The position numbers and the translations under genes are program-made. 44,000 nt of DNA, from NCBI GenBank assembly GCA_029567705.1, contig JAKPXC010000155.1, positions 1-44,000 of the forward strand, written 5' to 3'. This stretch comes from Candidatus Cloacimonadota bacterium. GTDB taxonomy: Bacteria; Cloacimonadota; Cloacimonadia; Cloacimonadales; Cloacimonadaceae. Shown here piece after piece: positions 1 to 44,000 of the stretch; the first letter of the stretch is position 1, and each line of letters opens with the position of its first letter. The notes beneath the pieces were generated by a model that was given only the letters and a program-made list of their open reading frames with translations, was not told where the DNA came from and searched no databases.

Positions 1-40
1 GTAGTCTGTGATAGTTTGATGGGAAGACGTTGCCATGTAC

Positions 41-99
41 GGTGGTTAAAACCACCGCCTCTTGTCTGGAAACCCATTGAAATGGGTTGGGGGGGGGGG
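41..99. repeat. Two short perfect hairpins followed by a G11 run
   Basis: GGTGGTT (41-47) pairs with AACCACC (50-56). AACCCATT (71-78) pairs with AATGGGTT (81-88). An uninterrupted run of eleven G follows at 89-99. The same style of short stem with a tiny loop recurs in other intergenic regions of the window. Confidence 0.6.
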
Positions 100-204
100 T
101 AAGGTTGAGCCTGGTGACAGGTCATCTGGAGATTAGGAGAATTTTCAGGTATTGGGGTGGTGAAGTGGTGAAGTGGTTTTAGGGTTTTGAAGTGGTGAAG
201 TGGA

Positions 205-290
205 GGCGCGGTAGCGGCGCAGCCTACATCATACATCGTAAATCGTACATTGTACATTGAATCCTCGCTCCTTCCATCTTTACTCCTTGT
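205..290. repeat. 86-bp direct repeat, copy 1
   Basis: Identical by eye to 438-523, offset 233 bases. It contains the words GCGGCGCAGCCTACATC, repeated TACAT/GTACAT blocks and CTTTACTCCTTGT. The last word also occurs in the 51-bp tandem repeat near 16.3 kb. Non-coding. Confidence 0.85.
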
Positions 291-308
291 GGATAAAGCT
301 TCTGAAAG

Positions 309-414
309 ATGGATGATATGGACAACAAAACTTGGCTCTGGGACTTGATCCTCTTTTCCTCCTTACCTCTGTTTTGGGAAATCCCTCTGCTGTTCTCCGT
401 GTCCTCTGTGGGAG
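309..414. repeat. Dispersed composite repeat (ATGGAC units plus CCTCTGT module)
   Basis: Two 9-base ATGGAnnnn units (309-326) are followed by about 90 bases containing CCTCTGTTTT, CTCTGCTG and GTGTCCTCTGTGG in that order. The same order occurs at 16039-16206, where the 9-base unit is repeated eight times. A shortened relative lies at 523-595. This is probably a family of intergenic elements and not coding sequence. Confidence 0.6.
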
Positions 415-437
415 TTGATAAGAAGTGGTGGAGTGTT

Positions 438-523
438 GGCGCGGTAGCGGCGCAGCCTACATCATACATCGTAAATCGTACATTGTACATTGAATCCTCG
501 CTCCTTCCATCTTTACTCCTTGT
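438..523. repeat. 86-bp direct repeat, copy 2
   Basis: Second copy of 205-290, identical by eye across the whole length. The flanks diverge immediately after CTTGT (GGATAAAGC after copy 1, TTCAAAATCAC after copy 2). The TTCAAAATCAC continuation is shared with the repeats at 16311 and 16363. Confidence 0.85.
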
Positions 524-643
524 TTCAAAATCACTTATCTCTATTACTCTTTTCCTCTGTTTTATAATTCCACTCCGTGTCCTCTGTGGTAATCCAAACT
601 TTTTTTGCCTTTATAATCCTCTGTGTTTGAATCAATAACGAAA

Positions 644-709
644 GTGTGGAAAAGATTCCACACAAAACTGTCCAGTTTTTACCAAAAGTGTCCACGTATA
701 AAAGGTGAG
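644..709 (+). promoter_or_regulatory. Putative promoter with two adjacent hairpins
   Basis: A perfect hairpin GTGTGGAA/TTCCACAC (644-663, loop AAGA) is followed directly by AAAACTG/CAGTTTT (664-679). A good -10 box TATAAA lies at 697-702. No good -35 is seen, and the hairpins occupy the place where it would be, so they may act as an operator. A start of transcription near 709 would give the next gene a leader of about 47 bases. Confidence 0.4.
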
Positions 710-755
710 GGCGCAGTTCCGGAATGTGACCTACAATAAAAATTGGAGAACAACA

Positions 756-1220
756 ATGAAAGTAACCCTGAAGTACAACCTGGGCACCTACTCTGGTACC
801 CTGAACGACATGACCTACGGATCCTATCGAGACGGAGCCGTGTGCATCGGACGCAAATATGTGAAACCTGCCGAGACCAGTCAACAAACCGCGCTTGGCA
901 CTGTGGCTCAAAACCTGGCCGAGATCTACAAAGCCATCGATCCCGCTTACCTGCAGGATCTGAAGGACTATGCCACCGCCTATGGCAAAGAGATCAGCCC
1001 CCGCGATCAGCTCGCTCCCAATGCCTATGCCATCTGGCTCAAGCTGATGTATGCCTGGCGCAAGAGCGACGTGGAGCATGTGTTTCTGGAGAGCGTTACT
1101 CTGCAGGACATCGTGAGCATGGAGGCACCCATCGTGACCATCAAGGATGCCATCGAGAGCAATCTGCTGCCCACCGTTTCCAAGGCTGAACTGCTCGATT
1201 CCCCCATCGACGGAGTCTAA
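756..1220 (+). CDS. Unrecognised 154-aa protein
   Basis: I do not recognise this family. The frame is open from 705, but I choose ATG 756 because AATTGGAGAA lies just upstream and a -10-like TATAAA sits at 697-702, so the upstream codons would be mostly leader. The N-terminal 50 residues look beta-rich (MKVTLKYNLGTYSGTL), followed by RKYVKPAETSQQTALG and an amphipathic helical region (AEIYKAIDPAYLQDLKDYA). No signal peptide, membrane segment or catalytic motif is visible. The pattern 'R-YV-P-xT-xxQ' after a short glycine-rich strand region loosely recalls small repeated families in FCB genomes, but this is weak. A 52-aa gene follows after 2 bases, so the two are probably co-transcribed. Codon use resembles the conserved genes of the window, which argues that it is a real gene. 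Confidence 0.75.
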   Translation: MKVTLKYNLGTYSGTLNDMTYGSYRDGAVCIGRKYVKPAETSQQTALGTVAQNLAEIYKAIDPAYLQDLKDYATAYGKEISPRDQLAPNAYAIWLKLMYAWRKSDVEHVFLESVTLQDIVSMEAPIVTIKDAIESNLLPTVSKAELLDSPIDGV

Positions 1221-1222
1221 AG

Positions 1223-1381
1223 ATGAATCGCGATAAAATCCAGAGCCTGGCAAAGGAACTCTCTGTCTTTATCAACCGCCTGGTAAACGTGCCCTTCATC
1301 AACGAAGAGGAAGAGCAATTCTTCTTTGAAATCGTGCTGCTCAAAGCCCTGCAATTGGTTTTGGGAGAGCTGGAGGCCTGA
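1223..1381 (+). CDS. Small 52-aa acidic/helical protein downstream of the 154-aa gene
   Basis: ATG 1223 follows the stop of the upstream gene by 2 bases, and the frame runs to TGA at 1379-1381. The product begins MNRDKIQSLAKELSVFINRL and continues with an acidic patch (NEEEEQ) and a hydrophobic helix (FFFEIVLLKALQLVL). It looks like one amphipathic helix pair with no known motif. Tight coupling to the 154-aa gene suggests the two act together. No strong ribosome site is visible other than the end of the preceding gene, so translational coupling is likely. Function unknown. That it is a real gene is inferred from spacing and composition only. Confidence 0.55.
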   Translation: MNRDKIQSLAKELSVFINRLVNVPFINEEEEQFFFEIVLLKALQLVLGELEA

Positions 1382-1410
1382 GGCAGGCAATGCACTGTGT
1401 GCAAACCCAG

Positions 1411-1448
1411 TTAAAAAAGAGGGAGGGGCTCCGCTTGGGGCTCCTCCC
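1411..1448. terminator. Bidirectional hairpin between convergent genes
   Basis: GGGAGGGGCTCC (421-432 of the second kilobase, that is 1421-1432) folds on GGGGCTCCTCCC (1437-1448) around loop GCTT, with two G-T pairs. Six A at 1413-1418 become a U tail for transcripts on the minus strand, so it can end the aminopeptidase transcript. On the plus strand the stem is better paired but the tail is weak. Confidence 0.5.
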
Positions 1449-1577
1449 GGGATTTATCTTATGGAACTCTTCTACTTATGTTACTGCATCGGGCAGGCTT
1501 TACTGCTTCTGCTTAGTCCCGGCTATCTGAAAGAGACTCTTTTTAGTATCCGGGAAAGCCTGAAGCAAGCCTGGTTT

Positions 1578-4517
1578 CTACTTCATCAAGGTAATCTTGC
1601 GGATAAGCTGATTACTTCCGGTGGTGAGGCGCAGCAGATAGATGCCGCTGCTCAGAGCCCGGCCGGATTCATCCCGCCCATCAAAGGCAAGCTGATGCGT
1701 TCCCCGGCTCAGCTCTCCATCCGTAAGGCATTTCACTCTCTGGCCACGCAGATTAAACACTTCCAGCCGTGTGGAGGCATCTTTCGGCAGGACAAATTCG
1801 ATAGCGGTGCTTTGGTTGAAAGGATTGGGGTAGCAGATGAGGAGCGGAGAGATGGGATTGGGAGTATCCGTGACATCGGACGATCCTGAGATCAAAGCGG
1901 GGATAAGCTCTTGAAGAAAATCTCTCACGCCCTGGGCTTCCATGAAATAGAGAGGCAGGCCAAAGAGCACCAGATTCTCGTGCCGGAAGGAAATGGGATT
2001 GCCGGCTCCGGCGGAGGCTGGGGACATCTGAGCTGTGTGATAAACGTTCTCGGCTCCCGGGAAGGTGTAGATCATGGGCAGCATGTTGTTCCAACTGGGA
2101 GTGAGCTTGTCTGTATCCACAATCAGATCGGGATAGTTCTCGGATTCGGCGGAGATCAGACTGGCGGTGTTGTCATAAACCAGGCCCGGTGCACCGGCAA
2201 AGTTTTGCAGGAAGCCGTTATTGAGCACGGAGCAGGTCTTCCAGCCGGAGATAATCAGGTTTCCGCCACCAATGAGATAGCCACCCAGCTTGTCCAGAGC
2301 ATCGGAGATCTGAATCTGGCTAAAATCATCACTGTGCCAGAGCACGACCTTGTAAGTACCAAGCAATCCCAGAGAGGGAATCCCCTGGGTATCCGCATCA
2401 TAGGTGCTGTGGGCGAGGGGTTCTATGGCCTGGGTGTAAAAGGCATCCACCATGGCGTCGGTGGGGCTGATGGCGGCTCCGTTGCCATCTCTGGTTTCGT
2501 TCACTATCAGCAGATCCTGGGCAAAGCTGAAGGCTTCCGGCTGAGCGCTGAGGACATTCGAATTCCAGGATTCATAGTTCTGGTTATCTACAGCCCGGAT
2601 CACATAGTCGTAATTCACTCCGTTCTGAGCTGTATGATCCACAAAAGAAAGTGTGGTAAGCGGAGCTTGATTCAGCCTGCTCCAGAGGCCTGGGAAAGGA
2701 TAACCGGCGGGTTGACGGTAAACGTTGTAGCCAATCACACCGGGTTCATTGAAGGCTTCCCAGGAAACCATTACAGATGCATTGGACGGCATGCATCCGG
2801 TGATATGAGGTTTTTTATAGGTCTGACCGCGGAGCAGAGTCCAGTGATTGACGTTGCTTTCCACCTCGCTGCCAAAGAGATCCCAATCCATGGTGGTATT
2901 GACGATAAAGCTGTTCTCCGTTCCGGTGGGACTGGCCTGAACAAAGAGGGAATCCGCTGCCGTACCTGGAATCCGGAAAACGGTATCAATCCAGAATTGG
3001 GTGGGAGTGGGACTGGTGGTTTTGGCGATGATTTTGGTGTTGTGCAGATCACCGCCGATACGGGACCAGACGGTGTATTCCAGGCTGGGAATGCCCCGGC
3101 CGTAGATCCACTGGTCAAAGAATTGCTCCAGGCTCCGGCCGCTGAGGCTTTCCGCCAGGCTGCGGAATTCGCTTGTGACCACATTGCCGTGGCAATTTTG
3201 GATGAACCACTGGTTCAGGAGGTTAAAGAACTGGGCATCTCCCAGGCGCAGACGCAGCATGTGCAGCACGGAAGCGGCTTTCTCATAGGAAGGCGGGGAA
3301 AAGTAATCTGCAAAGGCGGGATCGTAGATTCTGGGGGTGAGGCCGTAGGCGTTTTCCCAATTAATATAGTAATCATGGTAACTGCTGGTCACATAGGCCA
3401 CTGCAGAGGGCCAGCCAAAGCGCTTATCCGTCCAGAGGTGCTCAGAATATGTGGCAAAGCCTTCCGAAAGCCAGACGTCTTTGAAGGTGAGGAAGCTCAC
3501 CGCATCGCCATACCATTGATGCGCCAGCTCGTGGGCGATGGTAACTTCATAGGTGCCGTTGCCGTTGATCAGGAAGCTGCTGAGTGTGGTCATGGTTTGA
3601 TGTTCCATAGCTCCATACACGGAGTTTGGTACGATGGAATTGCCATATTTCTCAAAAGGATAAGTGCCAAAGAGAGAGGAAAAATAGTCTATCATATTGG
3701 GAAGCTGCGCCAGATCCGCCACGGCGTTGTTGTATTGACTCTGGATGGCGTAGTTTTGGATGGGCAAGGTGCCGTTCAGAGCAGTCTGATTGATGATCTG
3801 ATAAGGCGCACAGGCAATGCTGACCAGGTAGGTGGTCATGGGATCTGCGCTGTTCCAGCTATAGGTAGTGGTGCCATTCCCGTTGATGGTGGTACCGATC
3901 AAAGTGCCGTTGGAGGCTACTTTCCAATCGCTGCGGATGGTGATGTGGAGCTGAACTGTGGCTTTATCCCAGGGGTGGTCGTAGCAGGGCCACCAATAGC
4001 GCGCCGCATCCGGATCGGAGATAGTGTGGATGCTGCCGGTGGCAAAGATCATCCCCGCCCGGTAGGGATTGGGGCTCAGGATTGGGTTGCCGGAGTAATA
4101 TACTTTGGTTTGAAAGATTTGGCCGGCGGGGATGGTGCCCAAGTTGATATTCACCAGGCCGTTGGCTTGGGTAAAGGTGGCAGGGGCGTTGTTTACTTCC
4201 ACAGAGGAGACGGTGAGTCCCATCAGTTCGTAGCTGATGCTGTTGAGATTTTCCTCTGCTTCAACCGTGGCTTTTACATAGCCTGTGACATAGTGGGTTT
4301 GGTCATCTATGCCGAGATTGATTTCATAGTGCTGCATATCAAAGCCATGGGCAGAATCTGCCCGGCTGAGTTCCCGGATTTGCACGGGATCGTAGCTCCC
4401 GGAAGCCGGCCTGATCATTTCAGGGGGCAGGAGCCTGGGGCTGGGTATAGCATGGAGTCCGACGCAGAGCAGCAAAAAGAGCCAGCAAAGGGCTGTGATC
4501 ACGTGAACTTTGGCCAT
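1578..4517 (-). CDS. Secreted M1-family zinc aminopeptidase with T9SS sorting tail
   Basis: Exported metallo-aminopeptidase that should remove N-terminal residues from peptides outside the cell. A signal peptide covers about residues 1-23. The exopeptidase motif GAMEH is at 302-306, the zinc site HELAH at 329-333, the third ligand Glu in SEGF at 352, and the transition-state Tyr in YEKAASVLHML at 411. A fibronectin-III-like segment follows at about 573-660 (VMVSWEAFNEPGVIGYNVYR). A segment resembling a glutamine-amidotransferase-like fold lies at about 665-890. The FlgD-like/Por sorting tail starts at YPNPFNQST and ends SSGIYLLRLTTG...ITLMK. The ribosome site AAGAAGGTG precedes the ATG. The gene stands alone and diverges from bamA. 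At 979 aa it is longer than cytosolic M1 enzymes because of the added C-terminal domains. The tail implies export by a type IX-like system; this is inference, since no T9SS machinery is in the window. Confidence 0.93.
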   Translation of the reverse strand: MAKVHVITALCWLFLLLCVGLHAIPSPRLLPPEMIRPASGSYDPVQIRELSRADSAHGFDMQHYEINLGIDDQTHYVTGYVKATVEAEENLNSISYELMGLTVSSVEVNNAPATFTQANGLVNINLGTIPAGQIFQTKVYYSGNPILSPNPYRAGMIFATGSIHTISDPDAARYWWPCYDHPWDKATVQLHITIRSDWKVASNGTLIGTTINGNGTTTYSWNSADPMTTYLVSIACAPYQIINQTALNGTLPIQNYAIQSQYNNAVADLAQLPNMIDYFSSLFGTYPFEKYGNSIVPNSVYGAMEHQTMTTLSSFLINGNGTYEVTIAHELAHQWYGDAVSFLTFKDVWLSEGFATYSEHLWTDKRFGWPSAVAYVTSSYHDYYINWENAYGLTPRIYDPAFADYFSPPSYEKAASVLHMLRLRLGDAQFFNLLNQWFIQNCHGNVVTSEFRSLAESLSGRSLEQFFDQWIYGRGIPSLEYTVWSRIGGDLHNTKIIAKTTSPTPTQFWIDTVFRIPGTAADSLFVQASPTGTENSFIVNTTMDWDLFGSEVESNVNHWTLLRGQTYKKPHITGCMPSNASVMVSWEAFNEPGVIGYNVYRQPAGYPFPGLWSRLNQAPLTTLSFVDHTAQNGVNYDYVIRAVDNQNYESWNSNVLSAQPEAFSFAQDLLIVNETRDGNGAAISPTDAMVDAFYTQAIEPLAHSTYDADTQGIPSLGLLGTYKVVLWHSDDFSQIQISDALDKLGGYLIGGGNLIISGWKTCSVLNNGFLQNFAGAPGLVYDNTASLISAESENYPDLIVDTDKLTPSWNNMLPMIYTFPGAENVYHTAQMSPASAGAGNPISFRHENLVLFGLPLYFMEAQGVRDFLQELIPALISGSSDVTDTPNPISPLLICYPNPFNQSTAIEFVLPKDASTRLEVFNLRGQRVKCLTDGELSRGTHQLAFDGRDESGRALSSGIYLLRLTTGSNQLIRKITLMK

Positions 4518-4654
4518 ATATTCACCTTCTTAAAACTTAGTAAGCTTTATAGGATGCAAAATGTTTTCCATAGCCCAAAGAAAAATCGCCAAAAAAAGAC
4601 TTTACGAAATCAAGACTCTTTAGAAATGGTCATATCAGTAATAATGGAGGAATT
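4518..4654. promoter_or_regulatory. Divergent promoter region of aminopeptidase and bamA
   Basis: These 137 A+T-rich bases separate two divergent genes, so both promoters should lie here. A -10-like TATAAA on the minus strand is seen at 4546-4551, giving a leader of about 22 bases for the aminopeptidase. No consensus -35 was found. On the plus strand only the ribosome site GGAGG (about 4647) before bamA is clear. Confidence 0.4.
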
Positions 4655-6907
4655 ATGCGCTGTTCAGTTAAGCATATTCTGTTAAGCCTCATATTCTTGC
4701 TCGTCCTCGGAAGCCTGATGGCTGTGGGCGAGACCATATATGAAATACGCGTGGAAGGAACGCAAAATATAGATCCCGCGCTGATCACCTCGGCAGCGAG
4801 CCTGAGAGTGGGAGATGCGCTCGATCCAGAGAAAGTGGCAAATACCATCAAGACTCTTTACCGGATGGGCACTTTCAAGGATATTCAGGTGCATTCCGAG
4901 CCCTTCCGCAGCGGAGTGAATCTGATCATACGCACGGTGGAGAATCCCATTGTGGCCGGTGTTTCCTATATCGGGCTCAAGGCTGTGAGCCGGGACCGGT
5001 TGGATGAGCTGGTGACCCTCCGGCAGGGAAGCTACTGGTCGGATCAGGTGAAAACCCAGCTACTGACCAAGCTTAAAACAGAGTATAAATCCAAAGGCTT
5101 TGCCAATGTAACCCTTGAGATCAATGAACGCAGCATGGAAGGCAACCGGGTAGCGCTGACCGTCTTTGTGGATGAAGGCAGACGCGTGGCTGTGAGCAAG
5201 ATCACCTTTACCGGTAACGACCACTTTGAATCCCGCACTTTGGCACGGCGCATGAAGACCAAGAGCTCTGGCTTCTTCCGTTCCGGCCGGTTCGACCAGG
5301 AGAAGTTTGATCAGGATCTGGTGAATTTGGCAGATTTCTATAAGAAGAATGGCTTCATAGACGTCCGGGTGGGTCCTTATCAGATCGAGCAGGTCAACGA
5401 ACGTCAGCTTGAGATCAATATCAATATCCGGGAAGGGGCACGCTATCGCTATTCCCGCACGGATATCAGCGGTAATTCCCACTTTACCACCGAGCGCTTG
5501 GCCTCCGTCTTCACTCTGAGGGAAGGGGATATCTTTGATCAGGAGAAGTATGAGAAGCAGCTTGGGCAGGTTTATTCCCTCTATTTTGACGAAGGTTTTA
5601 TATACGTAAACATAACGCCCAATTACGATAAGAGCGATAGCCTGGTGGTGGTGAGCCTGGCAATTGAAGAAGGCTCCCGTGCCAGAATCCGGCAGATCCA
5701 TCTCACCGGCAATATGCGCACCAAAGAGAAAGTGCTGAGACGGCAACTAGAGATTGCCCCCGGAGACTTCTTCCGGCAGAGCCAAGTGCTTAGCAGCCAG
5801 CAGAACATCTATAATCTGGGCTTCTTTGAGCCTGATATCAAGCTGGATTATACCCGCATCAACAATGCCGGAGATATTGATCTGCATATTGATGTGCTGG
5901 ATAAGAGCTCCGGTGTGGCCAATGGCGGCATCGGATACAACAGCCAGGATAAATTCGTGGGGCAGCTTTCGCTTTCGCAGAACAATCTCTTTGGCAACAA
6001 CTGGTCCAGCAGCATCACCTGGGAGTTTGGTGGCTCTACCCAAAATTTTGAATTCAGCTTCACCAATCCCAATCTCTATGATACGGATATTCTCTTGGGC
6101 TCAAGTGTGTATTACACGGAAAAGGATTGGAGCACGGGTTATTACAAAGTTTACAACCGGGGTGGAAGCCTGAGGCTGGGCCAAAGCCTGCCCTGGGTGA
6201 ACCGCACCCGCATCGTGGGCGGTTATTCTTGGTATTCCAAGCGTTATCGCATCACAAACATGAATCAGGTGCTACAGGATCCGGTCTCGTTTTCCAATCT
6301 GATCGAGCTGGATAGTCTTTCCTGGCAATACACTTCCGCAGTGAATGTGACTTTGAGCCGGGACACGCGGGACAACGTCTTTTTCCCCACCCGTGGCACG
6401 CAGGTGACTTTTTATACGGAGCTGGCAGGCGGACTTCTGGGGGGGGATTTTGACTATCTGAAGAACATTGCCCAGGTCAATTGGTATATGGAAGCCTGGA
6501 AGAAGCTCACTCTGTGCACCAAGTGGCGCTTCTGCTATATCTCTCCCTTTGGAGATTCCAAGGAAGCTCCGCCGGATGAGAAGTTCTATCTGGGCGGCAC
6601 CGGGCCGGATGGCATCCGGGGCTATGCCGATCGCTCGGTGGGGCCGGCCGGTGGTGGTTCCAGAGCTATTCTCTTCTCCACGGAGCTGGGTTACCCTCTG
6701 GGTGGAGATCAGATCATTGGCGTGCTCTTCTTTGATGCGGGAAATTCCTATAACCAATTGCGGGAATTCAACTTCCTGAAACTGAAGAAGGGTGTGGGTG
6801 CCGGAGTGCGGATACGCAGTCCCTTTGGCTTGATTGGTTTTGACTATGCTTTCAATCCCGAAGACCGCACCTGGGAACCGCATCTCCAGTTTGGCACGAC
6901 CTTCTAG
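4655..6907 (+). CDS. bamA: Outer membrane protein assembly factor BamA
   Basis: Core component of the machine that folds and inserts beta-barrel proteins into the outer membrane. A signal peptide covers about residues 1-24. A series of POTRA repeats runs to roughly residue 425, with repeated phrases such as GNSHFTTERLASVFTLREGD and FTGNDHFESRTLARRM. The C-terminal half is the barrel, with the conserved loop-6 motif GGTGPDGIRGY (about 647-657) and a terminal aromatic residue (LQFGTTF). At 750 aa the length is normal. The ATG follows GGAGGAATT. It is the first gene of a long + strand run; the radical SAM gene starts 3 bases after its stop. The presence of this gene shows that the organism has an outer membrane. 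Confidence 0.96.
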   Translation: MRCSVKHILLSLIFLLVLGSLMAVGETIYEIRVEGTQNIDPALITSAASLRVGDALDPEKVANTIKTLYRMGTFKDIQVHSEPFRSGVNLIIRTVENPIVAGVSYIGLKAVSRDRLDELVTLRQGSYWSDQVKTQLLTKLKTEYKSKGFANVTLEINERSMEGNRVALTVFVDEGRRVAVSKITFTGNDHFESRTLARRMKTKSSGFFRSGRFDQEKFDQDLVNLADFYKKNGFIDVRVGPYQIEQVNERQLEININIREGARYRYSRTDISGNSHFTTERLASVFTLREGDIFDQEKYEKQLGQVYSLYFDEGFIYVNITPNYDKSDSLVVVSLAIEEGSRARIRQIHLTGNMRTKEKVLRRQLEIAPGDFFRQSQVLSSQQNIYNLGFFEPDIKLDYTRINNAGDIDLHIDVLDKSSGVANGGIGYNSQDKFVGQLSLSQNNLFGNNWSSSITWEFGGSTQNFEFSFTNPNLYDTDILLGSSVYYTEKDWSTGYYKVYNRGGSLRLGQSLPWVNRTRIVGGYSWYSKRYRITNMNQVLQDPVSFSNLIELDSLSWQYTSAVNVTLSRDTRDNVFFPTRGTQVTFYTELAGGLLGGDFDYLKNIAQVNWYMEAWKKLTLCTKWRFCYISPFGDSKEAPPDEKFYLGGTGPDGIRGYADRSVGPAGGGSRAILFSTELGYPLGGDQIIGVLFFDAGNSYNQLREFNFLKLKKGVGAGVRIRSPFGLIGFDYAFNPEDRTWEPHLQFGTTF

Positions 6908-6910
6908 CTA

Positions 6911-7858
6911 ATGAAATACACTCATCTCTTCGGACCGGTTATGTCCCGCCGTTTGGGGATTTCCCTGGGTGTGGATCTGGTGCCGTATAAGTATTGTCCG
7001 CTCAATTGCGTTTATTGTGAGGTGCAGCGCACCACGCATCTGGAGACCACTAGGGAGGAATTCTTTCCTCTGGAGGATATCTGCCAGGAGCTGAGAGCCT
7101 TTCTGAGAGGTAAGCCGGAGCTGGATCACATCACCTTCTCCGGAGCTGGAGAGCCGACGCTCTACAGCCGGATAGGGGAACTGATCGCTTTTATCAAGAC
7201 GAACTTCCCGGCTTATAAGCTGGCTCTGCTCACCAATGGAGTGCTGCTGGATGATCCGCAGCTTCGGCAGGATATCCTGCCTTGTGATATCGTTTTACCC
7301 TCTCTGGATGCAGTGAGCGAGGAAGTCTTCCAGAAGCTGAACCGTCCCAAAGCCGGGCTGCTGGCCTCCACTCTGGTGGAGTCTCTGGTGGCTCTGAGGC
7401 AGGAATACACCGGTAAGATCTGGCTGGAAGTCTTTATCATCCAGGGATTGAACGACCACGATGAGGAGCTTTACCTTCTGCGGGAGGCGATTGGCAGGAT
7501 CAAGCCGGACCTGGTGCAGATCAACAGCCTGGATCGTCCGGGAGCGGAGGACTGGGTGCAAGCTGCAGATACCGAGCTGCTTTCGCGGATCAAGGATCTC
7601 TTTTCCGAGACACTAAATTGCCCGGTTGAGATTATCGCAAAGGTGGAGTATAAGAAATATAGCCATCCGGTGGACAGTGAAGCCCGGGAAGTGGTGAAAT
7701 CGCTTCTGGTGCGGCGTCCCTGCACCGCCGAGGATATGGCCAGCATCCTGAATCTGCATATTAATGAGATCTCCAAGATACTCAGGCAATTCAGCTCCGA
7801 CGGCAGGGTGGTTTCCCACCGGGAAGAGCGGGGAATCTTTTACCAATGGAAGTCCTGA
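6911..7858 (+). CDS. Radical SAM protein of the COG0731 (TYW1-like) type with C-terminal winged helix
   Basis: The N-terminus carries the radical SAM cluster motif CPLNCVYC (Cys 29, 33, 36), followed by a SAM-binding glycine motif in FSGAGEPTLYS. The early phrase FGPVMSRRLGISLGVDLVP is typical of the bacterial family related to the wyosine enzyme TYW1, whose bacterial substrate is not established. The last 60 residues (TAEDMASILNLHINEISKIL and onward) look like a winged helix-turn-helix and could bind nucleic acid. The length of 315 aa fits the family. It starts 3 bases after bamA and its end overlaps ispD by 13 bases, so the genes are co-transcribed. Family assignment is secure. The reaction is unknown. 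Confidence 0.85.
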   Translation: MKYTHLFGPVMSRRLGISLGVDLVPYKYCPLNCVYCEVQRTTHLETTREEFFPLEDICQELRAFLRGKPELDHITFSGAGEPTLYSRIGELIAFIKTNFPAYKLALLTNGVLLDDPQLRQDILPCDIVLPSLDAVSEEVFQKLNRPKAGLLASTLVESLVALRQEYTGKIWLEVFIIQGLNDHDEELYLLREAIGRIKPDLVQINSLDRPGAEDWVQAADTELLSRIKDLFSETLNCPVEIIAKVEYKKYSHPVDSEAREVVKSLLVRRPCTAEDMASILNLHINEISKILRQFSSDGRVVSHREERGIFYQWKS

Positions 7859-8565
7859 GCCACAATACTGCCATTGTCACCGCTGCCGGATCCGGCACCC
7901 GCATGGGAGGCAGTGTCAAGAAGCAGTTTCGCAAGCTGGGGGGAATCCCGGTGCTGATCCGTACGCTCTCCGTATTCATGGAATCTCCCATCATAGGGGA
8001 GATACTGATCACTGCTCCAAGTGATGAATTGGATGCCACGAAGAGCCTGATCCAAGGCTACTTCCCAAGCTCTGCCAAGCCATGGAGAGTGATAGCCGGG
8101 GGAGCACAGAGGCAGGATTCAGTCTATCTGGCCTTGCAGGCTTGTCCGGAGGAGACCCAATACGTCTTCATCCATGATGGAGTGCGTCCCTTTATCTCGC
8201 AGGAGCTGATTGCAGAACTCTATGAAGCAGTGAAAGAATGCGGGGCAGTGATACCCGGAGCAGCGCTCAAGCATACCGTCAAGGAAGTGCAAAACGGCAT
8301 GGTGCAGAGCACTCTGGAGCGCAGCCGGCTGATGCAGGTCTTCACTCCGCAGGTCTTTGATTACGCTATGATCCTTGAAGCCCATCAAAAGGCCGGGGAA
8401 GAAGGCTTTTACGGCACGGACGATGCCTCCCTGCTGGAGCATTATGGCAAAGCCGTTCGGGTGCTGCCGAGTTCGGAGCTGAATCTCAAACTTACCGATA
8501 CCAATGATTGGCTACTGGCCGATCTCCTGATAAAAGAAAATATAGAAAGCATAGACGAGGACTGA
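7846..8565 (+). CDS. ispD: 2-C-methyl-D-erythritol 4-phosphate cytidylyltransferase
   Basis: Third step of the non-mevalonate (MEP) isoprenoid pathway: couples CTP to MEP to give CDP-ME. The CTP-binding loop AAGSGTRMGGSVKKQF lies at residues 13-28. Other family blocks are FIHDGVRPF and the C-terminal GTDDASLLEHYGKAVRVLP. At 239 aa the length is typical. Its ATG lies inside the end of the radical SAM gene (13-base overlap) and its stop touches the ATG of the GlmS-like gene. IspF, a later step of the same pathway, lies two genes downstream, with the GlmS-like gene placed between the two. Confidence 0.95.
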   Translation: MEVLSHNTAIVTAAGSGTRMGGSVKKQFRKLGGIPVLIRTLSVFMESPIIGEILITAPSDELDATKSLIQGYFPSSAKPWRVIAGGAQRQDSVYLALQACPEETQYVFIHDGVRPFISQELIAELYEAVKECGAVIPGAALKHTVKEVQNGMVQSTLERSRLMQVFTPQVFDYAMILEAHQKAGEEGFYGTDDASLLEHYGKAVRVLPSSELNLKLTDTNDWLLADLLIKENIESIDED

Positions 8566-11307
8566 ATGAAACAAAAAAGAAAACCAAGCGTAGCAGTCAG
8601 AATTTTAAAGAAGCTCGAAGGCAGGAAGTTCAGCTTCCGCCTGCCGATACCCGGATTGGGCTGTGGTGTTTTGGGTCTGGCCCTGCCCAGAGTGAGCATT
8701 AATATGGGGCAATATGCTTCCACTTTGCTTAAAGCTCTGGAATACAGGGGATATGACTCCACCGGAGCAGCCTTCCAGGATGACCAGAAGAACATCACAC
8801 TGCTCAAAGACGTGGGTGCTCCCAGCCATCTGGTGCGAACTCTGGGTATCGAAAAGCAAGCGGGGAAGATCTTCTGCGGACAAGTGCGCTGGGCTACCTT
8901 TGGTCAGGTGAACAAGGTGAACGCCCAACCGCATGAAGTGAAGTGCAAACGGCATATCTACGGTGCTCACAACGGCAATATCACCAATACCCGCGAGCTC
9001 AAGGTTTTTCTCACTCAGGAAGGTCACACGGTGCTTTCGGACAACGATGGCGAGATGCTGGTGCACAGTGTGGAACACTACTTCGATATTGAGATGGACA
9101 AAGCGAAGAATCCTATCATTCCAGAAGAGCGTAAGGCCTGCATGCGCCGCGCCATTATCAGCACGGCATCCCGCATGGTGGGTTCCTATGCCGCAGTGAT
9201 CGTGGACCCCGAAACGGAGACTTCCTGGGCGATCAAGGCCGGAAGCAGCCTTTACTTTGGCGTTGGTGAACTGGAAGATTCCCCCTTCTGCCTGGCCTCC
9301 AGCGATCTCACGGCCGTGCTGCGTTTCACCAAGCGTCTGGTGAATCTGCGCGAAGGCGAATTTGCCGAATACACTGCTGAAAGCTATCAACTCTATGCTG
9401 CCAAAGACCTGAACTTCAAGAAAGTAGGCCAGAAGGACGAGATCTACAAGGCCGGAGATAAGATATACACCCAAGCCGTCTGGTCCAAGCTTCGGGCGGA
9501 GGACATCGCTCTGCTGCCGGGATTTGAGTACTTTATGGATCAGGAGATCAAGGCGCAGGTGGATAGCACCGGCAAGCTGATCAAGCTCTTCCAGGGTGGT
9601 TCCAATACCGGTAAACGCATGATTCAATTGCTCTCCGAAGAGAAACTGCTGGATCATATGAATGGCGTAATGCTGGAGATCGTGGGTATCACCGGAGTGG
9701 ACGAGCGTGCCAGGCTCTTTGATGAGCTTCTGGAGAGCTCCACCTTCAAGCTCTTCTACCAGAAAGCGGGAGATGAGTATCAATCCATTCTGGCAGCCGC
9801 CCAGCAGGAAGGCTTCCTGCAGAAATATTTCTTCTCGGATGAGAAAAATATCTTCCTGGATCTGATCGGCAAGGATTACGAGATCAGCCGGGTCTTCCTG
9901 GCCAAGGTGCTGGATTCCCTTTCGGAACGCCTGGATGTGGCAAAGTTTGAGCACACCGTGCAGAGCTTCCTGAAAGAACTCAAAAACACCATCCAATGCA
10001 GCCGTAATGCCTATACCATTGCCTGTGGAACCTCCTTCAATGCCACCAAGGTTGCGGCGCTCTTCTTCAATTCCATCGCCGAGATCGAGATCATCCCCAT
10101 TCTTCCCGGAGATTTCCGTGGAGAGTACTCCAACTGCATCAAGGATCACGACCTCATCATCGGCGTTTCCCAATCCGGAGAAACCAAGGACCTCATCGAT
10201 ATCTTCAACGATATCACCCGCAAGGAACTGAAAGTCCATAAGGTAGTGTTGGTCAATAATATGAATTCCACCCTGGGACAGGAAAAAGCCGATACGGCCA
10301 TTCCCATACTCTGCGGTCCCGAGATTGCCGTGCCGGCCACCAAGAGCTTTATGAACCAGATCACGCTCTTCTATTATCTGGCCATCAGAGCCGGACAGAT
10401 GAAGCTGGAACTGCTGGAGGCCGATGACTCCAAACGCAGCAAAATGGCAGAGGATATCAAACGCCGCCTGGACAGTCTGGGAAGCATTCCTTCCTTGCTG
10501 GCAGAAACCATCGACAACACTTCAGATGTAATTGATGCCATGGCTGCAAAGATATACATGGAGCCTTCCCTGCATATTCTGGCCACCAAGATCACCGGCG
10601 TGGCTCTGGAAGGCGCATTGAAGATCCGTGAGACAGTCCTCAACCATGCCGAAGGCCGTGAAGCCTCCGAATTCAAGCATGGCCCCAATACCATCCTGGG
10701 CAAGAATACCGTCTTTGGCCTGAAGCACGTACGCAACTTTGTGGATTCTTATGGCGAACTGGTGGATAAAGTGGACGATCTGGGCCTGCAACGCGGCTTG
10801 GGACACCAGGAGATCAAAGAGATCTTTAAAGCTATGAATACCTATATGTTCACCCGCAATCAACCCTTTAACCTCAGTAAAACAGGCTTGGAAGTCTTCA
10901 ACGAAGTGATAGCACATCATGATTTCTTCGAGCCCATGTACCGCAGTTATCCCCTGATCTATGTGACCGGTCCGGAAGAACGAGACGTGAACCTCACAAT
11001 CTCCCAGATCAATACCCACAAGATACGGGGAGCCCGTACTTATGTGATTGCGGAAGAGAACCCCAACCTCTTCAAAAATGCCAGCACCAACCCCAACGAA
11101 GGAAGCTATTACGGTTGGGCTTACATAATGCTGCCCAAGACGGGAGACAGCCTCCTGACCTGCTTCTCCGCCACTCTTGTACTGCAGCTTCTGGCGCTCA
11201 GAATGAGCGTCCGCAAGCTGAACAAACTGGATCGCCTGGGCGTGATTGATCACGGCGTGCATCCCGATGTGCCCAAGAACGTTTCCAAATCTATCACTGT
11301 GGACTAA
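8566..11307 (+). CDS. Long GlmS-like glutamine amidotransferase / double-SIS protein
   Basis: Related to glutamine:fructose-6-phosphate aminotransferase, which makes glucosamine-6-phosphate for cell wall and lipid A. The class II amidotransferase domain (about 33-300) shows CGVLG, EYRGYDSTG, RWATFG, HNGNITN and Asp161. Two SIS sugar-binding domains follow: ACGTSF at 486-491, SQSGET at 535-540, then ALEGALKIRE and EFKHGPNTI (about 680-710). The end NVSKSITVD matches the GlmS end KSVTVE. It is 913 aa against about 610 for GlmS, with extra blocks between the domains (about 335-480) and within SIS2 (about 710-795). Oddities: the catalytic Cys is residue 33 instead of residue 2, so a basic 32-residue leader would have to be removed, and the usual His of RWATHG is Phe112. 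No alternative start puts Met next to this Cys. Sugar specificity is uncertain. Confidence 0.85.
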   Translation: MKQKRKPSVAVRILKKLEGRKFSFRLPIPGLGCGVLGLALPRVSINMGQYASTLLKALEYRGYDSTGAAFQDDQKNITLLKDVGAPSHLVRTLGIEKQAGKIFCGQVRWATFGQVNKVNAQPHEVKCKRHIYGAHNGNITNTRELKVFLTQEGHTVLSDNDGEMLVHSVEHYFDIEMDKAKNPIIPEERKACMRRAIISTASRMVGSYAAVIVDPETETSWAIKAGSSLYFGVGELEDSPFCLASSDLTAVLRFTKRLVNLREGEFAEYTAESYQLYAAKDLNFKKVGQKDEIYKAGDKIYTQAVWSKLRAEDIALLPGFEYFMDQEIKAQVDSTGKLIKLFQGGSNTGKRMIQLLSEEKLLDHMNGVMLEIVGITGVDERARLFDELLESSTFKLFYQKAGDEYQSILAAAQQEGFLQKYFFSDEKNIFLDLIGKDYEISRVFLAKVLDSLSERLDVAKFEHTVQSFLKELKNTIQCSRNAYTIACGTSFNATKVAALFFNSIAEIEIIPILPGDFRGEYSNCIKDHDLIIGVSQSGETKDLIDIFNDITRKELKVHKVVLVNNMNSTLGQEKADTAIPILCGPEIAVPATKSFMNQITLFYYLAIRAGQMKLELLEADDSKRSKMAEDIKRRLDSLGSIPSLLAETIDNTSDVIDAMAAKIYMEPSLHILATKITGVALEGALKIRETVLNHAEGREASEFKHGPNTILGKNTVFGLKHVRNFVDSYGELVDKVDDLGLQRGLGHQEIKEIFKAMNTYMFTRNQPFNLSKTGLEVFNEVIAHHDFFEPMYRSYPLIYVTGPEERDVNLTISQINTHKIRGARTYVIAEENPNLFKNASTNPNEGSYYGWAYIMLPKTGDSLLTCFSATLVLQLLALRMSVRKLNKLDRLGVIDHGVHPDVPKNVSKSITVD

Positions 11308-11310
11308 AGC

Positions 11311-11793
11311 ATGAGTTCCTTCCGGATTGGTTACGGCTACGACGTTCATCGCCTGACAGAAGGCCGCAAGCTCATCCTGGGCGGCGTGGAGATTCCTCAC
11401 ACCAAGGGGCTTTTGGGACACTCCGATGCGGACGTCCTGATCCATGCCATCATCGATGCTCTTCTGGGAGCACTGGCTCTGGGTGATATCGGTGCCCTCT
11501 TTCCGGATAACGACAATAAATACAAGGATATAGACAGCCGTATCCTCCTGCGGGAAGCTTACCGCCTAGTGCATGAAAAGGGCTACAGGCTGGCCAATCT
11601 GGATTCCACCATCTGTGCTCAGGAACCGCGCCTGGCGCCACATATCATCTCCATGAGAGAGACCTTGGCGCAGGATTTACAGACGGAGCCGGAGCTCATC
11701 TCCGTGAAAGCCACCACCGAAGAAGGCCTGGGCATCAGCGGTTCCCGGGAAGGTATCACTGCCTCGGCCGTTGTGCTTTTGGAGAAGATATGA
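11311..11793 (+). CDS. ispF: 2-C-methyl-D-erythritol 2,4-cyclodiphosphate synthase
   Basis: MEP-pathway enzyme that cyclises CDP-ME 2-phosphate to MEcPP with release of CMP. The zinc ligands are visible in the N-terminus: Asp11 and His13 in YDVHRL, and His45 in [10 protein letters not shown]. The catalytic segment [15 protein letters not shown] is at the C-terminus. At 160 aa the length is normal. It starts 3 bases after the GlmS-like gene and overlaps the next gene by ATGA. IspD lies upstream in the same run, but no ispE is present here, so the rest of the pathway lies elsewhere. Confidence 0.96.
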
Positions 11794-12599
11794 AAGCCAT
11801 CGCCATCATCGGTTACCATCACACCGGCAAGACCACTGCCGCAGTTGCCCTGATCTCCGCTCTCAAACAGCGTGGCTACAAGGTCTGCAGCATCAAGGAT
11901 ATCCATTCCGAAGCCTACCATGCAGATAAAGAAGGTTCAAACTCCGCCAAGCACGCAGCCGCAGGAAGCTCAGCCGTCTTTGCCAGAGGTATCTACGACA
12001 GCGCTCTTATCCTGCCGGGAAACAAAAGACCCGATGGCAGCTACACCCAGCCTGATCTGGCGGAGATCATCAGTTACCTGAAGGCCGACTTTTTGGTGAT
12101 TGAAGGCATGAAAGAAGCTCCCGTTCCCAAGATTGTCTGCGCCCAAAGCACTGAGCAACTGGATGAACTGGTGGACGAGACTTCCATCGGCATCTCCGGC
12201 ATTATCGCTTCAGAGCTGGATTCCTATCACGGCCTACCCGTCTTCTGCCTGGAAAAGCACAAAGACGCCTTTGTGGACACTGTGCTCAAGCGCAGCTTCG
12301 AGATTCTGCCCTGTTCCCCTCCAGAGTGTTGCAGCGCCTGTGGCAAGGATTGCTACCAAATGGCCTGTGACATCATCCAAGGCAGAGCCAAGCGCAGTGA
12401 CTGCGAGCAGGACAATGCCAAAGAACTGGTGCTGAAGATCGGCGGAGATGAGTTGGTAATCGTTCCCTTTGTTCAGAAGCTGCTTAGAGACAGCATCCTC
12501 AGCTTTATCCACAACCTCAAAGGCGTCGATAAAGCCGGAAAGATAGAGATCAGTATCAATCCTCTTGCCCAGGAGGAAGACCCGAGCTCCCCGTTTTAG
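11790..12599 (+). CDS. MobB-like P-loop GTPase with cysteine-rich C-terminal part
   Basis: The N-terminal 160 residues match the MobB family (molybdopterin-guanine dinucleotide biosynthesis adaptor): P-loop GYHHTGKTT at 8-16, then [19 protein letters not shown] and [11 protein letters not shown] cysteine-rich segment follows with Cys at 175, 180, 181, 184, 188, 193 and 205, which probably holds an iron-sulfur cluster. A short final domain (about 213-256) comes after it. E. coli MobB is about 175 aa, so the last 95 residues are an addition. It overlaps ispF by 4 bases and is followed by queE after 8 bases. No other molybdenum cofactor gene is in the window. It may serve Mo/W enzymes, or may have been recruited for another metal cofactor. 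Confidence 0.8.
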
Positions 12600-12607
12600 G
12601 ACGCTTC

Positions 12608-13246
12608 GTGCTTTCTATCTGCGAGATATTCTACAGTTTGCAGGGTGAATCGACTTATGCCGGTTTACCCTGCATTTTTGTGCGCTTAGCCGGCTGCAAC
12701 CTGCGCTGTGCCTGGTGCGACACCACTTATTCCCACGCCGAAGGCCAAGCCATGAGCCTGGAAGCCATCCTGCAGCAGATCCAGAGCTATCCCGCCCGGC
12801 TGGTGGAATTTACCGGCGGAGAACCTCTTTTGCAGAAGACAGAACTGCTTCCACTTTTGGACAGGCTGCATCAAGCCGGTTACACTCTCCTGCTGGAGAC
12901 CAATGGCTCCATCTCACTGCAGGGTTTGCCGGACTACCTGGTGGCCATTGTGGATATCAAATGCCCCGATAGCGGCGTTTGGAAGAGCGAAGCGGAACTG
13001 GGTGCCTGGACCAATAATCTGCCTTATCTGAGGCCTCAGGATGAGCTTAAATTCGTGCTCTGTTCCAGAAAGGATTATCTTTTTGCCACAGACTTCATCC
13101 GACAGAACAAGCTGCAGACTCATCAGATAATCTTCTCTCCCGTCCGGGAACGCCTTGCTCCCACCCAGCTTGCTTCCTGGCTGCTGGAAGACGGCCTGCC
13201 CTATAGATTGCAGCTTCAACTCCACAAACTCATAGATCTCAAGTAA
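12608..13246 (+). CDS. queE: 7-carboxy-7-deazaguanine synthase
   Basis: Radical SAM enzyme that converts 6-carboxytetrahydropterin to 7-carboxy-7-deazaguanine on the way to queuosine. The N-terminus IFYSLQGESTYAGLPCIFVR and the cluster motif CNLRCAWC (Cys 30, 34, 37) are family hallmarks. FTGGEPLLQ gives the SAM-binding glycines. At 212 aa the length is typical. The start is GTG 12608. It is the last gene of the bamA run, 8 bases after the MobB-like gene, with a good terminator about 40 bases downstream. No queC, queD or queF is in the window. Confidence 0.94.
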   Translation: MLSICEIFYSLQGESTYAGLPCIFVRLAGCNLRCAWCDTTYSHAEGQAMSLEAILQQIQSYPARLVEFTGGEPLLQKTELLPLLDRLHQAGYTLLLETNGSISLQGLPDYLVAIVDIKCPDSGVWKSEAELGAWTNNLPYLRPQDELKFVLCSRKDYLFATDFIRQNKLQTHQIIFSPVRERLAPTQLASWLLEDGLPYRLQLQLHKLIDLK

Positions 13247-13286
13247 AGCCTCCCGGCTCCCCGATTCACGCTCCACAAAAAAAGTA

Positions 13287-13312
13287 CTTGCAGGAAACTG
13301 CAAGGTTTTTTG
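13287..13312 (+). terminator. Rho-independent terminator after queE
   Basis: CTTGCAG (13287-13293) pairs perfectly with CTGCAAG (13298-13304) around loop GAAA, followed by G and six T. It closes the bamA-queE transcript and lies just ahead of the sigma-factor gene. The loop region contains GGAAAC, which resembles an ECF -35 element, so the sigma-factor promoter may overlap the terminator (inference). Confidence 0.85.
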
Positions 13313-13341
13313 TATTGAATTAAGATTACTGTGGAGTATAG

Positions 13342-13836
13342 ATGAAAAGAGAGCAGTTTGAGAGTTTTCTCACTCAGCACGAAAGGCGGATATACAACTA
13401 CATCTGGAATTTGGTTCGCAATGAGACAGATGCTCAGGACCTCACCCAGATCACATTTCTGTCCTTTTATGAACATATAGAGAGCATAGAAGCCGAAACA
13501 TCCCTGGCTTATCTCTATCGCATAGCTCATAATAAGAGCTACTCCCACTTGAAGAAGAACTCCCGTATTATCACCAAAGACCCGGGAGATTTTAACCTCA
13601 TTCCGGCACCCAAGGAATACTCCGAGCCGGATTATTCACCTTTGCATGCCGCCCTGGCGGAGCTTCCCCCCAAACTCTCATCTGTGCTGCATCTGCAATA
13701 CTTTGAAAAGCTTAGCTACAAAGAGATTTCTGCCCGCATGGGCATTTCTGTGAAGGCAGTGGAATCCCTCTGCGTTCGCGCCAAAAAGATCCTTCGCAAA
13801 AAAATGATGAAGGATGAGAGCAGCACGGAGGTATAG
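13342..13836 (+). CDS. ECF-type RNA polymerase sigma factor
   Basis: Small sigma-70 family factor that directs RNA polymerase to a stress regulon. Region 2 covers about residues 10-75 (RIYNYIWNLVRNETDAQDLTQ, then LAYLYRIAHNKSYSHLKK). Region 4 covers about 103-155 (LAELPPKLSSVLHLQYFEKL, then SYKEISARMGISVKAVESL). At 164 aa with no other domain it is a classic ECF factor. It is followed by a zinc-finger anti-sigma gene and two periplasmic Spy/CpxP-like genes, so its activity is probably held by the membrane anti-sigma and released on an envelope signal. Autoregulation is likely but not shown. Confidence 0.93.
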   Translation: MKREQFESFLTQHERRIYNYIWNLVRNETDAQDLTQITFLSFYEHIESIEAETSLAYLYRIAHNKSYSHLKKNSRIITKDPGDFNLIPAPKEYSEPDYSPLHAALAELPPKLSSVLHLQYFEKLSYKEISARMGISVKAVESLCVRAKKILRKKMMKDESSTEV

Positions 13837-13839
13837 ACT

Positions 13840-13872
13840 ATGAAACGAATTATAAAGGAGACAAAGCGATGA
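13840..13872 (+). CDS. Possible 10-codon leader peptide between sigma and anti-sigma genes
   Basis: ATG 13840 has a textbook ribosome site (GGAGG at 13827-13831, 8 bases away) and encodes MKRIIKETKR. Its TGA overlaps the anti-sigma ATG as ATGA. The anti-sigma gene also has its own AAAGGAG. This may be a translation-coupling mini-gene or chance. No independent support. Confidence 0.2.
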   Translation: MKRIIKETKR

Positions 13873-14315
13873 GATGCTCAAAAGCCGAAGAACTGATCAT
13901 TCACCAAGTCGCCGGGGAACTGCGGCTCAGGCTCAAATCTGCTCTATTGCAGCATCTTGAAGCTTGTCCCGCTTGCCGGGCTTATCAAAAAGCCCAAACC
14001 GATCTGAACGCCCAGCTCTTTTCTGCTACCGATTTCCCTGCAGGGCTTCACGCCAGGATAATGGCAGAAGCGAGCACCAAGAGAGCCGGACAGATTCATC
14101 ACTCTAATCTTTTCTCCCAAAAGCTGCCTGTGGCCGCCGCTCTGATCCTTAGCCTCTACATCGGCAGCCTGGTGGGAATCAAGACTTATAACAGCCAAAA
14201 TCAAAGCGCAGCCAAGACCCAGGAAGAAGATAGCACCGAACTCGCCACTTTCGGCGAAAACAGCATCCTGGAAGACTACGCTTATGGAGTAGAAAATGAG
14301 CAAGAAGCTTACTAA
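13869..14315 (+). CDS. Putative membrane anti-sigma factor with zinc-binding motif
   Basis: The N-terminal cytoplasmic part has HLEACPACRAY, the HxxxCxxC half of the ZAS-type anti-sigma zinc motif, so it should bind the upstream ECF factor. One membrane helix (about 90-108, LPVAAALILSLYIGSLVGI) is followed by a short acidic outer segment of about 40 residues. At 148 aa it is small for the family. AAAGGAG lies 6 bases before the ATG. The end overlaps the next gene by 20 bases, which indicates tight coupling. The short outer domain suggests that signal input comes from the partner periplasmic proteins encoded next. The anti-sigma role is inferred from motif, topology and position. Confidence 0.78.
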   Translation: MRCSKAEELIIHQVAGELRLRLKSALLQHLEACPACRAYQKAQTDLNAQLFSATDFPAGLHARIMAEASTKRAGQIHHSNLFSQKLPVAAALILSLYIGSLVGIKTYNSQNQSAAKTQEEDSTELATFGENSILEDYAYGVENEQEAY

Positions 14316-14805
14316 TATCCTGCTACTGGTCTCTCTGGCCTTCAATCTGGCCGTGGTGGCAGCTTTTATATACATGACTCTTAGAGGCCCCAGGCCTCCA
14401 CGTCCCCGGCGTGAGAGAAGCAGAATGGAAGCTTTCCATCGCCGGGACCGGGATGGCATGTGGGCGGATTCAGATAGTATCCGCGCCCTCAGAACCACCT
14501 TCCGCCAGACCAAAGAAGAGTTTATGCAGGAACTGGCCAAGGAACCCATCAACGAAGCTACATTAAACACTGTTCTAGAACGCTCTCTGGCCGAACAATC
14601 CGTGCTGGAACGCCAGCTTGGTCAACGCCTGATCGAACGCCGCAAAGAGATGAGCCCCGAAGAAGCAAAAGAATTTTTCAATCGCAGAGCCGAGCGCATT
14701 CGCCGCTTCTCTGAAAGAATCAACCGCATACACCGGGATTTCCGGGATGATGACGGCCCTCGAGAAGATCGTCCCCATCGCCGGTATCGCCGAGAAGGAG
14801 AATAA
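14296..14805 (+). CDS. Membrane-anchored Spy/CnrX-like periplasmic protein
   Basis: The N-terminus has one membrane helix (about 5-29) and then an Arg/Pro-rich linker (RGPRPPRPRRERSRME). A long helical domain follows (about 55-150) with the pattern typical of the heavy-metal-resistance/Spy superfamily: RTTFRQTKEEFMQEL, LAEQSVLERQLGQRL and MSPEEAKEFFNRR. It overlaps the anti-sigma gene by 20 bases, and the next gene begins right after its stop. By analogy with CnrX-type sensors and the Spy/CpxP chaperones it may sense unfolded protein or metal in the periplasm and act on the anti-sigma factor. The sequence is very Arg-rich and has no Cys. No specific ligand can be named. Confidence 0.7.
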   Translation: MSKKLTNILLLVSLAFNLAVVAAFIYMTLRGPRPPRPRRERSRMEAFHRRDRDGMWADSDSIRALRTTFRQTKEEFMQELAKEPINEATLNTVLERSLAEQSVLERQLGQRLIERRKEMSPEEAKEFFNRRAERIRRFSERINRIHRDFRDDDGPREDRPHRRYRREGE

Positions 14806-15468
14806 ATGAAAAAGATAGTCATACTTGCACTTGCCCTTAGTCTGATGACCGTGATCCTGCTGGCTCAAAACAGCGAGCAGAACCAGACCAATCCCCCTCG
14901 TCCGGGACAAGCCGAACAGAATCACCGTCCCGGCCATAACCACAACATGAACCAAACCCAACAGAATAACCCGATGCCTCCCATGCACATGGGTATGCAT
15001 CATGGTCAGAACAACGGCCTCGGAATCTGGGAACGTTTAGACCTTAACCGTACCCAACACCGCGAAATCAGCGCTATGGTGGAGCGCTTCAGAGGCGATA
15101 TGAGAGCCAAACACGAAGCCATCCGCACTCTCAGAGACGAACTCAAAGACGCCATGATGAACGAGAACTTCCGCAGAGCCCGTAACCTCAACCGCAGAAT
15201 CAATAACCTGCGCAATGAGATCTCCGAAGCCAGGCTCAACCATCACGAGCGCATCCTGAACCAACTTAACCGCGATCAGAAAGCCCAGCTTCGCCGCATT
15301 ATGCAGGAAATGCGTGAAAGAATGCAAAACTCTCGCCAAGGACGCATGGGAAGAGGCAGTATGGGACACGATTTGGATTGTGAAGGCATGGGAGAAGGTG
15401 GTCAAGGCCACCATAACGGACAAGGCCAACACGGCAATTGTACCGATTGCCAATCCGAACAGAATTAA
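14806..15468 (+). CDS. Secreted Spy/CpxP-like protein with His/Met/Asn-rich ends
   Basis: A signal peptide covers about residues 1-20 (MKKIVILALALSLMTVILLA). The next 50 residues are rich in Asn, Gln, Pro, His and Met, including MPPMHMGMHH, which suits copper or other soft-metal binding. A helical Spy/CpxP-like domain follows (about 75-175: LDLNRTQHREISAMVERF, then LNRDQKAQLRRIMQEM, an LTxxQ-type repeat). The tail is Gly/His-rich with three Cys (DLDCEGMG, GNCTDCQSEQN). The ATG directly follows the stop of the previous gene. It is the last gene of the sigma-factor unit, and a strong terminator follows. Probable role: periplasmic chaperone or metal-binding stress protein controlled by the ECF factor. 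The metal link is inference from composition. Confidence 0.75.
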   Translation: MKKIVILALALSLMTVILLAQNSEQNQTNPPRPGQAEQNHRPGHNHNMNQTQQNNPMPPMHMGMHHGQNNGLGIWERLDLNRTQHREISAMVERFRGDMRAKHEAIRTLRDELKDAMMNENFRRARNLNRRINNLRNEISEARLNHHERILNQLNRDQKAQLRRIMQEMRERMQNSRQGRMGRGSMGHDLDCEGMGEGGQGHHNGQGQHGNCTDCQSEQN

Positions 15469-15493
15469 TACAACCCTCCTCAGTAAACCAGTC

Positions 15494-15531
15494 ACCGTCG
15501 GTGTTTACCCAAACACCGACGGTCTTTTTTT
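15494..15531 (+). terminator. Rho-independent terminator of the sigma-factor unit
   Basis: A perfect 13-bp stem (15494-15506 with 15511-15523) around loop ACCC is followed by C and seven T. It is among the clearest terminators in the window and closes the sigma/anti-sigma/Spy-like unit. Confidence 0.93.
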
Positions 15532-15558
15532 AGTGACAAGTAACTAGTAACTAGTGAC

Positions 15559-15756
15559 TAGAGCTGCGCTGCTGACGCAACCTACATTGGGCTGCCAATC
15601 TCCGATTTGGCAGAAACCTCTCTCAGTTAATGGTTAATCGTTAATGGTTAATAGAGCTGCGCTGCTGACGCAACCTACATTGGGCTGCCAAACTCCGATT
15701 TGGCAGAAACCTCTCTCAGTTAATGGTTAATTGTTAATGGTTAATAGAGTTGCGCT
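15559..15756. repeat. 93-bp tandem repeat, two copies plus a partial third
   Basis: Unit 1 (about 15559-15651) and unit 2 (15652-15744) differ at only a few positions; a third copy starts at 15745 and breaks off. Each unit has GAGCTGCGCTGCTGACGC, a hairpin CTGCCAA/TTGGCAG (15592-15613 in unit 1) and a block of TTAATGGTTAAT words. The same words build the element at 36354-36547, and the CTGCCAATCTCC hairpin recurs at 43864 and 43910. Confidence 0.85.
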
Positions 15757-15770
15757 GCTTCGCACTTGGG

Positions 15771-15851
15771 CTGTCGACCTCCCGGTCGACAGAGGCAGCG
15801 AAGCTGCCTTGAGTAGAGGCCTTCGGCCTCTTTGGAAACGAGACGTCTCCA
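15771..15851. repeat. Array of four consecutive small hairpins
   Basis: Four stems follow each other almost without a gap: CTGTCGACC/GGTCGACAG (771-792 of the 15.7-kb line, that is 15771-15792), AGGCAGC/GCTGCCT (15793-15809), AGAGGCC/GGCCTCT (15815-15831), and TTGGAAACG/CGTCTCCAA with one mismatch (about 15832-15852). Loops are 3-4 bases. No T-run follows, so these are not ordinary terminators. Confidence 0.7.
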
Positions 15852-15913
15852 ACCCATGTCGCAATGGTCTTGCGCCAGTCACAATGTGCTGCTCTCTTCA
15901 CTCACCAATACGC

Positions 15914-15998
15914 TGCCGACTCTTCGCCGAGTCTTGGCCGACTCTTCCCGAACACTTTGCTCGGGAAGAGTCGGCCAAGACTCGGCGAAGAGTCGGCG
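15914..15998. repeat. Long perfect inverted repeat (36-bp stem), copy 1
   Basis: 15915-15950 is the exact reverse complement of 15962-15997; an 11-base AACACTTTGCT separates the arms, and its outer A-T also pairs. Each arm holds three GACTCTT-like words. A second, imperfect copy with the same loop lies at 34282-34364. Both lie between convergent genes. Confidence 0.95.
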
Positions 15999-16038
15999 AC
16001 AAGTGAGCAGAGAGAGGGAGCTTCGCAGGTCTGCAACA

Positions 16039-16206
16039 ATGGACGAAATGGACAATATGGACGAGATGGACACAATGGACGGTATGGACACAATGGACGG
16101 TATGGACAACGCCACCAAGCCTGGGGAAAGAGCTCTCTTTTACTTCTTTCCTCTGTTTTAGTAAAAATTTCTCTGCTGATCTCTGCTTTCCTCAGTGTCC
16201 TCTGTG
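16039..16206. repeat. Eight 9-base ATGGACnnn units plus dispersed CCTCTGT module
   Basis: 16039-16110 is eight perfect-length ATGGACnnn units. It is followed by a stretch with CCTCTGTTTTAG, CTCTGCTG and GTGTCCTCTGTGG, the same order as at 309-414, where only two units are present. The unit can be read as Met-Asp-x repeats, but no gene context supports translation. It behaves like a variable-number repeat attached to a dispersed element. Confidence 0.75.
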
Positions 16207-16275
16207 GTTAAAAAAGTGGTGGAGTGATGGAGTGATGAAGTTGTGACGCTACTACCCTGTATACATCGTACATCG

Positions 16276-16400
16276 CTCTCTTTTACTCCCTCCGTCCTTC
16301 TTTACTCCTTGTTTTCAAATCACTTACTCTCTTTTACTCCCTTCTTCCTTCTTTACTCCTTGTTATCAAATCACTTACTCTCTTTTACTCTTTTCCTCTG
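16276..16400. repeat. 51-bp tandem repeat running into the end of comEC
   Basis: Units at 16276-16326 and 16327-16377 are nearly identical, and a third begins at 16378. Each has CTCTCTTTTACTCC, CTTTACTCCTTGTT and ATCAAATCACTTA-type words, related to the repeats at 205-530. The comEC stop codon (16375-16377) is the last three bases of unit 2. Confidence 0.8.
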
Positions 16401-18714
16401 TTTTAAGAAAATCCTCTGCTGTTATCTCCGTATCTGGTACAAAGATCGTTTTTCCGGCGGTTTTGCGCACTCGGGTGCCTTCTGCCGTATAGCGTTCAAG
16501 CACCTCAGGATGTGGGAAGCGGAAACGTGAGCTACCGGAACAGCTTATCCAGGCCTCTTTTGCTCCCACCGCCTTCACGAAATCCACCGAAGAAGAGCTG
16601 ATACTGCCGTGATGCGGCACCTTCAGGAAGTCTGCCTGGAGCTCATCCGTATGATTCTGCAATAGATATGCCTCGGCTTCCTCTTCGATATCGCCGGTGT
16701 AAAGGATGCGCTTTCCCAGCCAATCCAGACGCAGCACCAGAGAACGGTTGTTCAAATCCTGCTGTTCAAAGCCGTCATCGGGATGCAGAATCCGAATTAT
16801 GGCCGAACCCAGCTTCTGTGAGTATCCTTCCTCCACGCCCAGCACTTCGGTGTGGCTAAGATCCATCTCCTGCTTCATATCCTGCCAAAGATCGCTCTCC
16901 AGCGCACTTGAATCCAGAAGCAGCCTCTTGACTCTCGCCGCCTTCAGCAGCGACGCCAGGCCGCCAACATGATCGTTGTGCAGATGAGTGATCACCAGAA
17001 GCTCCAGCTCACGCACCCCGCTTTTATGAAGATGCCGCAGTAAACGCCGCTGCATCCAGTTATCCTCCTGCCATTGCTTGGAGCTCAGCCCTTCATCCAC
17101 GTCGACAAGGCCACTGATCCCTCCGGTATCAATCATCAGTTCTGTATCTTTATCCAAACGAATCAGGCTGCAATCAGCATCGCCGCAGTTGTAAATATAG
17201 ATTCCGGGACGAAACCGTCCCAGTCCGGGGACGAAGATCAGGAGCAGGATAATGGCCAGAGCAGGCAAAGCCCAACGCTTCAGCCAGAACCATCTGCCAC
17301 TTGTGAGCCATAGCAGCAGCATCACCAGAATCAGCCCTGCCAGCAGTACCCGGAAGCTAATGTAGCTCCACTGGATCAGGAAAGGCAGCTTGGCAATCCA
17401 CTCTGCCCAATCCATAAAGAACTGGCTAAGAAATAGATAAGAAAGGCTGAAGATGCCCGTGATGCCCCATCCGGCCGGTAGAATCGCCAAAAGAAAAGCC
17501 AAGGGGAGGAGCAGGCTGGTGAGCGGTATGGCCACCAGATTGCCGATAATTCCATTCAGACTACCCATGCCAAAGTGATAGAGAGTCAGCGGTAAAATCC
17601 CCAGTGAAGCGACCACGCTGGTGAGGACAAAGTGAAGCAGATTGCGGGGGAAGCGCTTTAGCCAGGGATCTTCCGGATGCACCCAGATCTGCGGAACTCC
17701 CTGAGTGATAATGAATACGCTGAAGTAGGATAGCTGCAGGCTGAGTCCGAAGATCTCCTTGGGCGTGATCAGGCTTACTATCCAGAGGCTGAGTGCCATC
17801 ACCTGAATGGAGGATATTCTGCGGCTCAAGAGCTTGCCCACGCTGAAGATCAGGATCATGAGCAGAGACCTCAGTACCGGTGGAGACCAGCCATTGAGTG
17901 CCGTAAAAGCCAAAGCCAGCAGAAGCGCTGGGAAGAGCGCTATCCGACGGGGCAGGAAGAAGCCCAGAATAGTGATTATCAGATAGTAAATAAAGTAAAT
18001 ATGCAAACCGCTTACCACGATGAGGTGCACCAGTCCACCCCGGCTTAGGACGTCCCGCATCTCCGCTTTGGAACTCAGGTCTGAAAGCAGCAGAGCCTGC
18101 GCCAGGCCGGTGTCGCTGCCGGTATTCTCCTTCAACTGCCGGAAAAGCTGCTGCCTCAGAGCAGGGATCAGTGAGAGTTTATCTCCTCCCTGCACAAGTT
18201 CCATCCCCAGAACGGGATAGATCTTGGCGTTGTACTTTCCGGGGCTGAAGTCCAGGATGGGATCGGAGACCAGTTCTTTGAGGTTTCCAATCAGTTTGTA
18301 GCGGGCACCGGGAATCAGGGTGGAATCAGCATAGAAGATAGCCCGTTCTTTGAGGGTAACTGCTCCCACTCTTCGCACCAGTACATCGTAGCTATTATAC
18401 TCTGCGGAAAGCAGTTGCCTGGGCTCGATCACCAGGTTTTGTAGCTTGCCGGGTTCATCCTTCAGGCAGGTTGCCAGGAGGCTTTTGGGCTGCTCGGAGT
18501 AACTGAGGCGGATGAAGCCCAGGCAGATACAGAGCAGAGGCAAGATCCACAGCCGCAGCCTCTTGAACCACGCAGCCAGGACAAATAACAGCACTGCTAC
18601 CAGAAACGCCGGCAGCAGGTATGCTCCACCCAAATGGTGAGCCAGAACCATCCCGGCTAACCAGAAGAGCAGCGGCAAGAGCAAAGGAGAGGGGAGCTCG
18701 TGCCTCTGGATCAC
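16375..18714 (-). CDS. comEC: ComEC/Rec2 DNA-uptake channel
   Basis: Inner-membrane channel for uptake of single-stranded DNA in natural transformation. The N-terminal part has several membrane helices and a DUF4131-like region. The competence domain shows LSRGGLVHLIVVSGLHIYF and NGWSPPVLRSLLMILIF. The C-terminal metallo-beta-lactamase-type domain (about 530-770) has the metal motif ITHLHNDHVGGL and VPHHGS. At 779 aa the length is typical. The start is GTG 18714, 6 bases after the upstream membrane-protein gene. Oddity: the last 19 or so residues (DTEITAEDFLKTEEKSKRE) and the stop lie in dispersed repeat DNA also found at 523-600 and 16140-16206. The original end of the gene has probably been replaced. 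Other competence genes are not in the window. Confidence 0.93.
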   Translation of the reverse strand: MIQRHELPSPLLLPLLFWLAGMVLAHHLGGAYLLPAFLVAVLLFVLAAWFKRLRLWILPLLCICLGFIRLSYSEQPKSLLATCLKDEPGKLQNLVIEPRQLLSAEYNSYDVLVRRVGAVTLKERAIFYADSTLIPGARYKLIGNLKELVSDPILDFSPGKYNAKIYPVLGMELVQGGDKLSLIPALRQQLFRQLKENTGSDTGLAQALLLSDLSSKAEMRDVLSRGGLVHLIVVSGLHIYFIYYLIITILGFFLPRRIALFPALLLALAFTALNGWSPPVLRSLLMILIFSVGKLLSRRISSIQVMALSLWIVSLITPKEIFGLSLQLSYFSVFIITQGVPQIWVHPEDPWLKRFPRNLLHFVLTSVVASLGILPLTLYHFGMGSLNGIIGNLVAIPLTSLLLPLAFLLAILPAGWGITGIFSLSYLFLSQFFMDWAEWIAKLPFLIQWSYISFRVLLAGLILVMLLLWLTSGRWFWLKRWALPALAIILLLIFVPGLGRFRPGIYIYNCGDADCSLIRLDKDTELMIDTGGISGLVDVDEGLSSKQWQEDNWMQRRLLRHLHKSGVRELELLVITHLHNDHVGGLASLLKAARVKRLLLDSSALESDLWQDMKQEMDLSHTEVLGVEEGYSQKLGSAIIRILHPDDGFEQQDLNNRSLVLRLDWLGKRILYTGDIEEEAEAYLLQNHTDELQADFLKVPHHGSISSSSVDFVKAVGAKEAWISCSGSSRFRFPHPEVLERYTAEGTRVRKTAGKTIFVPDTEITAEDFLKTEEKSKRE

Positions 18715-18720
18715 GTTGCC

Positions 18721-19260
18721 TTACTTGCGGTTAAAGAACCCCAGGATAAGCCCTAAAAATACGCTCCAAAGTGCTGCCAATCCGATTCTGTAAACGGGAG
18801 GCAAGATAAAGGTGACGGTGTGAGCAGGAATCCAGAACCAGAGCAGGGAATAGAAGCCCTTGTGGAGGTTTTTCCAGTTCTTCTCTTTGAGGGGGATATT
18901 ATCCAGCACCCGGTGGATCAGCACCAGGAAGAGGCCGAACTGCAGGTTCATAAAGCTTGAGATGGCAAAGGCTTTGCCAAATGTACCCAGTTTGGGCAGG
19001 TAGCCGTGTTCCACCAGATATTCCGTATAGCCGGTGAAGCCCTGGAAGGCGTATTTGATCCCGATAGCCAGCGTGGCCCAGACCAGCATCTTCCATAAAG
19101 TCATAGCGGCTGTAAAAGGATAGCGGAAGCTTTTACGAACTATCCACTGGGAAACCAACTCCCCCAGGGTGCCCAGAATGGCAAATTGCAGCATTGCCAT
19201 CAAGATGGGATGGGCAGTGGTGAGCTCCACATAACTGATTGCTGCAGCAGTATTAATCAT
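18721..19260 (-). CDS. Polytopic membrane protein, distantly Mpv17-like
   Basis: Four to five hydrophobic segments fill most of the 179 residues, with no signal cleavage site. The N-terminal region (HPILMAMLQFAILGTLGELVSQW) and the C-terminal region (LLWFWIPAHTVTFILPPVYR, followed by ALWSVFLG) resemble the two blocks of the Mpv17/PMP22 family, in which a 'G-DxxxQ' block and a 'WP-Q-xNF-xxP-xxR' block frame the protein. The Asp of the first block is Glu here. This similarity is by eye and may be superficial. It lies 6 bases before comEC and directly after the cyclase fragment, so it is probably part of that transcript. No function can be assigned. Confidence 0.75.
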   Translation of the reverse strand: MINTAAAISYVELTTAHPILMAMLQFAILGTLGELVSQWIVRKSFRYPFTAAMTLWKMLVWATLAIGIKYAFQGFTGYTEYLVEHGYLPKLGTFGKAFAISSFMNLQFGLFLVLIHRVLDNIPLKEKNWKNLHKGFYSLLWFWIPAHTVTFILPPVYRIGLAALWSVFLGLILGFFNRK

Positions 19261-19638
19261 CTATTCTCCTTGTTCTTCCCAGGCTTCGTCTTCCCAGGGA
19301 TAAATTCTGTCCCATTTAAGAGGCGGTTCTTGTAGCAGACGCTGGCATCTCAGAAGCATGCGCCGGGAAGGATTGTCCTTCTCCAATTGTTCAAACTGCT
19401 CTATCGCCTCAGCCCAGAGTCCCTTGCGATATAGCTCCAGCCCGTCTGCATAAATCTGCAGCCAGGAGTAATCCGGCATTCGGGAAGCTCCTCGCTCTGC
19501 CAGCAGTTCATATATACGTGTGGGGATGCTTTTACCCTTCACTTTGATCAGGTCCAGCTCCCGGCAAAGCATCTGGTCTTTGACCATCAGATACGTGCTT
19601 TCACTGATTATGATGTTGGTGCGGAAGATTTTGTTCAC
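19261..19638 (-). pseudogene. C-terminal part of class III cyclase, separated by a frameshift
   Basis: This frame continues the cyclase domain of the upstream gene. It starts at the residues NKIFRTNIIISESTY, passes LCRELDLIKVKGKS and RIYELL, and ends with the region usual for CHASE2 cyclases (YADGLELYRKGLWAEAIEQF, then LLRCQRLLQEPPLKWDRIYPW). The only start would be GTG 19638, with GGAAGGAG touching it and no proper spacing, so it is probably not translated independently. Adding one base near 19661 joins it to the upstream frame and restores the canonical GDTVNLASRLEG motif. It is therefore the distal half of one gene, broken either by a real one-base deletion or by a sequence error. Confidence 0.85.
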
Positions 19639-21440
19639 TCCTTCCAGACGGGAGGCGAGGTTACCGTATCGCCGATGCCGGTGTATTCCATGCGGCGCTT
19701 GGAGCCTATATTGCCGGCTACCAGCTTTCCTGTGCAGATGCCCAGGCGGGTATTGAGGTGAAAGTATTGGCTGGCGGTGAGTTCAGAATTGTCTTTGTCC
19801 CGGAAGGGACGGCAGAAATCCCGGTGTGACAAAGCAGCGCGGCAAGCCCAAAGAGCATGGTCGTTACGCTCCACGGGCACTCCAAAGATCGCCATCAGAC
19901 CATCACCGGTGTATTTATCCAAGAGGCCGTTATGATCCAGGATGCTGTTTGTGAAGCTGCGGAAGTAGTCATTGAGCTCGTTCACCAGTTGGGGTGGCTC
20001 TTTCTTCTCCGAGTAGGTGGTAAAGTTGTAGATATCCGAAAAGACAACAGTGGCGTGATAGCTTTTCCCGCCCAGTTCGGTGAGCTGGGGATTCTTCATT
20101 AGTTCATCCACCAGGTCTGGATGAAGGTAGCTATCGAAAATCTGCTTCAGTTCCTGCTTGGTGCGGCCTTCCATGATGTAGCTCAGGGTGAGGATGCCAA
20201 TCCAGGAGACCACCCATACTAGCAGCATGGAACTGTAATCCAGCACCAGTCTCTGCTCCCGGAAGACCTGATAAGTCACCAAAGAAAAGAGCAGCAAGAG
20301 CCCCAGCACCACCAGAGGAGAGAAGCCTGCTCTCAACCGAGCCACGCTTGTCAGCACCAGAAAACTAAGCAGGAAGAGCAGCAGGAAGCCTATCCATCCG
20401 GAGGGAAAGCGGAGGTAATCTTCCTGCAGGAGGTTACTGAGCGCTGTAGCCCAAATCTCCATACCGGGAAGACCCCAGTCGTATGGACTGGCCTTCAGAT
20501 CCAGCATGCCGGAGGCGGCAGAACCGATGATTACATACTTGTCTCTAAAGGTCTCTGGAGTGATGGTGGGTGCTTCTCCACGGGAATTCTGTACAGCAGA
20601 GGCAAGCAGCTGGCTGAAGGGGATGTAGCGGAAAGTTCCTTCTGCACCGCCTTTGCCATACCAATTCAAGTGCAGTTCACCATCGGGATCCGGGTGCAGT
20701 TTCTGCAGATAACCGGAGATGTCCTGCTTGAGGGGATGCTCACGGTTTGAGGCCAGTAGACCCGCCAGCGCCAGATTGGGATAGGTGCGGTTGTTCCAGC
20801 GGTAAAGCAGGGGAACCTTGCGCACAGTGGCTTCATCCGTACTGAGCAGGTTAATTCCGCCAAAGCCAGCCGCAGAGGCAGCAAAATCCCGGTAAGGCAG
20901 CTTCAGTCCCGGCCAGTTCTGCACCGGAAGAGCGTCCAACCCCTCCAGAGGCAGAACTGCTCCCAGGCTGTCTGTGGGTCCATCGTAGAAAGTAAAGGTA
21001 AGGGGCAGAACACTATGCGGAGAGCGTTGCAGAGCCGAGGCAAAGTTTTGGTCGCTGACCTCGGAATCGATATCTCCTCTTTGGAAATCTGCCTCTTCAA
21101 AGCTAAGATCAAAGATAGTAGCGGCAGCACCGGCTTTCTGAAGATAGTCCGTCACAACGGCATAGAACTCCCGGGGCCAAGGCCAACCCTGGCCCAGTTC
21201 TTCCCGTGCAAAAGCCAGAGAACCATCATCAATAGCGATCAGCAGGATATCCGGAGAAGCCTTTTTGGGATGCGGATCCAGCCGAAAGCGCAGATCCAGG
21301 CTCTTGGCCTCCAGCTCCCTCAGAAACGGCCATAGGGAGACACAGTGCACTCCTCCGGCTATAATCAGAGCCAGCCCGCCCAATAGCCAGAAGCTCTTGT
21401 AATGCTGTTTTAGCCCTTGATAAAGGCCATGAAGCTGCAT
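19635..21440 (-). CDS. CHASE2-domain adenylate/guanylate cyclase, N-terminal and catalytic part (frameshifted)
   Basis: Membrane receptor cyclase. An N-terminal membrane helix (about 18-36) is followed by a CHASE2 sensor domain outside the membrane (about 45-330: SPDILLIAIDDGSLA, then GVPVERN-type cyclase blocks later) and three membrane helices (about 335-415). The class III cyclase domain follows from about 455. The metal Asp is in VVFSDIYNF (about 468) and the second in TGDGLMAIFG (about 511). The frame breaks after GIGDTV: the next residues read TSPPVWKE and stop. The missing motif and the rest of the domain continue in another frame at 19261-19638. It would make cAMP or cGMP if the frame were intact. 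It lies 3 bases after a TPR gene, so the two are co-transcribed. Confidence 0.88.
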   Translation of the reverse strand: MQLHGLYQGLKQHYKSFWLLGGLALIIAGGVHCVSLWPFLRELEAKSLDLRFRLDPHPKKASPDILLIAIDDGSLAFAREELGQGWPWPREFYAVVTDYLQKAGAAATIFDLSFEEADFQRGDIDSEVSDQNFASALQRSPHSVLPLTFTFYDGPTDSLGAVLPLEGLDALPVQNWPGLKLPYRDFAASAAGFGGINLLSTDEATVRKVPLLYRWNNRTYPNLALAGLLASNREHPLKQDISGYLQKLHPDPDGELHLNWYGKGGAEGTFRYIPFSQLLASAVQNSRGEAPTITPETFRDKYVIIGSAASGMLDLKASPYDWGLPGMEIWATALSNLLQEDYLRFPSGWIGFLLLFLLSFLVLTSVARLRAGFSPLVVLGLLLLFSLVTYQVFREQRLVLDYSSMLLVWVVSWIGILTLSYIMEGRTKQELKQIFDSYLHPDLVDELMKNPQLTELGGKSYHATVVFSDIYNFTTYSEKKEPPQLVNELNDYFRSFTNSILDHNGLLDKYTGDGLMAIFGVPVERNDHALWACRAALSHRDFCRPFRDKDNSELTASQYFHLNTRLGICTGKLVAGNIGSKRRMEYTGIGDTVTSPPVWKE

Positions 21441-21443
21441 GGT

Positions 21444-22082
21444 TTACTGCAGACGCTGACGCAGTTCCTGCAGTAGTGCCTGAACCTGCTCATCAGGAAT
21501 GGCCTCGTCCTCGTGTTCACCGCCATCATCAGGATCCAGACTGAGTGCATGCTCGAGGTTCTCCAAAGCCTGGGCATATTGTCCCAGTTCATTCAAAGCA
21601 TAAGCCATCCAGATATAGGCATCGACGTGATCCCGATTGGTGGCGATAGCTTGAGTGAGCGCTGCCACTGCCTCTTCATACTCGCCCATCTTGTAATAAG
21701 CTTCGCCTTTGTGACGCCAGGGGCATGACCAATTGGGATAATCACGGTTGATGGCATCATAGAGCGCTACTGCCTGATCCAGCTTTTCCATGCCCATCAG
21801 CACATTGCCGAGGCTAAAGCGTTGCCCGGCCGGAAGGCTGTCTGCTTCTGCCAAAAGCCCATCTATTACCCGTTCCGTTTCCAGATTCAGGACATAGAGC
21901 TTCTGAATGCGGCTCAGTACTTCCTGAGCAGGAACTGCTGCCGTTTCATTCAGATAGCTGATGGCTTCCTCAAAGCTTGCGGCATCCGGAGCATCTATAT
22001 AGTCATCCAGAGGACTGGTGGCTTCCGCACACAATGCCAGTGCCGTTAAAAACAAACAGATCATCAGAATACATCTCTTCAT
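21444..22082 (-). CDS. Exported TPR protein
   Basis: A signal peptide covers about residues 1-19 (MKRCILMICLFLTALALCAE). At least three tetratricopeptide repeats follow: LGNVLMGMEKLDQAVALYDA, GEAYYKMGEYEEAVAALTQA and YALNELGQYAQALENLEHAL. The end is acidic. The ribosome site AAGGAGAG lies before the ATG, and a -10-like TATACT occurs about 35 bases upstream. The cyclase gene starts 3 bases downstream. A periplasmic TPR protein next to a CHASE2 cyclase may scaffold or tune signal reception; this is inference from position. At 212 aa it has no enzyme domain. Confidence 0.85.
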   Translation of the reverse strand: MKRCILMICLFLTALALCAEATSPLDDYIDAPDAASFEEAISYLNETAAVPAQEVLSRIQKLYVLNLETERVIDGLLAEADSLPAGQRFSLGNVLMGMEKLDQAVALYDAINRDYPNWSCPWRHKGEAYYKMGEYEEAVAALTQAIATNRDHVDAYIWMAYALNELGQYAQALENLEHALSLDPDDGGEHEDEAIPDEQVQALLQELRQRLQ

Positions 22083-22172
22083 GGTCTCTCCTTATATATC
22101 GAATTAAGTATAATTCATCCCTGCCGGGAAGGTGCGTCCAGGCCCTGTTCTCCCGGGAAAACCTGTCTTCTA

Positions 22173-22613
22173 TCAAGAGATCGGGATTATTCTCTCCAGG
22201 CTGGGCTTCAGCTTGAAGGCTATGCGCAGGATACCGCCGGTGTAGGTTACTTTGGGATCATCCTTGTCTATAGGCAAGTCGGGGAAGAAGATACGGCGCT
22301 CAAAGCGTCCGGTATCTATCTCCATATTGAAGTAACAGGCAGGATGCTGGGCAAAGGTGAAATTGCGGGCTCCGGTCAGGCGCAGATAATCATCGGACAG
22401 AGAGATATTGATCTCATCCTTCTCGACTCCTGCCAGTTCCACCACGATCACCCACTCGCTTTCGGTTTGATACACATCGCATTTGGGATGCCAAACCTCG
22501 TCCAGAGCGTCCTCTATAGCCAGAGGGCTGTTTGTGAGGCTGGAGACTTCTCCCAGCAGCTTCAGCATTTCCCGCTGGATACCCTTCAGGTTGCTAACAA
22601 TTCTATCGTTCAT
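22173..22613 (-). CDS. Hsp20/alpha-crystallin small heat-shock protein
   Basis: ATP-independent chaperone that holds unfolding proteins. The N-terminal 40 residues are helical. The alpha-crystallin domain spans about 42-135: PKCDVYQTESEWVIVVELAG, then YLRLTGAR, FERRIFFP and the closing strand YTGGILRIAFKL. At 146 aa the length is normal. A C-terminal I-x-I-like motif is present only as RIIPIS. A hairpin with a T-rich tail separates it from the DUF4139 gene upstream, so it probably has its own promoter in the short gap. No CIRCE-type operator was seen. Confidence 0.92.
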   Translation of the reverse strand: MNDRIVSNLKGIQREMLKLLGEVSSLTNSPLAIEDALDEVWHPKCDVYQTESEWVIVVELAGVEKDEINISLSDDYLRLTGARNFTFAQHPACYFNMEIDTGRFERRIFFPDLPIDKDDPKVTYTGGILRIAFKLKPSLERIIPIS

Positions 22614-22626
22614 AAGTACCCCGTGA

Positions 22627-22664
22627 TAAAAAGAAGGGGAACGGCTCCGTTGAAACCGCTCCCC
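22627..22664 (-). terminator. Terminator after the DUF4139 gene
   Basis: On the minus strand a 9-bp stem GGGGAGCGG/CCGTTCCCC (with one G-T pair; 22664-22656 and 22644-22636) is followed by TTCTTTTT. It sits directly after the DUF4139 stop and before hsp20. Confidence 0.7.
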
Positions 22665-22673
22665 ACCAAGGTT

Positions 22674-24017
22674 TTAGTACTCGCTGCGTTCCTTGAAGGT
22701 GAAGATCTGCTCCGCACCGGCAGCAATGGTTATGGGGAAAGTGACCAGCATATTGTTGTCGGTTTCATAACGCTGGGCACTTTCTATGATGCGGGTGTTG
22801 GAATTGAGCTGATATTGCACTTTGATCAGCTTTTCTTCATCGCTGTTGTTGCGCAGGGTCACTTGGATCACGCGCTCGGAGGTTCTCTGGTTGATCACCC
22901 GGGTTTCTCTCACGAGGGTCGCACCCACCAGATCAAAAGCCTTTCCGGTGGTGAGCTTGATCTCTTCATTGCGGCTGGTGTGATCGATACTGTCCTCACC
23001 AATGAACTCCAGGTTGCCATCGGTATCCTGGCGGTAAATCTTGAAGATACCCTTGGGCAGAGGTTTACCCAGCCCGGCTTCTTCGGTGTTACGGAACACG
23101 ATATCGCTCAGTACGCCGTCGCTAAAGAGCCGGTAATTATACTCGCCTCTGGCGTGAACGTTTTGCAGGGGATAGAGTTCCAGTTGCTTGGTCTGGTTAT
23201 TGGCAAAAGAGACCCGTTGATCCAGGGCATAGAGGTGAAAATCGTGGAAAGCGCGCTCTTCAAAAGACGGAGCCATGGTAGTGACGGTGGCATCTTCCAT
23301 ATACATGTTCCTGGCCATTCCACCGGCGAAGGCGGGACGTACCTGATTGACGTCTCCTGCCACTAGCTTGAGATTAACATCGTTGAAAGCCCGGCCGGAG
23401 TAGTTCCGGATAGTCACCCAGGAATTCAGAGCCAGTTTTTCACCATCCCAGACGGCATTGTAAGCCACATCCCAGCTAAAGCCGCCGGTGAGGTAGCTGA
23501 GCTGTACGGGATATCTGCCGGCGCGGGGAGAGATCAGGCTCCAGCGCAGAGTTGGACGGGTGTAGAAATTGCTGGGCAGGCTGGCAAGCTGGATAACTTC
23601 CACTTCTGATTCGTTGAGGATCAGCAGCCTGCCGGTGCCGGCTTCCACGATGCCCAGAGACGAGCCATCGTAAAACTTTAGTACACCGGTGTAACGGCTG
23701 GCTTGATCGGAGGTGACAACCGTCACTTCCTGATCCAGATACTTTGCCATAATCTGGGATTTCCCGGCCAGATCGTATTCATAGTTCTGTTCGGCAATGC
23801 GAATCTGATTCTCGGGAGAACTCACAATCACGGAGGCGGCATTGATCCGGGAAGTGATATCCGAGAAATTATAATCCAGCCTTCCCTGCTGGAGCTCCAG
23901 CTCAAACTGGCTGCGCACCAGGGAAAGGTCATCGTTGTAAATAGTGATCCAATCGGTAGCACTCAGCACTGAGATCATCATGCTGAGCAGTAACAAGATA
24001 CGTAAGCTATGTTTCAT
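22674..24017 (-). CDS. Exported DUF4139-type protein
   Basis: A signal peptide covers about residues 1-20. The central region (about 150-440) has the DUF4139 pattern: SYLTGGFSWDVAYNAVWDG, LNSWVTIRNYSGRAFNDVNL, LKLVAGDVNQV and later VIQVTLRNNSDEEKLIKVQY. Such proteins are exported and beta-rich, with no known reaction. At 447 aa the length is usual. The ribosome site GAGGAAG precedes the ATG. It is a single gene with its own promoter candidate upstream (TTGACA at 24090-24095) and its own terminator. It diverges from the polysaccharide cluster. Confidence 0.82.
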   Translation of the reverse strand: MKHSLRILLLLSMMISVLSATDWITIYNDDLSLVRSQFELELQQGRLDYNFSDITSRINAASVIVSSPENQIRIAEQNYEYDLAGKSQIMAKYLDQEVTVVTSDQASRYTGVLKFYDGSSLGIVEAGTGRLLILNESEVEVIQLASLPSNFYTRPTLRWSLISPRAGRYPVQLSYLTGGFSWDVAYNAVWDGEKLALNSWVTIRNYSGRAFNDVNLKLVAGDVNQVRPAFAGGMARNMYMEDATVTTMAPSFEERAFHDFHLYALDQRVSFANNQTKQLELYPLQNVHARGEYNYRLFSDGVLSDIVFRNTEEAGLGKPLPKGIFKIYRQDTDGNLEFIGEDSIDHTSRNEEIKLTTGKAFDLVGATLVRETRVINQRTSERVIQVTLRNNSDEEKLIKVQYQLNSNTRIIESAQRYETDNNMLVTFPITIAAGAEQIFTFKERSEY

Positions 24018-24065
24018 AGCTTCCTCCTCTTTATCTTCTTCAAAGCTTTTGGCTTCTGAATATAC

Positions 24066-24095
24066 TTACTATCGGGAAAGGCTTTTCCTTGTCAA
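24066..24095 (-). promoter_or_regulatory. Candidate promoter for the DUF4139 gene
   Basis: A perfect -35 TTGACA on the minus strand (24090-24095) is followed after 18 bases by a weak -10 TAGTAA (24066-24071). The distance to the ATG at 24017 leaves a leader of about 40 bases. A second TTGACA, on the plus strand at about 24188-24193, may serve the flippase gene but has no good -10. Confidence 0.4.
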
Positions 24096-24241
24096 GAAGT
24101 TTAGTTTTTTTCAAAGGAGGAGTGACGCAGGGGCTGTTTGCAGTTGGGTATGACAAATGGCTTGATAGGTGAGCTGCGAAAACATCTTGACAGAATGAAC
24201 AGCTGTTAAGCTTGGTCGAGTAAAGGAAGAGAGAATAATAG

Positions 24242-25576
24242 ATGGCACAGATAAACTTGAAGCGGAACATCTTGGTAAGTGGTAGCTTTCGCATCGTAAA
24301 CATGGTGATTATCCTGCTTACGAGCTTGCTTTCTACTCGATATTTGGGTGTGGAGCTTAAGGGTAAATACAGCTATCTCGTTACCTTGGCAGGCTTTATC
24401 TGGATTGTGTTCGATATGGGTATTCACAAGACTTATCCATACCTTTTGCGCACTGAGCCTAAGAGTCAAAACCAACTTGTCACACTGACTTACACGCTTT
24501 TTTTCGCACTGTTTTTTAGTTTAGGTGTGGTTGGGATGATGGTATTGCCCTGGTTGAGTGAACTCATGTCTTTTCCGATGAGTATATTTAGCTGGTGGAT
24601 TTTTGTGATATTGATCGCTTTCTACCAGCTTAATGCGCACCTTCAGATGCTCTACCTGGGAAAAGATCTGGTGAAGGCAAATTCAATACTACAGATGGTT
24701 TATCAGATATTACTACTCCTTTTCATTGGTTTTGCCTTTATCTTCTTGAGGGAGCTGAATCGGTTGTTTGTAGTACTATTATCAATAATAACCGCTTCGT
24801 TATTCATTACAGTGGCTTACAGCCGCTCCTTGCTTGGTAGTTTTAATCTTCGGTGCCTTAATCCCACATTTCTATGGAAGAGCTACAAAATGGGTATCCG
24901 TGTGTTTCTGTCAACGCTCTTCATCACCCTTTTATTGCAAGTGGATATAGTTATCCTGAAAAGGCTTACCGATTTTTCCAGTGTGGGAATTTACTCTCTT
25001 GCGGCACATATAGTGGATATGGTTCAACTCGCCTCCAACCTTGTAGGCTCGCTGCTTCTGGTGAAGCTAGCGGATACGAAAGATGAGGTTGTGCGTTGGA
25101 TATTGATGAAGCGGATATTCATGCTCTTCTTTGTGATAATCGGGGTGTTCAATATTGGATTTATCTTATTGGGCAAACCCTTGATCCGCATAGTCTACGG
25201 AATGGATTTCTTGGCTTCCTATCATGCCTATCTATGGTTGATCCCGGCCAGCTTTGGGCTTAGTTTTGGTTCTCTTTTCAACACCTATCTCTGGAGCAAA
25301 GGTTTTCCTCTGGTGAGCACAATCGTTCCGCTGATCGCCTTAATTATCAATATCGGGTTGAACTTTATCCTCATTCCAGTGATGGGGATCGCAGGTGCAG
25401 CCCTTTCTTCAAGTATTACCTATATCCTGTGGTTCATTATTATCCTCATGTATGAGCAACATCTCTCCCAGGGAAGGATGATAAAGTATTTGATCCCACA
25501 AATGGAAGATGTATCAACCCTGTGGGAGATGGGAAAGACACCTGTATTGAATCTGATCAGGAAGCTTAGACAATGA
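24242..25576 (+). CDS. Wzx-type polysaccharide flippase
   Basis: Polytopic inner-membrane protein of the MOP exporter superfamily that should flip lipid-linked sugar units outward. It has twelve or more hydrophobic segments spread over 444 residues. The start NILVSGSFRIVNMVIILLTS and phrases such as LLSTRYLGVELKGKYSYLVT are typical of the Wzx/RfbX group. The ribosome site GGAAGAGAG lies before ATG 24242. It is the first gene of a five-gene cluster with ATGA-type overlaps and is visibly more A+T-rich than the genes before 24 kb. No Wzy polymerase is in the cluster, so export partners lie elsewhere. Confidence 0.88.
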   Translation: MAQINLKRNILVSGSFRIVNMVIILLTSLLSTRYLGVELKGKYSYLVTLAGFIWIVFDMGIHKTYPYLLRTEPKSQNQLVTLTYTLFFALFFSLGVVGMMVLPWLSELMSFPMSIFSWWIFVILIAFYQLNAHLQMLYLGKDLVKANSILQMVYQILLLLFIGFAFIFLRELNRLFVVLLSIITASLFITVAYSRSLLGSFNLRCLNPTFLWKSYKMGIRVFLSTLFITLLLQVDIVILKRLTDFSSVGIYSLAAHIVDMVQLASNLVGSLLLVKLADTKDEVVRWILMKRIFMLFFVIIGVFNIGFILLGKPLIRIVYGMDFLASYHAYLWLIPASFGLSFGSLFNTYLWSKGFPLVSTIVPLIALIINIGLNFILIPVMGIAGAALSSSITYILWFIIILMYEQHLSQGRMIKYLIPQMEDVSTLWEMGKTPVLNLIRKLRQ

Positions 25577-26757
25577 AAAAGCTGCTGATACTCACCAGCC
25601 TCTATCCCAATCCCCAAAATCCCGTCCGGGGAACTTTCGTACGAGAACAGGTCAAAGTGCTTGAGTACGAATATAATGTGCGCATCATCGCTTGGGAGTT
25701 CCCGGTTGCTTTTAGCCACGAAATGTGGCGAGACGGTGATTCGCAGGTAGACTATTATCGCTTTCCTGCCCTGGTAAATTTTTTCCCGTCCGCGATACCA
25801 GCTTTTGCATGGTGGATGCTACCTGCGATAAAAAGGATTTACAAAGAATGGCAACCGGACATAATCCACGTGCATGAGTATACCCATATTCCCTCGCTAT
25901 TTGTGCTGAAATACTGGCTGGATGGCTTGCCTACACCCAAATATCTCACTTTGCACAATCTGAAGAGCATTCCCGGCCTGATGAATCATGCTAGTACGGA
26001 TTTTATCTACAGGAACACCCTGAAAAGGGCTTTAAGTGGATGGAGCCATATCTTTTGCGTGAATAGAAAACTGATGGAATACATTCAATCCTTTTACACT
26101 CAAACGAGCTTTATTGGCAATGGCATCAGAGCAATGGATCGGATCTCCTCACCTTCGATCGACAAGATTAAGGATTGGCTTAAAACTGACAGATTTCATT
26201 TAATTGCTGTGGGTAATCTATTGCCCAGCAAAGGATTTGATCTCCTCATAGAAGCTGTGGCCATACTGGAAAAATCAGGAAAAACATGCCAACTTCTGAT
26301 TGTGGGTTCCGGTGAGATGGAACCCAGACTGCAAAGGCTCATTACAAAGAGCAGGTTAAATGGCAATGTGTGGATTCATCCTCCTTTGCCCAATGAAGTA
26401 GTGCGCAGTCTCTATTATGAGTTCGATGCCTATGTTATGCCCAGCTATAGCGAGACTTTTGGAATTGTCTATCTAGAAGCCATGTATGCCGATATTCCTG
26501 TAATTGGCGTTGTGGAGCAAGGAATTTACGGCCTTTTTGAAGAAAGTAAGGAAGCACTGTTTTGCTTGCCTCAAGACGTAAGTGATTTGAAAGATAAGAT
26601 TATGCTTCTATACGACAATCCCGCTTTGCGGAAATCTCTGGCGAAAGCGGCAAAGACAAGACTACTGAAAGAATATATGCTGCCCTGTATAGTGGAGAAA
26701 ATCACCCAAGCTTATGATAATAATCAATCAATAAATGAGCAAAAGAGCCGAATATGA
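25573..26757 (+). CDS. GT4-family glycosyltransferase
   Basis: GT-B fold retaining glycosyltransferase. The N-terminal acceptor domain begins KKLLILTSLYPNPQNPVRGTF, a common GT4 opening, with DIIHVHEYTHIP in the middle. The donor domain has HLIAVGNLLPSKGFDLLIEA and the E-x7-E motif (Glu294 and Glu302 in SETFGIVYLEAM). At 394 aa the length is standard. The start overlaps the flippase stop as ATGA. It probably adds a sugar to the lipid-linked unit exported by the flippase; the sugar is not predictable. Confidence 0.9.
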   Translation: MKKLLILTSLYPNPQNPVRGTFVREQVKVLEYEYNVRIIAWEFPVAFSHEMWRDGDSQVDYYRFPALVNFFPSAIPAFAWWMLPAIKRIYKEWQPDIIHVHEYTHIPSLFVLKYWLDGLPTPKYLTLHNLKSIPGLMNHASTDFIYRNTLKRALSGWSHIFCVNRKLMEYIQSFYTQTSFIGNGIRAMDRISSPSIDKIKDWLKTDRFHLIAVGNLLPSKGFDLLIEAVAILEKSGKTCQLLIVGSGEMEPRLQRLITKSRLNGNVWIHPPLPNEVVRSLYYEFDAYVMPSYSETFGIVYLEAMYADIPVIGVVEQGIYGLFEESKEALFCLPQDVSDLKDKIMLLYDNPALRKSLAKAAKTRLLKEYMLPCIVEKITQAYDNNQSINEQKSRI

Positions 26758-27863
26758 AGCCCAAATGCATCATGCACATCCCCTGGAAACTACTGGGTGA
26801 ATCTGTTTCTGCAACTGAGATACGGCCAGCAAAGATGCGTCAGGCCTTTGAAGATATAGGCTATGAAGTATATTACATAATGGGAGATGCTGCTACTCGC
26901 AAAGCTAAGATAAGCAATCTCAGGCGTCTACTTGACAGGGGGGAGAGTTTTGACTTTTTGTATAGTGAATCCTCCACCCTCCCCATGATGCTCACTCAGA
27001 ACCACCATCTTCCCACTCATCCTTTTGTGGATAGTGCACTTTTCTCTCTTGCAAAGAGACACAATATCCCAATCGGACTTTTCTACCGTGATATCCATTG
27101 GGCATTTCCCGAGATCAATAGGTTTGGCAAACTAAAGCATTGGATTTCATATGTGTTCCACCAATGGGAAGTTTTAATATACAATCGCTCCATCTTTGCT
27201 TTTTTCTTTCCCTTGGAAGATAGAGACAAGGTGTACTCCCGGCTGAAACTCCTCGATAAATCAATCCCCTTTTATGCTCTTTATTCAGGATCGGAGATGC
27301 TTCCCAGTAAGTACAATAAGAACGAGGATTACTTCGTATATATCGGTGGGATTCGTCCTGATTTGTATGATATGACCGTGGTTTTAAAGGCCTTTGGCAG
27401 ACTTTCCAATCTGAAACTTAAAATATGTGTTCCCCAGCAAAGCTGGGTAGAATGGCATCATTATTACAAACCATTTTTAAGACCGAATATCGAAGTAGTC
27501 CATCTGGTAAATGAAGCTGCCCAAGAACTGCTTAGCAAGGCAAAATATGCCCTGAACTATTTCCCAAACAGCGCATATAGAAACTTTGTTATTCCCTATA
27601 AAATTTTTGAATTTATGAGCCACAATCTACCAGTGCTTTGTAATCGCAACGATGTAGCAGGAGCACTTGTACAGCAACTCGGAAGTGGTTTTACCCTGAA
27701 CTATGGCGAGGATCAGCTCTACGCATGGTTAATGAATCTACCCGGGGACGATGAGTACATGCAAATGCGTACCCATATCGCAGAGATAAAATCGGCACAT
27801 ACGTGGCAAAGCAGGGCAAAACAGGTTCGTGACACCTTAAAGGCACTAAGGACAGACAATTGA
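26754..27863 (+). CDS. Glycosyltransferase, GT1/4-like
   Basis: A GT-B type protein of 369 aa. The N-terminal half includes DFLYSESSTLPMMLT and GLFYRDIHWAFPEI. The C-terminal half has YFVYIGGIRPDLYDMTVVLK and the donor-site block VIPYKIFEFMSHNLPVLCN, which corresponds to the P-K-x-E-Y-x-A-G-P-V pattern of glycosyltransferase group 1. The first Glu of the classic E-x7-E motif is not obvious, so it is a divergent member. It overlaps both neighbours by 4 bases. Part of the surface polysaccharide cluster; the sugar is unknown. Confidence 0.8.
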   Translation: MKPKCIMHIPWKLLGESVSATEIRPAKMRQAFEDIGYEVYYIMGDAATRKAKISNLRRLLDRGESFDFLYSESSTLPMMLTQNHHLPTHPFVDSALFSLAKRHNIPIGLFYRDIHWAFPEINRFGKLKHWISYVFHQWEVLIYNRSIFAFFFPLEDRDKVYSRLKLLDKSIPFYALYSGSEMLPSKYNKNEDYFVYIGGIRPDLYDMTVVLKAFGRLSNLKLKICVPQQSWVEWHHYYKPFLRPNIEVVHLVNEAAQELLSKAKYALNYFPNSAYRNFVIPYKIFEFMSHNLPVLCNRNDVAGALVQQLGSGFTLNYGEDQLYAWLMNLPGDDEYMQMRTHIAEIKSAHTWQSRAKQVRDTLKALRTDN

Positions 27864-28591
27864 ATTCGCTGATTGTTTTAGCATATCATAGTATCAATGA
27901 AAAACCACATAGTGACCAAACTGCTCCGCTATCTGTTCATCCAGAGGATTTCGAAGCGCAAATCCGCTACCTATTGAGTAGAGGCTATCGTAACATTCGA
28001 GCTGATGAGTTGGGTTTGAAGAGCCCATCTTCTGCAATTACGGGGAAACGCCGCTTTTTAATAAGTTTCGATGATGGGTATAAGGACAACTATGACGTTG
28101 CTTTACCCATATTGGAAGCATGTGGTTGTTCTGCTCTTATTTTCTTAAGTACAAATGGGATAGAGAATTCATCAACAGGGGAGCAGCGGGCAGATCAGTA
28201 CCATACAGAAATCTCCATACCTTATATGAACTGGGATGAGGTGCGCATAATGGAGGCAAAAGGAGTGGAATTTGGCTCTCACACTCTGTCTCATGCACAT
28301 CTATCCAGTCTCAATAGTGACACGCTCCGGCAAGAAATACTACAATCCAAGCAATTGATGGAGGAGCGTTTGGGGCATAGTGTGGAATGGTTTTGCGCTC
28401 CCTATGGGGACTATCCTGAAATAGTATATTACATTGTGAGGCAGCACTATCAGCTTAGCTTCCTCACTTATGCATACAGGTCAGTATTACGTTCGAGACC
28501 AGATGTAATTTCCAGAATCGGTGTATATGGGCATAACTCCTTGAATACATTCAAATTGAAACTACTGCGAGACCGGTTGAGAATTGTGTGA
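27860..28591 (+). CDS. NodB-type polysaccharide deacetylase
   Basis: Metal-dependent deacetylase of the carbohydrate esterase 4 family. Motif 1 SFDDGYKDN has the catalytic and metal Asp (71, 72). Motif 2 SHTLSHAHL has His141 and His145. Motif 3 is FCAPYGDY (about 178-185). At 243 aa it is a bare catalytic domain with no signal peptide, so it may act on a lipid-linked intermediate inside the cell, or be exported another way. The start is an unusual TTG at 27860 that overlaps the previous stop as TTGA. The next in-frame Met is far downstream, past motif 1, so TTG is the sensible choice. Confidence 0.88.
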   Translation: MNSLIVLAYHSINEKPHSDQTAPLSVHPEDFEAQIRYLLSRGYRNIRADELGLKSPSSAITGKRRFLISFDDGYKDNYDVALPILEACGCSALIFLSTNGIENSSTGEQRADQYHTEISIPYMNWDEVRIMEAKGVEFGSHTLSHAHLSSLNSDTLRQEILQSKQLMEERLGHSVEWFCAPYGDYPEIVYYIVRQHYQLSFLTYAYRSVLRSRPDVISRIGVYGHNSLNTFKLKLLRDRLRIV

Positions 28592-30852
28592 TGAGGTTTA
28601 TTTTCGTTTGCACTACCATAGACAGGGGAGGGGCGGAGATTCTGCTTCTCAACATTGCCAGTCAACTGGTAAAAGAGCATGCAGTTACATTGATATATTT
28701 CAAGGGCAAAGCAAGCCTTAGCGCAGATTTTGAAGCTCTGGGTATTCGTCCTATCCGTTTATCTCTCAAGAATACCATTGTCGTATTCAAAGCACTTTGG
28801 CAGGGTCCCAAAAGCATTCTACAAGGATGGATGTATCATGGCAACATCTTGGCTACCGTGTTGTATCTGTTATCAGGAGCCAGGAATAAACTATATTGGT
28901 CTATCCACCATTCGGCCTTGGCTTATGCTTCTGATGCTCCGTTAAACGGTTTGAAGCTGAGGTTTACAGCTCTGCTCTCCCGTATTCCAAATAGGATTAT
29001 CTATGTTTCAGACCCCACTAGGGATGAACATATTAAACTCGGATATAATAGTGAGAACTCTGTGGTAATCCACAATGGGATAGATGTTGAGCGCTTTCGA
29101 TATAACGAAGCTGCGGGAAAGAGCATTAGAGAAAAGCTTGGCATTAAAGCAGATGATTTAGTATTAGGGGCTGTAGGTAGAAATCATCCGATAAAGGACT
29201 ACAACACCTTTTTCAAAGCGGCAGGACTCCTGTTGAAAAAACATCCCCAGCTTCATATAGTGGTTGCAGGGAGGGATTTGGTTGCGGATAAATTTACAGA
29301 TCAATTGAAGACCTTATCCACATCAGATATGGAACGCATCCACTTCCTTGGAGAGAGATCTGATATCCCGGCAGTACTCTCTGCGATCGATATTTTTGCA
29401 CTATGCTCGCTAAGCGAATCATTCCCGCTATCCCTTTTTGAGGCTCTTGCCATGGAACGGGTTTGCGTATGCTCGGCTGTAATTTTTAATGCCGGGATGT
29501 TTCCTGAAGCGATAAGAACCTTTGTTCCAAAGGATTATACTACAATGGCTGAACATGTGGAGTATTTTTTATCCGCCGGAAAAGATGAGCGGGAAAACTG
29601 GGGTAAGATTGCACGGCTTACGGTTCTAGATAACTACTCGCAAGAAGCCATGATTAAAGATTTTATGCAACTATGGAAGGGAAAGACTCCCTATAAAGAG
29701 GTTCCGAGGACTGAACAAAAGAAGAAGAAAATCATTCGCCTTATTTCCAGGCTAAATATCGGAGGTCCGGTTATCCATGTAACGCTGCTGACCAGAAGGT
29801 TCAATGATGCAGAATGGCAAACGATACTGGTGACGGGATTACCTGGAGTACATGAAGGAGATATGAGCTATCTGGCTGAGCAGTATGGAGTAAAACCTAT
29901 AATCCTAAAGGGAATGGGGCGGGAAATCTCTCCCTGGAACGATTTAGTGGTCATTTGGCAATTGATACGTCTGTTTCTCAAAGAAAAGCCGGATATCGTT
30001 CATACCCATGCTTCTAAAGCAGGCACATTGGGCAGATTGGCAGCTAAGATAACATTTGTGCCAAGGATTTACCATACTTTTCACGGGCATACATTCGAGG
30101 GATATTTCTCTAAACGAATGTCACGATTGATCATCAATATCGAAAGACTAATGGCTCACTTTAGCACGGCTATCATAGCCATTTCGGAAAAGCAAAGGGA
30201 GGATTTGGTTCGCTATCGAATAGCTCCTCGTTCAAAGATAAGAGTGATTCCCTTGGGTTTTGATTTCAACAGGATTTTACCCATAGAGCAAAACCAGTCT
30301 TTGCGGCATCAATTCAACATTCCCCAAGACCTTGTAATCATTGCTATAATCGGACGAATTACAAGCATAAAGAATCATTCATTGTTTATCAAAACAGCCA
30401 AGGAAATCTTATTGCAACGGCAGGATGCGCATTTCATGGTAATCGGAGATGGTGAATTGAAACATGATTGTATCGCCGAAGTGAAAAGATTGGGGATGAG
30501 CAGGAATTTCACCTTTACCGGTTTTATAAAGGATTTGAAGCTGATTTATGGCTCTGTCGATATCGTTGTACTCACATCTCTGAACGAGGGAACTCCCGTT
30601 TCACTACTAGAGGCTATGGCTGCCGAAAAGATAGTGCTATCCACACCCGTCGGAGGAGTGCAGGATTTTGTGAACGATGGAGTTAATGGTTTTGTTTGTG
30701 ACTTCGATGAGAAGTTGTTTGCTGCTCGGATTGTATCATGCCTGGATCAACCGGAGGCCTTTGCTCAGATGCGCAAAAGGGCTTCTGAAGATGTCTTGAA
30801 GAAATATGACAAGGAAAGGCTATTTAGAGATATTGAAAATCTGTATTCATAG
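28588..30852 (+). CDS. Two GT4 glycosyltransferases fused in one protein
   Basis: 754 residues carry two complete GT-B units. Unit 1 (about 1-370) opens MRFIFVCTTIDRGGAEILLL, has LGAVGRNHPIKDYNTFFKAA and an E-x7-E motif from Glu277 (ESFPLSLFE). A Lys-rich linker (about 376-388, PRTEQKKKK) joins unit 2 (about 389-754), which opens IIRLISRLNIGGPVIHVTLL, has IVHTHASKAGTLGRLAAKI and IAIIGRITSIKNHSLFIK, and an E-x7-E motif from Glu667 (EGTPVSLLE). Both sites look intact, so it may add two sugars in sequence. It overlaps the deacetylase by ATGA and is the last gene of the cluster. No T-tailed hairpin was seen downstream. Confidence 0.9.
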   Translation: MMRFIFVCTTIDRGGAEILLLNIASQLVKEHAVTLIYFKGKASLSADFEALGIRPIRLSLKNTIVVFKALWQGPKSILQGWMYHGNILATVLYLLSGARNKLYWSIHHSALAYASDAPLNGLKLRFTALLSRIPNRIIYVSDPTRDEHIKLGYNSENSVVIHNGIDVERFRYNEAAGKSIREKLGIKADDLVLGAVGRNHPIKDYNTFFKAAGLLLKKHPQLHIVVAGRDLVADKFTDQLKTLSTSDMERIHFLGERSDIPAVLSAIDIFALCSLSESFPLSLFEALAMERVCVCSAVIFNAGMFPEAIRTFVPKDYTTMAEHVEYFLSAGKDERENWGKIARLTVLDNYSQEAMIKDFMQLWKGKTPYKEVPRTEQKKKKIIRLISRLNIGGPVIHVTLLTRRFNDAEWQTILVTGLPGVHEGDMSYLAEQYGVKPIILKGMGREISPWNDLVVIWQLIRLFLKEKPDIVHTHASKAGTLGRLAAKITFVPRIYHTFHGHTFEGYFSKRMSRLIINIERLMAHFSTAIIAISEKQREDLVRYRIAPRSKIRVIPLGFDFNRILPIEQNQSLRHQFNIPQDLVIIAIIGRITSIKNHSLFIKTAKEILLQRQDAHFMVIGDGELKHDCIAEVKRLGMSRNFTFTGFIKDLKLIYGSVDIVVLTSLNEGTPVSLLEAMAAEKIVLSTPVGGVQDFVNDGVNGFVCDFDEKLFAARIVSCLDQPEAFAQMRKRASEDVLKKYDKERLFRDIENLYS

Positions 30853-31021
30853 GGGATACTGTAACCATTGATCAGAATTAAATGAATCTTATCTAGAGTG
30901 TAACGGGATATGTCTGTTGCTAAGTCAATTCAGGCTTTTCTCCCATATGAAGGGGTCACATTCTTTGTTCCGTAGAAATCTAAGACTGAATTCGCAGCTA
31001 ATGCTATATTGCCGCATAGAT

Positions 31022-31040
31022 ATATCCACACTTATCCACA
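31022..31040 (+). promoter_or_regulatory. Two tandem DnaA-box-like sequences
   Basis: ATATCCACA (31022-31030) and the perfect E. coli-type box TTATCCACA (31032-31040) lie one helical turn apart in the same orientation. Only two are present and no dnaA or dnaN gene is near, so this is not an origin on this evidence. It may be a DnaA-responsive site or chance. Confidence 0.3.
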
Positions 31041-31165
31041 ATACTGACCAGAAAATCCATAGAGCTCCGTCTAAAAAAAATGATAGTAAAATATGGAACA
31101 AATTGTGCTGAATCAAACATTAAGACAGATCTGAATGATCGTAGAACACGATTGCAGGAACGGAT

Positions 31166-31222
31166 TCCTCCTGATTCCGGCTGGCCGGAAAGAGGATTCA
31201 CGCCCTGCGGTTGTAAAATCCT
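31166..31222 (+). promoter_or_regulatory. Structured 5' leader with competing helices
   Basis: TTCCGGC/GCCGGAA (31175-31190) forms a tight hairpin extended by TCCTC (31166-31170) pairing with GAGGA (31192-31196). The overlapping AGGATT (31193-31198) can instead pair with AATCCT (31217-31222), directly next to the ribosome site GGAGG at 31223. The two pairings exclude each other, so translation control is possible but unproven. Confidence 0.3.
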
Positions 31223-31232
31223 GGAGGTTAGG

Positions 31233-34200
31233 ATGAAACAAGTTTTATTCGTGTTGTTCTGCTTGCTCAGCGCTAGTGTTTTTGCCAATATTGCCTGGGA
31301 AAGCAATCTGAAGGTTCGTGGCAGTGTGGCAGTTGATTGGAATAAATCCAGCGCAGCCACTTCGGATGGAGGGATGCTCTATGTCTGGTCGGATGCCCAT
31401 GCGGGTGATCGTGATCTCTATGCACAGCGGGTCAACGCCCAGGGAATTCCGGTTTGGAGTACACCACTGGTTCTGGACGACAAGGTCGGGGCACAGCATC
31501 ACCCCGTGATCCAGAGGACTGCCGACGGATGTTTTGTTGTAGCTTGGAGCGATACCTACGTTTATGATGCTGAACAGATTTACCTGCAAAAAATCAACGA
31601 AATCGGACAGATACTCTGGCAGGATGGCGGGGTATGCATCACAAACGATTCAAATAGAAAAAGTGATGTTCGTCTGACTCCTGATGCGGTTGGGGGAGTA
31701 ATTCTCACTTGGACTCAAGATGGAAATTCCGGCATCTGTTCGATGGGACAAAGCCTCAGTTCCGGGGGAAGCATCCTCTGGCAGGAAGGCGGGATTGATC
31801 TGACTCTTGAGCAATACTATACCATCTCCTCCATCGCCATGGACGGGACGGGAGGTTTTGTGATTTCCTACACCTCCAACTATGAGGTGAATTCGAGAGT
31901 GTATCTGAACCGCTTTAATGCGTCCGGAAACAGCATCTGGAACACTCCCGTCTGTATCGGAAATGGTACAGATATGAACCGGGATGGGTTGATGACCTTG
32001 GGGAACGGAGTAATCTATCTGCTCTGGACGACCTATGATAATAGCAACAGCTTTCTGAGGCTTCAGCTTTTTAATCTGAACGGACAGGCAATAACAACCG
32101 AGCCCTACCAATTCACCAATGAGGGTACGAACTATTATATGCCGCAGGAGTTTATCTACTCTCCGGCAGATAACACAGCCATGATCTCTCTGATCAGCTC
32201 CGTCGGGAGTAATCTCATTCTCCAGAAGGTCTCCGCCTCAGGGCTTCCTCTCTGGGGAGAGGGAGTTCTTGTGGATATGAACGTATCAGGCTATTACACC
32301 CCTCAAACGACGCTATGGAGATCCGTGACCGATGGCGGATGCTATCTGTGTTGGACGCATTATGGAGATAACACGGCACAACCTGCTATCTACGCGCAAC
32401 GTTTCAATGCCGCTGGAAACAAACTCTGGGGTGATTCCGGAGTCCTCCTGAATATCAATGAGGGATATGACTTTATGCCGGCTCTTATGCTGGTGAATGA
32501 CCATATCTGGGCCTCCTGGATGGATCAGAGAGGTTCACAACGCGGAGTGTACTATCAGATTCTGACCCTAAATGGCGATCCCTTGTTGGAGATTGATGGC
32601 AGAAGCCTGATCAGTGGCCTGAATACCATGTATACTGAAGGAATTATCAGTGTAAACAGAGGCAATGATACGGTGATCTTCTGGAACGATGACCGCTATG
32701 GAGACAACAGATCGATGATCTATATGCAGATTGTCCATCCCAATGGCACGACGGGATATAGCTCGGGTGGTATTCCGGCAACACCCGATACAGAGGGTGA
32801 GCAGTTCGTCGTGGCAGCTAAGGTCGTTTCCGGAGACAGAATAGTTCTGCTCTGGAAAGAGCGTCATTCCGGGTATTATGATCTCTACGCTCAGTTACTG
32901 GACAGTTCCGGAGGCCGGTTCTGGGGCGAGAATGGCATCAGACTGACCTATCTGGAAGGCGGGCATGTCTCCAATACCTCGATCTCTGAGACGGGTGGAG
33001 AATTTTTTATCGGCTGGAATCATCAGAACAGCACCGGCTTATACTACACTTCAAAGATCATGATGCAAAAGATCAGCGGCGGACAGATTCAATGGGAACC
33101 CTCTGGCAGATCGCTTATCCAGGATGCGGAGAATTGCTACAACCTATTATGTGACATCAAAGATAACTGGCTGGTTTATGAACGAAGACCCTTGAATCAG
33201 AGTAGCGCTCCGGATATCTATGTGATGCGCTTCGAAGCTTCGGATGGTACGGCTCTTCCTGGTTGGGGTCCGATTGGCAAGTCGGTGGAACCCGGTTCCG
33301 AACAGAATCTTAGCTACGATCCCTTTAACAGCCTTAAGCTCAGACCTGAAGGATTGTTCGTCCTGTTCACAGAGTACTCTGTGGAAGAAGGAAGCCGCCT
33401 GATGGCGCAGTGCTTCTCTCCCAATGGACAGGTTCTCCTTGGGCAGACGGCCACTCAGGTCATTCTCCCTTGCGAGAGTTTCAGGGGTAAGACCGAGTGC
33501 GGAGAGAACGACTTTACAGTTGTCTGGACTGACTACCAGGAAGACCAGACGCCCACCAGATTGATCAGAGTCGGTTATGACCTTACACCACTCTGGGATG
33601 CCATTACAATCAATAATGACGGACACTCGGTTTACGAACTGCGTATCGAACGCTTCCCCAATGATACTGTTACTATCATCTGGAATAACTATGGAATTCC
33701 TGGACCGGATCACGTGAATAGCAATCTCAAATATCGTTTTGTGACTCCGGACGGAGTGTTGATCGGAGCGGATACCGATTATCACATTTCTTTCAAAGGT
33801 AGAAATGCGTATAGTCTGAGCAGTACCGTTATCGGCAACCGGGTACTGGTCTCATGGACAGACGGTCCGGCGAATGAGAATAAAGATGAGCCTATGGAGC
33901 ATACAAACCTCTGGGCACAGATGATTATAAACGAAACCACAGCGATTGATGATCCCACGGAAGTACCATCTCTGACGGCGGAACTCTATCAAAATTATCC
34001 CAATCCCTTTAATCCCACGACTACGATCCAGTATAAACTCATGGCCCCCACTCATACCGAACTAACTGTTTACAACCTGAAAGGACAAATGGTCAGGACT
34101 CTGATGAACAGAGAAGTTCCCGAAGGTGTTCACACCAGCGTTTGGGACGGGCTTGATGCCGGAGGACGTGGCGTTGCTTCAGGAGTCTATTTCTATCGCC

Positions 34201-34250
34201 TGAGAGCAGGCGGAGAAGTTCTTACAGGGAAAATGCTTCTGGTTAAATAG
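31233..34250 (+). CDS. Large secreted repeat protein with T9SS sorting tail
   Basis: The start is ATG 31233, preceded by GGAGGTTAG and beginning a clear signal peptide (MKQVLFVLFCLLSASVFA); the 51 codons upstream are rejected. The 1005-aa product carries many copies of a motif of the form 'YAQR-N-G-W--GV-L' (for example LYAQRVNAQGIPVW, IYAQRFNAAGNKLWGDSGV, LYAQLLDSSGGRFWGENG), which suggests beta-propeller-like blades for most of its length. The C-terminus has NYPNPFNPTTTIQYKL, followed by LTVYNLKGQMVRTLM and ASGVYFYRLRAGG, the type A (FlgD-like) sorting domain. It is probably exported across the outer membrane and attached to the surface. No enzyme motif is seen. It stands alone between the polysaccharide cluster and a repeat region. 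Confidence 0.9.
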   Translation: MKQVLFVLFCLLSASVFANIAWESNLKVRGSVAVDWNKSSAATSDGGMLYVWSDAHAGDRDLYAQRVNAQGIPVWSTPLVLDDKVGAQHHPVIQRTADGCFVVAWSDTYVYDAEQIYLQKINEIGQILWQDGGVCITNDSNRKSDVRLTPDAVGGVILTWTQDGNSGICSMGQSLSSGGSILWQEGGIDLTLEQYYTISSIAMDGTGGFVISYTSNYEVNSRVYLNRFNASGNSIWNTPVCIGNGTDMNRDGLMTLGNGVIYLLWTTYDNSNSFLRLQLFNLNGQAITTEPYQFTNEGTNYYMPQEFIYSPADNTAMISLISSVGSNLILQKVSASGLPLWGEGVLVDMNVSGYYTPQTTLWRSVTDGGCYLCWTHYGDNTAQPAIYAQRFNAAGNKLWGDSGVLLNINEGYDFMPALMLVNDHIWASWMDQRGSQRGVYYQILTLNGDPLLEIDGRSLISGLNTMYTEGIISVNRGNDTVIFWNDDRYGDNRSMIYMQIVHPNGTTGYSSGGIPATPDTEGEQFVVAAKVVSGDRIVLLWKERHSGYYDLYAQLLDSSGGRFWGENGIRLTYLEGGHVSNTSISETGGEFFIGWNHQNSTGLYYTSKIMMQKISGGQIQWEPSGRSLIQDAENCYNLLCDIKDNWLVYERRPLNQSSAPDIYVMRFEASDGTALPGWGPIGKSVEPGSEQNLSYDPFNSLKLRPEGLFVLFTEYSVEEGSRLMAQCFSPNGQVLLGQTATQVILPCESFRGKTECGENDFTVVWTDYQEDQTPTRLIRVGYDLTPLWDAITINNDGHSVYELRIERFPNDTVTIIWNNYGIPGPDHVNSNLKYRFVTPDGVLIGADTDYHISFKGRNAYSLSSTVIGNRVLVSWTDGPANENKDEPMEHTNLWAQMIINETTAIDDPTEVPSLTAELYQNYPNPFNPTTTIQYKLMAPTHTELTVYNLKGQMVRTLMNREVPEGVHTSVWDGLDAGGRGVASGVYFYRLRAGGEVLTGKMLLVK

Positions 34251-34281
34251 CCGGTTGCCTTCCATTACTCCCCAATAAGCT

Positions 34282-34364
34282 GCCGACTCTTCACCGAGTC
34301 TTGCAGGACTCTTCCCGAACACTTTGCTCGGGAAGAGTCGGGCAAGACACGGCGAAGACTCGGC
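34282..34364. repeat. Long inverted repeat, copy 2 (imperfect)
   Basis: Arms 34282-34317 and 34329-34364 are 36 bases each around the same 11-base AACACTTTGCT as in copy 1 (15914-15998), but with several mismatches between the arms. It lies 31 bases after the stop of the T9SS-tailed gene, and the gene on the other side is convergent, as for copy 1. Confidence 0.9.
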
Positions 34365-34510
34365 GACTCATAGGGAAGAAACGAGTAACAGGGCAGCATG
34401 AGGTAAAGACCGGTGCACAAGAGAAGAGCGTTGAATAATTGTCTATAGCCCATAATACCTGGCATACAGGTGTGTTTCTACCCATTGATACCCAATGTCT
34501 ACATGCTGTC

Positions 34511-34573
34511 ATTCCTGCCTTTCCACCCCAAAACCCTGCTTCGCAGAGCTTTGGGGACCCCGGTCGCAGGAAT
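34511..34573. repeat. Nested hairpin with ATTCCTGC/GCAGGAAT ends
   Basis: The outer stem ATTCCTGC (34511-34518) pairs with GCAGGAAT (34566-34573). Inside, CCCCAAA (34526-34532) pairs with TTTGGGG (34550-34556), and inside that CTGC/GCAG (34536-34546). It resembles widespread bacterial intergenic elements bounded by TCATTCCTGC. The rest of 34251-34641 shows no gene. Confidence 0.6.
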
Positions 34574-34641
34574 TACGCTGTGTGAAGTATGGGAGGATAC
34601 CCCATATTTCGCCTTGTTTAGCCGCATGTGCAACGGTCTCT

Positions 34642-35859
34642 TTATGCGGGTATGCGAATGATAAATCTCGCTCCTTCACCGGCCTGGCTTTCGATTTCCA
34701 GCTTGCCGTTCATGCGATGCACGCAGTCCTTGCAGAGCTCCAAACCAAAGCCATGGCTGATGCCGGGGTCGTATTCACTCTTTCTGCTCTTGTGTTTCAA
34801 GCCGGCTTTCAGAGAGTTCAATTCAGCGCTTTGCAGCCCTATGCCCTCATCAGATACGGTGATTTCAGCTCCCGGTCCCAAAGCCCGCAGTCTGAGGCCA
34901 ATCTTACCACCCGAAGGAGAAAACTTCACGGCATTGTTTAGCAGGTTTCGGACTGCTATCTTCAGCAAATCCTGGTCGATCGGTGCAAGTATATAGCTAC
35001 TTTCAGGATGATACTCCAGATGGATTCCTTTCTGAGAGGCAATGGGGCGGTAGAGTTCATAAATGGATTGAAGGATTGGCACGATGTTTTGAGAGCGGAT
35101 ATCCTCCAGCTCGCTCATGCTGTTTCCCTGATCCTTGATTCCATCCAGCATCTCGTTCACAATGTTGGTCATCTGGCCACTGCGTTCGTAAAGAGCGGAG
35201 ATGAGCTCCGGATAATCCGTTGTGGGAATGCTTTCTTCCAGCATCATGTTCAGGAGATCGCGAAAGCTTCCGAGGGGTCCACGCAGATCGTGTGAGATCA
35301 CTCTGATGAGCCAGTTCAGAATCTCGTTCTTGTTCTCCAGCTCGGCGATAACATCGTTCAAGCTGGCATTTTCCTGTCCCAAAAGCTGATTCAGATACTC
35401 CAGAGCAAGCTCGCGTTGAATCATATTCCGGTAGTGCTCCATCAGTTTTTCGGTTTTGCTGCTGTAGGAATTCTCTTTGTTGTCCAGTATGCAGAGCGTT
35501 CCAAAGGGTTCTCCATCCGGTTTCAGGATGGGATAACCCAGATAGGAGATCATGTCCAGCTTGATATCTGGATTATGGTCCCACTGAGGGTTTTTTAAGG
35601 CGTTGGGTACCAAGAGCATAGTCTTGGTCTTGATCACCTGCTCGCAATAGAGTCCGGAGTTTTCAAAGTGCTCTTTATCCATGGGTTTATATGGATTCTG
35701 ATCTCCGCTGCTACTCAAAAAAACGCTTATATAAGGCTCTTCCAGGCGCATAATCAGGGCAACCGGAACTTCAGTTACTTCCGCAATAACGTCAAGAAAC
35801 TCCTGCCAAACTCTTACTACATCTTCACCTATCTTCAGTGCTGTTTCCTGTTTCTGCAT
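34642..35859 (-). CDS. Cytoplasmic GAF-domain sensor histidine kinase
   Basis: A GAF domain (about 15-150, for example YLGYPILKPDGEPFGTLCIL) is followed by a coiled linker and a HisKA dimerisation domain with the phosphorylated His190 in RVISHDLRGPLGSF. The HATPase domain has the N box NLLNNAVKFSP, the G1 box SDEGIGL and the G2 box GHGFGLELCK (written SHGFGLELCK here). There is no membrane segment or signal peptide, so it should sense a small molecule or redox state in the cytoplasm. No response regulator is adjacent, so it is an orphan kinase. It has its own strong promoter candidate about 55 bases upstream. The length of 405 aa fits. Confidence 0.93.
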   Translation of the reverse strand: MQKQETALKIGEDVVRVWQEFLDVIAEVTEVPVALIMRLEEPYISVFLSSSGDQNPYKPMDKEHFENSGLYCEQVIKTKTMLLVPNALKNPQWDHNPDIKLDMISYLGYPILKPDGEPFGTLCILDNKENSYSSKTEKLMEHYRNMIQRELALEYLNQLLGQENASLNDVIAELENKNEILNWLIRVISHDLRGPLGSFRDLLNMMLEESIPTTDYPELISALYERSGQMTNIVNEMLDGIKDQGNSMSELEDIRSQNIVPILQSIYELYRPIASQKGIHLEYHPESSYILAPIDQDLLKIAVRNLLNNAVKFSPSGGKIGLRLRALGPGAEITVSDEGIGLQSAELNSLKAGLKHKSRKSEYDPGISHGFGLELCKDCVHRMNGKLEIESQAGEGARFIIRIPA

Positions 35860-35916
35860 CTATACCTCAATCTCTTGAATTTAGTCCGGCTTCCCCCGGA
35901 ACGGATTCCAGATATG

Positions 35917-35944
35917 TTTATAACTGTTTCCAAGATGATGTCAA
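35917..35944 (-). promoter_or_regulatory. Sigma-70-type promoter of the histidine kinase gene
   Basis: On the minus strand a perfect -35 TTGACA (35939-35944) is followed by 16 bases and a near-consensus -10 TATAAA (35917-35922). The start codon is 58 bases downstream of the -10. This is the best promoter match seen in the window. Confidence 0.75.
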
Positions 35945-36116
35945 GCGATTTTCTGTTTCCAGTCATTATTTATGATATATATTGCAACGTATTGCGTGTT
36001 TGCAAAAAAATGAGGTTCAGTAAGTCAAGAACAGCCTCAAGGGAGTTTCAATTATGGAACTGCTGAGCAGTCCGAGATCATGTTCCTGCTTCCGTTGTTC
36101 CTTTAAGGACTTCTCT

Positions 36117-36338
36117 TCAGTTCTTTTCTGCTTTGGCTTTCTCCGCTTTTTTAGCCAGGTTTTCTTCGCGTTCTTTGCGATGATAGATCAGGTGCAGTTC
36201 AAAGCCAACAAAGGCCAAAAAGAGGCCTGCCAGGGCTTCGATGCCCACCCATCCGCTGAGGCCGAAGCCATCCCAGATCAATAGCAGAGCCAGAGCGATG
36301 GTGGGGAATTCCACGGCTGCGATGTAGTACTTGTGCAT
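36117..36338 (-). CDS. Small membrane protein with charged tail
   Basis: 73 aa with two membrane helices (about 5-25 and 30-52) and a strongly charged Lys/Glu/Ala tail (REENLAKKAEKAKAEKN) that should lie in the cytoplasm. The ribosome site AAGGAGA lies 6 bases before the ATG, which is good evidence that it is translated. No family is recognised. A repeat element (36354-36547) ends 15 bases before its start, so its promoter may lie in the element. The histidine kinase gene is downstream on the same strand but has its own promoter. Confidence 0.7.
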   Translation of the reverse strand: MHKYYIAAVEFPTIALALLLIWDGFGLSGWVGIEALAGLFLAFVGFELHLIYHRKEREENLAKKAEKAKAEKN

Positions 36339-36353
36339 TGTATCTCCTTGAGA

Positions 36354-36547
36354 GTTAATAGTTAATGGTTAATAGTTAATGAGGTGCTGCCGCTACCTTC
36401 TTGTGGGCTGTCAAATTCCATTTACACTGCCTGGGGGTAGGCTGTAACAAGGCAATAGAGGTATATATTGTTCTGCTCAAAGTCGGTTCTCTTTTGACCG
36501 CTCAGCGGCAGCAGCGCAGCATTAACCATTAACTGTTAACTATTAAC
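36354..36547. mobile_element. MITE-like element with terminal inverted repeats
   Basis: The left end (36354 to about 36394) is an inverted, imperfect copy of the right end (about 36507-36547). Both consist of GTTAATAGTTAA-type words followed by GCTGCCGCT/GCGCTGCTGCC. The total is 194 bases with no gene inside. The same words occur in the 93-bp tandem repeat at 15559-15756. The right end touches the dtd stop codon and the left end lies just upstream of the ribosome site of the 73-aa gene. A target duplication is not clear, so mobility is inference. Confidence 0.45.
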
Positions 36548-36985
36548 TTAGTACTCCAGATTTATCGTAATCGGTCCGTCATTGAGCAGCGAGACTTGCA
36601 TATCGGCAGCGAAGATCCCGGTCTCCACCGGCAGTCCGGTTAGGCGGCATTGTCTCACAAACTCGTTGTATAGTTCCAGGGCTTTCCCGGGCTCGGCGGC
36701 ATGGGTAAAATCCGGCCGTCTTCCCCGGCTGCAATTAGCATAGAGCGTGAATTGGGAGATCACCAGCAGGCTTCCACCCGTATCCAGAAGAGAAAGATTG
36801 AGCTTGCCGGCCTCGTCCGCAAAGATACGGAGCTGGGTAAGTTTGGAGATAGCGGTGGGGATCAAATCCGCTGTATCGGTTCCTGTAAAACCCACCAGCA
36901 CCAGCAGTCCGGGGCCAATCTGCCCCACGTTCTTCCCTTCCACCTCCACTTTGGCGTGCAGGACTCTTTGCAGAACCAGGCGCAT
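36548..36985 (-). CDS. dtd: D-aminoacyl-tRNA deacylase
   Basis: Proofreading enzyme that hydrolyses D-amino acids mischarged on tRNA. The two signature blocks are present: SQFTLYANCSRGRRPDF in the middle and NDGPITINLEY at the very end, where GPIT is the cross-subunit Gly-cisPro motif. The start MRLVLQRVLHAKVEVEGK is typical. At 145 aa the length is normal. It is the last gene of the cell-shape run, 4 bases after the lipoprotein gene. The stop codon abuts a repeat element. Confidence 0.96.
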   Translation of the reverse strand: MRLVLQRVLHAKVEVEGKNVGQIGPGLLVLVGFTGTDTADLIPTAISKLTQLRIFADEAGKLNLSLLDTGGSLLVISQFTLYANCSRGRRPDFTHAAEPGKALELYNEFVRQCRLTGLPVETGIFAADMQVSLLNDGPITINLEY

Positions 36986-36989
36986 TAAG

Positions 36990-37592
36990 TTAGTCTATAC
37001 GGAAGGAATGAACGTCCCAGGCTCCGGCATCATCGATCCAGATGGAGCCTTCCGGGAATTGCGGGATCAGGATGGCGATTCTGCCAAAGGCAGCAGTTTC
37101 GCGGATAAATCCGGCGCTGATATGGCAGGATTGCCACTCTTCAGAGGTAACCAGGGTGCTTTTAAAGCGGTTGGTGGTTTTTCCGGCATTGGTAAAGGTG
37201 AGGAATCTGAGGGTGATTCTCTCTGCCCTGGGCAGGCTGCAGCGGGTCTTGATGCGAAGATAGTAACCGCCGTAACGACGCACCCGGAAGGCATCCGAGA
37301 CCAGCATAACAGCTTGCTCGGAGGCATCGATGCGGATGCTGTTTTCACCTTCCACGACTGTGTCATAATCCAGCTTGATATTCGCCGGCAGACGGCGATC
37401 AACGTTCATGGCAGACCAACCGTGGGGAAGCATCCCGCCGGTATCTGTAGAGGCTTCAAAGCCCGGATTGGCAAGCAGATTGGGCTGTCCCACCGTGTCC
37501 TTCTCAAAAAAGATCAGGCTGGAGTGCACAATACATGAGCTCAGCAGCAGCAGGGTCAGGAGGGCAACAAGCCCATAGTTCCATTTTCTCAT
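36990..37592 (-). CDS. Putative lipoprotein with carbohydrate-binding-like fold
   Basis: The N-terminus is a lipoprotein signal with lipobox LSSC (Cys at residue 20). The rest, including NLLANPGFEASTDTGGMLPHGW, is typical of beta-sandwich modules of the CBM4/9 and discoidin type ('N-G-FE-...-W'). No catalytic residues were seen. At 200 aa it is a single module. It overlaps rodA by 4 bases and precedes dtd by 4 bases, so it is expressed with the cell-shape genes. It may bind peptidoglycan or another glycan in the periplasm. This is inference from fold type and position. Confidence 0.75.
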   Translation of the reverse strand: MRKWNYGLVALLTLLLLSSCIVHSSLIFFEKDTVGQPNLLANPGFEASTDTGGMLPHGWSAMNVDRRLPANIKLDYDTVVEGENSIRIDASEQAVMLVSDAFRVRRYGGYYLRIKTRCSLPRAERITLRFLTFTNAGKTTNRFKSTLVTSEEWQSCHISAGFIRETAAFGRIAILIPQFPEGSIWIDDAGAWDVHSFRID

Positions 37593-38806
37593 TTCATAAA
37601 TCCCCGTTCGTTCATATATTTAAGGATCACTCCCACTGCGATGGTATTGATCAGCAGGTTGGAACCTCCATAACTGATAAAGGGTAAAGGAATACCGGTT
37701 GCAGGAACCAAGCCAATATTCATTCCTATATTGATAAAGCTCTGCAGCATCAGGTAAGCCATGATGCCTGCCGCAGCGATACGGCGTTCCCGCACTTTGA
37801 GTTCCGTGGTGGTAACGCTGATCCTCCAGAAGAAATATGAGAAGGCCAAAAGCAGAGCCAGACTGCCCAGAAAGCCAAATTCCTCCCCGATCACGCTGAA
37901 GATAAAATCCGTATGATGCTCCGGCAGGAAGTTCATATTCTTCTGAGTTCCTGCCAGCCAGCCTTTGCCGGTAAGTGCTCCGCTACCCACCGCAATCTTG
38001 GCCTGGATGATCTGATATCCGGCTCCCAGGGGATCACGCATGGGATCAATGAAGGTGAGAATGCGGTTCTGCTGGTAATCCTTGAGTCCGTTCCAAAAGA
38101 GCGGCATGATCAGAGCAACGAAGGCATTGGCTATGGAAGCCACCGTAACGGCGACCCAGGAGAGACGAAAGCGGATCAGGATAAAGATCAGAATCAGGAG
38201 CCAGGCGATCATGGCCGGCCACCAGAAGGAGCTCACAATGCTAAGCACCGGACTGATCATCAGAACTATATAAAAGAGAGGCAGATCCGCAGCAATAAGC
38301 ATAGCCAGAAGGCTTGCCCAGAAAACCAGTGTGGTACCGAAATCCGGTTCTATGATAATCAGCAGCACAGGCACCAAAGTGATGACAAAGCCATAAAGAA
38401 GCTGCTTGCCTTCCGTTAGGTGGTCCTTGGATATCACCCTGGAGACCACCAGAATAGTGAGCAGCTTGGCACTCTCCGAGGGTTGAAGATTGATTCCTCC
38501 CAAAGCGAACCAACGATGAGAGCCGTTCACTGCAGGAGTGAAGAGCACCAGAATCAGGGCAAAGAGATTGATGATGAAGAGTGGAACAACCGCCAGCTCA
38601 AAGATCGGCATGGGAATCTTGAGCAGAGCTGCCACAGCCAGAAGGGCTATCACGGCAAAGATAATCTGTTTCCACCAGTGATTCTGGGTGCTGACCCGCT
38701 CTCCTATCTTGGTTGTGGAAGCCGAAAAGATCGAGACGCAGCCAAAGACAATCAGGATCAAGAGAGCAATCAGGAGCCGGAAATCGAACTTCTTGCGATT
38801 AATCAC
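37589..38806 (-). CDS. rodA: Rod-shape peptidoglycan glycosyltransferase RodA
   Basis: SEDS-family membrane glycosyltransferase that polymerises peptidoglycan during elongation with PBP2. About ten membrane helices. Signature blocks include NGSHRWFALGGINLQPSESAK and, near the end, PLPFISYGGSNLL. At 405 aa the length is usual. The start is GTG 38806, which overlaps the mrdA stop by 8 bases. The lipoprotein gene overlaps its end by 4 bases. Confidence 0.96.
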   Translation of the reverse strand: MINRKKFDFRLLIALLILIVFGCVSIFSASTTKIGERVSTQNHWWKQIIFAVIALLAVAALLKIPMPIFELAVVPLFIINLFALILVLFTPAVNGSHRWFALGGINLQPSESAKLLTILVVSRVISKDHLTEGKQLLYGFVITLVPVLLIIIEPDFGTTLVFWASLLAMLIAADLPLFYIVLMISPVLSIVSSFWWPAMIAWLLILIFILIRFRLSWVAVTVASIANAFVALIMPLFWNGLKDYQQNRILTFIDPMRDPLGAGYQIIQAKIAVGSGALTGKGWLAGTQKNMNFLPEHHTDFIFSVIGEEFGFLGSLALLLAFSYFFWRISVTTTELKVRERRIAAAGIMAYLMLQSFINIGMNIGLVPATGIPLPFISYGGSNLLINTIAVGVILKYMNERGFMK

Positions 38807-40676
38807 CAGGAACCTCCTGAGCGGGAACTACCGGCTCTGCAAGCGGTTCAACCGGAACCTCTTCTTCTTCTGCAGGCTGGGCTTCACCAAGGTTTGTGGG
38901 AACAGGCACCTGCTGACGGATCATCGCACGGTTACCCAGATAATAGTTAAACAAGTTTCTGGCCACGGGAGCACACACCGCACCACCGCCTCCGGCGTTC
39001 TCGGCAAAGACGCAGACCACAATCTCAGGACGGTCGGTCACCAGATATCCGGCAAACCAGGCATGAGTCAGGCGTCCCATGGAGTTTTCTGCGCTTCCAG
39101 TCTTCCCATAGATGGTGGCACCCTGCACTTTGGCACCGGCACCCGTTCCACCGGGAGCATTGACCACAGCCCAGAGTCCTTCCTGAATCAAAGCGATATG
39201 GGAAGCAGAAACCGGCAGCCTGCTGTGTTGCACGTCCTGTACCTGCTCACGGGTCAGGCGTCCTCGTCCCACACTCTGACGCAGGAGATGGGGCTGAGTC
39301 CATAAGCCGTTGTTGGCAATAGCATTGTAGAAGGCGGCAATCTGCATTGGAGTGGTAAGCACTTCTCCCTGCCCGATGGAGAGATTCACCTTGTGCCCCT
39401 GCACGTTGATATTGCGTCCCAGCTTCTTCTGATACCACTCCAGAGTGGGGAAAAAGCCGCGCCGTTCATTGGGCAGATCTATCCCAGTGGGCACAGAGAG
39501 ATGGTTCTGGGCAGCATAGCGGGCGAAGTCTTCCAGCTTGATGCGGAGAGAAAGATCATAAAAATAGACGTCGCAGGAGTGCTTCAGAGCGTCTATGACG
39601 TTGGTGCGGCCGTGACCGCCGGAGCTCCAGCAACGGAAAAAGCGATTGCCGATCTTCATTCCACCCACGCAGGGTGAAAGCAGAGTGTTGCGGTCAACCA
39701 GCCCCAGTTCCAGCCCAATCTCCGCTGTGAGCGGCTTGTAAACCGATCCGGGAGGATAGGCGGCATGAATCACACGGTCCAGCATGGGACGTTCGGGAGT
39801 GTTCAATTGCTCCCAGATCTCCGGACTGATACGCTGCATAAAGAGATTGGGATCGTAAACCGGACGGCTCACATAGGCCAGCACTCCGCCTGTTTTGGCA
39901 TCCAGAACCACTACTGCCCCCTTGCGTCCGGCAGGGAAGGCTTGTTCAGCAGCAGTTTGGAGATCATTATCGATGGTAAGGATCAGGCTAAGGCCATTTA
40001 GCGGCTCAATGGAGCCTTCATTGCGGAAGAGATCCAGGCTTCTGCCCTGAGCATCCACCTGCACTATCTCACGGCCATCCTGTCCCCGCAGCAGCACTTC
40101 ATAATAGCTTTCCAGGCCAGTCTTGCCAATATAGCTGTTGATAGAGTAATCTTCTTCCTTGTAGCGGGTATATTCTTCCTGGTTTATGCGTCCCACATAA
40201 CCAGTGAAGTGATTGGGATAGATGTAACTGCGGGTAGTGCCTATGCGGAAACTGAGCTCCGGAAAGCGGTTCATCTGTTCCGAAAGCGTCAGCACCTGCT
40301 CATACTCCAGGTTATCCGCCAGCAGAATCTCTTCATAAGTCTTAAAGCGTTGGGCAAATACAAGCTGAGTAAGCTCGGCTTCCGTGATCTGGAAATTGGC
40401 AGCCAGGAAGCTCACCAGCGCTTTCAGGTTATTGATCTTCCCGGAAGTAAGATAGAGGTTGTGAGAAGGGATATTCACCGCAATAGGACGGTATTTGCTG
40501 TCGTAAATCTCTCCCCGGGTGGCAGGAACGCGCCGGATACGCACAAAATTTAGCTCGGCTGCCTGTTTGTAATACTCTCCCTTGATCACCTGCAGACGAA
40601 AGAGCGCAACCGCCAGAGCCAGAAATAGCAGAGCCTGAACGATCCGAAAGATGAGAGCCGGGCTAGATTTTATCAT
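38799..40676 (-). CDS. mrdA: Penicillin-binding protein 2
   Basis: Monofunctional transpeptidase for cell elongation and partner of RodA. One N-terminal membrane anchor (about 8-25), then a dimerisation domain (RRVPATRGEIYDSKYRPIA). The transpeptidase domain has the active site SxxK in PPGSVYKP (Ser311), SxD in HSCDVYFY and KTG in YGKTGSAEN (about 525). A Pro/Glu/Val-rich tail of about 35 residues (QPAEEEEVPVEPLAEPVVPA) is an unusual addition. At 625 aa the length is normal. It overlaps mreD by 14 bases and rodA by 8. Confidence 0.96.
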   Translation of the reverse strand: MIKSSPALIFRIVQALLFLALAVALFRLQVIKGEYYKQAAELNFVRIRRVPATRGEIYDSKYRPIAVNIPSHNLYLTSGKINNLKALVSFLAANFQITEAELTQLVFAQRFKTYEEILLADNLEYEQVLTLSEQMNRFPELSFRIGTTRSYIYPNHFTGYVGRINQEEYTRYKEEDYSINSYIGKTGLESYYEVLLRGQDGREIVQVDAQGRSLDLFRNEGSIEPLNGLSLILTIDNDLQTAAEQAFPAGRKGAVVVLDAKTGGVLAYVSRPVYDPNLFMQRISPEIWEQLNTPERPMLDRVIHAAYPPGSVYKPLTAEIGLELGLVDRNTLLSPCVGGMKIGNRFFRCWSSGGHGRTNVIDALKHSCDVYFYDLSLRIKLEDFARYAAQNHLSVPTGIDLPNERRGFFPTLEWYQKKLGRNINVQGHKVNLSIGQGEVLTTPMQIAAFYNAIANNGLWTQPHLLRQSVGRGRLTREQVQDVQHSRLPVSASHIALIQEGLWAVVNAPGGTGAGAKVQGATIYGKTGSAENSMGRLTHAWFAGYLVTDRPEIVVCVFAENAGGGGAVCAPVARNLFNYYLGNRAMIRQQVPVPTNLGEAQPAEEEEVPVEPLAEPVVPAQEVPGD

Positions 40677-41163
40677 GCCGATAATGGATTTCCAGCCTGG
40701 ATAGGAAGGTCATCAGCCAAAAAGCTGCCAAGCTGAGCACCAGGTTGTATGCAAAGCCAATCACGATAAGATTGGTCAGCTTCCCGTCAAAACCAAAGCT
40801 CATACCCATAATCAAGTAACTTATCAGCGTATAGACCAGATTGCCTATCGCCAGAGTGAGCATCCTGGCCACCACGCTGTCGATCTCAAAAGGCTTGCGA
40901 AACAGATCCACCAGCACACATAAAAGCACAAAGACCATGGCGTTCATGCCAAAAGTGCCCGGCAGAGTGGCATCATACATCAGGCCGATCAGAAAAGAGC
41001 TCACACAAGCCACGTTCAGAGGCCGGCTCCAGATGTTATAGATCAGCCAGGCCAGCAGGATATTGGGTATCACCTGGGCGATTGCCACCGACGGCATCAA
41101 TAGAAGCTGGAGATAGAGAAAGACCAGCCCCAATAGGAAAGCCCAGAGATACTTCAGCAGCAC
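40663..41163 (-). CDS. mreD: Rod-shape protein MreD
   Basis: Small polytopic membrane protein of the elongasome. 166 aa with five to six hydrophobic segments. It has the family's weak but usual pattern, including SFLIGLMYDATLPGTFGMNAM (read with the residue before it) and KPFEIDSVVARMLTLAIGN. The start is GTG 41163, directly after the stop of the CofE-like gene. The position between mreC and mrdA is the standard order apart from that inserted gene, which supports the assignment. Confidence 0.9.
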   Translation of the reverse strand: MLLKYLWAFLLGLVFLYLQLLLMPSVAIAQVIPNILLAWLIYNIWSRPLNVACVSSFLIGLMYDATLPGTFGMNAMVFVLLCVLVDLFRKPFEIDSVVARMLTLAIGNLVYTLISYLIMGMSFGFDGKLTNLIVIGFAYNLVLSLAAFWLMTFLSRLEIHYRHDKI

Positions 41164-41847
41164 CTAATCCACCCGGCGTACCAGACAGAGCGGGGTGAGC
41201 TCATCACCCTGTCCCTGAGGATTATCTTTCATGGCCTGCTCGATGGTGTTCTTGGCAACGCCTTTGCTGCCACCGATCATCCAGCTTCCGCCGATATCAT
41301 TGATATCCATCACGGCAAACTCAAAGCCAAATTCATCAGCCAGTTCCTGAGCCACCTTCCCGGGATTCAGAGGTCCCTTGATGACTGTGTGGTTGTAAGG
41401 AGGCACGGGAGAGGTTTCGGCAGCATCGATCAGAGCAGCCTGCATGCCTGCCACCCGGTAAAAGATTCCCTTGATGCCAAAGAGCTTGCCCACCGCTCCA
41501 CAGAGGGCTGCAAAGACTATCCTCAGCCCACCGCACTCATCGATGGCACACTGCATGCTGGCCGGAGCCCGGAGCCCTATGCCATAGGGAACCTTGGCCA
41601 CAAAGCGCCACAGGATTTTGGCCAGCCAGCCTATCTTGAGCTGGGAGACCGGAATAGCCCGTCCCTGAGTGATAGCCAAGGGACTTTCACTGATGGTCAC
41701 AATATCCCCGGTCTTGGCCAGGGGCAGCACAAATTCCCTCACGATCTGGCTCATGGTATCCTGAGGAGTGAGGATGCGGGTCTTCACCGGAATGCGCTCA
41801 AAACGCACGCCGGAGACTGTGATGATGGGGTTGAAAACTTTTGCCAT
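41164..41847 (-). CDS. CofE-like (F420-0:gamma-glutamyl ligase-type) protein
   Basis: The 227-aa protein matches the CofE/FbiB ligase family (PF01996 type), whose known members add glutamate to coenzyme F420-0 using GTP. The N-terminal block ERIPVKTRILTPQDTM, the segment GDIVTISESPLAITQGR and the C-terminal part (FAVMDINDIGGSWMIGGSKG) fit the family. No F420 genes are in the window. The gene sits exactly between mreC and mreD, with no gap to mreD and one base or less to mreC. In many bacteria without F420 such homologues have unknown substrates. A role in amide or peptide ligation at the cell envelope is possible but speculative. Confidence 0.8.
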   Translation of the reverse strand: MAKVFNPIITVSGVRFERIPVKTRILTPQDTMSQIVREFVLPLAKTGDIVTISESPLAITQGRAIPVSQLKIGWLAKILWRFVAKVPYGIGLRAPASMQCAIDECGGLRIVFAALCGAVGKLFGIKGIFYRVAGMQAALIDAAETSPVPPYNHTVIKGPLNPGKVAQELADEFGFEFAVMDINDIGGSWMIGGSKGVAKNTIEQAMKDNPQGQGDELTPLCLVRRVD

Positions 41848-42615
41848 TTAACTGTTTATTCCTTTTGGAGGGTTTTTAAGTATAAAGACGTGCTCCAGAT
41901 TCTCCACCAGAGTAAAGGGAACCAGTTCTGCACTGATGAAGAGGTTGTCCTGAGATTCCCGCAGGCGGGAGACTTTGCCCACCGGGAAGCCTTTGGGGAA
42001 GAGACGGGAGAGGTTTGAGCTCACAATCGTATCTCCGGCGCTGATTTCAGAGCCCAGCTTGATCAGATTCATGGAGATAGTGCCGGTGATATCGGCATTG
42101 AGGATGCCTTGCACAGAAGCAGCCTGATTCATCACGGGAAGCTGGAAATCCGGGTTTGAGAAGGGCAGAATCACGCAGTAAGTATCTGTCACGCTGATCA
42201 CTTTGCCCACGATTCCTTCGGAAGAGATCACCGGGTCATCCACTGCAACGCCTGCCAGACGTCCTTTGTTGACAATCAGATTTCTCTGCTGGAACTGCCC
42301 CGAATAGCCGATCACTTCCGCCACCGTAAACTCCTGTGAGCCGGTGTAAAAACTAAAATGCGCGGAATTCAGCAGGAGTGCGATCTGATTTTGCAGGGCA
42401 AGATTATCCAGACGATACATAGCTATGCCTTTTTGGAGATTGTTCAGCTCGGTGCGCAGCTCCGCATTGGTCTGCACTTGACGCAGCGAGTGCATCATAG
42501 GGAAAAAAAGGGTCTTTCCAAAGAAGTTTGCCTTGGCAGCTCGGCTTTCCGCCCCTCCGATCAACATGATCAGGGACAAAAGGATCAGGATACCGGGTAT
42601 GATATACTGCTTCAT
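41848..42615 (-). CDS. mreC: Rod-shape protein MreC
   Basis: Bitopic elongasome protein. An N-terminal membrane helix (about 5-21) is followed by a coiled coil (about 45-85, ELRTELNNLQKGIAMYRLDN) and the two-barrel periplasmic domain with LIVNKGRLAGVAVDDPVISS and GIVGKVISVTDTYCVILPFS. The C-terminal barrel includes GDTIVSSNLSRLFPKGFPVG. At 255 aa the length is normal. It follows mreB by 74 bases. It stimulates PBP2/RodA. Confidence 0.95.
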   Translation of the reverse strand: MKQYIIPGILILLSLIMLIGGAESRAAKANFFGKTLFFPMMHSLRQVQTNAELRTELNNLQKGIAMYRLDNLALQNQIALLLNSAHFSFYTGSQEFTVAEVIGYSGQFQQRNLIVNKGRLAGVAVDDPVISSEGIVGKVISVTDTYCVILPFSNPDFQLPVMNQAASVQGILNADITGTISMNLIKLGSEISAGDTIVSSNLSRLFPKGFPVGKVSRLRESQDNLFISAELVPFTLVENLEHVFILKNPPKGINS

Positions 42616-42689
42616 CGGGCAGTTGCTTACCTCTTTGCTGTTAATCTTTTAAGGCCGGAAACCAGCCCCGTTTGTTCCGAAATGGTGAT

Positions 42690-43727
42690 TTAATCTTCTA
42701 TTCTTTTGATCAGGACTTCACGGTAGCTATCGACATCGTCCAGAACCGCCCCGGCACCCTTGACTACGCATTCCAAGGGATCGGGAACCACGTGTACCGG
42801 CAGGTCTACCGTACGACGGATTCGTTCGTCCAAACCCTTAAGCATGGCACCACCACCGGTGAGGAAGATTCCCCGCTCGGCGATATCGGCGGAAAGCTCC
42901 GGAGCTGTGCGTTCAAAGAGACGCTTGATGGCGTCTATCATGGTGGTAACGGTCTCAGAAAGGGCTTCGCGAATCTCTTCCGAGGTGATCTTGATGGTCA
43001 CAGGATAGCCGGAAACAATGTCCCGTCCACGCACATCCATGGTCAGTTCCTGCTTGAGTGGATAGGCCGAGCCGATCTCTTTCTTGATCTTTTCTGCCGT
43101 CTGAATACCCACGTGCAGGTTGTTTTTCTTGCGCAGATAGCTGATAACATCTGTATCCAGCTTGTCTCCACCCACGCGGATGGAATTGTGCACCACTATG
43201 TGGGAGAGGGAGATAACGGCGATTTCGCTGGTGCCTCCACCGATATCCATCACCATGTTTCCACAGGGTTGATCGATGGGCAGGCCGGCACCGATGGCTG
43301 CAGCCACGGGCTCCGAGATCAGATAGACTTCCCGGGCTCCGGCATGCAAAGCGCTATCCCGCACGGCACGTTTTTCCACTTCCGTGATTCCGGAAGGAAC
43401 ACAGACTATGATGCGCGGACGCATTAGCAAACGCTTTTTCTGAGCCCGCAGAATGAGGTTCCGCAGCATCAGCTCCGTCACCTGGAAATCCGCAATCACG
43501 CCGTCTTTCAGGGGTTTGATCACACGGACTTCATCCGGGTTTTTACCCAGCATTTCCTTCGCCTGGCCGCCAATGGCGATGATCTTCTTGCCATCTGAGG
43601 AAACTGCCACCACCGAGGGTTCATCAATTACAATACCGCCATTTTTTTTGTAGACCAGAGTGTTGGCGGTGCCGAGATCGATCGCTATGTCGTTAGCCAT
43701 CATGCCGAAGAAATCAAAAAAGGACAT
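42690..43727 (-). CDS. mreB: Actin-like cell-shape protein MreB
   Basis: ATP-binding actin homologue that organises the elongasome. The phosphate-1 motif IAIDLGTANTLVY is close to the N-terminus and the phosphate-2 motif MVMDIGGGTSEIAVI lies near residue 160. The adenosine motif ILTGGGAMLKGLDERI (written IFLTGGGAML in the protein) is near the C-terminus. I start at ATG 43727, because the ribosome site GAGAGG lies 7 bases upstream; an in-frame TTG at 43730 is less likely. The product is 345 aa, the usual size. It is the first gene of the cell-shape run, with a promoter candidate about 70 bases upstream. Confidence 0.97.
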   Translation of the reverse strand: MSFFDFFGMMANDIAIDLGTANTLVYKKNGGIVIDEPSVVAVSSDGKKIIAIGGQAKEMLGKNPDEVRVIKPLKDGVIADFQVTELMLRNLILRAQKKRLLMRPRIIVCVPSGITEVEKRAVRDSALHAGAREVYLISEPVAAAIGAGLPIDQPCGNMVMDIGGGTSEIAVISLSHIVVHNSIRVGGDKLDTDVISYLRKKNNLHVGIQTAEKIKKEIGSAYPLKQELTMDVRGRDIVSGYPVTIKITSEEIREALSETVTTMIDAIKRLFERTAPELSADIAERGIFLTGGGAMLKGLDERIRRTVDLPVHVVPDPLECVVKGAGAVLDDVDSYREVLIKRIED

Positions 43728-43797
43728 CAAAAAACCTCTCTATATCACTACTTCCGTAGTAAATCACGTTCTAGTATGTGAACTAAGCCACTATATC

Positions 43798-43828
43798 ACT
43801 ATAAATTTTCATAGTGCAGGGTTGTCAA
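43798..43828 (-). promoter_or_regulatory. Promoter candidate of the mreB operon with overlapping inverted repeat
   Basis: On the minus strand a perfect -35 TTGACA (43823-43828) and a -10 TATAGT (43798-43803) are spaced 19 bases apart, slightly long. CACTAT (43797-43802) and ATAGTG (43811-43816) form an inverted repeat over the -10, and further CACTA words lie at 43746 and 43789. These could be operator sites. Confidence 0.5.
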
Positions 43829-43862
43829 GTATTTTGAGAACTTATGCCGCCCTCTTGGTTGA

Positions 43863-43932
43863 GCTGCCAATCTCCACCTTGGTAGAAATGCTCTGTATCC
43901 TGTATTAGGCTGCCAATCTCCGAATGAGCTAC
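43863..43932. repeat. Two CTGCCAATCTCC repeats of the 15.6-kb family
   Basis: GCTGCCAATCTCC occurs at 43863-43875 and 43909-43921. The first copy closes as a hairpin CTGCCAA/TTGGTAG (43864-43885). The same word and hairpin form part of the 93-bp repeat at 15559-15756. The rest of the 270-base stretch 43731-44000 holds the mreB promoter and a possible gene start. Confidence 0.55.
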
Positions 43933-43969
43933 CCTGAAAACACCGGACTAAAAATGAAGGAGAAACAGA

Positions 43970-44000
43970 ATGGACACTTCAAGTCCGCAAAGGGTGAGTT
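43970..44000 (+). CDS. Possible start of a gene running off the window
   Basis: ATG 43970 follows AAGGAG (43958-43963) at 6 bases and begins MDTSSPQRVS. An alternative in-frame-shifted ATG at 43954 reads MKEKQNGHFK but lacks a ribosome site. Only ten codons are visible, so the product cannot be named. Confidence 0.4.
   Translation, partial: MDTSSPQRVS

Follow-up and report, generated by a model that had tools for sequence, protein, structure and literature searches.

The window (the whole stretch of 44,000 nucleotides analysed here) corresponds to contig C95 of G000, a Candidatus Cloacimonadota MAG of 2,476,566 bases in 210 contigs, and carries two copies of a hairpin-forming inverted repeat. 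Both lie between convergent genes, as a preliminary description of the window had noticed: copy 1 between gene ends at 15468 (+ strand) and 16375 (- strand), copy 2 between 34250 (+ strand) and 34642 (- strand). In copy 1, two arms of 36 nt on the + strand (15915-15950 and 15962-15997) are exact reverse complements flanking the conserved centre AACACTTTGCT (15951-15961); the repeat and the length of its arms were as first described, whilst its span had been given as 15914-15998, which exceeds the true extent by a base at either end. The left arm reads as the 11-bp units GCCGACTCTTC, GCCGAGTCTTG and again GCCGACTCTTC, followed by CCG, and TRF reports a period of 11 at 15915-15951 and, around the right arm, at 15961-15999. 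Column conservation over 98 copies (see below) brings the entire element to about 109 bp, i.e., 15902-16010 for copy 1 and 34269-34377 for copy 2, with no strand assigned to either; these boundaries are points where column information decays, rather than mapped insertion junctions. Copy 2, also pointed out earlier, is found at 34281-34365 and is 92% identical to copy 1, with arms mismatched at several words and 79% complementary over 57 nt.

The predicted RNA fold of copy 1 reaches -85.6 kcal/mol, against -34.2 ± 3.7 for its dinucleotide shuffles (z = -14.05), its DNA fold has a z of -13.5, and copy 2 (34281-34365) reaches -65 kcal/mol as RNA (z = -9.7). With both copies this far below their shuffles, chance is excluded as the origin of the hairpin. 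The 11-base centre had been taken for a spacer that does not contribute to pairing; the predicted fold pairs six of its 11 bases, as A-T followed by C-G and A-T, and leaves a loop of 3 nt besides a single A.C mismatch. An Rfam covariance search of the window gave no match at the gathering threshold.

The surroundings of both copies deserve a description of their own. The entire gap around copy 1 (15530-16400) is pieced together from further dispersed repeats, with GAAGCAGCGC at 15573, 15666 and 15761, AACTCCGATTT at 15691, arrays of ATGGACGA/ATGGACAA at 16039-16110, AGTAAAAGAG at 16144-16389 and CCACAGAGGACACAGAG at 16204; several of them cluster beside elements in other loci too, with a preferred outward orientation. 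Some 30 bp before copy 2 ends a 1056-aa protein (31080-34250) with an FlgD-like/type IX secretion sorting C-terminus.

Copy number and distribution

A 19-base core, allowing at most three mismatches, occurs at 115 places in the 2.48 Mb of G000, whereas the reversed pattern gives 0 and 1; both inner arms are exact at 105 places. The two copies first reported are therefore real and a gross undercount, since the genome holds at least 105. For the comparisons below, 100 of the 115 core places were listed, and 99 stretches and the window were read, giving 101 distinct rows, from which three were left out to form the set of 98 copies: L097 (the same place as L098), L133 (cut at a contig end) and L112 (at a contig end and almost a duplicate of L104, although the overlap test found no exact overlap for the pair).

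Conservation of the centre, remarked upon earlier, is confirmed inside this genome, where AACACTTTGCT stands in at least 90 of the 98 copies, and is absent from the other genomes searched. The sequence of the element has no match in 59 relatives except a 28-bp stretch within a gene of G058 that looks like chance; a 23-base core pattern has none among GTDB r220 contigs and viral contigs, and copy 1 has none in plasmid and phage collections. The preliminary description would have counted against itself a finding of just two copies and of a spacer unconserved elsewhere: the copies are many in G000, yet no other genome has the conserved spacer, because the sequence of the element is private and its design alone is shared. 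The element is thus a species-private, high-copy, non-coding, hairpin-forming dispersed repeat. Searches of the open-licence literature, whose silence is weak evidence of absence from print, turned up no account of repeats like these in the phylum, nor of 11-bp-unit palindromes.

Anatomy of the element

The main feature of the element, overlooked at first, is its tandem 11-bp unit. Each arm is a row of such units, and the mean arm identity in G000 is 0.61 at lag 11 against 0.16-0.32 at other lags. Across the 98 non-redundant copies, conservation covers the columns between about -44 and +64 relative to the core, closing in the mirrored ends TYCCYAAT...ATTRGGRA at -44 to -37 and 57 to 64, so that terminal inverted repeats, a criterion for MITEs, are present. 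Between these ends, nearly invariant columns alternate with columns in which two or three alternative words occur at substantial frequency (CTGC/GGCC, ACAC/ACTC/AGTC, GGTG/GGCG/GACG, AGTC/ACTC and several outer words). The words are almost unlinked between blocks, with z above 4 in only three of 66 block pairs, and they combine into 70 different right arms and 77 different left ones; no two copies are more than 96.3% identical. Private changes at the constant columns are rare, which makes the copies look young, though their combinations of words are very diverse.

Compensatory pairing, as a sign of an RNA, was considered and rejected: the full stem has mismatches at 6.7 of 39 positions within one copy, slightly more than the 5.9 obtained when arms are dealt between copies. 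The four inner blocks behave otherwise. All four are identical between the arms in 18 of the 98 G000 copies (4.9 ± 2.1 in shuffles, none of 2000 being as high), and all four differ in 21 (10.8 expected). This division of the copies into two groups is the pattern that occasional homogenisation of arms by hairpin template switching would give; G001, a member of the same genus with an analogous family (described below), disagrees, having one copy with identical inner arms in 22 against 3.2 expected.

There is also a regularity near the tip of the hairpin. The innermost GG-type word (here ‘B’) stands on both arms in four of the 98 G000 copies (Fisher p = 7e-4) and in none of 22 in G001, where the word differs between arms in 82% of copies against 54% expected (a proportion of 0.0035 of shuffles being as high). 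The corresponding word of G011 is on both arms in none of 22 copies (Fisher p = 0.017, an eye count), and in G002 the canonical word of the GGTTTGAAA type is on exactly one arm in all 15 full-length copies (by eye, five of the 20 loci being left out as they lie at contig edges). The G001 and G011 tables were first made by eye, and that of G001 was recounted by script (its 22 copies dividing into 12, 6, 4 and 0). A single query copy per genome was used to find, by similarity, the copies of G001, G002 and G011, and these inner-word tables may be biased as a result.

A mosaic of this sort in a fragmented MAG brings to mind chimeric repeats made by the assembler, and G000 does consist of 210 contigs, with several copies at contig ends. 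Such an artefact is nevertheless very improbable: the ends of contigs C75 and C76 overlap by exactly 141 bases, more than the length of the element, which makes it most likely that the final assembly word reaches across the element, and the same mosaic is seen in G001, assembled into 10 contigs, and in the one-contig G011.

The same design in relatives

Relatives carry families of the same design with unrelated sequences. The organism of the window is placed in Candidatus Cloacimonadota by a penicillin-binding protein encoded there, whose best named match is HGW-Cloacimonetes-2 (78% identity); G001, a member of the same genus, has the DNA of that match at the palindrome tested. In the genus of G000 itself, G001 has a family with TCGAAC-NNN-GTTCGA at its centre and units like CTTGATCTGCT (61 first-look candidates, 22 distinct places), and G002 one with units of ACCGCT plus five bases (75 candidates, 40 distinct places). 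In G011, a single contig of 2,246,820 bases, the units are CATTGCTTACC and the ends TTCTTCCTTAAT...ATTAAGGAAGAA, with 47 candidates and 22 distinct places spread over the complete genome. At lag 11 the arms reach a mean identity of 0.68 in G001, 0.56 in G011 and 0.70 for the canonical arm of G002, as opposed to 0.13-0.41 at other lags over the families.

Scanned uniformly for long, tight palindromes, 12 genomes of the family (about 737 kb) yielded 32, of which 24 had their best lag at 11, four of these 24 not being independent, as the window and L170 were picked for their palindromes; eight of the 12 genomes had at least one lag-11 palindrome at an identity of 0.38 or more. Lag 11 was also the best in all four palindromes at further family-like named loci. 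Outside the family it was the best in none of five palindromes from other families of the order (four genomes, 363 kb), not in the single palindrome from other Cloacimonadota (0 of 1), and in none of 13 from other phyla (679 kb). Altogether, 28 of 36 sampled long palindromes peak at lag 11 within the family and 0 of 19 outside it. In G024 and in G006, several unrelated units coexist, and the cleanest example of the design is a near-perfect palindrome of G006 (L350:12475-12566) with four units of the CATTACGCTAT type per arm. The safest statement is that of a non-coding, dispersed class of hairpins defined by an 11-bp unit; in the Cloacimonadaceae, this wider class appears to be characterised by its architecture, with tandem 11-bp units mirrored round a tight loop, and not by its sequence.

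The main rival to a spreading element takes this architecture for a helically phased site of a nucleoid or segregation protein, which would meet the same mirrored motif at each 11-bp turn and co-evolve with its site in each species. It would account for the strict 11-bp spacing, for a constant motif of 6-7 nt accompanied by variable words in four families, and for the high copy number over the complete genome of G011. The units, however, are wholly different within one genus (G000, G001 and G002) and several unrelated ones coexist in G024, so that a single sequence-specific protein is a poor fit; a candidate protein is lacking as well. We regard this explanation as rather unlikely.

Genomic position and the terminator question

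All but one of the 98 G000 copies lie outside called genes (96 of 98 with a laxer gene caller). By the orientation of their neighbours, 23 are convergent, 35 co-directional, 12 divergent and 26 unclassified, with two overlapping a called gene; the four families pooled give 41 convergent, 61 co-directional and 25 divergent sites (n = 127). The convergent ends at which both window copies lie had been thought characteristic, which does not hold as a rule, with 23 of 70 classified G000 copies convergent. Among 52 background gaps no shorter than 150 bp, 8 are convergent, 33 co-directional and 11 divergent, so that any convergent bias is at most mild. Proximity to gene ends is clearer: in the four families, 52 of 158 facing 3' gene ends are within 100 bp of the element, compared to 13 of 123 facing 5' ends.

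This placement, together with the great stability of the hairpin, is what would be expected of a bidirectional transcription terminator, as suggested earlier, or of a protector of mRNA 3' ends. Yet the lack of a T-tail, correctly noted at the outset, extends to the entire set, TTTTT being near either foot in 0 of 98 copies, from which it follows that the elements are not intrinsic terminators. A true one, that of the upstream + strand operon (15494-15523, + strand), stands about 390 bp before copy 1 and outside the element, and another precedes the element at the carbamate kinase gene of G001. More generally, a canonical terminator is already present before the element in 17 of the 69 gaps that face a gene's 3' end, compared with 5 of the 53 control gaps that face a 5' end, and 61 of the 127 pooled sites are co-directional and 25 divergent. 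Termination or protection is accordingly an unlikely role for the element. Insertion into terminator hairpins was also considered and rejected, given that the outer flanks are no more complementary than their composition predicts.

Turnover at an orthologous site

One site, the 3' side of the carbamate kinase gene, was followed through the family (the gene is present in 44 of 49 genomes, and 30 loci were examined). An element is downstream of the gene in G011 and none is in G028, despite the same next gene; in the scanned loci of G016, G035, G024, G032 and G062, all of G011's genus, no long 11-bp palindrome was detected, some of these loci ending near the gene. Downstream palindromes of their own sequence are found in G001, G020 and G027 by scan, and in G068 by eye. 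As a separate observation, G000 has two carbamate kinase genes (C204:4265-5206 and C131:11111-12049) against one in the other genomes listed, due to duplication or to contamination of the bin (5.36%).

The genes that neighbour elements in G001, G002 and G011 recur at G000 element loci in 7 of 22, 8 of 20 and 11 of 22 loci, respectively. Conservation of positions between species was nonetheless rejected, there being no convincing shared site save that of carbamate kinase, and the G000 element loci cover about one fifth of the genome. Target-site duplication was looked for in 6480 tests, in which no register stands out, and direct repeats in the flanks are as in shuffles. As to an autonomous partner with the same ends, an inner-arm 11-mer has 214 strand matches against 210 in paired arms, which leaves about four unpaired, at least one of them in a copy with a mismatched partner.

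Relation to RAYT and Y1 transposases

Y1_Tnp genes number six in G000, one in G001 and two in G002, and three of the six have a copy of the element nearby, at distances of up to about 0.15, 0.2 and 1.0 kb. These numbers invite the interpretation of the element as a REPIN proper, i.e., a REP doublet moved by a linked RAYT (a Y1 tyrosine transposase). At one copy per 21 kb, however, three of six within 1.1 kb is only mildly unexpected (a rough estimate of ~0.03), a distance of 2.2 kb separates the only Y1_Tnp gene of G001 from the closest copy listed, and no Y1_Tnp gene was seen flanked on both sides by the element. Four RAYT-like genes are ringed by other hairpin arrays instead (L164, L166; L275, L277), and the fixed GTAG/CGTC tag is missing: among the feet of the 98 copies, CGTC is at both in six, at one in 33 and at none in 59, whilst GTAG/CTAC is at any foot in four. 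Because the tag test fails and the RAYT-like genes carry other hairpins, the element should not be filed as REP/REPIN, and we consider this origin quite improbable. The early suggestion of a dispersed, extended REP/BIME-like element is supported, with the conserved centre and the absent T-tail.

The hairpins that do accompany these genes merit mention for themselves. The RAYT-like genes of the genus sit amid arrays of short hairpins (AAGCGACATCCTGTCGCTT, CGTAGCTTTCCAAAGCTACG, GAGCGACAGGATGTCGCTC and GTAGAGCAGCATGCCGATGCTGCT) that look like REP families of their own (L164:985-1956; L166:79-318 and 1087-1196; L275; L277; L280). In L163, two identical perfect hairpins (13-59 and 1123-1169) stand on either side of a ~149-aa Y1 transposase gene, an arrangement resembling the IS200 type. 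The best Y1_Tnp match of G000 (L161:1501-1839) reads through one TGA, with a copy of the element about 150 bp off.

Discussion

The explanation we favour, with moderate confidence, is that of a species-private hairpin repeat belonging to a wider Cloacimonadaceae class of 11-bp-unit repeats, working in a REPIN- or MITE-like manner, non-autonomous and spread in trans. Dispersal of this kind is suggested by the copy number, the privacy of the sequences, the scattered positions and their turnover. The element would fold into a hairpin as a single-stranded intermediate, through which it would be dispersed in trans, and the inserted copies would be tolerated between genes, mostly near 3' ends. During replication, words may then be exchanged or homogenised by hairpin template switching, a process we infer from the multi-base word swaps and from the excess of identical inner arms in G000. 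Mobility, present or former, and an enzyme serving it are probable. Against this explanation speak the missing target-site duplication, the missing excess of identical arms in G001 (1 of 22, with 3.2 expected) and the slight surplus of mismatches between the arms of one copy when the full stem is compared with shuffled arms, and private sequences could also stem from fast concerted evolution of immobile sites.

Known systems resemble the element in part. Enterobacterial BIMEs are mosaics of whole REPs, and the element too is a mosaic of short modules in extragenic palindromes, except that its modules are words of 3-6 nt inside one hairpin. With bacterial MITE-like sequences (e.g., RU elements) it shares a size of about 100 bp, dispersal, intergenic location and inverted termini, and it differs from them in that no target-site duplication was found and, apparently, in having no partner transposon with matching ends, the inner-arm 11-mer leaving about four unpaired matches. 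Like REPs and REPINs, which are often species-specific too, it is high-copy, intergenic, palindromic and mostly near 3' ends, in a genome with RAYT genes; it differs in having no fixed GTAG or CGTC foot, arms of tandem 11-bp units, and RAYT genes ringed by other repeats. Its size is REPIN-like: in the SBW25 GI doublet, the two 16-mers begin 71 bp apart, counted from first residue to first residue (PMC3733652, PMC3116915). Its placement near 3' ends resembles that of REPs, which an excerpt of PMC3733652 locates between unidirectional and convergent genes. Quasi-palindromes under template switching, as outlined in excerpts of PMC8604942, show comparable multi-base changes and homogenisation of arms in inverted repeats; this is a mutation process and not an element, one that would account for the words and leave the dispersal unexplained.

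More tentatively, and with the doubt proper to a speculation, the Cloacimonadaceae might have a sequence-indifferent process that builds and disperses 11-bp-unit hairpins, its private products having in common only the period of a helical turn and a mismatch favoured close to the tip. On this view, each species would end up with private repeats, sometimes with several families per genome. Dispersed palindromes, at any rate, can turn over completely between species within one genus. If the design is real family-wide, what is conserved is a geometry (the mirrored 11-bp turn) and not a sequence, and the nature of whatever recognises or spreads extragenic palindromes becomes testable, with a structure-reading enzyme or a replication process advancing in steps of 11 nt to be expected.
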